Source: Daejeonella sp. (GTDB lineage: Bacteria; Bacteroidota; Bacteroidia; Sphingobacteriales; Sphingobacteriaceae). From it: a stretch of DNA of 64,000 nucleotides. Where the stretch lies: NCBI RefSeq assembly GCF_017495225.1, contig NZ_JAFEIG010000020.1, positions 124,001 to 188,000 of the forward strand. The letters are read 5' to 3'. Positions 1 to 64,000 of the stretch are shown here, in pieces. Numbering within the stretch: the stretch's first letter is position 1; each line of letters opens with the position of its first letter. Both the position numbers and the translations under genes were made by a program. The notes under the pieces are model-generated. The model was not told the origin of the DNA, ran no database searches, and saw only the letters and a list, made by a program, of their open reading frames with translations.

Positions 1-1107
1 TGAACAATATCCAATAAATAATATCGTGCAATAATAATTGGAGATGTTATAATATAAATGATCTTGAATTCGACCTCCTTCAAGCATTCCCGCCGATGAA
101 ATAATTATACATGGTTCATAATAATTAGATATGGCCTTACTAGCATTCATATCCTGTAAGTACTCGAGATTATCAAACTCAAATTCATCACCTGAGCTTT
201 TATAAAATTCTTGTGCTTCTTCACTTACTAAATGATGGTGTTTTCTAAAAATATCAGTGGCGTAGGTAGCCATGGGACTATCAACAAACACTTTAATTTT
301 AGGTAAAAGTCCTTTTTTGAAGATTTTATTCAATGAATATACCAAAGCTTGAGTTCTTCCTACACTAAATGCAGGTATGATGAGTCGGCCGGGTGACTTA
401 ACACAAGTTTCAAGAATAGTTTCAGTTAATAATTCATCAACACTTTGAGTGGCTTTATGCATTCTACCTCCATAAGTAGATTCACAAACAAGGTAATCAA
501 CTTCAGGTAATGTTTCAGGATCCCTTAAAACAGGGTAATTTTTTCTTCCGAGGTCACCACTAAAAGCAATTGTTTTCTTAATACCATGTTCTTCAATAGT
601 AAAAACAGCAGCTGCGGCACCCAATAAATGTCCCACAGGAATGAATGTAAGACTTATTTGACCGTTGATACGAAACGGTTTATTAAAAGCAATCGTTACA
701 AAACGATCAACCGTTTCCATCACGTGTTTTTGTAGATATAGTGGCTTAGGGCCAGCTGTAAATCCTCTTTTTCCCTTACGAGTTTTACGTTGTTTATTAA
801 GAAAAATATTGACGGAGTCTAATAGAAGTAATTCAGTTAAATCTGCTGTAGGAGAGGTGCATAATATTTGACCCTCAAAACCAAAGCGGACTAGAGTAGG
901 TAAATTGCCGGAATGATCAATATGTGCATGAGTTAATACTACTAAATTTATTTCAGTAGGCTGAAATGGAAATTGTTCATTTTCTTCAATCCAAGTATCT
1001 TTTTCGTAATCTAAACCACAATCAATCAGGATTTTATAGCCATCTGTCTCTAATAGATGCATACTACCTGTAACTTGCCTAGCAGCACCCCAAATGCTTA
1101 AATTCAT
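1..1107 (-). CDS. MBL-fold metallo-hydrolase with beta-CASP/RNA-specificity type architecture (partial, continues past window start)
   Basis: Minus-strand frame open from ATG at 1107 to position 1: MNLSIWGAARQVTGSMHLLETDGYKILIDCGLDY...VVLTHAHIDHSGNLP... contains the HxHxDH metallo-beta-lactamase motif. Absent from the ORF track because it runs off the edge. Confidence 0.88.
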   Translation of the reverse strand, partial: MNLSIWGAARQVTGSMHLLETDGYKILIDCGLDYEKDTWIEENEQFPFQPTEINLVVLTHAHIDHSGNLPTLVRFGFEGQILCTSPTADLTELLLLDSVNIFLNKQRKTRKGKRGFTAGPKPLYLQKHVMETVDRFVTIAFNKPFRINGQISLTFIPVGHLLGAAAAVFTIEEHGIKKTIAFSGDLGRKNYPVLRDPETLPEVDYLVCESTYGGRMHKATQSVDELLTETILETCVKSPGRLIIPAFSVGRTQALVYSLNKIFKKGLLPKIKVFVDSPMATYATDIFRKHHHLVSEEAQEFYKSSGDEFEFDNLEYLQDMNASKAISNYYEPCIIISSAGMLEGGRIQDHLYYNISNYYCTILFIGYCS

Positions 1108-1154
1108 AGATATTTATTTTTGTGTTTAGATATAAAACAGAGTTAATTTAGGTA

Positions 1155-3023
1155 TTACTCAGTTTTATTGTCCTGATTATCTAATTGTAGCTCAGACAAA
1201 TAGCGATACAATCCAGTTTCATTTTTCATTAATTCTGAATGATTTCCACTTTCAACAACTTTTCCTTTTTCAAGAACAATAATTTTATCTGCTTCACGAA
1301 TAGTAGATAATCTATGGGCGATAATGATGGAAGTTCTATTCTTCATTAATTCTTCAAGTGCTTCTTGAACTAAACGTTCTGATTCTGAGTCTAATGAAGA
1401 TGTTGCCTCATCAAGAATTAACAATGCTGGATCTTTTAAAAGAGCTCTAGCAATTGCAATTCTTTGTCTTTGACCTCCAGATAGCTTAACACCTCTTTCT
1501 CCAACTAAAGTATCATATCCTTGAGGAAAGCCTTCAATAAATTCATGCGCATTTGCTCTTTGGGCAGCAATTAAAATATCTTCTTCACTTGCATTCAGTC
1601 TTCCATAAGCAATATTTTCACGAATGGTGCCACCAAATAATAAAACATCTTGTGGGACAATTGCTACTTGATTCCTGATGTCTGTTAGTGAAAAATCTGT
1701 TGATGGCTTTCCGTCGAATAATAATTGTCCACTTTGGGTTTCATAAAAGCGAAGTATAAGTCCGGCAATTGTTGATTTTCCAGCACCACTAGGGCCAATA
1801 ATTGCGACTTTTTCACCCATTTTAGCTTGAAAAGAAACACCATTTAAAACAGTAATTTCTTTCCTAGAAGGATAAGCGAATACAACATTGTTAAACTCTA
1901 AATTTCCTGTTATTTTATTAATTACAACATTATTTTTATCACTCATTGAAATAGGTTCATTCTCTTCTTCCAGAATCTCTAAAACCCTTTCACTAGCTCC
2001 AAAAGCCTTTTGCATGGTTGCATAGAGTTCAGGAAAACTTCCCATTGCTGCTCCCACAAAGGTAGATAGCAAAATGAAGGTAAACATGCTAGCTATACTA
2101 ATTTCTCCAATTTGAACAAGATGAGAGCCGTACCAAACAACAGAAACTATTGTTCCAAATAAACAAAACACTATAAATGAAGCAAATACACCCCTAAATT
2201 TTGCTCCACGCATGGCAATTTTAACTACCTCTCGAATACTTTTATTGTATCTTCCTACCTCAAATGCCTCATTTACGAAGGCTTTTACATTCGAAATCCC
2301 CTGCAGAGTTTCTTCAACAATTGTATTTGATTCTGCCAATTTATCTTGTGCTTGTCGGCTAATTTTTCGGATAAAACGGCCGAAAATCACAGCTACGGCT
2401 ACCAATATTGGTAAAACAGCAAGAAGCATCAATGTTAGTTTGCCCGATACTAAAACAAGAAAAATAATTCCACCTGTAAAAATGATTACCTGCCTAATCA
2501 TTTCAGCCAAAGTTGTTGTTATGGCATCTTGAATTTGTGATAAATCGGCCGATAGCCTACTATTTAGTTCACCAACTCTTCTTTGTGAGAAAAAATTCAT
2601 TGGTAAGGTTATCAATTTATGATAGGTGTCTCTTCTAATATCTGCAAGTCCTTTTTCAGCTACTTCAACAAACCAATTTATGCGATAAAATGAGAAAATT
2701 GCCTGAATAAATAGGACTCCAAGTAATGTTAATGCTACTGTATTTATTTCAGTAGGGAAAATGTCAAGAATCTCGTTGGGTACCATTTTACCACCTTGAG
2801 CTGCCTGAGCACCCGAACCTATTAATCGTCCCATCAATAATGGGAATAAAAAGGAACTAGCACTCGACAGTATTAGACAAGCAAGTCCCAAAAAAAACTT
2901 TGTTCTATAAGGTTTTAAATAGAGAAGTAACCGCATTACTTGCTTTAAACTTTCCTTATTAATTTTTGCCTTAGGAAGTTCTTCCGCTTGAGCGTTACCA
3001 CTATTTAATCGAGCACGTGCCAT
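1155..3023 (-). CDS. ABC transporter, fused permease/ATP-binding protein (MsbA-like exporter)
   Basis: N-terminal TM domain, Walker A GPSGAGKST, signature LSGGQRQR, Walker B LLILDEATSSLD. Confidence 0.93.
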   Translation of the reverse strand: MARARLNSGNAQAEELPKAKINKESLKQVMRLLLYLKPYRTKFFLGLACLILSSASSFLFPLLMGRLIGSGAQAAQGGKMVPNEILDIFPTEINTVALTLLGVLFIQAIFSFYRINWFVEVAEKGLADIRRDTYHKLITLPMNFFSQRRVGELNSRLSADLSQIQDAITTTLAEMIRQVIIFTGGIIFLVLVSGKLTLMLLAVLPILVAVAVIFGRFIRKISRQAQDKLAESNTIVEETLQGISNVKAFVNEAFEVGRYNKSIREVVKIAMRGAKFRGVFASFIVFCLFGTIVSVVWYGSHLVQIGEISIASMFTFILLSTFVGAAMGSFPELYATMQKAFGASERVLEILEEENEPISMSDKNNVVINKITGNLEFNNVVFAYPSRKEITVLNGVSFQAKMGEKVAIIGPSGAGKSTIAGLILRFYETQSGQLLFDGKPSTDFSLTDIRNQVAIVPQDVLLFGGTIRENIAYGRLNASEEDILIAAQRANAHEFIEGFPQGYDTLVGERGVKLSGGQRQRIAIARALLKDPALLILDEATSSLDSESERLVQEALEELMKNRTSIIIAHRLSTIREADKIIVLEKGKVVESGNHSELMKNETGLYRYLSELQLDNQDNKTE

Positions 3024-3239
3024 GTTTATTTTAAAGGATTTTTAATGCCAAATTTGGCTAGCCAAAAATAGCTATATTTAGATATTCTTTGCCCTTTTGA
3101 TAAGAGCTTTTGATATTTTTTTACTTTATAAATGTAAAAGCTTGTTTTATGAAAATTTTGGTAATAGGACTTTTTGTTAAATATTTGACCATTTTGATAT
3201 TTAACTATCTGATTAATTGTAGATTATATTATTAAATAG

Positions 3240-3527
3240 TTATTTTTTGGAAGTTAAACTCCAAGCCTCAGCCTTTTTTGCAAAAAGTGGTTTTACTTTA
3301 GACCAAATGTTTTTAAAGAGATAAGAATTTCTATACAGTTCTAAATCCTCTTCACTATTCCAATGACTAATTGTGAAAAATGTATATTCATCTTGAAGGT
3401 CATTCAAGAGTTCTAAATGCACACAACCATCAAAAGCTTTTATTAAGTTTTGAGATTCATAAAATTTCTTCTTGAATTCTTCTAAATCCTCCGGCTTAAA
3501 TGTCATTTTCACAATTCTAGTAATCAT
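3240..3527 (-). CDS. Antibiotic biosynthesis monooxygenase (ABM/YgiN-like) family protein
   Basis: 95 aa, MITRIVKMTFKPEDLEEFKKKFYESQNLIKAFDGCVHLELL pattern of ABM domains; overlaps the upstream gene by 4 nt. Confidence 0.8.
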   Translation of the reverse strand: MITRIVKMTFKPEDLEEFKKKFYESQNLIKAFDGCVHLELLNDLQDEYTFFTISHWNSEEDLELYRNSYLFKNIWSKVKPLFAKKAEAWSLTSKK

Positions 3528-4303
3528 GATTTGAATTCAATTCTTACAATATCTCCTAACTGAAGTCCCAGAAGCCCACTAGCATTACCTTTATTAATAG
3601 CAATTTCCAAGTGGTTACTAATGCCAAATAAGCAAAGTTTTTCACCTTCAGGCACTTCATTATAATGCCAGCTTAATTGGGAAATAGATTCATTACGCTT
3701 AAAATACAAGGTAAAATCACGATTTTGTTGCACACTCGTGAATAGTTCCTTAGTGATATTAGTAATTATATTTTGAAAAGAATCTATATAAATTACGCTT
3801 CCACGAATAATATCAGGCTCAATTACAGGTTGGATAGTCATTTTTTCTTCTATCCCAGAAACTGTAATACCAATTTCAGAAAGTTTACCACCTTTTGCGA
3901 GATGACTAACAGCTTTTGGGAAAATATCTGATAATGGAAAATGTAGATACTTTAAATCTTGCATAATATTTAATTCCACAATTTCGCTTGGATCTTCTTC
4001 AAAAAGAAGAGAAAATATGCCATTATCTGACCCAACAAAATAATGATCACGGTATTTTATTGCCAAATAACGAGTATTTTCATTAAAAACAGAATCAATT
4101 CCAATTAAGTGAACAGTCCCTTTAGGGAAATAATAAAATGCATTTTTTAAGATAAAAGCAGCTTGTGGGATATTAAAAGCAGATACCTCGTGACTAATAT
4201 CCACAATGTTGGCTGTAGCAAGTTGACTCAAGATACTTCCTTTGAGTGCAGCTTGATAAAAATCTTTATGTCCGAGATCGGTCGTTAAAGTAATTATTGC
4301 CAT
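3524..4303 (-). CDS. SAM hydroxide adenosyltransferase (DUF62 / SAM hydrolase) family protein
   Basis: MAIITLTTDLGHKDFYQAALKGSIL... DISHEV.. FVGSDNGIFSLL motifs typical of DUF62. Confidence 0.88.
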   Translation of the reverse strand: MAIITLTTDLGHKDFYQAALKGSILSQLATANIVDISHEVSAFNIPQAAFILKNAFYYFPKGTVHLIGIDSVFNENTRYLAIKYRDHYFVGSDNGIFSLLFEEDPSEIVELNIMQDLKYLHFPLSDIFPKAVSHLAKGGKLSEIGITVSGIEEKMTIQPVIEPDIIRGSVIYIDSFQNIITNITKELFTSVQQNRDFTLYFKRNESISQLSWHYNEVPEGEKLCLFGISNHLEIAINKGNASGLLGLQLGDIVRIEFKS

Positions 4304-4405
4304 TTAAAATGTGAATATTTATTGTTATTCTTGCTTTAGATAAGATTTGTAAAAATATTCAAATTAATTCTAATTAAATACCTCTCAAATAAAAATAAGC
4401 AAAAC

Positions 4406-5362
4406 TTGAACGAACTTATTATAACTGTCGAAAATGTGAACCCAGTCATTATTTGGGGGTCTAACAATGAGTATTTTGAGATTATTAAAAAGAGTTTCCC
4501 GAAGATTAAAATTGTTGCTCGAGGAAATGATGTAAAGGTCTTAGGTGATGAAATCGAAATCAATATTTTTAAGTTAAAATTTGATGAAATTTTAAAACAT
4601 ATCGATCAGTTTCAATCTCTAAATACAAATGATCTTGAGAAAATTCTGGGAATGAATATTTCAATAAGTTCAGAGACCGAAACATCGGCATCGAAGGGTG
4701 GGGGCGAACCTATTGTTTTTGGTCCCAATGGCTTAGTAATCAAAGCAAGAACCGCAAATCAGCGGAAAATGGTGGATAGCATTAGTAAAAATGATATCAT
4801 TTTTGCTATCGGTCCAGCGGGCACCGGAAAAACCTATACAGCAGTCGCATTGGCCGTAAGAGCATTAAAAAACAAGGAAATTAAACGTATTATCTTAACT
4901 CGGCCAGCGGTAGAGGCAGGTGAGAATCTTGGTTTTTTACCAGGTGATCTAAAAGAAAAGATTGATCCATATCTACGTCCTTTATATGATGCCTTAGATG
5001 ATATGATTCCTGCTGAAAAACTTAAAATTTTCTTAGAAAACAGGACAATTGAAATTGCTCCACTAGCTTTCATGCGTGGTAGAACTCTCGATAATTGTTT
5101 CGTAATTCTAGATGAAGCACAAAATGCAACTGATCTTCAGCTCAAAATGTTTTTAACAAGAATGGGCCCAACAGCAAAATTTATAGTAACAGGAGATGTA
5201 ACTCAAATAGATTTGCCAAGAAAACAACAATCAGGTTTAAATACAGCACTACGAATCTTAGGTGAAATTAAAGGCATTGATATTATTTATTTAACGGGTG
5301 ATGATGTTGTTCGACACAAATTAGTTAAGAATATTCTCAAAGCTTATGGAGATATACAATAA
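4406..5362 (+). CDS. phoH: PhoH family protein (TTG start)
   Basis: Walker A GPAGTGKTYTAVALAV, RPAVEAGENLGFLPGD, FVILDEAQN; start codon TTG at 4406. Confidence 0.92.
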   Translation: MNELIITVENVNPVIIWGSNNEYFEIIKKSFPKIKIVARGNDVKVLGDEIEINIFKLKFDEILKHIDQFQSLNTNDLEKILGMNISISSETETSASKGGGEPIVFGPNGLVIKARTANQRKMVDSISKNDIIFAIGPAGTGKTYTAVALAVRALKNKEIKRIILTRPAVEAGENLGFLPGDLKEKIDPYLRPLYDALDDMIPAEKLKIFLENRTIEIAPLAFMRGRTLDNCFVILDEAQNATDLQLKMFLTRMGPTAKFIVTGDVTQIDLPRKQQSGLNTALRILGEIKGIDIIYLTGDDVVRHKLVKNILKAYGDIQ

Positions 5363-5423
5363 TTAATTTCGGGCTTAATATAATTTTTCAGATTTTTACA
5401 GTTAAATTCAATAGGATATTTAA

Positions 5424-6371
5424 ATGAGCGCGATTAAAGAAACACATTTCAATTTACCGGGACAAACACAATTCTACAAAGGGAAAGTCCGCGATGTTTA
5501 CACCATTGGAGATAAATTCCTTGTTATGGTGGTTACCGACAGAATTTCTGCATTCGATGTAGTTTTACCTGAACCCATTCCTTTTAAAGGACAGGTATTG
5601 AATCAAATTGCTGCTAAATTTTTACAGTCCACGCTAGATATAGTCCCAAATTGGGTAATTGATGTTCCTGATCCTAATGTTACAATCGGGAAAATTTGTG
5701 AACCCTTTAAGGTGGAAATGGTTATTAGAGGTTACCTAGCTGGCCATGCTTGGCGAGAGTATCAAAGCGGTAAGCGAAGTGTTTGTGGGGTAGAATTGCC
5801 TGATGGATTGAAGGAAAATGACAAATTACCAGAGCCTATCATTACTCCAACTACAAAAGCTTCTGTTGGGCATGATGAAGATATCTCTAGAGAAGAAATT
5901 ATTAATAGAAAAATTGTAGATGAGCAAGATTATATTCTGCTTGAAAAATATACAAGAGCTTTATATCAAAGGGGTACAGAAATGGTTGCCGACCTAGGTT
6001 TAATTCTTGTGGATACAAAATATGAATTTGGAAAAGCAGATGGTAAAATTCATTTAATTGATGAAATCCATACTCCAGACTCATCACGATATTTTTATAA
6101 AGAAGGCTATGAAGATCGTCAAGCAAAAAATGAACCTCAAAGACAGCTTTCTAAAGAATTTGTACGTAAATGGTTAATAGACAATGGTTTTCAAGGTAAA
6201 GAAGATCAATTAATTCCTGAAATGACTCCAGAATTTGTTTATTCAATTTCAGAACGCTATATTGAATTATATGAGCACATTACAGGGGATGATTTTATAA
6301 AAAATGATCATTCAGATACTCTAAAAAGGGTTGAAAATAATATAATTGAGGCTTTGAACAGACTTTCTTAA
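5424..6371 (+). CDS. purC: Phosphoribosylaminoimidazole-succinocarboxamide synthase
   Basis: SAICAR synthetase motifs: [65 protein letters not shown]. Confidence 0.95.
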
Positions 6372-6414
6372 TTAATTTGTTTAATTAAGAATTGTTTAAT
6401 TATCTTTAAAAATC

Positions 6415-6792
6415 ATGAAATTTACTGTAGACAAGCACGAAAAATATGTTTTGATTAAACTAAATGAAAATAAGCTTAATAGCTTAATTTCACCAAAGTT
6501 GAAGTCAGAGCTTATACTTTGTAATTCTGAAGGTCAAAGAAATATTATCCTTGATCTTTCCAACGTTAAGTATTCAGATTCGTCTGGTTTAAGTAGTTTA
6601 TTGGTTGGTCATCGTTTGTGTAAAAATGCAGAAGGTTCTTTTATTCTGACAAAAATTAATGAAAATATTGCGAGATTGATTACTATATCTCAATTGGACA
6701 ATATTCTTACAATTGTAGGTAGCGTAGATGAAGCAATTGATTTAATCTTTATGGAAGAGATTGAAAAGGAATTAAAAAGAGAAATGAAATAA
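6415..6792 (+). CDS. STAS-domain protein (anti-sigma factor antagonist-like)
   Basis: 125 aa with ILDLSNVKYSDSSGLSSLLVGHRL STAS motif. Confidence 0.88.
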   Translation: MKFTVDKHEKYVLIKLNENKLNSLISPKLKSELILCNSEGQRNIILDLSNVKYSDSSGLSSLLVGHRLCKNAEGSFILTKINENIARLITISQLDNILTIVGSVDEAIDLIFMEEIEKELKREMK

Positions 6793-6812
6793 TTTAATTC
6801 AAATCAATATAA

Positions 6813-7724
6813 ATGAAATTTGAACTCACTATTTTAGGTAGCAGTTCTTCAACCCCCATATTTAATAGAAATCCATCTGCTCAGCTTCTAAATGTTAATG
6901 AGAAGTTTATATTAATTGATTGTGGTGAGGCAACTCAAAATCAATTATTGCATTTCGGCTTAAAAGCAAATAGGATTGATCAAATTTTTATCAGCCACCT
7001 GCATGGTGATCATTACCTTGGTCTTGTTGGTCTACTTTCTTCTTTGCATTTAAATGGAAGAACGAAAGCTATGGACATTTACGGTCCGGCAGATTTATTT
7101 GAAATTATTGATCTTCAATTCAAGCTTTCTCAAACAATCCTTAAATTTCCCATAAATTTCACAGCAACAAACCCATTAGCTCCCGAATTATTATTCGAGA
7201 ATTGGGATGTAAGAGTAGAATCATTTCCTCTTGATCATCGAATCCCTTGTACAGGTTTTAAGTTTACAGAAAAACAACGCTTAAGAAAGATAATAAAATC
7301 TAAAATTGAGGAACTTTCAATTCCGATTGATATGATACCCCTAATTAAGAAAGGGCATAGTTTTACAGATAAAAAGGGTATCATACATTCTGCTGAAGAT
7401 TTAACTACTGAGCCTGATATCCCAAAATCATTTGCATATTGCTCTGATACTATTTGTAGTTGGAAATACTTAAATTATATTAAAGATGTAGATTTATTGT
7501 ATCATGAAGCTACATTTATGAATGATATGCTTGCGAGAGCTGAAGAAACTTTTCATTCAACTACCCTACAAGCTGCAGAAGTTGCAACAAAATCAAATGC
7601 TAAAAAGTTACTGATTGGTCACTTTTCAGCTCGATATCGCGATTTAGATCCACTTTTAATAGAGGCTAAAAGCGTTTTCAGTAATACTGAATTAGCTATT
7701 GAAGGAAAAACATTCGAAATTTAG
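6813..7724 (+). CDS. rnz: Ribonuclease Z
   Basis: MKFELTILGSSSSTP...FISHLHGDHYLGLVGLL, PLDHRIPCTGF, YCSDT.. motifs of RNase Z. Confidence 0.92.
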   Translation: MKFELTILGSSSSTPIFNRNPSAQLLNVNEKFILIDCGEATQNQLLHFGLKANRIDQIFISHLHGDHYLGLVGLLSSLHLNGRTKAMDIYGPADLFEIIDLQFKLSQTILKFPINFTATNPLAPELLFENWDVRVESFPLDHRIPCTGFKFTEKQRLRKIIKSKIEELSIPIDMIPLIKKGHSFTDKKGIIHSAEDLTTEPDIPKSFAYCSDTICSWKYLNYIKDVDLLYHEATFMNDMLARAEETFHSTTLQAAEVATKSNAKKLLIGHFSARYRDLDPLLIEAKSVFSNTELAIEGKTFEI

Positions 7725-7738
7725 ACTAGTCTAAATTT
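7717..7738. terminator. Perfect 22-bp palindrome at the rnz / MlaD convergent junction
   Basis: aaatttagact|agtctaaattt; contains the rnz TAG (7722-7724) and overlaps the MlaD TAA (7737-7739). Confidence 0.5.
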
Positions 7739-8681
7739 AATTTTTCTTTCCTCCAAAAACCGAAAAGGAAACATATCGTTTTGGATTAGCCTTTAAATCA
7801 ATCATTAGTTTATCCAAATTTTCAGCAGCATTATTCAAATTATTGTACATTTTCTCGTCATTTATCAATTGACTTAATGTACCATTTCCAGAATTTACCT
7901 TATTTAATACAGTTTGAAGTTCAACAATCGCTTTATTTGCTTCAGCAATTGTTTGAGTAAAATTAGCCTTTGCAACATCATCACTAACCTTATCTAAGTT
8001 ATTCATGATATTGTTAATCTTTGCATTATTATTCTTAAAATTTGCGGTTATCGACTCAAAATTGGACATGATTCCCGATATTTTTGAACTTTGATCATTT
8101 ACAAGTCCGTCAACTGTTTTTGTAGTTTTTTCAAGCGTTTCTAGTGTTCTAGCAATACTTGCGAAACTCCGATCGAAATTTTTCTGAAATTCAGGATTCA
8201 AGGTATTATTAACAGATGTTAGAACAGAATCCATTCTGGCGATGATTTGCTCTGCCTTTTTCTGAACAGGTTCTACTTGATCCATAAGATCTGTTTGCAC
8301 ATGTGAATTTAATGTATCGCCATCAATTGCGAAATTATTGCTGTCTCCTAACTCAAAAACAACAGCCTTACCACCAAGTAAATCAGTACTCTCTATTCGG
8401 GCAATAGTGTTTTTAGGAATTGAATATTCAGAGTCAATTTTAAACTGAACTAATATTTTACCGGAGGGTAATAATGTTAAATTAGAAACCCTGCCAATTT
8501 GATATCCATTAATTAAAACAGGCTTTGATGCCGCTAAACCATCAACACGGTCATACTGAGCATAAAATTCATTCTCATTTGAAAAAACGTCATTTCCTTT
8601 TAAAAAACTATAACCTAAAATAAGGGTAGCTATAGCTATGGAAGTTAAAGCACCAACTTTTGTTTCATTTGAAATTTTCAT
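7737..8681 (-). CDS. MlaD/MCE-domain lipid transport protein
   Basis: MKISNETKVGALTSIAIATLILGYSFLKG...YDRVDGLAASKPVLINGYQIGRV; start moved from 8744 to the ATG at 8681. Confidence 0.88.
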   Translation of the reverse strand: MKISNETKVGALTSIAIATLILGYSFLKGNDVFSNENEFYAQYDRVDGLAASKPVLINGYQIGRVSNLTLLPSGKILVQFKIDSEYSIPKNTIARIESTDLLGGKAVVFELGDSNNFAIDGDTLNSHVQTDLMDQVEPVQKKAEQIIARMDSVLTSVNNTLNPEFQKNFDRSFASIARTLETLEKTTKTVDGLVNDQSSKISGIMSNFESITANFKNNNAKINNIMNNLDKVSDDVAKANFTQTIAEANKAIVELQTVLNKVNSGNGTLSQLINDEKMYNNLNNAAENLDKLMIDLKANPKRYVSFSVFGGKKN

Positions 8682-8755
8682 CAATATCTTCTTATTCGTA
8701 ATATAAATCTGATTAATGTTTGCTAATAAGCAATAATCGTGCAAATTTAACCAGT

Positions 8756-9622
8756 TTATTCGAATTCGGCTTGTTTTTTATACGTTTGAATAGCTTTTAA
8801 TAAATTCGTAACAATCTCATTCTGTCCGAGATCAGAATTCATGTATTCTTCCTCTTCAGGATTAGACACAAATCCAATTTCAGTTAAAACAGCTGGCATT
8901 CCAGCTTTTGCCAACACAGCTAAACTTTGTTCTTTTACTCCACGATCAATACGTCCACTTTGGCTGTACTCATCTTGAATAAACGATGCTAACTTTATAC
9001 TTTGCTCTCTAAAAGCGTTCTTCATTAAAGATAAAAGAATAATACTCTCCGGATCTTTCGGATCATAGCCCTCATAATTATCTTTATAATCTTTTTCTAA
9101 AAGTATTGACTCGTTCTCACGCATCACCACATCTTGCTCATCCAATCTGCCGAAACCTGAAACAAAAGTCTCAGTTCCTTTTGTGGAGGTACTTTGAACA
9201 GTTTTATAAATTGGTACTTTACGCCCTCTGCTATCTTTCTTATAACCACTAATAACTCTTTTAATTGGCATAGAATTACAATGTATTGAAATGAAAATAT
9301 CTGCTTTTACGCGATTTGCAATCCCAATTCGTTCATAAAGTGGAATAAAAACATCTGTAGTTCTTGTATAAACAACTTTTACATCTTTTAAATTTTCTTC
9401 AATTGCTTTCCCTAAACGTAAAGCGATTTGCAAAGCAATATCTTTTTCTTTTGAAAAAACACCTCTGGTGGCCCCGTCAGTGCCACCATGGCCAGCATCA
9501 ACTACAATAGTTTTTATTTTATACGGGCTAGGATCTATATTTTTTCCATAAGAAATTTGAGTGGTTAAAAACAAGAATACTACAATTACGTATTTGTATC
9601 TGATCAATGGTATATTTTTCAT
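8756..9622 (-). CDS. N-acetylmuramoyl-L-alanine amidase
   Basis: VVDAGHGGTDGA, SIHCNS, E-IGFVSNPEEE motifs of Amidase_3; signal peptide suggests start at ATG 9622 rather than 9673. Confidence 0.92.
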   Translation of the reverse strand: MKNIPLIRYKYVIVVFLFLTTQISYGKNIDPSPYKIKTIVVDAGHGGTDGATRGVFSKEKDIALQIALRLGKAIEENLKDVKVVYTRTTDVFIPLYERIGIANRVKADIFISIHCNSMPIKRVISGYKKDSRGRKVPIYKTVQSTSTKGTETFVSGFGRLDEQDVVMRENESILLEKDYKDNYEGYDPKDPESIILLSLMKNAFREQSIKLASFIQDEYSQSGRIDRGVKEQSLAVLAKAGMPAVLTEIGFVSNPEEEEYMNSDLGQNEIVTNLLKAIQTYKKQAEFE

Positions 9623-9678
9623 TAATTTTGGGGGCATATTATTATCAATTATTGCAAAAATAGTATTCATCATCGAAA

Positions 9679-12297
9679 TTGAAATTTATTAGGCTCATTT
9701 TTATATTATTTTCTTTCACTGCATTTTTTGTATTAGGCAAAGATACAAACGCTTATGCTCAAAAAACGGCATCACCAAGCGATAACGAAGTAAAGGCAGC
9801 AAGATTGTCTACCGATACCATAAAACTTGATACCATACCAAAAAAATCAAATCAGGGCGGAGCTTTTACCTCAAAGGTATCATACTCAGCCGAAGATTCA
9901 ATAAAAGCAGATATTAATAACAATATAGTCTTTTTGTATGGAAAGGCTAAAGTAAAATATGAAGACTTTGAATTGGAAGCTGATTATATCAAACTTGACC
10001 AAAAAAATAATACCATATTTGCCAAGGGTTTAATTAATCCTAAAACCAAAGTTTATTCAGGTAAACCTCTTTTAACTCAAGGCGCTGAGCCACCATTAAC
10101 AACCGATTCCTTATTTTTTAATTATAAAACAAAAAAAGGTAAATCATTTGGCATTTTTACCGATGTTGAAGGTGGCTATCTTCAAGCTGCACAATTTAAA
10201 AAAAATCAATACGATGAGGGATTCTTTAAAAGAGGGATTTATAGTACCTGTAATTTACCTCATCCTCACTTTGGAATTCATATTACTAGAGGTATTGCAA
10301 CAGATAAACAAATTATTACCGGACCAGCATTCCTTGTAATTGAAGATATTCCTTTACCACTAGGAGTGCCTTTTGGCTTTTTCCCAAAACCAAATCGACG
10401 TTCTGGCGGATTGCTTTTTCCAACATTCGGAGAAGATACAAGAGGTTTTTTTATGCGTGATTTAGGTTATTACCTAGGCTTAAATGATTATTGGGATCTT
10501 TCAACTAGAGGTACTCTCTATTCAAAAGGTTCATATGAATTAGGTACAGCTGCTCGATATCGTAAAAACTATAAATATGACGGAAGTCTAAATTTCCGTT
10601 TTGCCTCAACAAAAAATGGGGTCGAGGGGACTGAGTCTTTTAAAAGACCAAATAAAGATTTTAACCTTACTTGGAGTCATTCTCAAAGCCCTTTAGCTAA
10701 TCCAGGAACAACATTTAGTGCTTCAGTGAATGCTGGTACGGGATCTTACTTTTCTAATACGGGTGCAGCTGGAACATATAACCCCACTGAAATTGCCAGA
10801 AACACGCTTTCTTCAAGTATTAGTTATGGAAAGGTATTCGCAAATGGTCTTTTCAACTTTTCTTCAAGCATTTCCCATAGTCAGGATATTGAACAACAAA
10901 CAGTTTTTTTAGATCTCCCAAGATTTAGTTTAAACATGACAACTATAAACCCTTTTGATACAAAAGATAGGGCAGGAGAGCAAAAATGGTATCAGCGACT
11001 AAGCTTCGGATACAGCATGCAGGGTAGTAACTCAATTAATACTAAAGAATATAAATTATTTAAGAAGGAGTCTTTAAAAGATTTTAGAAATGGAATTCAG
11101 CATGATATTCCTATCAATCTATCTTTAAATATTCTGAAGTATTTTCAGTTTAACACGGGAATGCAATACAGTGAAAAGTGGTATTTACAAACTATTCGTA
11201 AACGATTAGATCCTGTAGCGTCTGGTTTTAAGCAAGTTACTGATACTATACAAGGTTTTAGTAGAGTGTATGATTATAGCGTAAATACTGGTTTATCTAC
11301 TAAAGTTTATGGTAAATTCAATTTCAAAAAAGGAAATCTAATGGCTTTGAGGCATATCATGACGCCATCAGTTAACTTTAACTATAGGCCAGATTTTGGC
11401 TCTAGTCGTTTTGGATATTTTCAAAATTTACAAGGTGATACCTCTAAAAATGTTACCCGTTATTCCATTTATGAAAATGCTGTTTTCGGATCACCATCTT
11501 CAGGAAGGGTTGCCGGAATTGGCTTTAGCGTAGATAATAATGTGGAGGCTAAAGTTCGCTCTGATGCCGATTCAACTAAAAATTCAATCAATATTCCAAT
11601 TCTTCAAAGTCTTACATTTTCGGGAAGTTATAATTTTGCAGCTGAAAACTTCAAACTTTCTACCATTGGGTTTTCGGGAAGAACTTCATTTTTCAAGGAA
11701 AAAATAGGAATAAACTTCTATGGGACACTAGACCCCTATAAATTAGATGATCTTGGAAATCGAATAGATAAATATACCATCGAGTCGGGTAAGCTTGCTC
11801 GACTAACAAATTTCGGGCTATCTACTGATTTTAGTCTAAATTCAAAAGCTGCCAAAAAAAGAGGTGAAAACCTAGATGAGCTCGATAAAGGCAAACAAAA
11901 TCTCTCGAAATCTCAGCAGGATGAATTAAATGCCATTAGCCGCGATCCAAATGCCTTTGTCGACTTTAATATTCCTTGGAATGTAAGTGCCGCTTATAGT
12001 TTTAATTATTCAAAAAGCGGACTTCAGTCGAGTGTTTCAAATACATTAAACGTGTTTGGTGATTTTAATGTTACTCCGAAATGGAAAGTGCAATATACTT
12101 CAGGATATGATTTTCAAGCTAATAAACTTAGTTTAACGCAATTTTCAATCTACCGTGACCTTCATTGCTGGGATTTATCCTTTAGATGGTCGCCAATTGG
12201 GACTTACAAATTTTACAGTGTCGATTTAAGAGTTAAAGCTTCTATTTTGCAGGATCTTAAACTAAGCAAACGTCGCGATGCCTACAATAATTTTTAA
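9679..12297 (+). CDS. Putative LPS-assembly protein LptD (OstA-like), TTG start
   Basis: Signal peptide; OstA-like N-terminus (NNNIVFLYGKAKVKYEDFELEADYIKLDQKNNTIFAKG) and long beta-barrel C-terminus. Confidence 0.88.
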   Translation: MKFIRLIFILFSFTAFFVLGKDTNAYAQKTASPSDNEVKAARLSTDTIKLDTIPKKSNQGGAFTSKVSYSAEDSIKADINNNIVFLYGKAKVKYEDFELEADYIKLDQKNNTIFAKGLINPKTKVYSGKPLLTQGAEPPLTTDSLFFNYKTKKGKSFGIFTDVEGGYLQAAQFKKNQYDEGFFKRGIYSTCNLPHPHFGIHITRGIATDKQIITGPAFLVIEDIPLPLGVPFGFFPKPNRRSGGLLFPTFGEDTRGFFMRDLGYYLGLNDYWDLSTRGTLYSKGSYELGTAARYRKNYKYDGSLNFRFASTKNGVEGTESFKRPNKDFNLTWSHSQSPLANPGTTFSASVNAGTGSYFSNTGAAGTYNPTEIARNTLSSSISYGKVFANGLFNFSSSISHSQDIEQQTVFLDLPRFSLNMTTINPFDTKDRAGEQKWYQRLSFGYSMQGSNSINTKEYKLFKKESLKDFRNGIQHDIPINLSLNILKYFQFNTGMQYSEKWYLQTIRKRLDPVASGFKQVTDTIQGFSRVYDYSVNTGLSTKVYGKFNFKKGNLMALRHIMTPSVNFNYRPDFGSSRFGYFQNLQGDTSKNVTRYSIYENAVFGSPSSGRVAGIGFSVDNNVEAKVRSDADSTKNSINIPILQSLTFSGSYNFAAENFKLSTIGFSGRTSFFKEKIGINFYGTLDPYKLDDLGNRIDKYTIESGKLARLTNFGLSTDFSLNSKAAKKRGENLDELDKGKQNLSKSQQDELNAISRDPNAFVDFNIPWNVSAAYSFNYSKSGLQSSVSNTLNVFGDFNVTPKWKVQYTSGYDFQANKLSLTQFSIYRDLHCWDLSFRWSPIGTYKFYSVDLRVKASILQDLKLSKRRDAYNNF

Positions 12298-12298
12298 T

Positions 12299-13546
12299 AT
12301 GATTGCTGAAATTATAACTATTGGTGACGAAATTTTAATCGGACAAATTGTAGATACCAACTCAGCTTGGATGGCTCAAAAACTAAATCTAGCAGGTATA
12401 AAGGTTAAACAAATTACTTCCGTCTCTGATGATCGACAACATATTTTAGATACTTTAAAACAAGCTTCACTAAGAGCTGATATCATTTTAATAACTGGTG
12501 GCTTAGGTCCCACAAAAGATGATATTACCAAAAAAACACTTGCCGAATATTTTCAAACAGGCCTAAGAACTGATCAAGATGCCCTTGAAAATGTGAAGCA
12601 AATTTTTGCCAGATACAAAGTCGAAGTTTCTGAAATAAATAAAAAACAAGCTGAAGTACTCGAAAATTGCACTATTCTTCTAAATAAAAATGGTACCGCT
12701 CCTGGAATGTGGGTAGAGGAAAATGGCAAAATTTTTGTTTCTATGCCAGGTGTTCCATTTGAAATGATGTATATGATGGAAGATTTGGTAATTCCTAAAA
12801 TCAAAGAAACTTTTAAACTCCCCAATATTTATCATCATACAATTTTAACAGCAGGTATTGGCGAATCTATTTTGGCAGAAAAAATTGCTCATATTGAAGA
12901 TTCACTTCCTGAACATATAAAACTAGCTTATTTGCCTAAATTAGGCCTGGTTAGATTAAGATTGAGTGGTAGTGGAACAGATGCCATTGCTTTAATTAAT
13001 GAGCTAAGCTCTTTTTCTAATCAAATAGTTAAACAAATTAGCGAATATGTGATTATAGAGAGAGACATTGCCCTTGAAAAGGCAATTCTTGATTTTATGG
13101 AATTAAAGCAATTGACTTTATCAACTGCCGAAAGTTGCACGGGAGGTTATATCTCTCATTTAATTACACAACATGCAGGAAGTAGTAAAGTGTTTTTAGG
13201 TGGAGCTGTATCTTATTCAAATAATCTTAAAGTCAGCATGCTTGGCGTTTCTAATCAAACCATCACTAATTTTGGTGCTGTAAGTGAAGAAACAGTCAGA
13301 GAAATGGCTCAAGGGGCCAAAAATAATTATCGTTCTGATTATTCTATCTCGGTAAGCGGAATTGCCGGTCCCGATGGTGGAAGTATTGAAAAGCCAGTCG
13401 GAACAGTTTGGATTGCCGTAGCAGGAAAAAATAAAATTCTGTGTAAAAAATTCACTTTTGGTAATAAAAGAGCACAAAATATTGAAAGAGCATCAATAAG
13501 TGCTTTAACTTTGCTTTTTAAATTACTGAAAGAGGAGCAGGCTTAA
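12299..13546 (+). CDS. cinA: Competence/damage-inducible protein CinA
   Basis: MIAEIITIGDEILIGQIVDTNSAWMA..., TGGLGPTKDD, C-terminal TAESCTGG / VSGIAGPDGG nicotinamidase domain; start set to ATG 12299. Confidence 0.93.
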   Translation: MIAEIITIGDEILIGQIVDTNSAWMAQKLNLAGIKVKQITSVSDDRQHILDTLKQASLRADIILITGGLGPTKDDITKKTLAEYFQTGLRTDQDALENVKQIFARYKVEVSEINKKQAEVLENCTILLNKNGTAPGMWVEENGKIFVSMPGVPFEMMYMMEDLVIPKIKETFKLPNIYHHTILTAGIGESILAEKIAHIEDSLPEHIKLAYLPKLGLVRLRLSGSGTDAIALINELSSFSNQIVKQISEYVIIERDIALEKAILDFMELKQLTLSTAESCTGGYISHLITQHAGSSKVFLGGAVSYSNNLKVSMLGVSNQTITNFGAVSEETVREMAQGAKNNYRSDYSISVSGIAGPDGGSIEKPVGTVWIAVAGKNKILCKKFTFGNKRAQNIERASISALTLLFKLLKEEQA

Positions 13547-13596
13547 TTAAAATTTCTAATTTTGCAAAAGAAAACCAATCGTAAATAAAATCTACT

Positions 13597-14934
13597 ATGT
13601 CTTTATACGAATTAGTACTTCCTAAGATGGGCGAAAGTGTTGCCGAAGCTACCATTATTAAATGGGTGAAGCAGCCAGGTGATAACATCGATATTGATGA
13701 ATCTGTATTGGAAATTGCAACCGATAAAGTTGATTCAGAAGTACCTTCCCCTGTATCTGGAAAACTTGTTAAAATTCTCTTTAAAGAAGATGACGTTGTT
13801 CAAGTTGGTGCTGTGATTGCTGTAATCGAAACAGATGCGAATGCTGAAATTATTAAGGATTCCCCCCAGGAAACAAAAACAGAAAATGTTATCCAGGTGG
13901 AACAAATACCTGAAGCACCGTTTGTTCCTGAACCTGTAATACAAAATGCATCAAATAATTATAAATCTATCGATTTTAGTTCTTCAGAACGCTTTTATTC
14001 GCCATTAGTTAAAAGCATGGCAGCTGAAGAGGGTATTAGTATTCAGGAATTAAATTCGATTGTTGGGACTGGTTCGGAAGGTCGTGTTACTAAACAAGAT
14101 GTTTTAGAATATATCCAAAGTAATAAAAGCACTGGTAATGTTGTTGCCAAAGCACAAAATAATGCCCCTGTTTCTAATGAAATATCAAACCAGAAATCAG
14201 TCACGCCTGTAAGTTCTGTTTCTGGAGGGGATGAGATTATCGAAATGGACCGTATGCGTAAGCTCATTGCCGATCACATGGTGATGTCAAAGCATACTTC
14301 TGCACATGTAACCTCATTTGTTGAGGCTGATGTTACAAATCTCGTAAAATGGAGAGATCGAGTAAAAAGCAGTTTTGAAAAGAGAGAAGGCGAAAAAATC
14401 ACTTTTACACCCATTTTTATTGAGGCTGTAGCTAAGGCAATCAAAGATTTGCCAATGATCAATATTTCTATAAATGGTACACAAATTATTAAAAAACGTG
14501 ATATAAATATCGGAATGGCTGCTGCACTCCCAAGTGGTAATTTAATTGTTCCAGTAATTAAAAATGCAGATCAATTAAATTTATTCGGAATAACAAAAGC
14601 AGTTAATGATCTGGCTAATCGTGCTCGCCAATCAAAACTTAAACCTGATGAAACACAAGGAGGGACCTTCACTTTAACCAATGTGGGTACTTTTGGTAAT
14701 GTAATGGGGACTCCAATCATTAACCAACCACAAGTGGCTATTTTAGCCGTTGGAGCTATCAAAAAGAAACCTGCAGTTATAGAAACTGAACATGGTGATG
14801 TAATCGCGATCAGGCATATGATGTTCCTTTCTCTTTCCTATGATCATCGTGTTGTAGATGGTTCTTTAGGTGGTTCTTTTGTCAGAAGAGTGGCAGATTA
14901 TCTTGAAAATTGGGATATTAATCGAGTTATTTAA
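13597..14934 (+). CDS. 2-oxo acid dehydrogenase E2 (dihydrolipoamide acyltransferase)
   Basis: Biotinyl/lipoyl domain with ATDKVDSEV, E3-binding domain, C-terminal SYDHRVVDGSLGG catalytic motif. Confidence 0.93.
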   Translation: MSLYELVLPKMGESVAEATIIKWVKQPGDNIDIDESVLEIATDKVDSEVPSPVSGKLVKILFKEDDVVQVGAVIAVIETDANAEIIKDSPQETKTENVIQVEQIPEAPFVPEPVIQNASNNYKSIDFSSSERFYSPLVKSMAAEEGISIQELNSIVGTGSEGRVTKQDVLEYIQSNKSTGNVVAKAQNNAPVSNEISNQKSVTPVSSVSGGDEIIEMDRMRKLIADHMVMSKHTSAHVTSFVEADVTNLVKWRDRVKSSFEKREGEKITFTPIFIEAVAKAIKDLPMINISINGTQIIKKRDINIGMAAALPSGNLIVPVIKNADQLNLFGITKAVNDLANRARQSKLKPDETQGGTFTLTNVGTFGNVMGTPIINQPQVAILAVGAIKKKPAVIETEHGDVIAIRHMMFLSLSYDHRVVDGSLGGSFVRRVADYLENWDINRVI

Positions 14935-14953
14935 TCTTAAACTATACTATTTT

Positions 14954-15625
14954 ATGAAAAAATTTTTTATATTTTTATTAGCCTTTTTAATGAGTCATTT
15001 TATAACAAATGATTCATTTGCTCAAATCATTCCTCCATTTTATAATGATATCATAGCTTTCAAAAAAAATGATCAAGTTGTGCGACCAGAAAGCGGCTCA
15101 ATTTTATTTGTAGGTAGTTCTTCTTTCACTATGTGGAAGGATGTTCAAAATGATTTTCCTGCCTACAAAATATTAAACCGAGGATTCGGTGGTTCAGGTC
15201 TTACAGATCTTATTCGTTATGCACCCGATATTATTTATCCTTATCAACCAAAGCAAGTTGTAATTTATTGTGGTGAAAATGACTTTGTAAGCTCTCCAAA
15301 CGCAAATGCTGATACTGTTTTAACTCGTTTTAGTCAATTATTCGGAATGATTAGAACTAGATTGCCAAAAGCTCATATTCTATTTGTTTCAATTAAACCT
15401 AGCCCTAGTCGTGCTAAATACATGCCTGAAATGGTCAGAGCAAATGCTATGATTAAAAGTTTTCTTAAAAAGAAAAGTAAAACAGGCTATGTTGATGTTT
15501 ACAACAAGATGCTTTTAGCCGATGGTTCACCAATACCAAATATCTTTTTAGCAGATAAACTTCACATGAATAGATCTGGCTATGAAATTTGGCAAAAAGC
15601 CATTTTACCGCATTTAATGAAATAA
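14954..15625 (+). CDS. SGNH/GDSL-family hydrolase
   Basis: Signal peptide then ILFVGSSSFTMWKD, NRGFGGS, YCGENDF, and LHMNRSGYEIW motifs; start set to ATG 14954. Confidence 0.85.
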   Translation: MKKFFIFLLAFLMSHFITNDSFAQIIPPFYNDIIAFKKNDQVVRPESGSILFVGSSSFTMWKDVQNDFPAYKILNRGFGGSGLTDLIRYAPDIIYPYQPKQVVIYCGENDFVSSPNANADTVLTRFSQLFGMIRTRLPKAHILFVSIKPSPSRAKYMPEMVRANAMIKSFLKKKSKTGYVDVYNKMLLADGSPIPNIFLADKLHMNRSGYEIWQKAILPHLMK

Positions 15626-15654
15626 GCTTAATTAAAATTTTAATTAAGCTTATT
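15621..15654. terminator. Perfect 34-bp palindrome, probable bidirectional terminator between SGNH hydrolase and hom
   Basis: aataagcttaattaaaa|ttttaattaagcttatt; contains the hydrolase TAA stop. Confidence 0.65.
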
Positions 15655-15671
15655 GAAGGGTAAAGGTATTT

Positions 15672-16868
15672 CTATTGGTTTATCAGTGCACTTGCCTCAG
15701 CTAAAAATGCGCCATCCTTTAAAATAGCTTCTTTATTTAAGATTAATTCACTGATTTTAACACCACCCATTATGTAGTTAAAATCAGTGTTTTTATGATC
15801 TTCGCTGATATATTCAAATTGAATTTTATTGATTAAATCCTCATCTATATATCTGATATACAGGGGAATAATATAGTCATTTTGAAGTTTTAATTTAGAT
15901 TCATTGTTTAATTTTTTGTACTCGTATCTATAATCATATCTTAATGCGGCTACATCAGAAAGTACTGCAGAACCGGTCGGGTGACCACCAGCACCTTTTC
16001 CATAAAATAATTGCTGATCTGCAAAAGCGGCCTTTACCGAAACTGCATTGTACTCATTCTCAACATTATATAAAAAATCACTCTTAGGTACAAGTTTTGG
16101 AAGTACATAAAGTGCTAGTTCTTGGTCGTTTAATTTTTTGGCTGTCGGGACTAATTTAATCTTCAATTGATGCTCTTGTGCAAATTGTAAGTCGGCAGCA
16201 GAAAAGTTTTGAATACCAATGTTTAAAACCTCTTCTGGTCTTACAAAAACACCATAAGCATGTGCCGCAGCTATAACTAATTTATACTTCGGATCATAAC
16301 CACCTACATCTAAGGTTGGATCTTTTTCTGCAAACCCTAGATCTTGAGCTTGTTTAAGTGCTACTGTATAATCTAATCCTTCATTTGCAATTTTTGACAG
16401 TATAAAGTTTGATGAACCATTAAATATGCCACTTATTGAATGCAGCAATTCATTATCATAATATTCTTCCAAATTTCTAATGATTGGAATACTTCCACAT
16501 ACCGAACCTTCATAAAGTAGAGAAGTACCATACTCTTTCTGAATATTTACTAATTCATCTAAATGTTCAGCAATCATTTTTTTATTAGCTGAAACAACAT
16601 TTTTGCCACTTTTTAATGCTTTTGTGACTATTTCATAGGCAGCATCAGCATCATTTATTAATTCGATAATTGTATTTATACTTGAGTCATTTAAAATGAC
16701 ATTTGGATCTGTTGTAAATAAATCACTCTCTAGACTACGTTCCTTTTCAGGATTTTTAATGGCAATTTTTTTAATTTCAATATTTAAATCTTTAGTGCTG
16801 ATAATGTCATGTAATCCTTGACCAACTACTCCAAAACCAAATAATCCAATGGTTAACCTTTTACTCAT
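15672..16868 (-). CDS. hom: Homoserine dehydrogenase
   Basis: GLFGFGVVGQGL NAD-binding motif, SANKKMIAEH, GIFNGSSNFILSK, DVGGYDPKYKL, GKGAGGHPTGSAVLSD. Confidence 0.92.
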   Translation of the reverse strand: MSKRLTIGLFGFGVVGQGLHDIISTKDLNIEIKKIAIKNPEKERSLESDLFTTDPNVILNDSSINTIIELINDADAAYEIVTKALKSGKNVVSANKKMIAEHLDELVNIQKEYGTSLLYEGSVCGSIPIIRNLEEYYDNELLHSISGIFNGSSNFILSKIANEGLDYTVALKQAQDLGFAEKDPTLDVGGYDPKYKLVIAAAHAYGVFVRPEEVLNIGIQNFSAADLQFAQEHQLKIKLVPTAKKLNDQELALYVLPKLVPKSDFLYNVENEYNAVSVKAAFADQQLFYGKGAGGHPTGSAVLSDVAALRYDYRYEYKKLNNESKLKLQNDYIIPLYIRYIDEDLINKIQFEYISEDHKNTDFNYIMGGVKISELILNKEAILKDGAFLAEASALINQ

Positions 16869-16869
16869 G

Positions 16870-17931
16870 TTATGCTATTTTATGCAGATTCACTAATTGA
16901 TTCTCAGTAACTGCGCTTTTTATAAAATTTCCAATTTCTTGTGTAAGTATCTCTGTATCAATTAAAAATCCATCGTGTCCATAAAAGGAATCCAAATTAA
17001 AAAAACGTGAATTTTTGATTTTTTCGGCTAAAAAGACCTGCTCTTCTACTGGAAATAAAACATCCTTTGTGATTCCAACCACTAAAGTTTTAGCTTGAAT
17101 TTGTTTTAGAGCATCTTCAATAGAGCTTCTTTTCCTGCCAACATTATGACTATCCATAGCTTTTGTTAAATACCAATAACTATAGGCATTAAATCGTTTT
17201 ATCAATTTCTCACCTTGGTAATTTTGATAGGATGCAGCCTTAAAATCTTTTGTTTTCTCATTGTCTACCTCTATTTGTGTAGAAACATAGGTGCCATATG
17301 TCCGGTAAGAAAGTAATGCAATGCTTCTTGCTACTTTCAATCCTTTACTTCCTCCATCTGGCGAATTAGAGTAAAAGGTACGATCAGAGCTTATGGCCAA
17401 TCGTTGACTTTCATTAAAAGCGATACCCCAAGATGAATGCTGTGCATTGGTAGAAATTAAAACAAGCTTTTTTATACGCTTAGGCTCTGAAATGGCCCAT
17501 TCCATAGCTTGTTGGCCTCCAATAGAACCACCAATTAGTAAATCAATATCCTTTAGATTTAAATGATCAGCAAGCAATTGATGTGCGGCGGCCATATCAC
17601 GTATAGTAAATTCAGGAAATGAAAGATAATAGGGTAGACCCGTGGCAGGATTTAAACTTAGTGGATTACTAGTTCCATAAGGTGAACCCAAAATATTTGC
17701 GCAGACTATAAAATGATCTTTAGGATTAAATAGACGATTTTCACCAAAAAGTCCGCGCCACCAATCAAATACATCTGAATTGCCTGTTAAAGCATGACAA
17801 ACCCAAACCACATTATCTTTTTTAGCATTAAGAGTCCCATAAGTGTGATACTTAATTTCTAAATCCTTTATCTTTTTGCCACTTTCAAGCTGAAAAGGCT
17901 TTTTATGCTTGTAACTATTTTCTGTATTCAT
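16870..17931 (-). CDS. metX: Homoserine O-acetyltransferase
   Basis: Alpha/beta hydrolase with LIGGSIGGQQAMEWA nucleophile region, YHTYGTLNAKKDNVVWVCHALTGNSD, C-terminal GHDGFL. Confidence 0.93.
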   Translation of the reverse strand: MNTENSYKHKKPFQLESGKKIKDLEIKYHTYGTLNAKKDNVVWVCHALTGNSDVFDWWRGLFGENRLFNPKDHFIVCANILGSPYGTSNPLSLNPATGLPYYLSFPEFTIRDMAAAHQLLADHLNLKDIDLLIGGSIGGQQAMEWAISEPKRIKKLVLISTNAQHSSWGIAFNESQRLAISSDRTFYSNSPDGGSKGLKVARSIALLSYRTYGTYVSTQIEVDNEKTKDFKAASYQNYQGEKLIKRFNAYSYWYLTKAMDSHNVGRKRSSIEDALKQIQAKTLVVGITKDVLFPVEEQVFLAEKIKNSRFFNLDSFYGHDGFLIDTEILTQEIGNFIKSAVTENQLVNLHKIA

Positions 17932-17940
17932 AACAAAATA

Positions 17941-17970
17941 ACATTCCTGAAAATTACTTTTCAGGAATGT
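17941..17970 (-). promoter_or_regulatory. Intercistronic hairpin between metY and metX
   Basis: acattcctgaaaa-ttac-ttttcaggaatgt: perfect 13-bp stem, 4-nt loop, about 10 nt upstream of the metX ATG; no strong U-tract. Confidence 0.7.
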
Positions 17971-17980
17971 GAAAACATGA

Positions 17981-19291
<1,311 letters not shown>

Positions 19292-19384
19292 TTATTTAAT
19301 TTTTTAATGATGAAAAAAATGAGATGTGAGTAAAACTCAGACTAATAGAGGGTTAAGAAAATAAAAAGAGAATCTTAAATTTCC

Positions 19385-19513
19385 TTAACAACAATTCATA
19401 CATCGCATATACATGAAATTATTCATGTTACGTGTTGAACTTACAAGATTTTGAATTCTGATTCTTTTTCCCGGACTTGGAAATAAAGAAATTTGATTGG
19501 TTTCTTTTTTCAT
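19385..19513 (-). CDS. Putative Met/Cys-rich leader peptide (42 aa) of the metY operon
   Basis: ATG at 19513, TAA at 19385-19387: MKKETNQISLFPSPGKRIRIQNLVSSTRNMNNFMYMRCMNCC*. Lies between the SAM riboswitch and metY, below the ORF-track cutoff. Confidence 0.65.
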   Translation of the reverse strand: MKKETNQISLFPSPGKRIRIQNLVSSTRNMNNFMYMRCMNCC

Positions 19514-19524
19514 TTTATTATTTG

Positions 19525-19627
19525 TTTATAGTTTCCCTTGCGGGACAGGAATTGGCACCTTCCCCGAAACCGATCGGGGGGTTGTCAGTGGGTCATTGAG
19601 CCTGATCTCTCGCCACTTCTGTATAAA
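19525..19627 (-). ncRNA. SAM-I (S-box) riboswitch
   Basis: Minus strand: TTTATAcagAGTGGcgagagatcaggctcaatgaCCCACTgacaaCCCCccgatcggtttcGGGGAAGGTGCCAATTCCTGTCCCGCAAGGGAAACTATAAA. P1 TTTATA/TATAAA, P2 AGTGG/CCACT, P3 CCCC/GGGG, conserved AAGGTGCCAATTCC core, P4 CCC-GCAA-GGG. Confidence 0.9.
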
Positions 19628-19679
19628 TCAATAAATGAATTTATTGAAGACAGATTGGTGTTGCCACCAAATAATATTT

Positions 19680-19712
19680 CAAATATATGGTCAAAAACGT
19701 GTAAAAACCAAA
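19680..19712 (-). promoter_or_regulatory. Bacteroidota-type promoter (-33 TTTG / -7 TAnnTTTG) for the riboswitch-metYX-hom transcript
   Basis: Minus-strand TTTG (19709-19712), 21-nt spacer, TATATTTG (19680-19687), upstream of riboswitch P1. Confidence 0.6.
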
Positions 19713-19759
19713 TTTAATTTTATTTTGTTTGTAATATACTGATTATCAACAATTTAATT

Positions 19760-20884
19760 TTAGGCTATCATTGATAAAGCGTGTTTTAAATCATCTATAA
19801 GGTCTGATGGATTTTCTAAACCTACCGAAACCCGAATTAAATTTTGTGGAGTTTTTGTCTCTGGACCCTCAACAGATGCTCTATGTTCTATTAAGCTTTC
19901 AACACCACCTAAACTGGTAGCTTGAGTAAATATCTTAACTGAATTAACTAGTTTCCTAGCTTCATCAGAGCCTCCTTTAACTAAAAATGATAACATACCT
20001 CCAAAAGAACTCATCTGCTTCTTAGCTATTTCATGTCCTTGGTGGTCAGATAAACCAGGATAATACACTTTTTCTACACCATCATGTGCATTTAAAAAAT
20101 TAGCAATTTGCATAGCATTTTCGGTGTGAGCACGCATTCTATAGGGTAATGTTTTAATCCCACGCACAGTCATATAGCAGTCAAAAGGAGCTGGAACAGC
20201 ACCAGAAAGTACTTGCACATTTCTAATTTTCTTCCAAAAATCATCGTCTTTTAAAGTTGCCAATGCTCCACCAATTACATCGCTATGACCTCCTAAATAT
20301 TTTGTAGTAGAATGCATAACCATATCACATCCTAATTCTAAAGGCCTTTGAAGCATAGGCGTACTAAATGTATTATCGCAAACTACCACTATTCCATTAT
20401 CCTTAGCAATTTTTACTAGAGATTGGATATCGCAAATTTTAAGCAGGGGATTGGATGGTGTTTCAATCCAGATGAGTTTAGTATTATGTCTAATTACTTT
20501 TTTTACAGATTCTAAGTCGGATAAATCAATAAAATCAACTTCGATAATTCCATGAAAAACTTGTAATAATTGATTTCTCAATCCGTGATACATATCATCA
20601 GGTGCAATTATATGAACTCCAGGTCCTAAAGCTTGAAAAACAGCTGCACCAGCAGCATTACCGGAAGAAAACGCCGCTGCCGATTCGGCACCTTCCAATT
20701 GTCCAATTACATTTTCTAATGATTTTCTATTGGGATTGTCGGCACGTGAATAAACATATCCACCCGGATATTCGCCATCTTCACCACGCTCAAAGGTAGT
20801 CGACAAAGTAATTGGCTGAATGGCAGCTTTTGTATGCTCGTCTATTGAATTACCTGCATGTATGGCTATGGTTTCGATTTTCAT
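19760..20884 (-). CDS. Cystathionine gamma-synthase / trans-sulfuration family PLP enzyme
   Basis: METIAIHAG..., VYSRADNPNRKSLE, HSTTKYLGGHSDVIGGA, SLGGVESLIEHRAS, RVSVGLE; start set to ATG 20884 (ORF track used a TTG). Confidence 0.9.
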   Translation of the reverse strand: MKIETIAIHAGNSIDEHTKAAIQPITLSTTFERGEDGEYPGGYVYSRADNPNRKSLENVIGQLEGAESAAAFSSGNAAGAAVFQALGPGVHIIAPDDMYHGLRNQLLQVFHGIIEVDFIDLSDLESVKKVIRHNTKLIWIETPSNPLLKICDIQSLVKIAKDNGIVVVCDNTFSTPMLQRPLELGCDMVMHSTTKYLGGHSDVIGGALATLKDDDFWKKIRNVQVLSGAVPAPFDCYMTVRGIKTLPYRMRAHTENAMQIANFLNAHDGVEKVYYPGLSDHQGHEIAKKQMSSFGGMLSFLVKGGSDEARKLVNSVKIFTQATSLGGVESLIEHRASVEGPETKTPQNLIRVSVGLENPSDLIDDLKHALSMIA

Positions 20885-21072
20885 ATTATTCAATTTATGT
20901 TTTCATTAGAAATTATGCAGCAAGATAATTAAAGATTAAAAAATGGGACCTTATTAAATCATTTTATTCAGTAATAAAGATCATTTTATTAAAAATAATT
21001 AAATAATTAAGGCTTTTACAAGCAAATGATAATGAATCTTATACAATATTGTATTTTTGTAGAAATACTAAA

Positions 21073-22266
21073 ATGAACGCTGCTACAAAATTAGAACTGC
21101 TAATAGGTGATTCAAGCCTTTCTACTGAGCTAAAACTTATCGCTGAAAAGGTTAAATCTAACCAACGTATTTCCTTTGATGAAGGTGTATTACTCTATGA
21201 AAAGGCCGAATTAGGATATTTGGGTGTACTAGCCAATTATATTCGCGAAAAGCGTCATGGTGATAAGACCTATTTTAATCGTAATTTTCATATAGAACCT
21301 ACCAATTTATGTATCTACGATTGTAAATTTTGCTCTTACTCAGTTTTAATTAAAGAGAAATCGCAAGGTTGGGAATATACTATGGAGCAGATGCTCGATA
21401 TAGTTAAAAACTATGATGGTCAGCCAGTTACTGAAGTTCATATTGTTGGTGGGGTTTTACCTCAATATGATTTAAAATTCTACTCCGAACTTTTCACTGC
21501 GATTCATAAACACAGACCTGATCTTCATGTAAAAGCTTTAACCCCCGTTGAATATCACTATATTTTCAAAAAGGCTAAAGTTGATTATGCAACTGGCATG
21601 AAATTAATGAAAGAGGCTGGTTTAGATTCCATTCCTGGTGGTGGCGCCGAAATTTTTGCTCCTGAAATAAGAGAAATTATAGCTAAAGACAAGTGTACTG
21701 GCGAGGAGTGGCTTCAAATACATGAAGAATGGCATAAACTGGGTATGCGCTCAAATGCAACCATGTTATATGGTCATATTGAGAAATTTGAACATCGTAT
21801 AGATCACTTAGAGCAGCTTCGTGCACTTCAAGATAAAACTGGTGGCTTTCAGACTTTTATTCCTCTAAAGTTTAGAAATCAAGACAATCAAATGTCGCAT
21901 GTTCCTGAAGTTTCAGTTATTGAAGATCTTCGCAATTATGCAATTTCTCGTATTTATCTCGATAATTTTGATCATATCAAGGCCTATTGGGCAATGATTA
22001 GTCGCAGTACGGCTCAATTATCCCTAAATTTTGGTGTTGATGATATTGATGGAACTTTAGATGATACAACTAAAATTTATTCTATGGCCGGTGCAGAAGA
22101 ACAGCATCCTGCAATGAGTACCCAAGAATTAGTTGAACTTATCAAAAATATTGGTAGACATCCAGTTGAACGAGATACTTTATATAATGTAATCACTGAT
22201 TATAAAGATTTTGAATTCCCTGTGGAGGAAAAACCTAAATATTATCAATTACCTGTTATCAATTGA
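21073..22266 (+). CDS. mqnE: Aminofutalosine synthase MqnE (radical SAM)
   Basis: FHIEPTNLCIYDCKFCSYS CxxxCxxC cluster motif, EVHIVGGVLPQYDL, SIPGGGAEIF; start set to ATG 21073. Confidence 0.92.
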   Translation: MNAATKLELLIGDSSLSTELKLIAEKVKSNQRISFDEGVLLYEKAELGYLGVLANYIREKRHGDKTYFNRNFHIEPTNLCIYDCKFCSYSVLIKEKSQGWEYTMEQMLDIVKNYDGQPVTEVHIVGGVLPQYDLKFYSELFTAIHKHRPDLHVKALTPVEYHYIFKKAKVDYATGMKLMKEAGLDSIPGGGAEIFAPEIREIIAKDKCTGEEWLQIHEEWHKLGMRSNATMLYGHIEKFEHRIDHLEQLRALQDKTGGFQTFIPLKFRNQDNQMSHVPEVSVIEDLRNYAISRIYLDNFDHIKAYWAMISRSTAQLSLNFGVDDIDGTLDDTTKIYSMAGAEEQHPAMSTQELVELIKNIGRHPVERDTLYNVITDYKDFEFPVEEKPKYYQLPVIN

Positions 22267-22874
22267 GAAAGGTAATTTATATCATTCGGCATGGCGAAAC
22301 GGACTTGAATAAAATGGGTATTGTTCAAGGGCGTGGAATGGATACTGAATTAAATGAAAAGGGGAGAGCACAAGCCGAAGCATTTTATCAAGCATACAAA
22401 GATGTACCATTTGATAAAATATATACTTCTACCCTAAAAAGAACACATCAGACTGTTCAAAATTTCATTGATAAGCATATCCCATGGGTACAATTTGCTG
22501 GTTTAGACGAATTAGGATGGGGTATTCACGAAGGTCAACAAAGCACTGAAAAATTAAGATCCGACTTTCATGAAATTACTGAACACTGGAAGGCTGGAAA
22601 TTTGCATCATAAGTTTGAACGTGGCGAAAGTCCGCTTGAAGTTAAAGAACGCCAATTAATTGTCCTAGAGAAATTAATTGAAGAAAATGAAGATGAAAAT
22701 ATACTTATCTGTATGCATGGTCGTGCTATGCGACTTTTTCTTTGTCTTTTAACAAATAAACCTCTCACTGAAATGGATACCTTCCCACATACTAATACCA
22801 CGCTTTATAAGATTGGTTTTGATGGAAATGACTTCCATATACTTGAATTTAATAATACAAAACACTTAGACTAA
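22263..22874 (+). CDS. Histidine phosphatase family protein (TTG start, overlaps mqnE stop)
   Basis: VIYIIRHGETDLNKMGIVQGRGMDTELNEKGRAQA RHG motif; no in-frame ATG before the catalytic motif. Confidence 0.9.
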   Translation: MRKVIYIIRHGETDLNKMGIVQGRGMDTELNEKGRAQAEAFYQAYKDVPFDKIYTSTLKRTHQTVQNFIDKHIPWVQFAGLDELGWGIHEGQQSTEKLRSDFHEITEHWKAGNLHHKFERGESPLEVKERQLIVLEKLIEENEDENILICMHGRAMRLFLCLLTNKPLTEMDTFPHTNTTLYKIGFDGNDFHILEFNNTKHLD

Positions 22875-22878
22875 TTAA

Positions 22879-23604
22879 TTGATTTTGAATAAGTTAAAAG
22901 TATCTGCCGTTTCTTACACTAATTCCAAACCCTTTGTTTTTGGATTATTGCATTCAGATATATTGGATAAAATTGAATTAAGTTTAGATATACCTTCAGT
23001 TTGTGCATTAAAACTAATTGAAAATCAAGTAGATATAGGATTGGTTCCAGTAGCAGCATTACTTCAAATTCCCAATTATCATATCATATCTGATTATTGT
23101 ATTGGGGCTAATGGGGCTGTAGACTCCGTTTTTATTTTTAGTAATAAGCCAATTTCGGAAATAAAAACACTCAAATTGGATAGTCAATCTCGCACTTCTA
23201 ATAATTTAGCAAGAGTTCTTATAAAAAATTACTGGAAATGTACTCCGGAATTTGTAGAACATGAAAATGCGGACGCTTTTGTTCAAATTGGCGATAGAAC
23301 TTTTGGCAAAAAAGATCAATTTTTATTCCATTATGATTTATCAGAGGAATGGTTCAAGTTTACTGGTTTACCTTTTGCATTCGCTGTTTGGGCTGCAAAT
23401 AAGCCTATATCAGAAATCTTTAAGGATGAGTTTAATGCAGCATTAAAATTCGGACTTGAACAGAGAGATCGAGTGTTAAATGATCTAAAATCAGTGGATA
23501 ATTTTGATTTAAGCGATTATTTAATGAATAAAATTGATTTTAACCTAAATGAAGATAAGTTAAAGGCAATTAAGAAATTTCATGACTTAATAAGAGATCT
23601 TTAA
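22879..23604 (+). CDS. mqnA: Chorismate dehydratase MqnA (menaquinone biosynthesis), TTG start
   Basis: KVSAVSYTNSKPFVFGL..., DIGLVPVAALLQIPNYHIISDYCIGANG, DSQSRTSNNLARVLI; MqnA/MqnD fold. Confidence 0.9.
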   Translation: MILNKLKVSAVSYTNSKPFVFGLLHSDILDKIELSLDIPSVCALKLIENQVDIGLVPVAALLQIPNYHIISDYCIGANGAVDSVFIFSNKPISEIKTLKLDSQSRTSNNLARVLIKNYWKCTPEFVEHENADAFVQIGDRTFGKKDQFLFHYDLSEEWFKFTGLPFAFAVWAANKPISEIFKDEFNAALKFGLEQRDRVLNDLKSVDNFDLSDYLMNKIDFNLNEDKLKAIKKFHDLIRDL

Positions 23605-23606
23605 AT

Positions 23607-24470
23607 TTATAATCTACTTAAAACCAGCTGAATAGCTTCATCAATTACTTTAGCTGGATTGCTTGAGAATTCAAATTTAACTCTACTCGCCAAGATAGCA
23701 TTTATAGATATCGCCTTATGGCCCATAGCCTTAGAAAGCGCATAAATACCCGCAGTTTCCATTTCTAAATTTGTAATTCTTTGATTGTTGAATGAAAAGC
23801 TTGTAAAAAGATCCACTAAACCCGGAAAAGCACTTTTTGCACGAACTTCTCGACCTTGTGGTGAGTAAAAACCGGGTGCTGTAAGTGTAAGTCCCTTAGG
23901 TAAATCTTTTCCAATTTTTTCTAATAAACTGGGATCAACTCTAGTAACATAGGGAGAAATGCCCTTTAAATGATGAAAATGCGACTTTATAGCATCTGAT
24001 AACAAAAGCTCCTCAGCACTAAGTTCATGGAGATAATAATTCATTAAGGCATCTAGCCCTACACCATATTCAGAAACTAGAATACTTCCCATGGGAATAT
24101 CATTTTGTACAGTTCCAGAAGTTCCAACTCTAATAATATCTAGACTTTTTAGATCTTCTTTTACCATTCTAGTACTGAAATCTATATTAACCAATGCATC
24201 AAGTTCATTGATTACAATATCAATATTGTCTGTACCAATACCTGTAGAAATTACAGTAATGCGTTTTGAACCTAGATAACCGGTATGAGTAATAAATTCA
24301 CGCTTACCCTTTTTCAGTTCAATGCGATCAAAATATCTACTTACCTCAGAAACTCTTTCAGGATCGCCAACAGTAATAACCGTATCTGCAACATCCTCAG
24401 GCAATAAATTAAGGTGATAGATACTCCCATCTGGGTTTATGATTAAATCGGCATTTGAGATGGTTTTCAT
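23607..24470 (-). CDS. Nucleoside (uridine-type) phosphorylase
   Basis: TVGDPERVSEVSRYFD, STGIGTDNIDIVINEL, VGTSGTVQ, LEMETAGIYAL; start set to ATG 24470. Confidence 0.88.
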   Translation of the reverse strand: MKTISNADLIINPDGSIYHLNLLPEDVADTVITVGDPERVSEVSRYFDRIELKKGKREFITHTGYLGSKRITVISTGIGTDNIDIVINELDALVNIDFSTRMVKEDLKSLDIIRVGTSGTVQNDIPMGSILVSEYGVGLDALMNYYLHELSAEELLLSDAIKSHFHHLKGISPYVTRVDPSLLEKIGKDLPKGLTLTAPGFYSPQGREVRAKSAFPGLVDLFTSFSFNNQRITNLEMETAGIYALSKAMGHKAISINAILASRVKFEFSSNPAKVIDEAIQLVLSRL

Positions 24471-24536
24471 GGGCAAAGAGCTAGAATAAATACAAATTTA
24501 CAGCATATTTTAGTGATTTTCTTTATCAATCCTGTT

Positions 24537-25142
24537 TTATCCTTTCCACTTTAATCCTTCAACTTTCTCTAAGCGACCAAGAACTTTATTAACCTGAGAT
24601 TGCCTAATTTCAATATCTAAGGAACAATTTAGGTCAAATTGCTGATTAAAGATTCTTAAACCTTCATCTTTAATTATCTTCATCACTTCATTCATTACAG
24701 AATGTCCAAATTCAAGTTTAAATATAAGATCAATGGTTTTTTCAATAACATTTGCCTGATTTATAGCATCTTGTGTTGCAGATTTATAAGCATTTATTAA
24801 TCCTGGTACACCCAATAAAGTTCCGCCAAAATAGCGAACAACAACAGCTAAAACGTTTGTTAAATCAGAGGATAAAAGCGTATTTAAAATAGGTCTACCT
24901 GCAGTCCCGGAAGGCTCACCATCATCATTTATCCTGAATACTGTTCGATCTGAGCCAATTCTCATTGCCCAACAGTGATGCCTTGCCTTTGGATGCAAAG
25001 CTTTGAGCTCAGCAATTATATTCTTTATTTCTTCTTCAGATTTAATGGGATATAAATAGGCAATAAAACGGCTTCCTTTATCTCTGAAAATGCCTTCGAC
25101 TTCCTTTTCTATAGTTTTATATGTATCATCAAAAAGCATCAT
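24537..25142 (-). CDS. YigZ/IMPACT family protein
   Basis: KGSRFIAYLYPIKSEEE, HHCWAMRIG, DDGEPSGTAGRPIL, VVVRYFGGTLLGVPGLINAYK motifs. Confidence 0.92.
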   Translation of the reverse strand: MMLFDDTYKTIEKEVEGIFRDKGSRFIAYLYPIKSEEEIKNIIAELKALHPKARHHCWAMRIGSDRTVFRINDDGEPSGTAGRPILNTLLSSDLTNVLAVVVRYFGGTLLGVPGLINAYKSATQDAINQANVIEKTIDLIFKLEFGHSVMNEVMKIIKDEGLRIFNQQFDLNCSLDIEIRQSQVNKVLGRLEKVEGLKWKG

Positions 25143-25994
25143 TTATTTAGCAAAGTATAAAACTAAAATTGAAATTAAGGCAAGTAGGATACCAGCATAG
25201 TTTAAGCGACTAAGGCGCTCTTTGAAGACAAATACCCCAACAGCAGACCCTAAAAGAATTACACCAATATTCATGCTTGAGAATACAATGGACGGCTGAT
25301 TTGCCAAATCTTGATGTGCTTTAAGGTAAAAAAGTATGTTCCCAAAATTGGCTATCCCTAGAATCCAACCACAAATCAAATTGATTAAAGTAAACCTCAA
25401 TTTTTTAAAGAAATATAAATAAAGGAGATAAAAGATGGAGATTGAAAATGCAATAATGAAAACAATAAATAAGGATGAAGTAAAGGGAATATCAGTTGTT
25501 TTAGCAATTTGCTTAAATAGGGTGTCTATGATGCCCATCCCAATAAAAACAAGTAATGGATAGAGCCAAACTCCAGATTTTTCACCTTGATTCTTCTGCC
25601 ATGGAATTGAAAAAACTATAGCAAGAAAAGCTATTCCAATACCAATTATTTTTATTGCCGATTGTTCTTCCCCAAACAAGATAAATGCGGAAAAAACTGG
25701 AATGAAAAGGGATAATCTTTGCGCTATATCAGTCCTGACAATACCCGTATATCTTATAGATAAGGCTAAAATAACAAATAGTGAAGGTAAAAGTACACCC
25801 AAAGCAATATAAACAGAGAAAATACGCTCTGTTAAATTTGGTATTTCAGGCCTATAAATTACCCATGTTAAAAATCCGGCAATTGAGTAATTCCAGGCAA
25901 TTGCTTGTTTATTATCAATTTCATAGCGCTTAGCGAGTTTCAGTAGTACAGAAACTAAAACACTAAAACATACACTTATGAGTATATAAATCAT
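25143..25994 (-). CDS. EamA/DMT-family transporter
   Basis: About 10 hydrophobic helices, C-terminal SSMNIGVILLGSAVGVFVFKERLS typical of DMT transporters. Confidence 0.8.
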   Translation of the reverse strand: MIYILISVCFSVLVSVLLKLAKRYEIDNKQAIAWNYSIAGFLTWVIYRPEIPNLTERIFSVYIALGVLLPSLFVILALSIRYTGIVRTDIAQRLSLFIPVFSAFILFGEEQSAIKIIGIGIAFLAIVFSIPWQKNQGEKSGVWLYPLLVFIGMGIIDTLFKQIAKTTDIPFTSSLFIVFIIAFSISIFYLLYLYFFKKLRFTLINLICGWILGIANFGNILFYLKAHQDLANQPSIVFSSMNIGVILLGSAVGVFVFKERLSRLNYAGILLALISILVLYFAK

Positions 25995-26000
25995 TTCAGG

Positions 26001-27041
26001 CTATATTTTGTAAATTTTTAAGGTATCTGGACCAATATTCTTAGTTTCAATCAAAGTATTAGTGATTTTGGGTGCTAAAACACCTTCATCCCAACAATTA
26101 GGAGAAACAAATACTCTAGCTTCATCCCATAATCCTGCCTTAATAAATAGGTCTAATGTTTCTTTACCACCTTCCACAATCAATGATTGAACATCCATTA
26201 TATAAAGTTGATAAGCAATTAATTGGGGCAAATAATCAAAATTTTCAAGCTCTAGGAATTTAATTTTTCCAATTAGCTCTGTCTTTTCTTGATTAAAAAT
26301 AATAGTGTCCTGACTTTGGTCAAAAATATTTAATTCAGCAGGAAGTTCTAATCGACGGTCTACTATAATACGGATTGGATTTCTACCTTCACATTCACGC
26401 ACATTTAATCTAGGATTATCTGCCAGAGCTGTATTTTTACCAATAAGAACAGCATCTTCCTCGGCTCTCCAACGGTGTACTAATTGTTTAGATTCTGGAG
26501 AACTTATCCATTTTTGAGATCCATCTAAAGGTGCAAAATATCCATTTGAAGTTTCAGCCCATTTTAAGATGATATAGGGTCTTTGTTTGCTTATTCGAGT
26601 AAAAAATCGTATATTAAGATTGTAGGATTCATCATTAAGTATATTTTCAATCACTTCAATACCCGCAGACCTTAATTTTTCAATTCCTTTGCCATTTATA
26701 GCCGGAAATGGATCACTACAGCCAATTACAACTTTAGGTATTTCATTAGAAATAATTAAATCAGCACATGGAGGAGTTTTGCCATAGTGGGAGCAGGGCT
26801 CCAAATTGACATAAATAGTTGATTTTTTAAGCAAATCTTTAGCATTCGCATGCTTATCAAACACATCATTAACAGCATTTACTTCAGCATGTGCCTCGCC
26901 AAAGACCATATGATAACCTTCACCAATAATTTTACCATCATGAACAATTACAGAACCGACCATTGGATTCGGACTAACCTTTCCTGCACCCAAAAGTGCA
27001 AGTTCAAGGCAACGATTCATAAAATACTCGTGTTGAGCCAT
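26001..27041 (-). CDS. ribD: Bifunctional riboflavin deaminase/reductase RibD
   Basis: GAGKVSPNPMVGSVIVHDGKIIGEGYH, HAEVNA, YVNLEPCSHYGKTPPC and reductase GKNTALADNPRLNVR. Confidence 0.95.
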   Translation of the reverse strand: MAQHEYFMNRCLELALLGAGKVSPNPMVGSVIVHDGKIIGEGYHMVFGEAHAEVNAVNDVFDKHANAKDLLKKSTIYVNLEPCSHYGKTPPCADLIISNEIPKVVIGCSDPFPAINGKGIEKLRSAGIEVIENILNDESYNLNIRFFTRISKQRPYIILKWAETSNGYFAPLDGSQKWISSPESKQLVHRWRAEEDAVLIGKNTALADNPRLNVRECEGRNPIRIIVDRRLELPAELNIFDQSQDTIIFNQEKTELIGKIKFLELENFDYLPQLIAYQLYIMDVQSLIVEGGKETLDLFIKAGLWDEARVFVSPNCWDEGVLAPKITNTLIETKNIGPDTLKIYKI

Positions 27042-27152
27042 GACACAAAAATAGCATCAATTAGAGAAATTATGGTCAATTAAACAATTTAATTCTCGTG
27101 ATTTAAAATCTATAAATTATGGATTTTAAAGCTAATTGGTTTACTTTGCGGC

Positions 27153-28019
27153 ATGACTTTCATACAACTCGAGAAAGAATTCATTGATGCTTTATCAACA
27201 ATTTACGATTCCCAAGAAGCAAAAAGCCTCACTTGGTTGAGCATAAACGCAGCGTCTAAGCTTGAAAGAGCGAAATACCTCAGTATGAGAGACGAGGAAA
27301 TACCTGCAGCTGATCTTGAAAAATTATTAGAAATTCTTGAACAATTAAAAATCGGACTTCCACTGCAATATATTTTAGGTGAAACAGAATTTTATGATTT
27401 AAAGTTTAAAGTAAACCCTTCTGTTCTTATCCCACGACCAGAAACCGAAGAATTAGTCGACTGGGCTTTAATTACCATCCGGGAAATGAAAGGTGAAACT
27501 GAAGTCTTAAAAATCGTCGATTTAGGTACTGGGAGTGGATGCATACCCATTTCAATTAAAAAATATATTCCTTTAGCTGATATTTCAGCAATTGATATCT
27601 CTAAAGAAGCCCTAAATACTGCCAAACAAAATGCTGAAATCAATAATACTGAAATCAAGTTCCTTGAGGATGATATTTTAAATCCTACGAGTCAAGAGTT
27701 AATTAATAATCAATACGATTTAATAATCAGCAATCCTCCTTATGTTACAGATTCCGAGAAATTGGAAATGCATCAAAATGTATTAAATCATGAGCCGCAT
27801 AGCGCATTGTTTGTTCCTGATAATGAAGCACTTAAGTTTTATGTATCCATTGCAGATTTTGCATTAAATCATTTGAATAAAAACGGATTTTTGTTTCTAG
27901 AAATTAATAAAAACCTTGGTAAGGAAACAGGTGAATTATTAACTAAACAAGGATTTAAAACTGTTGAAATCAGGCAAGATATGTATGGTAAGGACCGTAT
28001 GATCAAGGCTTCACTTTAA
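27153..28019 (+). CDS. prmC: Peptide chain release factor N(5)-glutamine methyltransferase
   Basis: PLQYILGETEFYDLKFKVNPSVLIPRPETEELV, DLGTGSGCIPIS, ISNPPYV. Confidence 0.95.
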   Translation: MTFIQLEKEFIDALSTIYDSQEAKSLTWLSINAASKLERAKYLSMRDEEIPAADLEKLLEILEQLKIGLPLQYILGETEFYDLKFKVNPSVLIPRPETEELVDWALITIREMKGETEVLKIVDLGTGSGCIPISIKKYIPLADISAIDISKEALNTAKQNAEINNTEIKFLEDDILNPTSQELINNQYDLIISNPPYVTDSEKLEMHQNVLNHEPHSALFVPDNEALKFYVSIADFALNHLNKNGFLFLEINKNLGKETGELLTKQGFKTVEIRQDMYGKDRMIKASL

Positions 28020-28051
28020 TTTTAAATACTTTAAATCAACATTAAACAATT

Positions 28052-29104
28052 ATGATAAGCTATTTTGAAGCTACTCTCGCTAAAATTTCAGTCCACAGAG
28101 TGGGAAACAAAGCATTAAATGAATTTTACAGCTTGTCGGATAATACTCTTCAAATTGAGGATGAGACGCTTAGGCGACTTTTAATGCAGTATTTTTTATC
28201 GCCTTTTGAAAAATCTTTTGAATTATTTCGTTTTACTCATTCAAGCGATGATTTAAATTTAAATGAGCTTTTTCACTTTAGTTCTCAGATTTTTGAAGAT
28301 TTAGCGAGTTTTCATGAGCTTAGCGGACAAATCACCAAACATCTCTTTAATATCTCAAATCACCCAAAAATCAAGTCGGGAGAGCTTTATATCGCCACAT
28401 TTAAAGATATTCAGTTAGAAGGTGAGTTAGTGGATGCAATTGGTATTTTCAAATCTGAAACCAAAGAAAGTTATTTAAAAGTCAATCCGGAAGAGGGTGG
28501 TTTTGCTATTTCTTATGAAGAAGAGGCTATAAATATCACCAAACTCGACAAAGGATGCCTAATTTTTAATACTGAAAAGGATGAAGGTTTTAAAGTAATT
28601 GTAATAGATCAAACTAATCGTACCGATGCAGCTTATTGGAAAGATGAGTTTCTGCAGTTAAAAATCAGAAATGACAATTTCAATAAAACCAATACCACAC
28701 TTGGTGTTTGTAAAGAGTTCATTACCAATAAATTAGATGATGAATTCGATATCTCAAAGGCTGATAAAATTGATCTATTAAATAAATCAATGAAGTACTT
28801 TAAAGAGAAAGATAGCTTTGACATAGATGAGTTTTCGGAAGAGGTAATCGGCAACCCTAAGGCAATCGAATCTTTTAAAAACTATAGTAAGGAATATAAT
28901 GAAGAGTTTGATGCAGGTTTAGATCAACCATTCGATATATCAAGTGCTGCAGTAAAAAAACAGGCTAAAATTTTTAAGAGTATTTTAAAGCTTGATAAAA
29001 ATTTTCACATCTATATTCACGGAAATAAAGAATTAATTGAGAAAGGCTTCGATGATGATAAAGCCATGAATTATTATAAGGTTTACTTCAAGGAAGAGCA
29101 ATAG
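28052..29104 (+). CDS. Nucleoid-associated protein (NdpA/YejK-like)
   Basis: MISYFEATLAKISVHRVGNKALNE..., architecture of the 37-kDa nucleoid-associated protein family. Confidence 0.85.
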   Translation: MISYFEATLAKISVHRVGNKALNEFYSLSDNTLQIEDETLRRLLMQYFLSPFEKSFELFRFTHSSDDLNLNELFHFSSQIFEDLASFHELSGQITKHLFNISNHPKIKSGELYIATFKDIQLEGELVDAIGIFKSETKESYLKVNPEEGGFAISYEEEAINITKLDKGCLIFNTEKDEGFKVIVIDQTNRTDAAYWKDEFLQLKIRNDNFNKTNTTLGVCKEFITNKLDDEFDISKADKIDLLNKSMKYFKEKDSFDIDEFSEEVIGNPKAIESFKNYSKEYNEEFDAGLDQPFDISSAAVKKQAKIFKSILKLDKNFHIYIHGNKELIEKGFDDDKAMNYYKVYFKEEQ

Positions 29105-29105
29105 A

Positions 29106-30005
29106 TTAACTCCTAGGATGAAACTGAATGATTGTTTCTCTCAGATAATCGCGGTCAAGGTGCGTGTAAATCTCTGTAGTTGTAATACTTTCATGTCCTA
29201 ACATCTCTTGAACCGCTCTTAAATCGGCTCCACCCTCAATTAAATGTGTGGCAAATGAATGTCTGAATGTATGGGGACTAATACTCTTTTTAATTCCGGC
29301 CTTTTCGGCTAAATCTTTAATAATAAGAAAAACCATAACTCTTGAAATGGGGTTTCCTCGATTATTTAAAAATACAAAATCTTCATTTCCAGGTTTTACC
29401 TTTATGTGAACGCGAATTTCATCAATAAAAATACGTAAATATTTAACAGCATCTGAACCAATGGGTACCAAGCGTTCTTTATTGCCTTTTCCTAAAATTT
29501 TGATAAAATCGATATCTAAATAAAGATTTGAAATTTTCAAGCCAGTAAGCTCCGAAACTCGTAATCCACAACCATATAATATTTCTAACATGGCCTTATT
29601 TCGCATACCCTCTGGTTTTGAAAGGTCAACAGCTTCGATTAGATTATTAATTTCAACAATATTTAGAGTATCAGGTAGCTTCCGACTTGTTTTGGGGCTT
29701 TCTAAAAGTGCAGAGGGATCGGTACTAATATTGTTTTCAAGGACTAAATACTTGAAAAATGCTTTCAAACCAGATAAAACTCTAGCCTGAGTAGGAGGAA
29801 GCATTCCCAATTCATTCACCCAAACTAAAAAATCTTTTAGATCATCACTTGATATATTTTTTAAATCTTTTTCATCAGATTTAGCTATAAAATACTGCTT
29901 TAGCTTATCTACATCATGTAAATATGCTTCGATTGTATTCGCCGATAGGGAACGTTCCAATCTTAAATATGATTTAAAGCCGAGAAGACCTGATTGCCAG
30001 TCCAA
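29106..30005 (-). CDS. xerD: Site-specific tyrosine recombinase XerD
   Basis: SAM-like N domain, EILYGCGLRVSELTGLK, GKGNKERLVPIG, SPHTFRHSFATHLIEGGADLRAVQEMLGHESITTTEIYTHLD. Confidence 0.93.
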   Translation of the reverse strand: MDWQSGLLGFKSYLRLERSLSANTIEAYLHDVDKLKQYFIAKSDEKDLKNISSDDLKDFLVWVNELGMLPPTQARVLSGLKAFFKYLVLENNISTDPSALLESPKTSRKLPDTLNIVEINNLIEAVDLSKPEGMRNKAMLEILYGCGLRVSELTGLKISNLYLDIDFIKILGKGNKERLVPIGSDAVKYLRIFIDEIRVHIKVKPGNEDFVFLNNRGNPISRVMVFLIIKDLAEKAGIKKSISPHTFRHSFATHLIEGGADLRAVQEMLGHESITTTEIYTHLDRDYLRETIIQFHPRS

Positions 30006-30046
30006 AATATTTTTTAAGTTTGATTAATCTTTAAGAATTAGAATTC

Positions 30047-30460
30047 ATGAAAATACAGATAATTAACGGACCAAATTTAAATTTACTTGGCGTACGTGAG
30101 AAATCAATTTACGGTGACAGTAGTTTTGAAACATATTTTGACGAATTAAAGTCCAAATATAGCATCATTGAGCTCGATTATTTTCAAAGTAATGTAGAAG
30201 GAGAAATTATTAATAAATTACATGAAGTCGGATTTTCTTATGATGGAATTATTCTGAATGCTGGTGGATATACCCATACATCTGTTGCTATTTCGGACGC
30301 AATTGCAGGAATAAATACGCCAGTTGTAGAGGTACACATATCAAATATCTATGCTAGAGAAGAATATAGGCACATTTCACTTACTGGCAAAAACTGCAAG
30401 GGTGTATTAACGGGTTTCGGATTAAACGGATACCGTTTAGCGTTAGAAAGTTTTCTTTAA
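30047..30460 (+). CDS. aroQ: Type II 3-dehydroquinate dehydratase
   Basis: IINGPNLNLLGVREKSIYG, FQSNVEGEIINKLHE, ILNAGGYTHTSVAISDAI, VEVHISNIYAREEYRH. Confidence 0.95.
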   Translation: MKIQIINGPNLNLLGVREKSIYGDSSFETYFDELKSKYSIIELDYFQSNVEGEIINKLHEVGFSYDGIILNAGGYTHTSVAISDAIAGINTPVVEVHISNIYAREEYRHISLTGKNCKGVLTGFGLNGYRLALESFL

Positions 30461-31471
30461 GCTTGAATAGTACCTTTTCTTATTTATAAAATACTCCCAA
30501 ACAATACTGCCTTTGAATAATCCTTTAGCATTAAATCTAGATTTTTTAATTTTTCGTGCTTTAGGAATATTTTTAAAGATGTTTTTAATAAAATAAAAAT
30601 GTGCATGATTGATTGCTAAAGCATTCTTAAATTTTCCATCTATTAAAAATTTAATCAAAGTAATAAAATCGAGCCAAAACCTGATAAAAATTATGAGGGT
30701 TGCTCTGCCTGCAGGAAGATTCTTTTGAAGCAGAACTAAATTGTTTCTGAAGTTAAGATAGGTTTTGAAAGGATTTTCAGCTTGTAAAGTCCCACCACCC
30801 ACATGATAAACCTGTGAATCTGCACAATACATAATTTTATAGCCTTCATTCTTCAAGCGCCAGCAAAGATCAATTTCCTCCATATGAGCAAAAAAATCTT
30901 CATCTAAGCCTTTCATTTCAAGCCAATTAGCTCTTTTTATAAAGAATGCTGCTCCTGAAGCCCAGAACACTTCTGAGCTCTCATTATATTGGCCATTATC
31001 AAGTTCTAAGGTGTCGAATACCCTTCCTCTACAAAAAGGATAACCAAATTGATCGATAAATCCTCCGGCAGCACCTGCATACTCAAATGATGATTTATTT
31101 GAATGAGATAGAATCTTAGGTTGAGCAGCGGCAATACTAGAATCTGATTCCATTAGCCTAATTATAGGCTCTATCCAATTTGGTAAGACCTCAACGTCAG
31201 AATTAAGCAATATAAAATAATCATGATTCAATTGACTTAAAACCTTATTATAGCCACCTGCAAAGCCATAATTTTGATCATTAATGATAATCTTTACATT
31301 GGGATAATTTTCACGAACAAAATCAACAGAATCATCACTAGAGGCATTATCGCCAACAATAATCTCTAAATTAGGATAAGTACTAGCACAAACAGAAGGA
31401 AGAAACTGCTTTAAATAAGCAATTCCATTCCAATTTAAAATAACAACTGCTACGCTCGGTAAATTAGTCAT
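30443..31471 (-). CDS. Glycosyltransferase family 2 (rhamnosyltransferase-like)
   Basis: VAVVILNWNGIAYLKQFLPSV, VGDNASSDDSVDFV, LLNSDVEVLPNW. Confidence 0.92.
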   Translation of the reverse strand: MTNLPSVAVVILNWNGIAYLKQFLPSVCASTYPNLEIIVGDNASSDDSVDFVRENYPNVKIIINDQNYGFAGGYNKVLSQLNHDYFILLNSDVEVLPNWIEPIIRLMESDSSIAAAQPKILSHSNKSSFEYAGAAGGFIDQFGYPFCRGRVFDTLELDNGQYNESSEVFWASGAAFFIKRANWLEMKGLDEDFFAHMEEIDLCWRLKNEGYKIMYCADSQVYHVGGGTLQAENPFKTYLNFRNNLVLLQKNLPAGRATLIIFIRFWLDFITLIKFLIDGKFKNALAINHAHFYFIKNIFKNIPKARKIKKSRFNAKGLFKGSIVWEYFINKKRYYSSLKKTF

Positions 31472-32354
31472 GATTAACTTTTAAATTTTCTGGGCTAAAT
31501 TTCCATCTTTTATGCGACCAAAGCCAATATTCAGGTTTATTTCGAATAATATTTTCTAATTCTTGTGTGTGAATATTTGTAATTTCATGCTCTATTGTTG
31601 ATTCGGGTATATTAACTAAAGGTTTAATTAGGCACTCATAATAACCTCTCTTTATTTTATTTATGTTAAAATAAATTACTGGATAATTCGTCTTAGTAGC
31701 AATTTTCTCAACACCCAAAAAGATAGCTGTTTGCTGATTTAAAAAACTAGTAAAATATTGAGATTCTTCTCTAGGAGGGGTTTGATCACCTACCAAAACA
31801 ATAAGCGATGGTACCGATTTGTAATCGATAATTTTCCTTAAAGTTTGCTTCATTGGGATCATTATTGCACCGAATCTAGCCCTCATATTATTAAGTAAGT
31901 TTCCAAATCGCTTATTTGTTAATGGTTTATAAACAACTAATACTTTTGATTTTAAGGCATTTGCAGAGGCTAGGGGACCCCATTCCCAGTTTCCATAATG
32001 CCCAGAAACAGCTATCACTGATTGCCCAGAATCAGTATATTTAGTAATTTGTTCTAAATTTTTGATAATGAAGCGTTTTTGAATTTGTCCCCGACTTATA
32101 GTCATGGTTTTAATGGATTCGAATATTAAGTCGAGTAAATGTTTATAAAACCTCTTTTCAATTACATATCGTTCGTCATTTGTTTTCTCAGGAAATGACT
32201 TTAAAAGGTTTAATTGAACCACTTTTCTACGATATTTAACAAGATAAAATACCGGATAAAACAAAATGTCAGATAGAAAATAAAGCACGCGAAATGGCAG
32301 GATAGATACCAAAAACATGAAAACTGTAAGAATTCTAAAAAAAACTATTTTCAT
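31464..32354 (-). CDS. Lysophospholipid/lipid A biosynthesis acyltransferase family
   Basis: VSGHYGNWEWGPLAS, LVGDQTPPREE, WLWSHKRWKF (HtrB/LpxL-like). Confidence 0.92.
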   Translation of the reverse strand: MKIVFFRILTVFMFLVSILPFRVLYFLSDILFYPVFYLVKYRRKVVQLNLLKSFPEKTNDERYVIEKRFYKHLLDLIFESIKTMTISRGQIQKRFIIKNLEQITKYTDSGQSVIAVSGHYGNWEWGPLASANALKSKVLVVYKPLTNKRFGNLLNNMRARFGAIMIPMKQTLRKIIDYKSVPSLIVLVGDQTPPREESQYFTSFLNQQTAIFLGVEKIATKTNYPVIYFNINKIKRGYYECLIKPLVNIPESTIEHEITNIHTQELENIIRNKPEYWLWSHKRWKFSPENLKVNHD

Positions 32355-32459
32355 TTTAAACCTTATCGGCGTGTATATCAGTTAATTTAGTAAAGATAAA
32401 TTTACTTTATAGCTGTTAACTAATAAATTCTACATATTTGCACAAACTTAATCTAAACG

Positions 32460-33068
32460 ATGGAAAAAGGCGCAGTCTTCCCTTTATTTTATCTTCCTCC
32501 AATTGAATATTTCAGTAAAATGTTAATTCATAAGGAAAATATCATTCTTGAAAATGCTGAAAATTTTCAAAAACAAAGCTATCGAAATCGAGCAACCATA
32601 CATTCCCCAAATGGAAAATTAGATTTGGCTGTTCCTGTTATAAAAGGTTCAAAATCGCATACAAAAGTGAAGGATGTACGTATTAGTTACGATTTTCAGT
32701 GGCAACGTCTGCATTTGATGGGTCTTCAAACTTCCTATAGAAGTTCTGCCTATTTTGAGTATTATGAAGACGATTTCAATATGTTTTATGAAAAGAAATG
32801 GACTTTTTTATATGATTATAATGAAGAAATGCTCCATTTAATATTAAAATTCCTGAAATTAAAAATTGAATATAGATACACGGATGAATTTGAAAAAACT
32901 TATACTGATTTTGCAGATTTCAGAGACAGTATTCATCCAAAAAGAACTTCTTTAGATAATTTCAAGCCTTATTTTCAAGTTTTTGAGGATCGTAATGGTT
33001 TTTTGCCTAACTTGAGTATCCTAGACTTATTGTTTAGCCAAGGGCCACAAAGCTTGAAATATCTTTAA
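32460..33068 (+). CDS. WbqC family protein
   Basis: FPLFYLPPIEYFSKML, YRNRATIHSPNGKLDLAVPV, SYRSSAYFEYYEDDF. Confidence 0.88.
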   Translation: MEKGAVFPLFYLPPIEYFSKMLIHKENIILENAENFQKQSYRNRATIHSPNGKLDLAVPVIKGSKSHTKVKDVRISYDFQWQRLHLMGLQTSYRSSAYFEYYEDDFNMFYEKKWTFLYDYNEEMLHLILKFLKLKIEYRYTDEFEKTYTDFADFRDSIHPKRTSLDNFKPYFQVFEDRNGFLPNLSILDLLFSQGPQSLKYL

Positions 33069-33070
33069 TA

Positions 33071-34195
33071 ATGGCAAAAATCAGGAGAATAAGGCTTAAA
33101 AAGAGAAAATATATCCCCGTACCAGGTATAAGTCCGGGTTCTATACAACTATATGAAGGAGCATTAAAACCTAAAATAAGCTTCTATGCCTATACTACCG
33201 AAGAATTTTACAATGAAGAAGTTAGTAATAACCAAAGTCTAGAGCTTTTACTCAACAAATATAAAGACTACCATTTTTGGATAGACATTAAAGGGATTGG
33301 AGATGCTGATTTATTAAGTTTTATTGAAAGTAAATTCAGCATAAATAAATTAGTGATTGAAGATATAGCGGATTGTAGGCAACGTCCAAAGCTTGATGAC
33401 TACGATGATTATTTATTCTCCGTTAGTCGCATGCTTTATGTAGATAAACATCATGAAATTGAGAATGAACAAGTTTCATTTATTTTATTTTCTAAATTAT
33501 TAATCAGTTTTCAAGAAAGTTATTCAGACAATATTTCACCTGTAATAAATCGTTTGAAGGGAGGGAAGGGAAATATCAGAAAATTAGGCTCTTCCTACTT
33601 AATGTATGCATTAACAGATATTATTCTGGATAATTATTTCAACCTCATTTATAAATTGGGAGATGAATTAGAAACTATTGAAGAGTTATTATATCATCGA
33701 GCGAATAAATCTTTAATGTTTCAAACTCAAAACATAAAAAGAGAAATGATTAGTATCCGTAGGGCAGCATGGCCAGAACGCGATAAAATAAATGATATGA
33801 TTAGGTGTGAATCGAAATTAATTTCTAAAACTTCAAGAACTTATCTGAAGGATACTTACGATCATACTATGCAAATAATTGATCTTATTGAAAACTATAA
33901 GGATCTGACAACGAGCTTAATAGACATGAATTTAACGTTAATCAGTCAGCGAATGAATGAAATTATGAAAGTTTTAACCATAATTTCATCCATTTTTATT
34001 CCTTTGACCTTTATTGCTGGTGTGTATGGGATGAATTTCGCTGCTCATGATCCCAAAACTGGTAAAGAGTTGGTAAATAATATGCCTGAATTATATCAAG
34101 AAAATGGTTATTTATTCACAATGTTAGGGATGTTAATCATTGCTATTGGCCAAATGATCTATTTTTGGCGTAAAGGCTGGTTAAATAAAAATTAG
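33071..34195 (+). CDS. corA: Magnesium/cobalt transporter CorA
   Basis: C-terminal YGMNF (GMN) motif between two TM helices; long cytosolic alpha/beta plus helix domain. Confidence 0.92.
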   Translation: MAKIRRIRLKKRKYIPVPGISPGSIQLYEGALKPKISFYAYTTEEFYNEEVSNNQSLELLLNKYKDYHFWIDIKGIGDADLLSFIESKFSINKLVIEDIADCRQRPKLDDYDDYLFSVSRMLYVDKHHEIENEQVSFILFSKLLISFQESYSDNISPVINRLKGGKGNIRKLGSSYLMYALTDIILDNYFNLIYKLGDELETIEELLYHRANKSLMFQTQNIKREMISIRRAAWPERDKINDMIRCESKLISKTSRTYLKDTYDHTMQIIDLIENYKDLTTSLIDMNLTLISQRMNEIMKVLTIISSIFIPLTFIAGVYGMNFAAHDPKTGKELVNNMPELYQENGYLFTMLGMLIIAIGQMIYFWRKGWLNKN

Positions 34196-34284
34196 TAATC
34201 TTTAATATTTTAATTCCAAGGAAATGTTAAGAAAGCTTCTTACAAATATGCCCGAATATCAGCCTAATTTGCTAATTTTAACGG

Positions 34285-35634
34285 ATGCAGTCTTTTGAGC
34301 TAGATAAATCGGATCTTTTAAAGATCAAGCAGGCCCTTGAAGGGGATGATGACGCTTTAAAAGCATTTATTTCTGAATATCATCCCTCCGAAATTGCTAT
34401 ACTTTTTGAGAGTATTTCTCAAGAATCAAGAGAACGTATCATAAGTATTTTACCTGCTGAATTAGCCTCAGAAGTTATTTCTGAGATGGATTCCGAATTC
34501 CACCCCGAGAAACTCTTAGAAAATTTACTTCCCGAAAGGCGATCTGAAATTGTTGAGGAGTTAGACTATGATGATGCTACAGATATTATTAGTCAGCTTC
34601 CTGAAGAACAGCAACAAGAAATTCTTGAAGAGCTTGATGAAGAAGATGCCTCTAATATCCGCTCGCTATTAAAGTATGAGAAGGATACAGCGGGTGGTTT
34701 AATGAATACTCAGGTTATTAAGATAAATGAGCATTTAATTAAAAAGGATGCGCTGGAAGAGATTATTCAGCAGTCTGAAGAAATGGAGGAGTTTTATACT
34801 ATCAATGTTATAAACGACCAAAATATCTTAATGGGTATTGTTAGTTTAAAAGACATTATAAAAGCACGAAATAATGTCAGAATCAAAGAATTAATTATAT
34901 CCGATTTTGTTTATGTTAAAGCTGAAACTGATCAGGAGGAAGTAGCAAAATTGATTTCTCAATATAATCTTACTAGTATTCCTGTAGTAGATGATAATAT
35001 GCAGCTTCTAGGCCGAATTACATTTGATGATGTAATTGACGTAATGGAAGAGGAAAATACGGAGGATATCCTGAAAATATCAGGGGTATCTGAAGATGAA
35101 GAACTTGCAGGTAATTGGAAAGAAGCTGTAAAAAGTCGGCTGCCTTGGCTTATTTTAAACCTTGGCACCGCATTTTTAGCTGCTTCAATTATACGATATT
35201 TCGATTCTACCATAGCCAGTATGGGTGTACTAGCGGGCTACATGGTAATTATTGCTGGAATGGGCGGAAATGCTGCTACACAAGCACTTGCAGTAACTGT
35301 AAGACGTATTTCACTTAACGATCTTACTGATAATCAAGCATATAGGACTGTTTTAAAAGAATTTACTGTAGGACTAATCAATGGCGCTGCCATCGGGTTA
35401 ATCGTGTTATTGTTTGCTTTATTTTATGATCAAGATCCGATGCTTGGATTGATTATTTTTATAGCCATGACAGGAAACCTAATTATTGCTGGAATATCTG
35501 GTTCAGCGATCCCATTAGTTCTAAAGAGAATAGGAGTAGATCCAGCTATTGCTTCATCAATTATAATAACCACATTTACCGATGTTTTTGGGTTTTTATT
35601 ATTACTCGGACTTGCAAGTCATTTAATTCTATAA
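34285..35634 (+). CDS. mgtE: Magnesium transporter MgtE
   Basis: MgtE_N repeats, two CBS domains, GMGGNAATQALAVTVRRI and FTDVFGFLLLLGLA. Confidence 0.94.
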   Translation: MQSFELDKSDLLKIKQALEGDDDALKAFISEYHPSEIAILFESISQESRERIISILPAELASEVISEMDSEFHPEKLLENLLPERRSEIVEELDYDDATDIISQLPEEQQQEILEELDEEDASNIRSLLKYEKDTAGGLMNTQVIKINEHLIKKDALEEIIQQSEEMEEFYTINVINDQNILMGIVSLKDIIKARNNVRIKELIISDFVYVKAETDQEEVAKLISQYNLTSIPVVDDNMQLLGRITFDDVIDVMEEENTEDILKISGVSEDEELAGNWKEAVKSRLPWLILNLGTAFLAASIIRYFDSTIASMGVLAGYMVIIAGMGGNAATQALAVTVRRISLNDLTDNQAYRTVLKEFTVGLINGAAIGLIVLLFALFYDQDPMLGLIIFIAMTGNLIIAGISGSAIPLVLKRIGVDPAIASSIIITTFTDVFGFLLLLGLASHLIL

Positions 35635-35702
35635 TTTATTGTTTCTTTAATTTAACCCTTATTTATTTTAGATTTGCGGAACGTTTTATTAGGAATTAAA
35701 CC

Positions 35703-36698
35703 ATGACTGAAATAAGAAATAACTGGACCAAAGAAGAAATATCCGAAATTTACCATAGTCCGCTACTCGATTTAGTTTATCGTGCAGCAAGTGTCCATCG
35801 TGAAAATAAGGACTATTCAGAGGTTCAAATTAGCAGTCTTTTATCCATTAAAACAGGTGGTTGCCCTGAAGATTGTTCTTATTGCCCTCAAGCGGCTAGA
35901 TACCATACTGACTTAGAAGTTCAAGCATTAATGTCGGTAGATCAAGTAACCGAAGCCGCTAAAAAAGCAAAAGATGCAGGAGCTTCAAGACTTTGCATGG
36001 GTGCAGCTTGGCGCGAAGTTAGAGATAACCGCGATTTTGATCGAGTTATAGAGATGGTAAGTTCGGTAAATGCATTAGACATGGAGGTTTGTTGCACGCT
36101 GGGCATGCTTACAGAATCTCAAGCTCAACGATTGGCTGATGCAGGCCTGTATGCCTATAATCATAATTTAGATACTTCAGAGGAAGATTATAAACGAATT
36201 ATTAGTACTCGGACTTATGATGATCGTTTACAAACCATTGAGCATGCTCGTAAAGCTAAATTAACAGTTTGTAGTGGTGGAATTATTGGCTTAGGAGAAA
36301 CTGTTGAAGATAGAATTTCTATGCTTAAAACATTGTCGAACATGTCAAAGCATCCTGAATCAGTCCCAGTGAACGCTTTAGTACCCGTTAAAGGAACACC
36401 TTTAGAAGATCAACCACGTGTATCTGTTTGGGAAATGGTACGTATGATTGCCACCGCTAGAATTATTATGCCTAAAACTGTGGTACGTTTATCTGCTGGT
36501 AGAACAGAAATGAGCCTTACCGACCAAGCATTTTGCTTTATGGCTGGTGCAAACTCAATTTTTGCCGGCGATAAGTTATTAACTACTCCTAATCCATCTT
36601 TTAACGACGACATGGCCATGTTTGAGCTTTTAGGATTAAAACCTCGTGAAGCCTTTAAAAACGGTCGTAATGCGAAGGAAAACACGGAATTAGTTTAA
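35703..36698 (+). CDS. bioB: Biotin synthase
   Basis: [51 protein letters not shown]. Confidence 0.96.
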
Positions 36699-36712
36699 TT
36701 TTTCAGAGGTTG

Positions 36713-37363
36713 ATGAAAAAATCTGTTAAAATCATTTATGTTTATGATGCTTTGTGTGGCTGGTGTTACGGATTTAGTCCCGTGCTCAAGCAATGCTATG
36801 AAATGCATAAAAATGATTTCGATTTTGAGGTTTTAAGTGGTGGAATGATGATGGGAGATCGTATTGGATCTATAAACGAAATTGCGCCCTACATTAAAAC
36901 AGCTTATCATGCAGTTGAAAATACAACTGGTGTTAAATTCGGAGAGGCATATTTAAGAGTATTAGAAGATGGATCTATGATTCTTAATTCAGAATTACCA
37001 TCAATTGCACTTTCATTATTTAAGCAATATTTCCCAGACCAATCTGTATTGTTTGCACATGAAATTCAAAATGCATTATATTTTGATGGGAGAGACCCCA
37101 ATGAATTCGAAACCTTTCGTTATATAGCTGTTAATCACGGTATTGATCCAGATGAATTTGAAGCTAAAATGAAAACAGAAAGTGCAAAAGAGGCCGCTTA
37201 CTATGATTTTGCTTTAGCTAAACAATTAAGAGTGGAATCATTTCCCACAGTTTTGATGCAAACATCAGAAACAGGATTTTATCTCATTGCAAAAGGTTAT
37301 ACTGACTTTGAAACGCTTGAATTTAGAATAAATAATGTTTTGAATGAGGTAAAAGAGTCATAA
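36713..37363 (+). CDS. DsbA family oxidoreductase
   Basis: IIYVYDALCGWCYGFSPVL (CGWC active site), VESFPTVLM thioredoxin-like. Confidence 0.88.
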   Translation: MKKSVKIIYVYDALCGWCYGFSPVLKQCYEMHKNDFDFEVLSGGMMMGDRIGSINEIAPYIKTAYHAVENTTGVKFGEAYLRVLEDGSMILNSELPSIALSLFKQYFPDQSVLFAHEIQNALYFDGRDPNEFETFRYIAVNHGIDPDEFEAKMKTESAKEAAYYDFALAKQLRVESFPTVLMQTSETGFYLIAKGYTDFETLEFRINNVLNEVKES

Positions 37364-37365
37364 AA

Positions 37366-39480
37366 TCAAGTCTGACTTAACTTAGAAATATCTAAAATCA
37401 GCTTATTAATTAGTTCTAATTGCTCTTTTAATAATTTCGACTCGTTTGCTTGAATCAAATCTTGATTAGGTTCAATTAATGAAATTTCTAGCTCTTTAAA
37501 TTCGGGAGAATCTATCTTCTTTATAACTTCACTTAAACTGAATAAAGACTTACGGATCAATTTAATATGTTCTGAATCTAACTTTATTGAATTGGCTTGA
37601 TGTAGGTTTGTAATCAATGTTGCGATGTATGACGACAGCATATGGTTCAATACCACAAATTTATAATGATCTTTAATTTTCAGTTGTTTGCTTTTAGGTT
37701 CGCTAAGCATTCTTTGAAATGCGCTACCAAGATTTGCCGAGCTCACATAAACATCTTTACGAACGAGTTTATAAGAAATAACATCATTTTTGTTGCCAGC
37801 TAACTCCTCTGCTACATGATGTAAATATTTATAATTTGCTATCAAAACCTCACGCATGTAATTTTTAAATTGATAATATTCCCAATTTGGTAAAACAACA
37901 AGACTTGAGAAAAATGCAATAAATGACCCTATTAAAGTATCAATCATACGTTCTTTAGCGATATTTATATTGTTTTCGCCCAAAAAGCTAAATAATATCA
38001 AGATATAGGGAGTCATAAATAACACACTTACCGTATAATTTAACCGCTGTGAGCTATAAGTACCAATCATGAAAATTAGTAGAAAGACAAATAAGACAGT
38101 TTGATCCTCTACATAAATCAAAATAAGAGCTCCTGCAATTCCGCCTATAAAAGTCCCGATTAAACGCTCAATATTTCTTTTTCTAGTAAGACTATAAGCA
38201 GGTTTTAATATGACCAAAAGCGTTAAAAGAATCCAATAGCTGTGGTGGCCAATTGGAAAGAGCTTTGAGACTAAAAAGCCAATCAGAAACATTAGAGAAA
38301 CCCGTACGGAATGACGGAAAATGGAAGATTTGGGACTTAAATTTTCTTTTAATTTCTGAAAATCAAAATCTTCATGTGATACAAATTTGCTATAATCAAT
38401 ATCAATTTGGCCTGAAATGTAATTTGAATTGAAATAAGAATAGATTTTGTCAAGTCTATTAATCATGTTTCTCACATTAATTAATATTTTTTTAAGTACA
38501 AGACCATTTGTCCCTGACTCTTCAACTTTATCGATACTCGCTTTAAGCTTTTCTAATTCAGGTTTAAAATCATGAAGCTTAATAGGTTTTTCATTACTGA
38601 TAATGTAATAACTTAAATTTTCTAACTCCTCAGAGAGTTTTATGATAATGCTATTAAATTGTTTTAGTGATTGCGTTTTACCAAACGTATTTCTAATAGC
38701 TTGATAATCATAATGAGTGGCCATTGTTTGCTCAAAAAGGTCAACAATATCTACAAAAACTAAAATAAGTAAGCGGCCTACATGAGTCGACTCCTTAACC
38801 ATCAATTTAGTTTTAAAGAGAAGGTCTCGCAAAGAATCCTGATGTTCGTGAACAAGAACCTGTTGGGAGATTAGATTTTTATAATTATCATCAAAATCAC
38901 TTTTAGTATTATAGAAATCAGCCTTTAATTTAACATATGCTGCAACATCGCGAATACATTCACCTAAGGCTTGCTGCGTTAATCTGTATGGTCTTATTTG
39001 AGCGATGGAAAGACTTAGAATCATATACCAAATTCCGCCAGATAGAATATATAAGGCATGACCCCAGACGCCACTCAATTTAATAGCATCTTCATCAATG
39101 GTTAATATCATAACCAGCAAGGCAGCGGTACCTATGGAAGATGCTCGATTACCATATACAGAGAACATGGAAAAGAAAAAAGAGAGTAAAATGATCTCTA
39201 TTCCTGTTAAAATGGGGTATTTATTGATTAATCCTGTTAAAATTGCGGTTAAAAAGACAAAAAGGATAGACAATAACATGCCATTCCTCTTATGGTTTAT
39301 GGGGCCAGGATTATCCGCGATACTAGCAGTAAAAGCACCTAGAGAAATAGTGATTCCTATAGATAATAGGTTAAGTTGATAGAAAATTAGAGAGGGGAGA
39401 AGCACACCTAAAGTAATCTTTAGGCCATCAGAAAAGTATTGACTAAATATAAAGGTCTTTATTTCTCTGGATTGTTTCAT
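37366..39480 (-). CDS. FUSC family membrane protein (YccS/YhfK-like)
   Basis: 704 aa, two hydrophobic modules; HSYWILLTLLVILKPAYSLTRKRNIERLIGTFIGGIAG FUSC motif. Confidence 0.88.
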   Translation of the reverse strand: MKQSREIKTFIFSQYFSDGLKITLGVLLPSLIFYQLNLLSIGITISLGAFTASIADNPGPINHKRNGMLLSILFVFLTAILTGLINKYPILTGIEIILLSFFFSMFSVYGNRASSIGTAALLVMILTIDEDAIKLSGVWGHALYILSGGIWYMILSLSIAQIRPYRLTQQALGECIRDVAAYVKLKADFYNTKSDFDDNYKNLISQQVLVHEHQDSLRDLLFKTKLMVKESTHVGRLLILVFVDIVDLFEQTMATHYDYQAIRNTFGKTQSLKQFNSIIIKLSEELENLSYYIISNEKPIKLHDFKPELEKLKASIDKVEESGTNGLVLKKILINVRNMINRLDKIYSYFNSNYISGQIDIDYSKFVSHEDFDFQKLKENLSPKSSIFRHSVRVSLMFLIGFLVSKLFPIGHHSYWILLTLLVILKPAYSLTRKRNIERLIGTFIGGIAGALILIYVEDQTVLFVFLLIFMIGTYSSQRLNYTVSVLFMTPYILILFSFLGENNINIAKERMIDTLIGSFIAFFSSLVVLPNWEYYQFKNYMREVLIANYKYLHHVAEELAGNKNDVISYKLVRKDVYVSSANLGSAFQRMLSEPKSKQLKIKDHYKFVVLNHMLSSYIATLITNLHQANSIKLDSEHIKLIRKSLFSLSEVIKKIDSPEFKELEISLIEPNQDLIQANESKLLKEQLELINKLILDISKLSQT

Positions 39481-39577
39481 TTCGGGGCTTGCAAATCACA
39501 CGATGCAAAAATAATAATATGAAGCTTAGCATTATTAAAAGAGCTTCATTTTAAATAAATAAAAATGATTTTAAACA

Positions 39578-39607
39578 AGAAAAGCATATCCTGGGATATG
39601 CTTTTCT
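39578..39607. terminator. Terminator hairpin downstream of cold-shock gene 39632-39826
   Basis: agaaaagcatatcc-tg-ggatatgcttttct, perfect 14-bp inverted repeat. Confidence 0.75.
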
Positions 39608-39631
39608 ACACTAATGATATGGTAGTTTGAA

Positions 39632-39826
39632 TTAACCTACAACCTTTACATTAACGGCATTTAAGCCTTTTTTGCCATTTTCTACTTCGTATTCAACACT
39701 ATCGTTTTCACGAATACGATCGATTAGACCTGATGAGTGAACAAAAACTTCTGCATCACCATTTGAAGGAACGATAAATCCGAATCCTTTTGTTTCATTG
39801 AAAAATTTTACTGTACCTGACTGCAT
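39632..39826 (-). CDS. Cold-shock domain protein (CspA family)
   Basis: GTVKFFNETKGFGFIVPSNGDAEVFVHSS RNP motifs. Confidence 0.96.
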   Translation of the reverse strand: MQSGTVKFFNETKGFGFIVPSNGDAEVFVHSSGLIDRIRENDSVEYEVENGKKGLNAVNVKVVG

Positions 39827-39925
39827 TGTGTATTAATTTAGATATATAATAATTACAAGGTACTCAATTTATTGGAATTGAGCACATTTAGAAAAAAAAC
39901 TAATTAATTAGAAAAGAATTAAAAT

Positions 39926-39957
39926 AAAAAAAGCATGTCTTGCGACATGCTTTTTTT
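39926..39957. terminator. Terminator hairpin downstream of cold-shock gene 39978-40172
   Basis: aaaaaaagcatgtc-ttgc-gacatgcttttttt, 14-bp inverted repeat with A/T runs on both sides. Confidence 0.8.
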
Positions 39958-39977
39958 TGTTGATGATTTATGTTGAT

Positions 39978-40172
39978 TTAGTAAACAACTTTCACATTAA
40001 CAGCGTTAAGGCCTTTTTTGCCACGCTCTACTTCATATTCAACCTTATCGTTTTCACGAATTTGGTCAATTAAACCAGATGAATGTACGAATACATCTTC
40101 GCTACCATCTGCAGGAACGATGAATCCGAACCCTTTTGTTTCATTAAAAAATTTTACTGTACCTTCTGACAT
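39978..40172 (-). CDS. Cold-shock domain protein (CspA family), paralogue
   Basis: GTVKFFNETKGFGFIVPADGSEDVFVHSS; 53 of 64 residues identical to neighbour by hand count. Confidence 0.96.
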   Translation of the reverse strand: MSEGTVKFFNETKGFGFIVPADGSEDVFVHSSGLIDQIRENDKVEYEVERGKKGLNAVNVKVVY

Positions 40173-40479
40173 TGTTTTGTTTTTAAATATATAATATACA
40201 AATGTACTGAAATAGAATGAAATGGCAAATAATTAAAATATTCAATAGGTTTAGATGAGCATTTTGAAATATTGTTTTTCAAATTCAAAATTATAAAGAA
40301 TGATACATGTTAATTCCTTAAAGAAATTTGAAATTCATTATATCAACTATAAATATTCCTATTAATTATTATAATATTAGAAATTCGATCTTATTGGCTT
40401 ATGCATAGCAATTGATTTATCAATATTTTATTTTGTCTTATAATTAATATTATGTTAAATAGAGATTAGCTTAATAAAA

Positions 40480-40511
40480 AACGGCTAAGCATTATACCCT
40501 GCTTAGCCGTT
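40480..40511 (-). terminator. Rho-independent terminator for the TPR/gyrA transcription unit
   Basis: aacggctaagca ... tgcttagccgtt 12-bp stem; minus strand continues with a T-run after the stem. Confidence 0.8.
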
Positions 40512-40531
40512 CCATTCTAAATAATACTATT

Positions 40532-41710
40532 TTATTGTAAAGCTTCAATCTTTGCTGTTATCTCATCAACTTTAGCTTGATTTCTTTTAACTAAATAATA
40601 AGTTTTTAAATTATCTAATGCTAAACGTGATTTTGGATCTAATGAAGTTGCTTTATCTAAATAAGGTAATGCTCTGTCGAATTCAACATTTGCTTGTTTA
40701 ATCATATCATCATATTCCTTTTGCTTATTCTGTGGCAGTTTATTAGCTTCATTAAATAAAATAATTCCTTTATTTAATATAACACCACCTAAATTAATAT
40801 AGGCATCTGTAAAAGCAGGATCAAGTTCCACTGCTTTGGCATAAGATTCTTCTGCCTTAACATTGTCACCTAGTGTACTATAGGCAATACCTAAATAATA
40901 AGGATAAGTCTTATTTGTAGGATTTTTTTTCGCTTGTTCAGTAATTTTTGTAATAACTTCCTTTTCCTTCCCTGACATCAAGCTAAACTCAATCTCCATA
41001 GTTGCTAATTGACTATCATTAAATTTTGCTGCTCCTTCAGAAGCAATTGATATAGCCTTAGCTGTGTCACCTTCCATTGAATATAACTTAACTAAGTCAA
41101 CATAAATAGCTTGGTTAGCAGAAAAATTTGTCTTAATTAGCTCTTCATACTTAGAAATACCTGCCTTATAATTTTTTGAATTAATAGCTGATAAACCTGT
41201 ATAATAAGTTATAGTAGTGTCTCCAGGACGATAAGTTAAAGCATTATTAAATGCATTATAAGCTCCTTCAAAATTATTTGATTGATAAGCCTTCACTCCT
41301 TGGTTTAATTCATATTGACTAAATACTGACCCAAAAAGATTATCTAAATTAGCCTTATTTGCACCAGCTTTATCTAGTTCAACTGCTTTTTTATGTGCAC
41401 TTAAAGCTTCATCAAATAATAGCTTCGAGGTTGCTGGAACAGTGTCTAATAAAGCTAATTCTCCATAAATCATGGCTTTATAAGTCCAAGAAGCTGGATC
41501 TATCGAAGTTTTTTCGTTTGCAACCGCTTTATCAATTGATGTTTTAGCTGAATTAATATTTGTTAATCCAAGCATTAATGAATTAGCTTCTTTTAAGGAA
41601 ACAAATTTCTCATAATTACTTTTAGCACTTGCTAGCTCCCCCTTTTGTGCGAATACTAATAAGGAAGACGCTGAAAATACAGCTGCTAAAATGAAAGATT
41701 TAATTTTCAT
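40532..41710 (-). CDS. Tetratricopeptide repeat protein with signal peptide
   Basis: MKIKSFILAAVFSASSLLVFAQKG signal; repeated TPR units (PYYLGIAYSTLGDNVKAEESYAKAVELDPAFTDAYINLG). Confidence 0.88.
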   Translation of the reverse strand: MKIKSFILAAVFSASSLLVFAQKGELASAKSNYEKFVSLKEANSLMLGLTNINSAKTSIDKAVANEKTSIDPASWTYKAMIYGELALLDTVPATSKLLFDEALSAHKKAVELDKAGANKANLDNLFGSVFSQYELNQGVKAYQSNNFEGAYNAFNNALTYRPGDTTITYYTGLSAINSKNYKAGISKYEELIKTNFSANQAIYVDLVKLYSMEGDTAKAISIASEGAAKFNDSQLATMEIEFSLMSGKEKEVITKITEQAKKNPTNKTYPYYLGIAYSTLGDNVKAEESYAKAVELDPAFTDAYINLGGVILNKGIILFNEANKLPQNKQKEYDDMIKQANVEFDRALPYLDKATSLDPKSRLALDNLKTYYLVKRNQAKVDEITAKIEALQ

Positions 41711-41716
41711 GATATT

Positions 41717-42826
41717 CTAATTTAATTTTAGTTGATTGATTCTATTGTTAATTTTTTGTAATTCGGTAGTCTCACCACTATGTTTATAAAATATGGCAAG
41801 TGAATTTAGTGATTTTAATTCATTTGGATCAATTTCATTAGCCTTAATTAGATAAGTTTTTGCAACATATCTAATATTGTTTTGTTTCTTATCTTTAAGG
41901 TATAAGTTTAAATAAAGAAGTCCCAAGGCATAATTCGCGTCAAAATTATTTGGATTAATTTCTATAATCGACTTGTAATATCCTTCAGCTTTTGAAATAT
42001 TTCCAAGCATCTCATGCGAAAATCCAGCCAAATAATTCAAATTGATGTTATTTTCATCTAATTTAATAGCTTGATCTATATGTTTTATTATTTCTCCATA
42101 CATGCCTTTGTTTTGCAGGGTATTTAAAAGCTTAAATATAATATCTCTATTGGTAGGAAAATTATCGGCTCCTGCGTTTAAAACACGAATAATATTGGTT
42201 TCATCATTTATTAACTCGTATAAATTTGCCAAGACTAAAAAATATTCTGGTCTAGGTCTAATTTGAGTCAATTTTTCGTAATAAGCTACCGATTTTTGAT
42301 AATAACCTAATTCTTGAGCTAAAAGAGCCAAATTATGGCTTACAGAAATATTTGTTTTATCAATTGAATCAAGAATGGTGAAATATTTGAAAGCTTCTTC
42401 AGGTTTACGATTTTTTAATGCCGTATTTGCTCGAAATAGATAAGTTTCTTTTAATTGTTTTTCGATATAGCTAATCCGGTCGCGATTTTCTCTCTCAACC
42501 TTTGAACCATAAACATGCTTCATGGCTAATAAAACCTCATCTACAGGATCTTTTTTGTAAGTATACTTCAGGGTTGAATCAACATGAGCAAGTGTTGAGT
42601 ATACTAAAGCTCTGATTAAATTATGCCTCGAATCTAAGGAATCTGCTTTGGTTTTATAAGCTTCATCAATCTTTGCTCTTGCAATTTCTAGCTTTTTTAT
42701 GTCTTTGCTAGAAGTATATTGAGCAAAACTATTCATTGCCTCCTTGGTAATAAGTGTCTGAGCCCCTGCAGAAGCAAGGGTCAGAAAATAACAACTTATT
42801 ATAAGTGTGAATACTTTATTCATCAA
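41717..42826 (-). CDS. Tetratricopeptide repeat protein with signal peptide
   Basis: Signal peptide, TPR repeats (NLNYLAGFSHEMLGNISKAEGYYKSIIEINPNNFDANYALGLLYLN). Confidence 0.86.
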   Translation of the reverse strand: MMNKVFTLIISCYFLTLASAGAQTLITKEAMNSFAQYTSSKDIKKLEIARAKIDEAYKTKADSLDSRHNLIRALVYSTLAHVDSTLKYTYKKDPVDEVLLAMKHVYGSKVERENRDRISYIEKQLKETYLFRANTALKNRKPEEAFKYFTILDSIDKTNISVSHNLALLAQELGYYQKSVAYYEKLTQIRPRPEYFLVLANLYELINDETNIIRVLNAGADNFPTNRDIIFKLLNTLQNKGMYGEIIKHIDQAIKLDENNINLNYLAGFSHEMLGNISKAEGYYKSIIEINPNNFDANYALGLLYLNLYLKDKKQNNIRYVAKTYLIKANEIDPNELKSLNSLAIFYKHSGETTELQKINNRINQLKLN

Positions 42827-42829
42827 AAA

Positions 42830-45382
42830 TTATTCTGTTTCAGGAGCCTGATCTTCTGCTTCAGTAGTCCCTTCTACAATGGTACCATCTTCAGCAATTT
42901 CATCTTCTTCCTCTTCATGCTCAACTTTAGCTATTGAAGCGATAGAATCATCACCTTTTAAAGTAATTAATCTCACACCTTGAGTAGCTCTTCCCATTAC
43001 ACGAAGGTCGCTCACCCCTATTCTAATTACGATACCTGATTTATTGATAATCATAAGATCATCATTATCAGTTACATCCTTAATAGCTACAAGCTCACCT
43101 GTTTTCTCGGTAACATTGATGGTTTTAACACCTTTACCACCTCTATTAGTAACGCGATAATCTTCAATATCTGTACGTTTACCATAACCATTTTCTGAAA
43201 CAACCAAAACAGTTACCTCTGGATTATTAATAGCAATCATTCCAACTACTTCATCCTTATCACTAGCAAGAGTTACACCGCGAACACCAGTTGCTGTACG
43301 TCCCATTGGTCTAACAGTTGACTCATTGAAACGAATAGCTCTTCCTGAGCGAAGTGCCATAACAATCTCACTCTGACCATTGGTCATACAAGCTTCTAAA
43401 AGTTGATCACCTTCATTGATATTAATGGCATTGATACCATTTGCTCTTGGACGGGAATAAGCCTCTAAAGAAGTCTTTTTAATGGTACCCTTTTTAGTAC
43501 ACATGATAATAAAGTTGTTTTCAAGATATTCTTGATCTTTTAAGTTAACAACTTTAATATATGCTTTAATATTCTCCTCCTTAGGGATATTAATTACGTT
43601 TTGGATAGCACGTCCTTTACTGGTTCTCGTTCCTTCCGGAATTTCAAATACCCTCAGCCAGAAACATTTTCCAGATTCGGTAAAGAAGAGCATGTAATTA
43701 TGATTAGTAGCAATCAGCATGTGCTCTATAAAATCTTTATCTCTTGATTGAGATCCCATAGATCCTTTACCACCTCTACCCTGCTTGCGGTATTCTGTTA
43801 ATGGAGTACGCTTGATGTAACCCTCATGTGAAATGGTAATTACTACCTCTTCATCCACAATGAAGTCTTCCATACGCATATCTTCAGCAGAATGTGTAAT
43901 AGAAGTACGACGCTCATCCCCAAAACGATCTCTTATTTCAACAAGCTCATCTGTAATGATTTTCATACGAAGTGCTTCATCTGCTAAGATTAGATTCAAG
44001 TACTCAATAGTCTTCATTAACTCCGCATATTCTTCTTTGATCTTATCACGTTCAAGTCCTGTTAAACGTCTTAAGGTCATATCCAAAATAGCTCTCGCTT
44101 GAAGATCGGATAGGTTAAAGCTTTCCATCAAGCCTGTGCGGGCATCTTCGGGACTATTAGAAGCGCGAATTAATTTAATTACTTCATCAAGATGATCAAG
44201 AGCGATTAATAATCCTTCAAGGATATGCGCTCTTTTTTCAGCTTCAGAAAGATCAAATTTAGTTCTACGGACTACTACTTCATGGCGATGATCAACAAAA
44301 TGTCTGATTAGGTCCTTTAGATTTAACATCATCGGGCGTCCATTAACCAAGGCAATGTTATTTACACTGAATGAAGTTTGTAATGCAGTGTATTTGAATA
44401 AGTTATTTAAAACAACAGAAGCATTAGCATCACGTTTAATTTCATAAACGATACGCATACCATCTCTGTCAGACTCATCTCTAATCTCACTAATGCCTTC
44501 TATTTTTTTATCGTTTACAAGACCGGCAGTCTGCTCGATCATGTTCGCTTTATTTACTTGATAAGGAATTTCATTCACGATAATTCGTTCACGATCACCT
44601 TTATAGACCTCAATTTCGGCCTTTGCACGCATTACAATTCTACCACGTCCAGTTTCAAAAGCTTCTTGGACACCAGTATAACCGTAAATTATACCTCCTG
44701 TAGGAAAATCAGGAGCTTTTACATGCTGCATTAAATCTGCAACTGTAACATCATTATTTTCAATATAAGAAATAGTAGCATTTACAACCTCAGTTAAATT
44801 ATGAGGAGGCATATTAGTAGCCATACCTACTGCAATACCAGATGCTCCGTTTACTAAGAGATTTGGAATACGAGATGGTAAAACAGTTGGTTCTTCAAGG
44901 GTATCATCAAAGTTTAACTGAAAATCAACAGTTTCCTTATTGATATCAGCTAGCATTTCTTCGGCAATTTTCTTTAAACGTGCCTCAGTATAACGCATTG
45001 CTGCTGGTGAATCACCGTCGATTGAACCAAAGTTTCCTTGTCCGTCAACCATAGGATAACGTAAACTCCAATCCTGAGCCATACGAACCATGGCAAAATA
45101 TACTGAAGAATCACCGTGTGGATGGTACTTACCCAGTACATCTCCGACAATACGGGCGGATTTCTTGTGTGGCTTGGTACTTGTTACTCCTAGGTCTAAC
45201 ATACCATAAAGCACTCTTCTGTGAACAGGCTTAAGTCCGTCACGCACATCAGGAAGAGCACGTGAAACAATTACCGACATTGAATAATCAATGTAGGCAG
45301 ACTTCATTTCCTCTTCAATATTTATTGGAATGATTCGATCGTTCTGTGGCACTAAATTATCGTTTTCTGTATCTTCAGCCAT
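42830..45382 (-). CDS. gyrA: DNA gyrase subunit A
   Basis: [58 protein letters not shown]; GyrA beta-pinwheel C-terminus. Confidence 0.97.
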
Positions 45383-45570
45383 GTTTTAATCTTTCTGATT
45401 TGTAAATTAAATTTTTGAACATTCAAAATTCGCGCAAAAATCAAAAAATTGGTATAGAGTGCGAAGTTAATAAATTTCACGGTTTAAAAGGCTTCTTTGT
45501 TAAAATTTATCAGTAGAAAATTAGGAGATTTTGCACAAAAGAAATAGAATATTTGTTGAGGCATTAAAAT

Positions 45571-46872
45571 TTATTCATTCACTGCTTTTTTATAAACCTC
45601 TAATGCTCTTTTTCTTCCAAACTCATGTTCCACAATTGGATTTAAGTAATCAACTCTAAAATCTTTAATCCAAGTTTTAATGTATTTTAATTTGGGATCA
45701 AATTTAAGTGTTTGCGCAGTCGGGTTAAAAATCCTGAAATATGGCGCAGAATCGCAACCACTACCTGCAGCCCATTGCCAATTTCCATTATTGGAAGATA
45801 GCTCAAAGTCCAATAGTTTTTGAGCGAAATAAGCCTCTCCCCAACGCCAATCAATTAGTAAATGTTTACATAAAAAACCTGCCGTAATCATACGAACACG
45901 ATTATGCATTAAACCAGTTTCATTCAATTGGCGCATTCCTGCATCTACAATTGGGTAGCCCGTTTCACCTTTACACCACTTTTCAAATTCAATTTCATTA
46001 TTTCGCCACTGAATTTTATCGTATTTTTTCTTGAAGCTTTCAGTTACAACATTTGGGAAATGATATAGGATCATCATGAAAAACTCGCGCCAAATCAATT
46101 CATTTAGCCATTTTTCATTCCATTTAATTCCTAATTTAACCAAATCACGCACACTTAAGGTGCCAAATCGTAGTTGAACACTAATTTGAGTAGTACCTTC
46201 TACAGAGGGTAAATTTCGGGTTTCTTCATAATTTTTTATTCTCTCTTCGGATATATTAAAACTATGAAAATCAATTTTTACATCTTCAAATCCAATGTCT
46301 TGCAAAGATGGGAATGGATTATTTTCCTCTTTTAATAAATTGGAAAGTAGATTTTCTGATGGATAAGTGATTAATGGAGTCTGCTGGAATTTCTCCTTCC
46401 ATTTACGAGAATAAGGTGTAAAAATGGTGTAAGGGGTACCATCCGACTTCATCACCTCCGATTTTTCAAAAATAACTTGATCTTTAAAAGTCTTAAATAA
46501 GATGTTTTTTGAAGATAAAATATTTGAAATTCTTGAATCTCGGGCAAATGCATATGGTTCGTAATCATGATTAGCATAAACTTCTTTTACATCAAATTGA
46601 CTAGTCAATTTTTCAAAAGCTTGTTCAACTTGATCATGAAATACATAAATTGAAGAGCCATGATTATTTAGCGATTCATTCATTTTCAGTAATGAATGGT
46701 GAATGAATGCTACTCTTTTATCTGTTTTATCATTGAGTTTTTCAAGAATATCTGGATCAAAGATAAAAATAGGTAAAACTGGATATTTACCACTCAAAGC
46801 CTGAAAAAAGGCATGGTTATCAATAAGTCTTAAATCTCTTCTAAACCAGCAGACACTAATTTCCTTTTTCAT
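45571..46872 (-). CDS. Deoxyribodipyrimidine photolyase / cryptochrome family
   Basis: VCWFRRDLRLIDNHAFFQAL; GYPIVDAGMRQLNETGLMHNRVRMITAGFLCKHLLIDWRWGEAYF; SSNNGNWQWAAGSGCDSAPYFRIFNP. Confidence 0.94.
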   Translation of the reverse strand: MKKEISVCWFRRDLRLIDNHAFFQALSGKYPVLPIFIFDPDILEKLNDKTDKRVAFIHHSLLKMNESLNNHGSSIYVFHDQVEQAFEKLTSQFDVKEVYANHDYEPYAFARDSRISNILSSKNILFKTFKDQVIFEKSEVMKSDGTPYTIFTPYSRKWKEKFQQTPLITYPSENLLSNLLKEENNPFPSLQDIGFEDVKIDFHSFNISEERIKNYEETRNLPSVEGTTQISVQLRFGTLSVRDLVKLGIKWNEKWLNELIWREFFMMILYHFPNVVTESFKKKYDKIQWRNNEIEFEKWCKGETGYPIVDAGMRQLNETGLMHNRVRMITAGFLCKHLLIDWRWGEAYFAQKLLDFELSSNNGNWQWAAGSGCDSAPYFRIFNPTAQTLKFDPKLKYIKTWIKDFRVDYLNPIVEHEFGRKRALEVYKKAVNE

Positions 46873-46893
46873 TAATTATTTAATTCAGTAAAA

Positions 46894-47823
46894 TTAATGG
46901 GAGTAAATTTCTTTAAGGGCTTCATCTAGCCCTGCATAACGAAACTTAAATCCGGCGTTTAGAAGTTTTTGGGATGATGTACGATTACTAATTAAAATAA
47001 CCTGACTCATTTCACCTAAAAGGGCTTTAAGAACAAATTCTGGCACTTTTATAGGCCAAACTGGACGAAATAGCGTTTTAGCCAATATTTTAGTGAATTC
47101 AAAGTTTGTTACTGGTATCGGACTACAAGCATTGTATGTGCCTTCCAATTTGGGATTTTCGATTGCTTTTTCGAATAATGCAAGTAGATCTGTCACGTGA
47201 ATCCAAGGCATCCATTGTTTTCCTGAACCTAGTGGAGCACCTAAAAATAAGCTTACCGGAGTTTCAAGTTTGGCTAGGGCTCCACCCTGCTTGGAAAGTA
47301 CAAGCCCAATTCTAAACTTAACCAATCTTACACCAAATTTATCACCCTCTTGTACTGCATTTTCCCATTGTTGGCAGCAATCAGCTAAAAAACCTGTTCC
47401 ATTACTGCTATCTTCAGTTAAGATTTCATCAGCACGATCACCATAAAAACCTACTGCTGAGGCAGATATAATCGTTTTAATGGGTGCTTTAGTCTCTTCA
47501 ATTGCTCTATAAAGCAATTTAGTAGACAAGACCCTACTATCAATAATGAGCTGCTTACGAGCCTTGGTCCATCGCTCCTCGGCAATACCCGCTCCTGCAA
47601 GGTGTATAATCGTATCTACTCCATCAAAAGCCTGATTATCAATAGTCTGATTGTCAATATCCCATTTAAAAACTTTAACACCTTTAATTTTATGTGGATT
47701 TCTTGAAAGAACTGAAACTTGATGCCCCTTTTCTAACAATATTCTGATCAATTTTGGCCCAATTAAACCACTAGCACCGGTAATTAAAATATTGTTTTTA
47801 GAATTTTGATCAGTTGTTTGCAT
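46894..47823 (-). CDS. TIGR01777-type SDR epimerase
   Basis: ILITGASGLIGPKLIRILLEKGHQVSVLSR, ISASAVGFYGDR, WIHVTDL. Confidence 0.92.
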   Translation of the reverse strand: MQTTDQNSKNNILITGASGLIGPKLIRILLEKGHQVSVLSRNPHKIKGVKVFKWDIDNQTIDNQAFDGVDTIIHLAGAGIAEERWTKARKQLIIDSRVLSTKLLYRAIEETKAPIKTIISASAVGFYGDRADEILTEDSSNGTGFLADCCQQWENAVQEGDKFGVRLVKFRIGLVLSKQGGALAKLETPVSLFLGAPLGSGKQWMPWIHVTDLLALFEKAIENPKLEGTYNACSPIPVTNFEFTKILAKTLFRPVWPIKVPEFVLKALLGEMSQVILISNRTSSQKLLNAGFKFRYAGLDEALKEIYSH

Positions 47824-47874
47824 AGGATGAAAAAGGCTTATGTTTTTATTAATAGATGCTATTCAAATATAAGT

Positions 47875-48342
47875 TTAAATTTCCTGCTTTGGAAACAATC
47901 TATTCAATGCTTGCTTTCTAAATTTAAAAATACTTTCTACTTTCTTTTTAACAAATAAAGCATGAGCAATATCACCTAAAAAGCCTAGCGGTAGCTCATA
48001 ATTTACATTATCTTTTACTAAAACGCCATCAATTGTTGACTCAAAAGAATGAGTATGTTCCCACATTTTATAAGGCCCTCTTAGCTGTCTGTCTGCAAAA
48101 AGATTGGGTTTATCAACTTTGTATATTTCAGTCCGCCATGGCAGTGGAATCCCTAAAATAGGCTTAACAGTATAATCAATTAATAAACCTTCATAAACCT
48201 CACGATCAGCGAGGTTTGTTTTTATTATAAAACTCATTTCGGGAGGAGTAATCTTAGAAAGATTTTTCGCTGATGAAAAGAATTCCCATGCTTGATCAAT
48301 TGTAATTGGTAATAGGTGTTCTGATTTTATGTTATAGATCAT
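47875..48342 (-). CDS. SRPBCC family (START-like) protein
   Basis: SEHLLPITIDQAWEFFSSAKNLSKITPPEMSF, C-terminal region typical of SRPBCC/coenzyme Q-binding-like proteins. Confidence 0.86.
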   Translation of the reverse strand: MIYNIKSEHLLPITIDQAWEFFSSAKNLSKITPPEMSFIIKTNLADREVYEGLLIDYTVKPILGIPLPWRTEIYKVDKPNLFADRQLRGPYKMWEHTHSFESTIDGVLVKDNVNYELPLGFLGDIAHALFVKKKVESIFKFRKQALNRLFPKQEI

Positions 48343-48345
48343 TGT

Positions 48346-48888
48346 CTAGTTAGATGTTAAATATTGTTTTAATTGTGGCATACAAATTTTCAACCAAGGG
48401 GTATATAAATCAGGATGAAGATTTATTTCTTTTTCTAAATCGTCTAAAGTAATATATCTCCAATCATTTACCTCTTTTGGATTTATTTGAGGATCTATAT
48501 CTGTATTACCAATGTAAACATGATCAAATTCATGCTCAGTTAATCCATTTGAAAATTCGAATTTATATAGAAAACTAAAGCTAAAATGCAAATTGGACTT
48601 CATCCCCATTTCCTCATATAATCTTCTATTACAGGCATCTAAAGTGCTTTCTCCTGGTCGTGGGTGACTACAGCAAGTATTTGTCCAGAGTCCCGGAGAA
48701 TGATATTTAATATTAGATCGTTGTTGAAGAAGCAGTTCGTTTTTAGAATTGAAGATAAATACAGAAAAAGCGCGATGTAGAATACCTTGAACATGGACAG
48801 ATAGCTTATCTTGTATTCCTATTTGATTATCATTTTCATCGACTAAAATTAATAGTTCATCTTGTCCATCAAAATACTGTTTATTCAT
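48346..48888 (-). CDS. idi: Isopentenyl-diphosphate delta-isomerase (type I, NUDIX)
   Basis: LLLQQRSNIKYHSPGLWTNTCCSHPRPGESTLDACNRRLYEEMG; EHEFDHVYIG. Confidence 0.94.
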   Translation of the reverse strand: MNKQYFDGQDELLILVDENDNQIGIQDKLSVHVQGILHRAFSVFIFNSKNELLLQQRSNIKYHSPGLWTNTCCSHPRPGESTLDACNRRLYEEMGMKSNLHFSFSFLYKFEFSNGLTEHEFDHVYIGNTDIDPQINPKEVNDWRYITLDDLEKEINLHPDLYTPWLKICMPQLKQYLTSN

Positions 48889-48892
48889 TCAA

Positions 48893-49360
48893 TCAAGGAT
48901 ATTTTAATAGGTATGCGTTAATTATTTTCTTTAATTCTTGATCTTTTAATTCTGGAATTGATTTACTTAGAAACAGTTTATCAGCATTTTTTTCACCACT
49001 ATAATTTAGAAAGCTAGGAACACTTGTTTGAATGGTATATCTAAGAAATCGAAGTTCAATATTGGTATTATCAGATTTAATAGCACTTTCAAGCATATTT
49101 TTACCTTTTTTAAAATAGGATAGCTTGCTAAAAGGATTAAAAGCATGCTTAGCCATAATCATGGTAGCTCCACCCCTGTATCCATATAATAATGGATTAT
49201 TATTTTCATTATAAGGTACCAGAATTTTTATTAATTTATTACATGCCTCCTCATTATTTGTAGCTTGATGCAGCATTAGCCTAACATCCTTTATTCCAGG
49301 AATTTGAGCCTTAACAGTACTTCCAATAAGAAATAAAACAATAAAAAAATACTTTATCAT
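48893..49360 (-). CDS. Uncharacterised exported protein encoded inside the carotenoid operon
   Basis: 155 aa with signal peptide MIKYFFIVLFLIGSTVKAQ; overlaps crtB end by 4 nt, indicating translational coupling. Confidence 0.8.
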   Translation of the reverse strand: MIKYFFIVLFLIGSTVKAQIPGIKDVRLMLHQATNNEEACNKLIKILVPYNENNNPLLYGYRGGATMIMAKHAFNPFSKLSYFKKGKNMLESAIKSDNTNIELRFLRYTIQTSVPSFLNYSGEKNADKLFLSKSIPELKDQELKKIINAYLLKYP

Positions 49361-50193
49361 ACCCTATTCATCTTACTTTGAAGCATACAATTAAGCATGA
49401 GTCCAAATTTTCTACCATTATTTATTCGTATTCTTTCGGTAAGAATGCGTTTAGCTGGAAGTTTTTGAATTTTATTGAACAGCGTTTTATAATAAACATA
49501 TGCTAGGTAAACACCTCCTTTTGATGATGAAGGGAGCATTTTTATCCCTTTAAGAGCCATATCAAAATCTTCTAAAATTTCCTTTTCAATAATTGCTTTT
49601 ACCTCACAAGTAAATTCAGAAATATCAACATTTGGAAAATAGCTTCTTCCTAATAATTGATAATCATCTTTAAGATCTCTTAAAAAGTTAACTTTTTGAA
49701 AGGCTGCGCCAAGTTTCATTGCATAAGGTTTCATCCTTTCATATTCGGCTTGATTACCACCTGTAAAAACGTGCAGGCACATCAAACCAACAACTTCAGC
49801 GGATCCTAAAATATATTGCTCATATTTTTCGGGGGTATATTCTACTTTTTCAAGATCCATTTCCATGCTATACATGAAGGTTTCGATTAGCTCTCTACCA
49901 ATATTATATTTATTTACAGCTTGTTGGAATGAATTTAAAATTGGGTTTAAAGAAATATGACTATCAATAGCAGTGAAAGTTTCTTCTTTAAATTTAAACA
50001 ATAAATGTTTTTTGTCGAAACCCTCAAAACTATCAACTATTTCATCAGCTAATCTCACGAAACCGTAAATTGAATAAACGGCATCACGTAAACTATTATC
50101 TAAAAAATAAATACCCATTGAAAAGCTAGTGCTATAGGCACGAGTAGTCATCTTACTAACTTCCACCGAAAGATTATCGTATAATAATTTCAT
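49357..50193 (-). CDS. crtB: Phytoene synthase
   Basis: YGFVRLADEIVDSFEG, LGAAFQKVNFLRDLKDDYQLLGRSYFP squalene/phytoene synthase motifs. Confidence 0.93.
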   Translation of the reverse strand: MKLLYDNLSVEVSKMTTRAYSTSFSMGIYFLDNSLRDAVYSIYGFVRLADEIVDSFEGFDKKHLLFKFKEETFTAIDSHISLNPILNSFQQAVNKYNIGRELIETFMYSMEMDLEKVEYTPEKYEQYILGSAEVVGLMCLHVFTGGNQAEYERMKPYAMKLGAAFQKVNFLRDLKDDYQLLGRSYFPNVDISEFTCEVKAIIEKEILEDFDMALKGIKMLPSSSKGGVYLAYVYYKTLFNKIQKLPAKRILTERIRINNGRKFGLMLNCMLQSKMNRV

Positions 50194-50197
50194 TTCT

Positions 50198-51670
50198 TTA
50201 CGATTTAAGTTCTTTTAATAACAATCCAGCGGCCACTTTTCCTGAAATAATGGAAGGTGGAACACCTGGTCCGGGTACAGTCAACTGACCTGTATAAAAC
50301 ATGTTTTTAATTTTCTTGTTTCTAATGCTCGGTTTTAAGATTGCTGTTTGCAACAAGGTATTTGCTAAACCGTAGGCATTGCCCTTGAAAGAGTTATAAT
50401 CAGACACAAAATCTTTAACACAAAATGATTTTTTATAATCAATATGCTCAGATATGTCCTGATGGATATGCTTTTCTAATCGCTCCATCATAACTTTAAA
50501 ATATTTTTCACGCAATTCCTCTGTATCTTCTAATCCAGGTGCTAAAGGCATCAAGAAAAATAAATTTTCATGGCCTTCAGGTGCAACAGAATCATCTGAT
50601 TGCGATGGACAACAAACATAAAATAAAGGCTTTGCAGGCCATTTTGGATCTTTATATATTTCTACTGAATGTAATTCTAAGTCCTCATCAAAAAATAAAG
50701 TATGATGTTGAAGATATTTAATTTTAGTCTTCAGTCCCACATAAAATATCAATGAAGATGGTGCAAAAATCTTCTTATCCCAGTAGGATTCTTTGTAATT
50801 ACGGTAAGATTCAGGTAATAACTTGCTTTCAACATGGTGATAATCAGCTGATGCTATAAGGGCGTCACAATCTATTTTTTCACCATTAACAAGAATACCA
50901 GTAGTTTTATTGCCTTCTACAAGGATTTTCTCAACAGCCGCATTGAAATGAAATTTAGCACCATTTCTCTTTGCTACTTCCATCATTCCTTTGATAACCT
51001 CTCCAAATCCACCTTCAGGATACCAAGTGCCAAGTTTTAGACCTGCATAATTCATTAAACTATAAAGTGCAGGAGTATCTTGTGGCATAGCTCCCAAGAA
51101 TAAAACAGGGAACTCCATTAAAGAAATCAATTTGGGATTGGTAAAATGACTTCGAACATGTTTCCTGAACGAACTAAATACTTGTAGCTTTAAAGCACCT
51201 TTAATTAGGTCTAAATCAGCAAATTCCATTAATGATAAGCCTGGCTTATAAACTAAGCTATTCATGCCCGTCTCATATTTAAACTGAGCTTCGTCCATGA
51301 ATTTTTGAAGTTTGTCTCCACTACCTGGTTCAATTGATTCAAACATTCTAATTAAATCAGAATATTTCTCTGGAACACTCATAGTTTCACCATGCGGAAA
51401 TACAACATCAAATGATGGATCTAGAAGCTTTAGTTTATAAAAATCTGAAACTTGATAACCAAAATCAGCGAAAAACTTTTCAAATACATCGGGCATCCAA
51501 TACCAACTCGGGCCCATATCAAAAACATAATCTTGTGTTTTTAATTGCCTTGCTCTTCCTCCGGCCGATTCATTTTTTTCGTATACATGAACATCATGTC
51601 CGGCGGCTGCAAGATATGCTGCAGTACTTAATCCTGAGAAACCAGAACCTATGACAATAATTTTAGACAT
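50198..51670 (-). CDS. crtI: Phytoene desaturase
   Basis: IVIGSGFSGLSTAAYLAAAGHDVHVYEKNESAGGRA; C-terminal MFYTGQLTVPGPGVPPSIISGKVAA. Confidence 0.94.
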   Translation of the reverse strand: MSKIIVIGSGFSGLSTAAYLAAAGHDVHVYEKNESAGGRARQLKTQDYVFDMGPSWYWMPDVFEKFFADFGYQVSDFYKLKLLDPSFDVVFPHGETMSVPEKYSDLIRMFESIEPGSGDKLQKFMDEAQFKYETGMNSLVYKPGLSLMEFADLDLIKGALKLQVFSSFRKHVRSHFTNPKLISLMEFPVLFLGAMPQDTPALYSLMNYAGLKLGTWYPEGGFGEVIKGMMEVAKRNGAKFHFNAAVEKILVEGNKTTGILVNGEKIDCDALIASADYHHVESKLLPESYRNYKESYWDKKIFAPSSLIFYVGLKTKIKYLQHHTLFFDEDLELHSVEIYKDPKWPAKPLFYVCCPSQSDDSVAPEGHENLFFLMPLAPGLEDTEELREKYFKVMMERLEKHIHQDISEHIDYKKSFCVKDFVSDYNSFKGNAYGLANTLLQTAILKPSIRNKKIKNMFYTGQLTVPGPGVPPSIISGKVAAGLLLKELKS

Positions 51671-51850
51671 TATATGGTAGCGTAATTTTTAAATATAGTG
51701 ATTTTTTATATAAAAGATAAAGCTTATCAATAGGATTAAGATTTTCTTTCAATTGATTATTATATGTTGCAACATTTATTTAACACTAGAATAAAAATTC
51801 ATTTATACATAGTGATCATATTTTCCATAAATAATAGAATTAATAGACAG

Positions 51851-52252
51851 TTAATTCACTTTATTCCAATATTCTTCTACAATCATTCCATTTGGCAAAA
51901 CACCATTAATAGTAAGTTTACCTTCCACAATTTTAAATTTATAGAGGATTGTTAAGTCAGTATTTTGCGATGGTCTACTACTAAATTTACTAGTAATAAG
52001 CAATGTATCACCTTTAACTTCGTAAATCCCTGAATTGTATAATTCAGGTTCTCTGGATCCTTCAATTTTAAGCGCCTCGTAGCTTTTGGCACTATATGTT
52101 CTTTGCATTTTAAAATCAGAGGATGCTTTTTGTTCTCTACCATTATACAAGCCTCCATTATATTGCCAAGTTCCTTCTAACTGATTTTTAGAGCATGATG
52201 ATAAAACAAATAGAATAATTATGATGAGATTTAACTTAAATAATTGCTTCAT
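51851..52252 (-). CDS. Putative lipoprotein (lipocalin-like small protein)
   Basis: Lipobox LSSCSKN; LEGTWQYNGG... lipocalin-like start; 133 aa. Confidence 0.65.
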   Translation of the reverse strand: MKQLFKLNLIIIILFVLSSCSKNQLEGTWQYNGGLYNGREQKASSDFKMQRTYSAKSYEALKIEGSREPELYNSGIYEVKGDTLLITSKFSSRPSQNTDLTILYKFKIVEGKLTINGVLPNGMIVEEYWNKVN

Positions 52253-52259
52253 GATTTTG

Positions 52260-53171
52260 TTAATGAGTCCATTTTATACCTTTTTTCAATAGATTAAGTG
52301 TTTTTTCTTCATCAGAACCCGATTTTGCTTTAAAATCATAAACCCAGTTTGCTTGAGGCGGAAGACTCATCAAGATTGATTCAATTCTCCCATTGGTTTC
52401 CAATCCGAATTTAGTTCCTGCATCATATACTAGGTTAAATTCAACATAGCGACTTCTACGTTGGTATTGCCAATTTTTATGTTCTTCCGTAAAAGATTTA
52501 TTTTTATTTCTTGCGATTAACTCAGAATAAACAGGCACAAAAGTTCTGCCCACAGCCTTTGAAAACTCGAAAATATCCTTCCATTCAAGTCCCGTAGATT
52601 GAGGGTTTAAACGGTCATAGAATATACCTCCAATACCCCTTGTTTCATCACGATGTTTAATAAAAAAATAATCGTCGGCCCATTTTTTAAATTTCGAATA
52701 GAAATCAGAATGGAACTTATCACAGGTAGCTTGCAGCGATTCATGGAAAAAACGCGCATCATCTTCTATCACATAATGTGGGGTAAGATCGATACCGCCG
52801 CCAAACCAAGACATCTCTTTTCCTGCTTCACCAGCCATTTCAAAATAGCGAATATTCATGTGAATTATTGGAACCCAAGGGTTTTTGGGATGAATTACAA
52901 TTGAAACACCAGTGGCAAAAAAATCATCTTCACTAACACCAAATGCTTTTTTTATGGCTTCAGGTAGTTTTCCATGAACAGCAGAAAAATTAACTCCCCC
53001 TTTTTCAAGCACATTGCCATTTTGAATAATGCGTGTTCTTCCTCCACCCCCACCATCTCTTTCCCAAAGTTCTTCAACAAATTTGGCTCCACCATCGGCA
53101 GTTTCTAAACCGGCACATATTTCATCCTGAATTAGCTGATATTGTTCAGCTATCTGTTCCTTGGTAATCAT
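52260..53171 (-). CDS. hemF: Oxygen-dependent coproporphyrinogen III oxidase
   Basis: RDGGGGGRTRIIQNGNVLEKGGVNFSAV; WFGGGIDLTPHYV; RGIGGIFYD; RRSRYVEFNLVYDAGTKFGLETNGR. Confidence 0.96.
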   Translation of the reverse strand: MITKEQIAEQYQLIQDEICAGLETADGGAKFVEELWERDGGGGGRTRIIQNGNVLEKGGVNFSAVHGKLPEAIKKAFGVSEDDFFATGVSIVIHPKNPWVPIIHMNIRYFEMAGEAGKEMSWFGGGIDLTPHYVIEDDARFFHESLQATCDKFHSDFYSKFKKWADDYFFIKHRDETRGIGGIFYDRLNPQSTGLEWKDIFEFSKAVGRTFVPVYSELIARNKNKSFTEEHKNWQYQRRSRYVEFNLVYDAGTKFGLETNGRIESILMSLPPQANWVYDFKAKSGSDEEKTLNLLKKGIKWTH

Positions 53172-53235
53172 AGCTCAAAAGTGAGGTTTTTAAACAATAT
53201 GAAAAAAGAAAATCGTAGAAATCACATTTAAATGA

Positions 53236-54465
53236 TTAACTAATCTCAAGATAGTCTAAATCCTTACCAAAAGTTTCTTTCAATTGAGATAAAGCAATAA
53301 GAGCAATAATCAAGGATACAAATCCTACTAACAAAGCACTATTGATAATGCCCATACTTCCTTTCAAAGTGGTAAATGATAGGGTAGCAAGAACAAGAGA
53401 TCCACGTACAAAATTGGGTACCGTAGTTGTAACAGTGGCCCTTAAATTAGTCCCGAATTGCTCTGAAGCAATAGTAACAAAGGTTGCCCAATAACCAGAA
53501 GCAAAGCCTAAAAATAATGTTAGCCAAATAAATTGCTGCGAATTCATTCCTTCAGCATTCAGAAAAACAACAATACTCACTCCTGTTAGGAGCAAGAAAA
53601 TTAGCATTACTTTTTTTCTGGAACGCCACATCTGACTTAAAAAACCTGCCACAACATCCCCTAGAGCGATGCCGATATAACAATACATGATGCCCGTCCC
53701 AGCCGAAAGCGGATCAACAGCATTTAACTCTTTTCCAAATTCAGGTGAAAAAGTAACCAAAACACCAACAACAAACCAGAGCGGAATACCAATTAAGATG
53801 CAGCTTAAATATTTTTTAAATCTTTTGGCATCGGTAAAGAGCATAAATATGTTACCGCGACTTGCACCATCATTTTGCAGATTTTTAAACATTCCTGATT
53901 CTACAAGACTAACGCGCATAGCCAATAACATAAGTCCCATTACCCCACCAATAATATAGGAAGTCTCCCATGCAAAATGATCACCAATAATTGCAGCAGC
54001 CACCGCCCCCATCAATCCTACTCCAGCAACAATCATAGTACCATAACCTCGATTTTCTTTACTCATGGTTTCTGTAACCAAGGTTATTCCTGCTCCAAGC
54101 TCACCCGCTAGACCTATACCAGCAATAAAACGGATTACTGCGTAAGCTGGTACAGAGGTAACAAATCCATTAGCCAAATTAGCAACTGAATAAAGTAAAA
54201 TAGAACCAAAAAGAACACTTATTCTACCTTTTTTATCGCCCAAAACACCCCAGAGAATGCCTCCAATAAGCATTCCCATCATTTGGCTATTTATTAACAT
54301 AGCACCAACATCTAGTAAATCACTATCGGGAACACCCAAGCCTTTTAAACTTTTAATACGAATTACAGAAAAAAGAATGAGGTCATAGATATCAACAAAA
54401 TAGCCTAAAGCAGCCACCATGACTATCATTCTTACATTTTTTTTATTAGCAGCAATCTGATCCAT
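53236..54465 (-). CDS. MFS transporter
   Basis: 12-TM pattern, GVLGDKKGRISVLFGSILLYSVANL MFS loop 2-3 motif; start probably ATG 54465. Confidence 0.9.
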   Translation of the reverse strand: MDQIAANKKNVRMIVMVAALGYFVDIYDLILFSVIRIKSLKGLGVPDSDLLDVGAMLINSQMMGMLIGGILWGVLGDKKGRISVLFGSILLYSVANLANGFVTSVPAYAVIRFIAGIGLAGELGAGITLVTETMSKENRGYGTMIVAGVGLMGAVAAAIIGDHFAWETSYIIGGVMGLMLLAMRVSLVESGMFKNLQNDGASRGNIFMLFTDAKRFKKYLSCILIGIPLWFVVGVLVTFSPEFGKELNAVDPLSAGTGIMYCYIGIALGDVVAGFLSQMWRSRKKVMLIFLLLTGVSIVVFLNAEGMNSQQFIWLTLFLGFASGYWATFVTIASEQFGTNLRATVTTTVPNFVRGSLVLATLSFTTLKGSMGIINSALLVGFVSLIIALIALSQLKETFGKDLDYLEIS

Positions 54466-54590
54466 TTTTAAAATTTGAATCGACAATCTACAAACAAAAT
54501 TGAAAAAGAAGAAAAAAGCTTTAATTCAGCTATTGAGGCTTATTCAATGATAATTTTATTTATCAAGGCAATTTTAAGATATTTACAGAA

Positions 54591-55076
54591 ATGAAAGTAT
54601 CAGAGAATATGCTCAAGTGGGGAATGAGATTTTACCCTCCCCTATTATTTCAAAGAATTTGGGTAAAAAAATTTGACAAAGGTTTCTCAGGTGTACGGGT
54701 TAAAATTTTAAAAAGCTTTTTAAACCTAAATTATAATAAGTCTATTTTCGGTGGAACCATTTTTAGTGCTTCAGATCCATTTTATGCTTTATTATTTGAT
54801 CAAATACTTCAAAGAAACGGACTAAAGTGCCGCGTATGGCTTAAAAGTGCAAGTATAAACTACCTAAAACCGGGAAGAACAGATTTAGAATTCACCATTA
54901 AACTAAGTGATGAAGAAATTTCTGAGGCTATAAATACCTTAAAAACAGTGGGCAAATTTGTTAAAGCCTTCCCTATCAATATGTACAATTCAAAGGGTGA
55001 ACTTTGTGTAACTGTGATCAATGAAGTTTATGTTCGAAACCTTTTTATAGGCGAAGAACAAAGCATTGCCTATTAA
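54591..55076 (+). CDS. DUF4442-like (hotdog-fold) protein
   Basis: 161 aa, IFGGTIFSASDPFYALLFDQIL, LKSASINYLKPGRTDLEFTIKLSDEEI. Confidence 0.75.
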   Translation: MKVSENMLKWGMRFYPPLLFQRIWVKKFDKGFSGVRVKILKSFLNLNYNKSIFGGTIFSASDPFYALLFDQILQRNGLKCRVWLKSASINYLKPGRTDLEFTIKLSDEEISEAINTLKTVGKFVKAFPINMYNSKGELCVTVINEVYVRNLFIGEEQSIAY

Positions 55077-55080
55077 TCTG

Positions 55081-55704
55081 ATGAACATCAAAAAACTAAT
55101 TTTAGAGGGCGAAGGGCAAAGCTTGGATTTCAAAAAAAGAATCACTAGCTGTGAAAAAATAGCTAAAACCATGGTTTCCTTTGCTAATAATAAAGGGGGA
55201 CGCTTATTAGTGGGTGTATCTGATGATGGAACGATTAGCGGACTAAAATCTGAGGAAGAAGACAGGTATATGCTAAATCAAGCGGCAAATTTATTCTGTA
55301 AGCCCGCCCTTGAACCAATTTTCGAGGAAATTTATGTAGATGATAAACTTGTTCTTGTTGTTGAAATTAAGGAAAGTACATCAAAACCTCATTATGCCAT
55401 GGGTGAGGATAAAAAATGGTGGGTTTATATTCGTGTGAAAGATAAGAGCATCCTGGCAAGTAAAATTGTTGTAGATGTGTTAAAACGCGGTAATAATGAA
55501 CATGGCGTGTTTTTAGAATACTCTTCCAAGGAAAAAGCATTGCTAGAATATTTGGAAAGTAATGATAGAATCACTAGTCGCGAGTTTAGTCAATTATTAA
55601 ATCTATCACGAAGAACGACCCATAAAATACTCGTGAATTTAGTTTTGTCGGGTGTAATAAAGGTTCACACAAGCGAAAAAGAAGAATATTTCACAGCGGC
55701 CTAA
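55081..55704 (+). CDS. AlbA_2 (Schlafen-type) domain protein with C-terminal helix-turn-helix
   Basis: EGEGQSLDFKKRITSCEKIAKTMVSFANNKGGRLLVGVSDDGTISGL; C-terminal ITSREFSQLLNLSRRTTHKILVNLVLSGVI winged HTH. Confidence 0.85.
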   Translation: MNIKKLILEGEGQSLDFKKRITSCEKIAKTMVSFANNKGGRLLVGVSDDGTISGLKSEEEDRYMLNQAANLFCKPALEPIFEEIYVDDKLVLVVEIKESTSKPHYAMGEDKKWWVYIRVKDKSILASKIVVDVLKRGNNEHGVFLEYSSKEKALLEYLESNDRITSREFSQLLNLSRRTTHKILVNLVLSGVIKVHTSEKEEYFTAA

Positions 55705-55754
55705 TATTTGTCCAATAAAATGACACCTTTGTATCAATTCCAAAAGCAAAATAA

Positions 55755-57122
55755 TTGAAACGCATTTACTTAAAATATAAGTCTCACTATCAAAGCAATT
55801 TGACATTAGCTATACCTGTTGTTATTTCACAATTGGGACATACACTAGTTCATACGGCCGATAGCGTTATTATAGGTCACTTTGCTGGTACTATACCTCT
55901 CGCAGCCGTGTCGCTTGTAAATAGCATTTTCATTGTTATTTTGATGATTGGCATTGGACTTTCCTACGGACTAACGCCATTAATTGCGCAGGAGAGTGGA
56001 AAGAAAAATTACAAAGAGTGTGGGAGACTTCTAGCCAATAGCCTATTAATTAATATCATTTCAGGTATTTTATTGTTTATTTTAATCTATTATGGTTCTT
56101 TATTAGTCATTGATAATTTAGGACAATCGCCAGAAGTAGTAGCGCAAGCGAAACCCTATTTAGGCTTATTAGGCTTTTCTATCGTACCATTGATGGTATT
56201 TATGACTTTTAAGCAGTTTGCAGAGGGATTGGGATTTACTAAACAAGCCATGATGATATCTCTTTGGGGGAATGCTCTAAATGTCTGCTTGGGAATTATT
56301 TTTGTCAAAGGTCTATTCGGATTTGAACCAATGGGTGTTAGTGGTGTTGGATGGAGCACATTAATAGATAGATCAATTATGGCCATCGTCATGGCTGTTT
56401 ATGTTATCAAATCAAAACATTTCCGTATCTATTTAAAGTCATTTGCATTAAGATCAGTCAGCAAGATCCGTTCTTTAAATATTCTTCGTATTGGAACCCC
56501 CGTTGCAATGCAATACACCTTTGAGGTCAGCGCATTTAGTGGTGCAGCCGTTTTAATTGGTACAATTGGAGCGGTGGATCAAGCTGCACATCAAGTTGCT
56601 ATAAATCTAGCCTCCATGACTTATATGATGGCTGGTGGTATTTCTGCTGCAGCAACCATTAAAACTGGAAATAATTTCGGTAAAGAGGATTATTTGAACC
56701 TACGCCTATCCGCCATTTCAAGTTATCATATTGTATTAGTTTTTATGGCAATAGCAGCTTTATTATTTGCTGGCTTAAATCAATATTTACCATTAATCTA
56801 TACTTCAGATAAAGCAGTAATAAACATTGCTGCTCAATTACTTATCATAGCAGGATTGTTTCAATTATTTGACGGAACACAAGTTGTAGGATTGGGAATC
56901 TTGAGAGGCTTGGGAGATGTAAATATCCCCACCTTTATCACATTTGTAGCCTATTGGATTATTGGAATTCCTGTAGGTTATTTCTTAGGAATTTATCTAG
57001 AAATGGGAGCAAATGGAATCTGGTACGGGTTAACACTGGGATTACTAGTTTCGGCAGCATTACTCTTTGCCAGATTCCATTATTTTTCTAAGAAGCTGGT
57101 TCGGCTAGCTCATAAATTATAG
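55755..57122 (+). CDS. MATE family efflux transporter (TTG start)
   Basis: AIPVVISQLGHTLVHTADSVIIGHFAGTIPLAAVSLVNSIF; 12 TM pattern; no in-frame ATG near the N-terminus. Confidence 0.92.
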   Translation: MKRIYLKYKSHYQSNLTLAIPVVISQLGHTLVHTADSVIIGHFAGTIPLAAVSLVNSIFIVILMIGIGLSYGLTPLIAQESGKKNYKECGRLLANSLLINIISGILLFILIYYGSLLVIDNLGQSPEVVAQAKPYLGLLGFSIVPLMVFMTFKQFAEGLGFTKQAMMISLWGNALNVCLGIIFVKGLFGFEPMGVSGVGWSTLIDRSIMAIVMAVYVIKSKHFRIYLKSFALRSVSKIRSLNILRIGTPVAMQYTFEVSAFSGAAVLIGTIGAVDQAAHQVAINLASMTYMMAGGISAAATIKTGNNFGKEDYLNLRLSAISSYHIVLVFMAIAALLFAGLNQYLPLIYTSDKAVINIAAQLLIIAGLFQLFDGTQVVGLGILRGLGDVNIPTFITFVAYWIIGIPVGYFLGIYLEMGANGIWYGLTLGLLVSAALLFARFHYFSKKLVRLAHKL

Positions 57123-57279
57123 CAGAAACAGGTATTTTAATCTCATTGAAGATTTGTGACTGCATTTTCTTTAATCTATCGGTATGATCTTCCAAGCGAT
57201 CGTTGATGTTCATGTATCTGATCAAATCACCTGTACGGGTATCAATAAATCTGTAACGCGTAAAATGTTGCTTTTCCAT
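57088..57279 (-). CDS. Small uncharacterised protein (63 aa)
   Basis: MEKQHFTRYRFIDTRTGDLIRYMNINDRLEDHTDRLKKMQSQIFNEIKIPVSAIIYELAEPAS; protein-like composition, fills the gap between MATE and HDAC genes, 35-nt antisense overlap with MATE. Confidence 0.55.
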   Translation of the reverse strand: MEKQHFTRYRFIDTRTGDLIRYMNINDRLEDHTDRLKKMQSQIFNEIKIPVSAIIYELAEPAS

Positions 57280-57347
57280 AATGTAAATTTACACTAAATT
57301 TATTGAAAATCAGCATTTTAAGCCAAAAATCGACATCGGTGGCAATT

Positions 57348-58247
57348 CTAAAAATAAAGATTATGTGCAATTCGGTACGTATTACAGTGAGCCTCAACAA
57401 TATCCGAAACCTTTGGGGAATAGCCGCCACCCATACTTACTTGAACAGGTAGATTCAATAATTTGCATGTTTTCAACACAATTTCATCTCTTTCTTTACA
57501 GCCATTTAAAGATAAATTGAGTTTTCCAAGCTTATCAGTGGTTAAAACATCCACTCCCGATAGGTAAAAAACAAAATCAGGTTGATGCTTTAATATGATT
57601 TTATCTAAATTCTCTCTCAATATATCGAGGTATTCTTTATCGGATAAACCATCGTCCAAGCCTATATCTAAATCAGACTGCTCCTTTCGAAAAGGGAAAT
57701 TCTTTTCTGCATGCATGGAAAAAGTAAACACTCGCTCTTCATTTCTAAATATTTCGGCAGTGCCATTCCCTTGATGAACATCTAAATCAATGATTAAAAT
57801 CCTTTTTGATAATCCCCTATCTAATAAATAGTTAGCCGCTATTGCCTGATCATTTAATAAACAAAAGCCTTCGGCCCAATTGGAGCCGGCATGATGTGTT
57901 CCACCAGCAATATTAAAGGCAATTCCAATTTTAATAGCTTCTAAACAACCATTAATGGTTCCTTGTGCAATTCTTAATTCACGCTCTAGTAGCGTGGCAG
58001 AGAGAGGAAATCCGGAGCGTCTAATTTCTGCGGGACTCAATTTAAGATCTCTTAAACGCTCCCAATAGGCTTTTTCATGACTTAAAAGTACTACATCTTC
58101 CGAAAGTATTTCTGGAGAAAAAAGATCCTCATTTGTAATTAGTCCCTCATAAATAAGCTGCTCAGGAATCAGCTCATATTTAAGCATAGGAAAACGATGC
58201 CCAAGAGGAAGAGGATGAATGTAAATGGGATCAAAAGCGATGTACAA
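57348..58247 (-). CDS. Histone deacetylase family protein (TTG start)
   Basis: GGTHHAGSNWAEGFCLLNDQAIAA, IIDLDVHQGNGTAEIF, FYLSGVDVL. Confidence 0.93.
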   Translation of the reverse strand: MYIAFDPIYIHPLPLGHRFPMLKYELIPEQLIYEGLITNEDLFSPEILSEDVVLLSHEKAYWERLRDLKLSPAEIRRSGFPLSATLLERELRIAQGTINGCLEAIKIGIAFNIAGGTHHAGSNWAEGFCLLNDQAIAANYLLDRGLSKRILIIDLDVHQGNGTAEIFRNEERVFTFSMHAEKNFPFRKEQSDLDIGLDDGLSDKEYLDILRENLDKIILKHQPDFVFYLSGVDVLTTDKLGKLNLSLNGCKERDEIVLKTCKLLNLPVQVSMGGGYSPKVSDIVEAHCNTYRIAHNLYF

Positions 58248-58264
58248 GTGCTGAAAGTAATAAA

Positions 58265-59059
58265 TTAAAATTCTTTAGCAGGCTTAACAACTTTAGATAG
58301 TCGAATGATCAATGCAATAAATACGACTAAAAATGCGGCAAAAGATGCTTGTATGACTGATTCATATTCGATAGCACTTACTTGTTGGCGCTTAAGAACA
58401 ATGCCATACAAGGCCCATAAAACGACTAAACCAAATGGAATATTTCTTCGAATCAAAACCATAAATAATGTTATTAAAGCTGCTATTGCAATTAAAATAA
58501 TCACCCATAAACTCTCAGAAATACCACCTGTCCAATTTATTGATTTTAAATAGGCACTGATATTAGCAATGGTAGCGATTGATATCCATCCAAAATAGAT
58601 GCTTAATGGGAAGTGTGTGAATAATTGGGATGAAAATTTGGGACTTTTATTAAGGGCATATATTCGGATATGAATTAGTATTAAAGAGACTAATTGAATA
58701 AGCATTAAAATAACAGAAATAAGCAATTCCTCATTCAGCCATGCTAATAGCCAAAAAGCGGTGGCCACATTATTTACTATAAATAAAACTCCTAAACTAT
58801 TGGTGATTAAGTTAGTATAATCATTATTGGCTTTAAAAAAAGCTGCATAGAGGTGGTAAATTGAAAAGGCTATAAGTGCTAAATAAATAATTCCCCAAAT
58901 AGAAAATGTTATCCCTGCCGGCGCAAAAACAGTATCATATTTCGCAGAAGTCTGCGCCATATCCATTTTTGAAAGCTTCCCCATCTGAACCAAGCTTGTA
59001 AAGGTCAAATGAAATGCAAAAGCTAATAGGTTAAATATTGCTAAAGTTTTAGTTTTCAT
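58265..59059 (-). CDS. TspO/MBR-related (tryptophan-rich sensory protein-like) membrane protein
   Basis: APAGITFSIWGIIYLALIAFSIYHLY, multiple TM helices. Confidence 0.72.
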   Translation of the reverse strand: MKTKTLAIFNLLAFAFHLTFTSLVQMGKLSKMDMAQTSAKYDTVFAPAGITFSIWGIIYLALIAFSIYHLYAAFFKANNDYTNLITNSLGVLFIVNNVATAFWLLAWLNEELLISVILMLIQLVSLILIHIRIYALNKSPKFSSQLFTHFPLSIYFGWISIATIANISAYLKSINWTGGISESLWVIILIAIAALITLFMVLIRRNIPFGLVVLWALYGIVLKRQQVSAIEYESVIQASFAAFLVVFIALIIRLSKVVKPAKEF

Positions 59060-59115
59060 AGTATGATATACAAAAAATTAAGGAAAAATCCAAATTACAC
59101 TGCTGATTTTCAGAA

Positions 59116-59589
59116 TTAAAACAAGATTAGATCTAAGATTTGAGATAGGTAAATCGCATCTGTTTCATCAAAACTATTGAGTTCATCGCTATCCACATCT
59201 AAAACACCAATCACAGATCCGTTTCTTATGATGGGAATTACAATTTCTGATTTAGATGCTGAGCTACACGCAATATGTCCAGGGAATGCCTCTACATCGG
59301 GCACAATTAAGGTTTTAGATTGAGCCCAAGATGAACCACACACGCCTTTTGATTTTTGAATACGAGTACATGCTACAGGTCCTTGAAAGGGACCTAAAAC
59401 TAACTCATTGCCTTTAACCATGTAAAAACCAACCCAAAAGAAGTTAAATTGTTCTTTTAAGGCCGCACAAACATTGGCCATATTGGCAATTTGATCAGTT
59501 TCACCCGAAAGCAATGCGGTAATTTGCGGAATTAATGAGCTATACTGTTCATTTTTAGTCCCTTTTGCAATATTTAAATCTTCAGCCAT
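59116..59589 (-). CDS. GAF-domain free methionine-(R)-sulfoxide reductase (fRMsr)
   Basis: WVGFYMVKGNELVLGPFQGPVACTRIQKSKGVCGSSWAQSKTLIVPDVEAFPGHIACSSASKSEIVIPI with the three conserved Cys positions. Confidence 0.9.
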   Translation of the reverse strand: MAEDLNIAKGTKNEQYSSLIPQITALLSGETDQIANMANVCAALKEQFNFFWVGFYMVKGNELVLGPFQGPVACTRIQKSKGVCGSSWAQSKTLIVPDVEAFPGHIACSSASKSEIVIPIIRNGSVIGVLDVDSDELNSFDETDAIYLSQILDLILF

Positions 59590-59609
59590 AATGCAAAATT
59601 AGCATTGAA

Positions 59610-59620
59610 ATGATAATCAT
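59610..59620. promoter_or_regulatory. Fur-box-like core operator upstream of fRMsr
   Basis: ATGATAATCAT, identical to the central 11 nt of the classic Fur box, just upstream of a minus-strand TAATTTTG (59594-59601) -7-like element. Confidence 0.4.
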
Positions 59621-59784
59621 CCTAAATAAAAAATATGCAATTTATTAAAATGCTGTTTTGATGACTTTGAGAATGATTCTTGGAAATTAATTTAAATTTT
59701 AATGGATTTTTATCAAATAAATGACCTAAAGAAAACATTTGGATGAATTACCTTTGAGTCCTGTAAAAGAAAATTTTAAGCATA

Positions 59785-60492
59785 ATGATTGTATCTTTTA
59801 GTGTAGTTCGCTATCGCCGTTTATTTATTCCAATCGCATTTCTTGCTATGGCCATTCACCGTCTCCCCCTATGGTTAAATAGAAAATGTAGCTTTTGGAA
59901 ATTGATGGGATGTGGCAAAAATGGAACATTCGACTTGCAACCCGATTGGCAGCAATGGTCCTTAATGGCAGTTTGGGATTCGGAGGATGATTTTAAAAAA
60001 TTCAAATCTGATTCTTTCATTGCTTGGTGGTGGAAAAGCTTCACATTTGAAGAATGGACTATCTTAAGCGAACCTCTAGCTAGTCATGGTGAATGGGATG
60101 GTTCAGACCCATTTAAGATGGACGAATATGATAAGGATCACAAGGGGCAGGTAGCTGTTTTAACGAGGGCAACTATTAGATTTAGTAAGCTTAAAAGATT
60201 CTGGACTCATGTAGATCCAGTTGCTCAAATTATGACTAAAGCCGATGGATACTTACACTCCGTGGGAATTGGGGAAGCCCCATTTATCAGACAAGCTACC
60301 CTATCTATTTGGGAAAGCATGGAAAAAATGAAAGCTTTTGCATATGGCTCAAAAGAACATGCTGATGTAATTAGAAAAACAAGAAAAGAGGACTGGTACA
60401 GCGAAGAACTATTTGCTCGATTTAAAATAATATCTAGTAGCGGCAAGCTAAATGGTATCGATCCTCTAAACAAAATCAAAGAAAATTTTTAA
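59785..60492 (+). CDS. Spheroidene monooxygenase (CrtA)-like protein
   Basis: FWKLMGCGKNGTFDLQPDWQQWSLMAVWD, EPLASHGEWDG, VAVLTRATIRFSKLKRFWTHV, SVGIGEAPFIRQATLSIWES, RKTRKEDWYSEELFARF. Confidence 0.8.
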   Translation: MIVSFSVVRYRRLFIPIAFLAMAIHRLPLWLNRKCSFWKLMGCGKNGTFDLQPDWQQWSLMAVWDSEDDFKKFKSDSFIAWWWKSFTFEEWTILSEPLASHGEWDGSDPFKMDEYDKDHKGQVAVLTRATIRFSKLKRFWTHVDPVAQIMTKADGYLHSVGIGEAPFIRQATLSIWESMEKMKAFAYGSKEHADVIRKTRKEDWYSEELFARFKIISSSGKLNGIDPLNKIKENF

Positions 60493-60502
60493 TAAATAGC
60501 TC

Positions 60503-60754
60503 ATGAGAGTAATCGCAGAACTGCCACATCCTGAATGTAAGATTAGTATTTTTTCAATGAATCAGAAATATATAATCAAACTTGAAAAAGGAGTTTTTGA
60601 ACAAGTTTATAAAATATCTGAGCTAGATGTACCCGATGGAGTAGATGGAGTTTTTAAGATTTTAAATGATGATTTTTTAAAAAAGGCTTCAAGTCGTTTT
60701 AATGATATGAGAGCCGATTTTAATAGCGCATACAAAGAATATGATGATTTATAA
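60503..60754 (+). CDS. Uncharacterised 83-aa protein
   Basis: MRVIAELPHPECKISIFSMNQKYIIKLEKGVFEQVYKISELDVPDGVDGVFKILND...; 10 nt downstream of the CrtA-like gene, same strand. Confidence 0.7.
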   Translation: MRVIAELPHPECKISIFSMNQKYIIKLEKGVFEQVYKISELDVPDGVDGVFKILNDDFLKKASSRFNDMRADFNSAYKEYDDL

Positions 60755-61017
60755 ATCATAAATTACTGATTATCAATCAATTAATATCGTTAACAAAATT
60801 TTATTTGGTTTAAAATCGAGTAATTATTGCATTGTAACTTTAATATTTAAACTTTTAATTTATATAAAATACATAAATAATTGATAATTAATATATTAAA
60901 TACATAAACAGAATTTTATTTGGCTGCCCTTTTTAGCAAAATATATGAGAAGTGTAATCTTTTTTAGATATTTAAAGAGAAACTAAAAGCATTGATAATT
61001 TTTTATATTTTTGAAAC

Positions 61018-61545
61018 ATGAAAGATATCCTAACACCTCGATTTATCGTTTTAAGTCTTTTAGTGATTGCTGCGGCTTCTACCCGTGCTCTACCCTATCT
61101 GATTCCCCACATGTGGAACTTCACTGCTATTGGTGCTCTAGCAATTTTTGCTGGTGCTCAATTCAATAACAGAAGTCTGGCGTTTATTATGCCTCTAGCA
61201 GCAATGGCTGTTTCTGATATTTTTATCGGTAATGGCTTTAGCCCCTTAGTATATGGCGGTTTTATCGCTATGGTAGCATGCGGATTCCTAATGAGAAATA
61301 AGATTAGTGTTAGCAATGTTGTACTTGCTTCTTTTATCAGTGCAAGTGTCTTTTATTTGATTACAAATTTTGCATTCTTTTATCCAGCAACAATGTATCC
61401 TCACAATGTTTCCGGAGTATTAACTTCATATGCAGCAGCATTACCATTTTTTAGAAATATGTTAATTGGTAACCTAGTTTTCTCTGCAGTATTATTTAGC
61501 AGCTTTTATCTTTTAGCTAAAAAATATCCAGCCTTAGCTAAATAG
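61018..61545 (+). CDS. DUF6580-like integral membrane protein (putative transport)
   Basis: 175 aa; RALPYLIPHMWNFTAIGALAIFAGAQF..., five to six hydrophobic helices. Confidence 0.78.
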   Translation: MKDILTPRFIVLSLLVIAAASTRALPYLIPHMWNFTAIGALAIFAGAQFNNRSLAFIMPLAAMAVSDIFIGNGFSPLVYGGFIAMVACGFLMRNKISVSNVVLASFISASVFYLITNFAFFYPATMYPHNVSGVLTSYAAALPFFRNMLIGNLVFSAVLFSSFYLLAKKYPALAK

Positions 61546-61565
61546 ATTAGAACGATATTTTTCAT

Positions 61566-61598
61566 AAAACCTGGTTGAATATTCAATCAGGTTTTTTT
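61566..61598 (+). terminator. Rho-independent terminator after the DUF6580-like gene
   Basis: aaaacctggttgaa-ta-ttcaatcaggttttttt: 14-bp stem with one G-U pair, then T-run. Confidence 0.85.
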
Positions 61599-61602
61599 AT
61601 GC

Positions 61603-62283
61603 CTAAATTAAAAGTCTATCAACTAATTCAACTACTCCAATGGTTGAGCTTTTGATTATCAGCTCTACATTACTAATTCTAGTTTCAGGTTGATTTTTAT
61701 CAACCAGGTATTTTTTAGATTTTGCAGGGACAAAATCAATTAATCCAGCTGCTGGATATACTTGTAGAGATGTACCAATTACAATAAAAATATCTGCCTC
61801 TTTGCAAATCCTCTGAGCATATTCAATCATAGGGACTGCCTCACCAAACCACACAACATGAGGACGCAACTGAGATCCTAATTCACAATATTCGCCCATT
61901 TTTAATTCCCAACCTGAAATATCATAAGTCAGCAATGGATTTTTATCTGATTGAGATTTTGTTATTAATCCATGAAGATGCACCACGTTAGACGAACCCG
62001 CCCTCTCATGAAGGTTATCAATGTTTTGAGTGATAATGGTTACATCATACTTTTCTTCCAGTCTTGTGAGCGCTAAATGGGCTGAATTTGGATTTGCATC
62101 AAGCACAGCCTTCCTTCTTTCATTATAAAAGGTCTGGACAAGCAACGGATCTCGTTTCCATGCCTCAGGAGTTGCCACATCTTGAACGCGATATCCCTCC
62201 CATAATCCACCAGCATCTCTGAAAGTTTTTAGACCACTTTCAGCAGAAATTCCTGCCCCTGTTAACACAACAATCTTTTTCAT
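61603..62283 (-). CDS. Sir2-family NAD-dependent protein deacylase
   Basis: KIVVLTGAGISAESGLKTFRDAGGLWEGY, TQNIDNLHERAGSSNVVHLHG, VWFGEAVP, VIGTSLQVYPAAGL. Confidence 0.95.
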   Translation of the reverse strand: MKKIVVLTGAGISAESGLKTFRDAGGLWEGYRVQDVATPEAWKRDPLLVQTFYNERRKAVLDANPNSAHLALTRLEEKYDVTIITQNIDNLHERAGSSNVVHLHGLITKSQSDKNPLLTYDISGWELKMGEYCELGSQLRPHVVWFGEAVPMIEYAQRICKEADIFIVIGTSLQVYPAAGLIDFVPAKSKKYLVDKNQPETRISNVELIIKSSTIGVVELVDRLLI

Positions 62284-62313
62284 TATCTATTCCCTAATAA
62301 TTTTAAATAAAAC

Positions 62314-62348
62314 AAAAATAGCGATGAATTTAATCCATCGCTATTTTT
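62314..62348 (-). terminator. Terminator hairpin downstream of TonB-dependent receptor
   Basis: aaaaatagcgatg (62314-62326) / catcgctattttt (62336-62348), 13-bp stem, 9-nt loop, T-run on both strands. Confidence 0.8.
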
Positions 62349-62364
62349 ATTTGTCAATTTAAAT

Positions 62365-64000
62365 TTATCGTATACCTAAACTAAATCCAGCATTGAAATT
62401 AAGTCCCTTGCTTTGATAACCCGAAAATTCAACATAATCTTCATTCAACAGATTTTTAACATCCGTAAACAAGGTTAAATTAGCCTTTGGTTTATATTGA
62501 ATATAGGCATCAAGCATATTAAAAGCATCTAAATTAGCTTCAACAGTTTTAAAGCTTGCGCCATCAAAATATCGGTCCAAACGATCACCGGTTCGTTTAT
62601 AAATCAAATTCATACTAATTTTCTTACTTAAATCTAATGCAGCATTCAATCCATAAGAATTTTTCGGTCGGCGGAATAAATTAAATTCTGTCTTTGTAGG
62701 TGTTTCAATATTTCCATCCACATAGGCATAAAAAGCATTCAGACTTAAAATTGAAATAGGCTTATAACCCAATTCAAGCTCAAAACCATTATCTTTTTGC
62801 CTATTCTGATTGATATATCCAAACCTATTGCTAGCGATCTGACCAAAATCAATCACATTTTCTATATCTCTATTAAAATATGAAAGTGAAAGGTTAAGAT
62901 TCTGTGAGAAGTTTAAATCAAAACCTGCTTCAAAGCTTGTGGTGGTTTCAGGTTCCAAGGTAAGATTTCCATAATCTGAGAATAATTGATACAAAGATGG
63001 AACACGATAAGCTGAAGATAAATTCACAAATACTTTATAACGATCAGCGAATAAATAAGAAGGATTTAAGGTGTAGGTAAAATTATTTCCATATTCGCTA
63101 TGTTCATTAACTCTACCACCTAGCTCTGCTTGAAAACCGGTATTTGTCCTGAAGAACAAGGAAGTAAAAGCACTTGCCATTCGATTTTTAGCGATTAATT
63201 TAGAACTATATGGATTATTCTGCTCAGTACTCAACTTTCTAAAGGAAACACCACTAGCAAGATCCAAAAAGCTGCTAAATTTATAGTTTAAATTAGCTTC
63301 CAAATGAGCAATATTGCCATAATTATTAGTTATTGAACCTTGGTTATTATATTGATTATTAATGTTGTTTTGACTAAGATTGACGTTTATTATACCTTTA
63401 TCAAGTATTAAGCGCCCTCCTATTCCGGCTAAAAATGAAGATTTACTATAGGTATAATCCAAGGCATCATCAAAAGCACCATTATCTAAATCGGCAACAT
63501 TATTATTCGCTTGAAAATTAGCTCTGAGATTGAATCGATTGCTTATTTTCTGACCAAGATTTAAGTTTAGCGATTTTTGATGGAATCCGTCCTTATCAAA
63601 ATTGGACATAGTTGATGCTGGTTTTGCTGAAGAGAAATTTTCAGAATCAGTATTGCTTGCATTAAATGCGATACTTGTATTTTTTATTTCCCCTTGAAGA
63701 CCTAAAACTTGCTTATAAGTATCATAGGATCCAGCGGTGGCCAATACATTAGCCGACAATTTTCCAGAACCCTTTTTAGTGATGATATTTATTACACCAG
63801 CTACTGCATCTGATCCATATAGAGTAGAATTTCCTCCTTTAAGGATTTCAATTCGCTCAATTAAATCAACTGAAATAGCCGAAATATTATATTCACCAGA
63901 AATTTGGGAGGCATCATTTACAGGGATGCCATCAATTAAAATCAATGTATTTGCTGCACTAGCCCCGCGCATGTACACGGCCTTAACATCGGCAGGATTG
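62365..64000 (-). CDS. TonB-dependent receptor, BtuB-like (partial, continues past window end)
   Basis: Plug domain MRGASAANTLILIDGIPVNDAS...IERIEILKGGNSTLYGSDAVAGVINIITKK; C-terminal barrel; frame open to 64000. Confidence 0.9.
   Translation of the reverse strand, partial: NPADVKAVYMRGASAANTLILIDGIPVNDASQISGEYNISAISVDLIERIEILKGGNSTLYGSDAVAGVINIITKKGSGKLSANVLATAGSYDTYKQVLGLQGEIKNTSIAFNASNTDSENFSSAKPASTMSNFDKDGFHQKSLNLNLGQKISNRFNLRANFQANNNVADLDNGAFDDALDYTYSKSSFLAGIGGRLILDKGIINVNLSQNNINNQYNNQGSITNNYGNIAHLEANLNYKFSSFLDLASGVSFRKLSTEQNNPYSSKLIAKNRMASAFTSLFFRTNTGFQAELGGRVNEHSEYGNNFTYTLNPSYLFADRYKVFVNLSSAYRVPSLYQLFSDYGNLTLEPETTTSFEAGFDLNFSQNLNLSLSYFNRDIENVIDFGQIASNRFGYINQNRQKDNGFELELGYKPISILSLNAFYAYVDGNIETPTKTEFNLFRRPKNSYGLNAALDLSKKISMNLIYKRTGDRLDRYFDGASFKTVEANLDAFNMLDAYIQYKPKANLTLFTDVKNLLNEDYVEFSGYQSKGLNFNAGFSLGIR

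Follow-up and report, generated by a model that had tools for sequence, protein, structure and literature searches.

In mycobacteria, leaderless small open reading frames (ORFs) with polycysteine tracts act as attenuators (PMC4633059; Canestrari et al. 2020, as cited in PMC9094748), and they had been predicted earlier (PMC1262725). Mycobacterial Cys-codon attenuators are reported to have been tested, and they provide the precedent for the sensing of tRNA charging (Canestrari et al. 2020, via PMC9094748). For the actinobacterial Cys upstream ORFs (uORFs), which have no clear intrinsic terminator, Rho has been proposed (PMC1262725). The uORFC-8-2 motif upstream of cysS in Rhodobacterales is a uORF whose tandem Cys codons sit in a stem (PMC8632094). 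Sensors can also be combined. The Salmonella mgtA and mgtCBR leaders join a Mg2+-responding leader RNA to a Pro-codon ORF and include tandem ATP and Pro attenuators; the signals are additive and independent, and Rho is involved for mgtA (PMC3641672). Leader-peptide attenuation has been inferred upstream of amino acid biosynthesis operons of Flavobacterium psychrophilum (PMC9723704). Here we describe a short ORF with a Met/Cys-rich tail, located between a SAM-I riboswitch and metY in Daejeonella sp., and its counterparts in other Bacteroidia.

The leader ORF and its operon

The window is a stretch of 64,000 nucleotides from one Daejeonella sp. contig, and positions are counted from its first letter. 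The ORF lies between the SAM-I aptamer and metY; a metX-like gene and then a gene for homoserine dehydrogenase come after metY.

19523 to 19629, minus strand: SAM-I riboswitch aptamer (RF00162), an ordinary member of the family (cmscan 62.6 bits, gathering cut-off 44.4)
19385 to 19513, minus strand: leader ORF, 42 codons plus stop, reading MKKETNQISLFPSPGKRIRIQNLVSSTRNMNNFMYMRCMNCC; conserved in all 16 genus loci and across Bacteroidia
19388 to 19426, minus strand: putative regulatory tail, the last 13 codons, with four Met and three Cys (from the sequence and the tail enrichment statistics)
17981 to 19288, minus strand: metY, O-acetylhomoserine sulfhydrylase (TIGR01326, 682.7 bits, above cut-off)
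16870 to 17931, minus strand: metX-like homoserine O-acetyltransferase (best NCBIfam model TIGR01392 MetX, 347 bits, below the 500-bit cut-off)
15672 to 16868, minus strand: homoserine dehydrogenase (NF004976, 326.6 bits, above cut-off; PF00742)

The 42-codon ORF is present exactly as a preliminary description of this DNA had it, with its stop 96 nt ahead of the metY ATG and the same count of Met and Cys within the final 13 codons. The distance from P1 to the leader ATG, put there at 11 nt, measures 9 nt. An ORF of at least 15 codons with six or more Met/Cys in its last ten, as many as in the leader ORF, arose in none of 3000 base shuffles of the region between aptamer and metY; judged from its sequence, the leader ORF is not a chance product. 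Five leader peptides compared with Pfam and NCBIfam matched no family at E values up to 10, and no further Rfam RNA was detected in the gap between aptamer and metY.

Two features were located upstream of the riboswitch.

19680 to 19712, minus strand: match to the Bacteroidota promoter consensus TTTG-N21-TATATTTG (pattern match), predicting a transcription start about 5–8 nt downstream
19655 to 19670, minus strand: hairpin TTGGTGGCAACACCAA, between promoter and riboswitch and close to where the transcript is expected to begin (terminator-like scan)

The promoter pattern has five matches in the window and is no rarer window-wide than expected by chance; it recurs at the same place in all 16 genus loci and in 37 of 44 sampled SAM–metY loci. 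Most loci of the genus and of Mucilaginibacter type show an equivalent hairpin, TTGGTAGCAATACCAA, which is conserved at the same place in loci L063 to L078. The conserved promoter, ORF and metY, with the same layout in relatives, place the short ORF in the 5′ leader of a regulated operon on the predicted transcript.

The Met/Cys tail across Bacteroidia

Leaders were collected with a rule blind to composition, which required an ATG 30–80 nt past the SAM core, a length of 15 codons or more and a stop ahead of metY. The rule gave 125 distinct leaders from Sphingobacteriales, Cytophagales and Saprospiraceae; these are phylogenetically non-independent, and cover many genera and several orders. The last ten codons of these leaders contain on average 5.70 Met/Cys, compared with 0.38 per ten codons elsewhere in the ORF and with 0.26 and 1.34 in the shifted frames. 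None of 2000 within-ORF permutations reached the Met/Cys total of the tails. Codons for the amino acids of the operon are thus clustered, as in an attenuator leader. The 1250 tail codons comprise 548 Cys and 164 Met; by this count Cys is the main tail codon across the class and Met the second, and the window is unusually Met-rich. The leader ATG is found 34–66 nt past the SAM core (median 54, SD 5.2).

The preliminary description had proposed a search for ORFs with Met/Cys-rich tails between SAM-I and metY or metX, and this search was strongly positive in the genus, the family and other Bacteroidia orders. Most SAM–metY loci of the family and of those orders have a comparable ORF. Relatives within Sphingobacteriaceae (Pedobacter, Mucilaginibacter and Sphingobacterium) share the layout, with tails such as CMCMCCCCC, MCCCCC and MCMCCCC, and the leader also occurs in Hymenobacter, Pontibacter, Chryseolinea, Microscillaceae and Saprospiraceae.

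A nascent chain that arrests in the exit tunnel in response to a small molecule, be it cysteine, SAM or a thiol, rather than to tRNA charging, might produce a recurring tail of this kind. A short Arg-Met-Arg or RMC motif does recur in Sphingobacterium, Hymenobacter and Pedobacter tails, but different genera have no residue order in common, only Met/Cys content. Runs of up to nine consecutive Cys (the longest is from Microscillaceae) with unrelated flanks indicate that codons and not a peptide motif are kept. We consider an arrest peptide unlikely.

Riboswitch and leader as separable modules

SAM-I and leader together are also found ahead of metX (L247 and L248) and, in L256, ahead of an OsmC-like gene with metY next (G158:C14). 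The location of the OsmC-like gene between leader and metY suggests that it has joined the regulated operon. In L269 a leader with no detected SAM aptamer precedes hom. Leaders lacking the riboswitch (L202, L210, L223, L225, L285 and L286) lie upstream of metY in several families and, in the case of L285 and L286, in another class of the phylum. Two tandem Met/Cys-rich short ORFs precede metY in L210, L223, L225, L230, L233 and L234, where Rfam detects no SAM riboswitch; in L230, L233 and L234 the Met/Cys cluster is internal to the ORF and not terminal. SAM-I or SAM-I/IV with no leader is found upstream of metY in Algoriphagus-type genomes, whose SAM–metY loci have no Met/Cys tail, and in other classes. 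Two family members (g126 and g131) lack both riboswitch and leader. No Met/Cys tail was observed behind the SAM riboswitches of metH (0 of 22) or of nifS-type genes (0 of 12; together 0 of 34). The tail-less riboswitches ahead of metH include the other SAM riboswitch in the genome from which the window comes. The distribution supports a tie of the leader to the pathway and not to any single gene, and riboswitch and leader appear to have been gained and lost separately in evolution.

We note some related arrangements in the family. SAM-I occurs upstream of cysteine desulfurase-like starts (NifS/IscS type, DNAATT motif) at 12 loci. In a second SAM-I context, which is Pedobacter-type and was seen at ten loci, a 24-codon ORF about 115 nt past the aptamer, for example MKKTDELKSIDVNPNAGFRMRGVC, has the tail RMRxxC or RMCxxC and precedes a SusC/RagA-type TonB-dependent receptor gene. 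An ORF ending in ...CFMQGMRCCC lies ahead of another such receptor gene in the Mucilaginibacter-type locus L052. Seven Sphingobacterium-type leaders end in Arg-Met-Arg (RMR) with few Cys, perhaps because the leader is decaying in this genus or responds to another signal.

Conservation and drift within the genus

A MetY search located the gene in 16 of 20 genomes of the genus. A SAM core lies upstream of metY in each of the 16 loci, and in each an ATG 42–52 nt past the core opens an ORF of 32–42 codons (exactly 42 in nine loci) that ends in a Met/Cys cluster. The tails include CMCMPCWYCC, CMCMNLNCCC, YMCCCCR and QYMCCCIC. Both the leader ATG and the stop are retained in every genus locus. Five close genus pairs gave dN/dS values for the leader ORF from about 0.6 to well above 1; the body is near 1 and thus free of protein-level constraint. 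The codon-level conservation for which the preliminary description proposed a test holds for the Met/Cys content of the tail and not for the body, whose sequence is not conserved. The C-terminal string RCMNCC, suggested there to be conserved, is not kept; Met/Cys composition and position are. TGT and TGC swap freely at fixed Cys positions in g4 and Cytophagales-type tails. Codon content is kept and the rest of the peptide drifts, as in attenuator leaders, and this combination fits a codon sensor, not a working protein.

A small functional protein, such as a thiol- or metal-binding peptide, could be encoded in the metY leader by happenstance. Because they carry CC, CxC and Met, tails this rich in Cys might coordinate Cu(I) or Zn, and as no known family was matched an unknown one is conceivable. 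The unconstrained and unconserved body, the variable spacing and long runs of Cys, and the strict tie to SAM–metY/metX leaders with absence from other SAM leaders all argue against such a protein, which we regard as very improbable.

RNA structure after the leader stop

Two hairpins were predicted at and after the leader stop.

19352 to 19389, minus strand: predicted hairpin B, GUUAAGGAAAU...AUUUUCUUAAC, overlapping the leader stop codon (fold of 19420 to 19289; same-place hairpins in relatives, covarying in Pedobacter-type leaders)
19327 to 19339, minus strand: predicted small hairpin C, UGAGUUUUACUCA (folding; the Pedobacter-type counterpart, helix 3, covaries)

Taken by itself, the post-stop RNA of the window is no more stably folded than its shuffles (z −0.25); with the tail included (19420 to 19289) z is −1.36. 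Mean z values for the post-stop RNA against dinucleotide shuffles are −1.36 for the genus, −2.22 for Mucilaginibacter-type, −1.62 for Pedobacter-type and −1.69 for other Cytophagales/Saprospiraceae loci. Structure beyond that of shuffles is seen after the stop in groups g1, g3 and g4 and in most Cytophagales, and is not seen in Hymenobacter (five loci). Such excess structure is mostly missing from the leader ORF and from the 60 nt that immediately precede metY. Pedobacter-type loci retain three hairpins with 25 two-sided changes, a score that none of 500 shuffles reached, and RNAalifold returned a consensus structure for them. It returned none for the window's genus or for g4 (Mucilaginibacter-type), probably because loop lengths vary.

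Pairing of the tail with downstream RNA is weakly better than in shuffles and near chance (mean z −0.14 to −0.92), and any defined alternative antiterminator is therefore hypothetical. By eye, the Cys codons seemed to pair well with a complement further downstream, as with AACAACAAT in some members of the genus; this direct pairing did not clearly exceed shuffles and was discarded. That the ORF is an untranslated by-product of RNA structure, its UGU, UGC and AUG repeats kept for pairing within the leader, is hardly credible: the tail codons do form a conserved hairpin in Pedobacter-type loci (helix 1), but the enrichment is frame-specific, ATG and stop persist throughout the genus, tail hairpins differ between genera and tail-to-downstream pairing is near chance.

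A scan of 19200 to 19800 found no intrinsic terminator downstream of the ORF, and no clear U-tracts were seen by eye after the hairpins of relatives. A classical trp/his transcription attenuator would have an intrinsic terminator, and the leader is therefore not classed as trp-type. The post-stop region contains more C than G in 113 of 126 loci (0.229 versus 0.150), a bias that would suit Rho. Directly ahead of metY, the final 40 nt have a high A content (0.442) and little G (0.037).

Proposed mechanism

Position, frame-specific codon bias, a free body and the link to the pathway point to a codon-sensing leader peptide. We are fairly confident that this ORF serves the metY–metX–hom operon as a uORF attenuator, a leader peptide that senses amino acids. 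The attenuator leader proposed in the preliminary description is supported by the comparative test, with the amendments that Cys leads and Met comes second, that no intrinsic terminator was found, and that the two-input logic, with its response to charged tRNA and the order of its two gates, is a prediction. From the leader features and, by analogy, from the mycobacterial precedents, we infer that the tail senses the charging of Cys- and Met-tRNA through ribosome pausing. The sequence itself shows the parts, their order, the biased codons with their conservation and the downstream structure, which covaries in Pedobacter-type loci. Translation of the leader, stalling and the sign of regulation are predictions in what follows, and the output would be either termination, perhaps by Rho, or translation. 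Since the cluster recurs through much of Bacteroidia, the operon is probably under the control of both SAM and the speed at which Cys/Met codons are read.

A single leader RNA would carry, in order, the 5′ hairpin, the SAM-I aptamer, the leader ORF, two hairpins, the A-rich and G-poor stretch and metY. With ample Cys (and Met) the tail would be read fast, the ribosome at the stop would cover the base of the hairpin that starts there, and expression would be low. If charged tRNA-Cys or tRNA-Met ran short, the ribosome would pause in the tail, the downstream RNA would refold and metY would be expressed. The resulting homocysteine would feed the synthesis of Met and, through reverse transsulfuration, that of Cys. 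P1 ends within the ribosome footprint of the leader ATG, and SAM binding would thus probably also limit leader translation. The short, fixed distance between the two suggests that the aptamer and the leader act in series. A more far-reaching proposal is a class-wide two-input device, its modules separately gained and lost, in which the aptamer gates leader initiation, the leader reads Cys/Met-tRNA charging and metY is made only when SAM and sulfur amino acids are both low. We advance it tentatively, at slightly under even chances.

Comparison with known systems

Little is known of translational control by leader peptides in Bacteroidota, a phylum that largely lacks Shine-Dalgarno sites and in which the outputs of riboswitches are often unclear. 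The loci described here provide more than 100 natural examples in one gene context. They occur as leader-only, riboswitch-only and combined forms, and the contribution of each sensor and the mode of output are thus directly testable. The preliminary description knew of no such system in Bacteroidota; our search of the open-access literature similarly found neither Met/Cys leaders in Bacteroidota nor SAM-I coupled to a leader peptide.

The mycobacterial attenuators resemble this leader: a small ORF lies upstream of sulfur genes, its Cys codons are grouped close to the stop, and there is no clear intrinsic terminator. Unlike this leader, they belong to Actinobacteria, use Cys only and have a leaderless start, and no riboswitch is described ahead of them; the leader reported here mixes Met with Cys, lies behind a SAM-I aptamer and is followed by genes of homocysteine synthesis. 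The uORFC-8-2 motif likewise has clustered Cys codons in a stem within a uORF, but an intrinsic terminator stands after it, its target is cysteinyl-tRNA synthetase and it has no riboswitch. The Flavobacterium psychrophilum leader peptides are from the same phylum and precede amino acid operons, but the accessible part of that report describes no Met/Cys leader and no link to a SAM riboswitch. The aptamer is like other SAM-I (S-box, RF00162) aptamers; here a codon-biased ORF fills the usual space of the expression platform. The Salmonella mgtA and mgtCBR leaders similarly unite on one leader RNA a short ORF that senses codons and a part that responds to a metabolite or ion. Signals, genes, phylum and RNA parts differ, and here both signals would belong to one pathway, SAM as its end product and the amino acids. 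The leader would extend the known designs in two ways, by sensing Met together with Cys codons and by combining a codon sensor with a SAM riboswitch for the same pathway.
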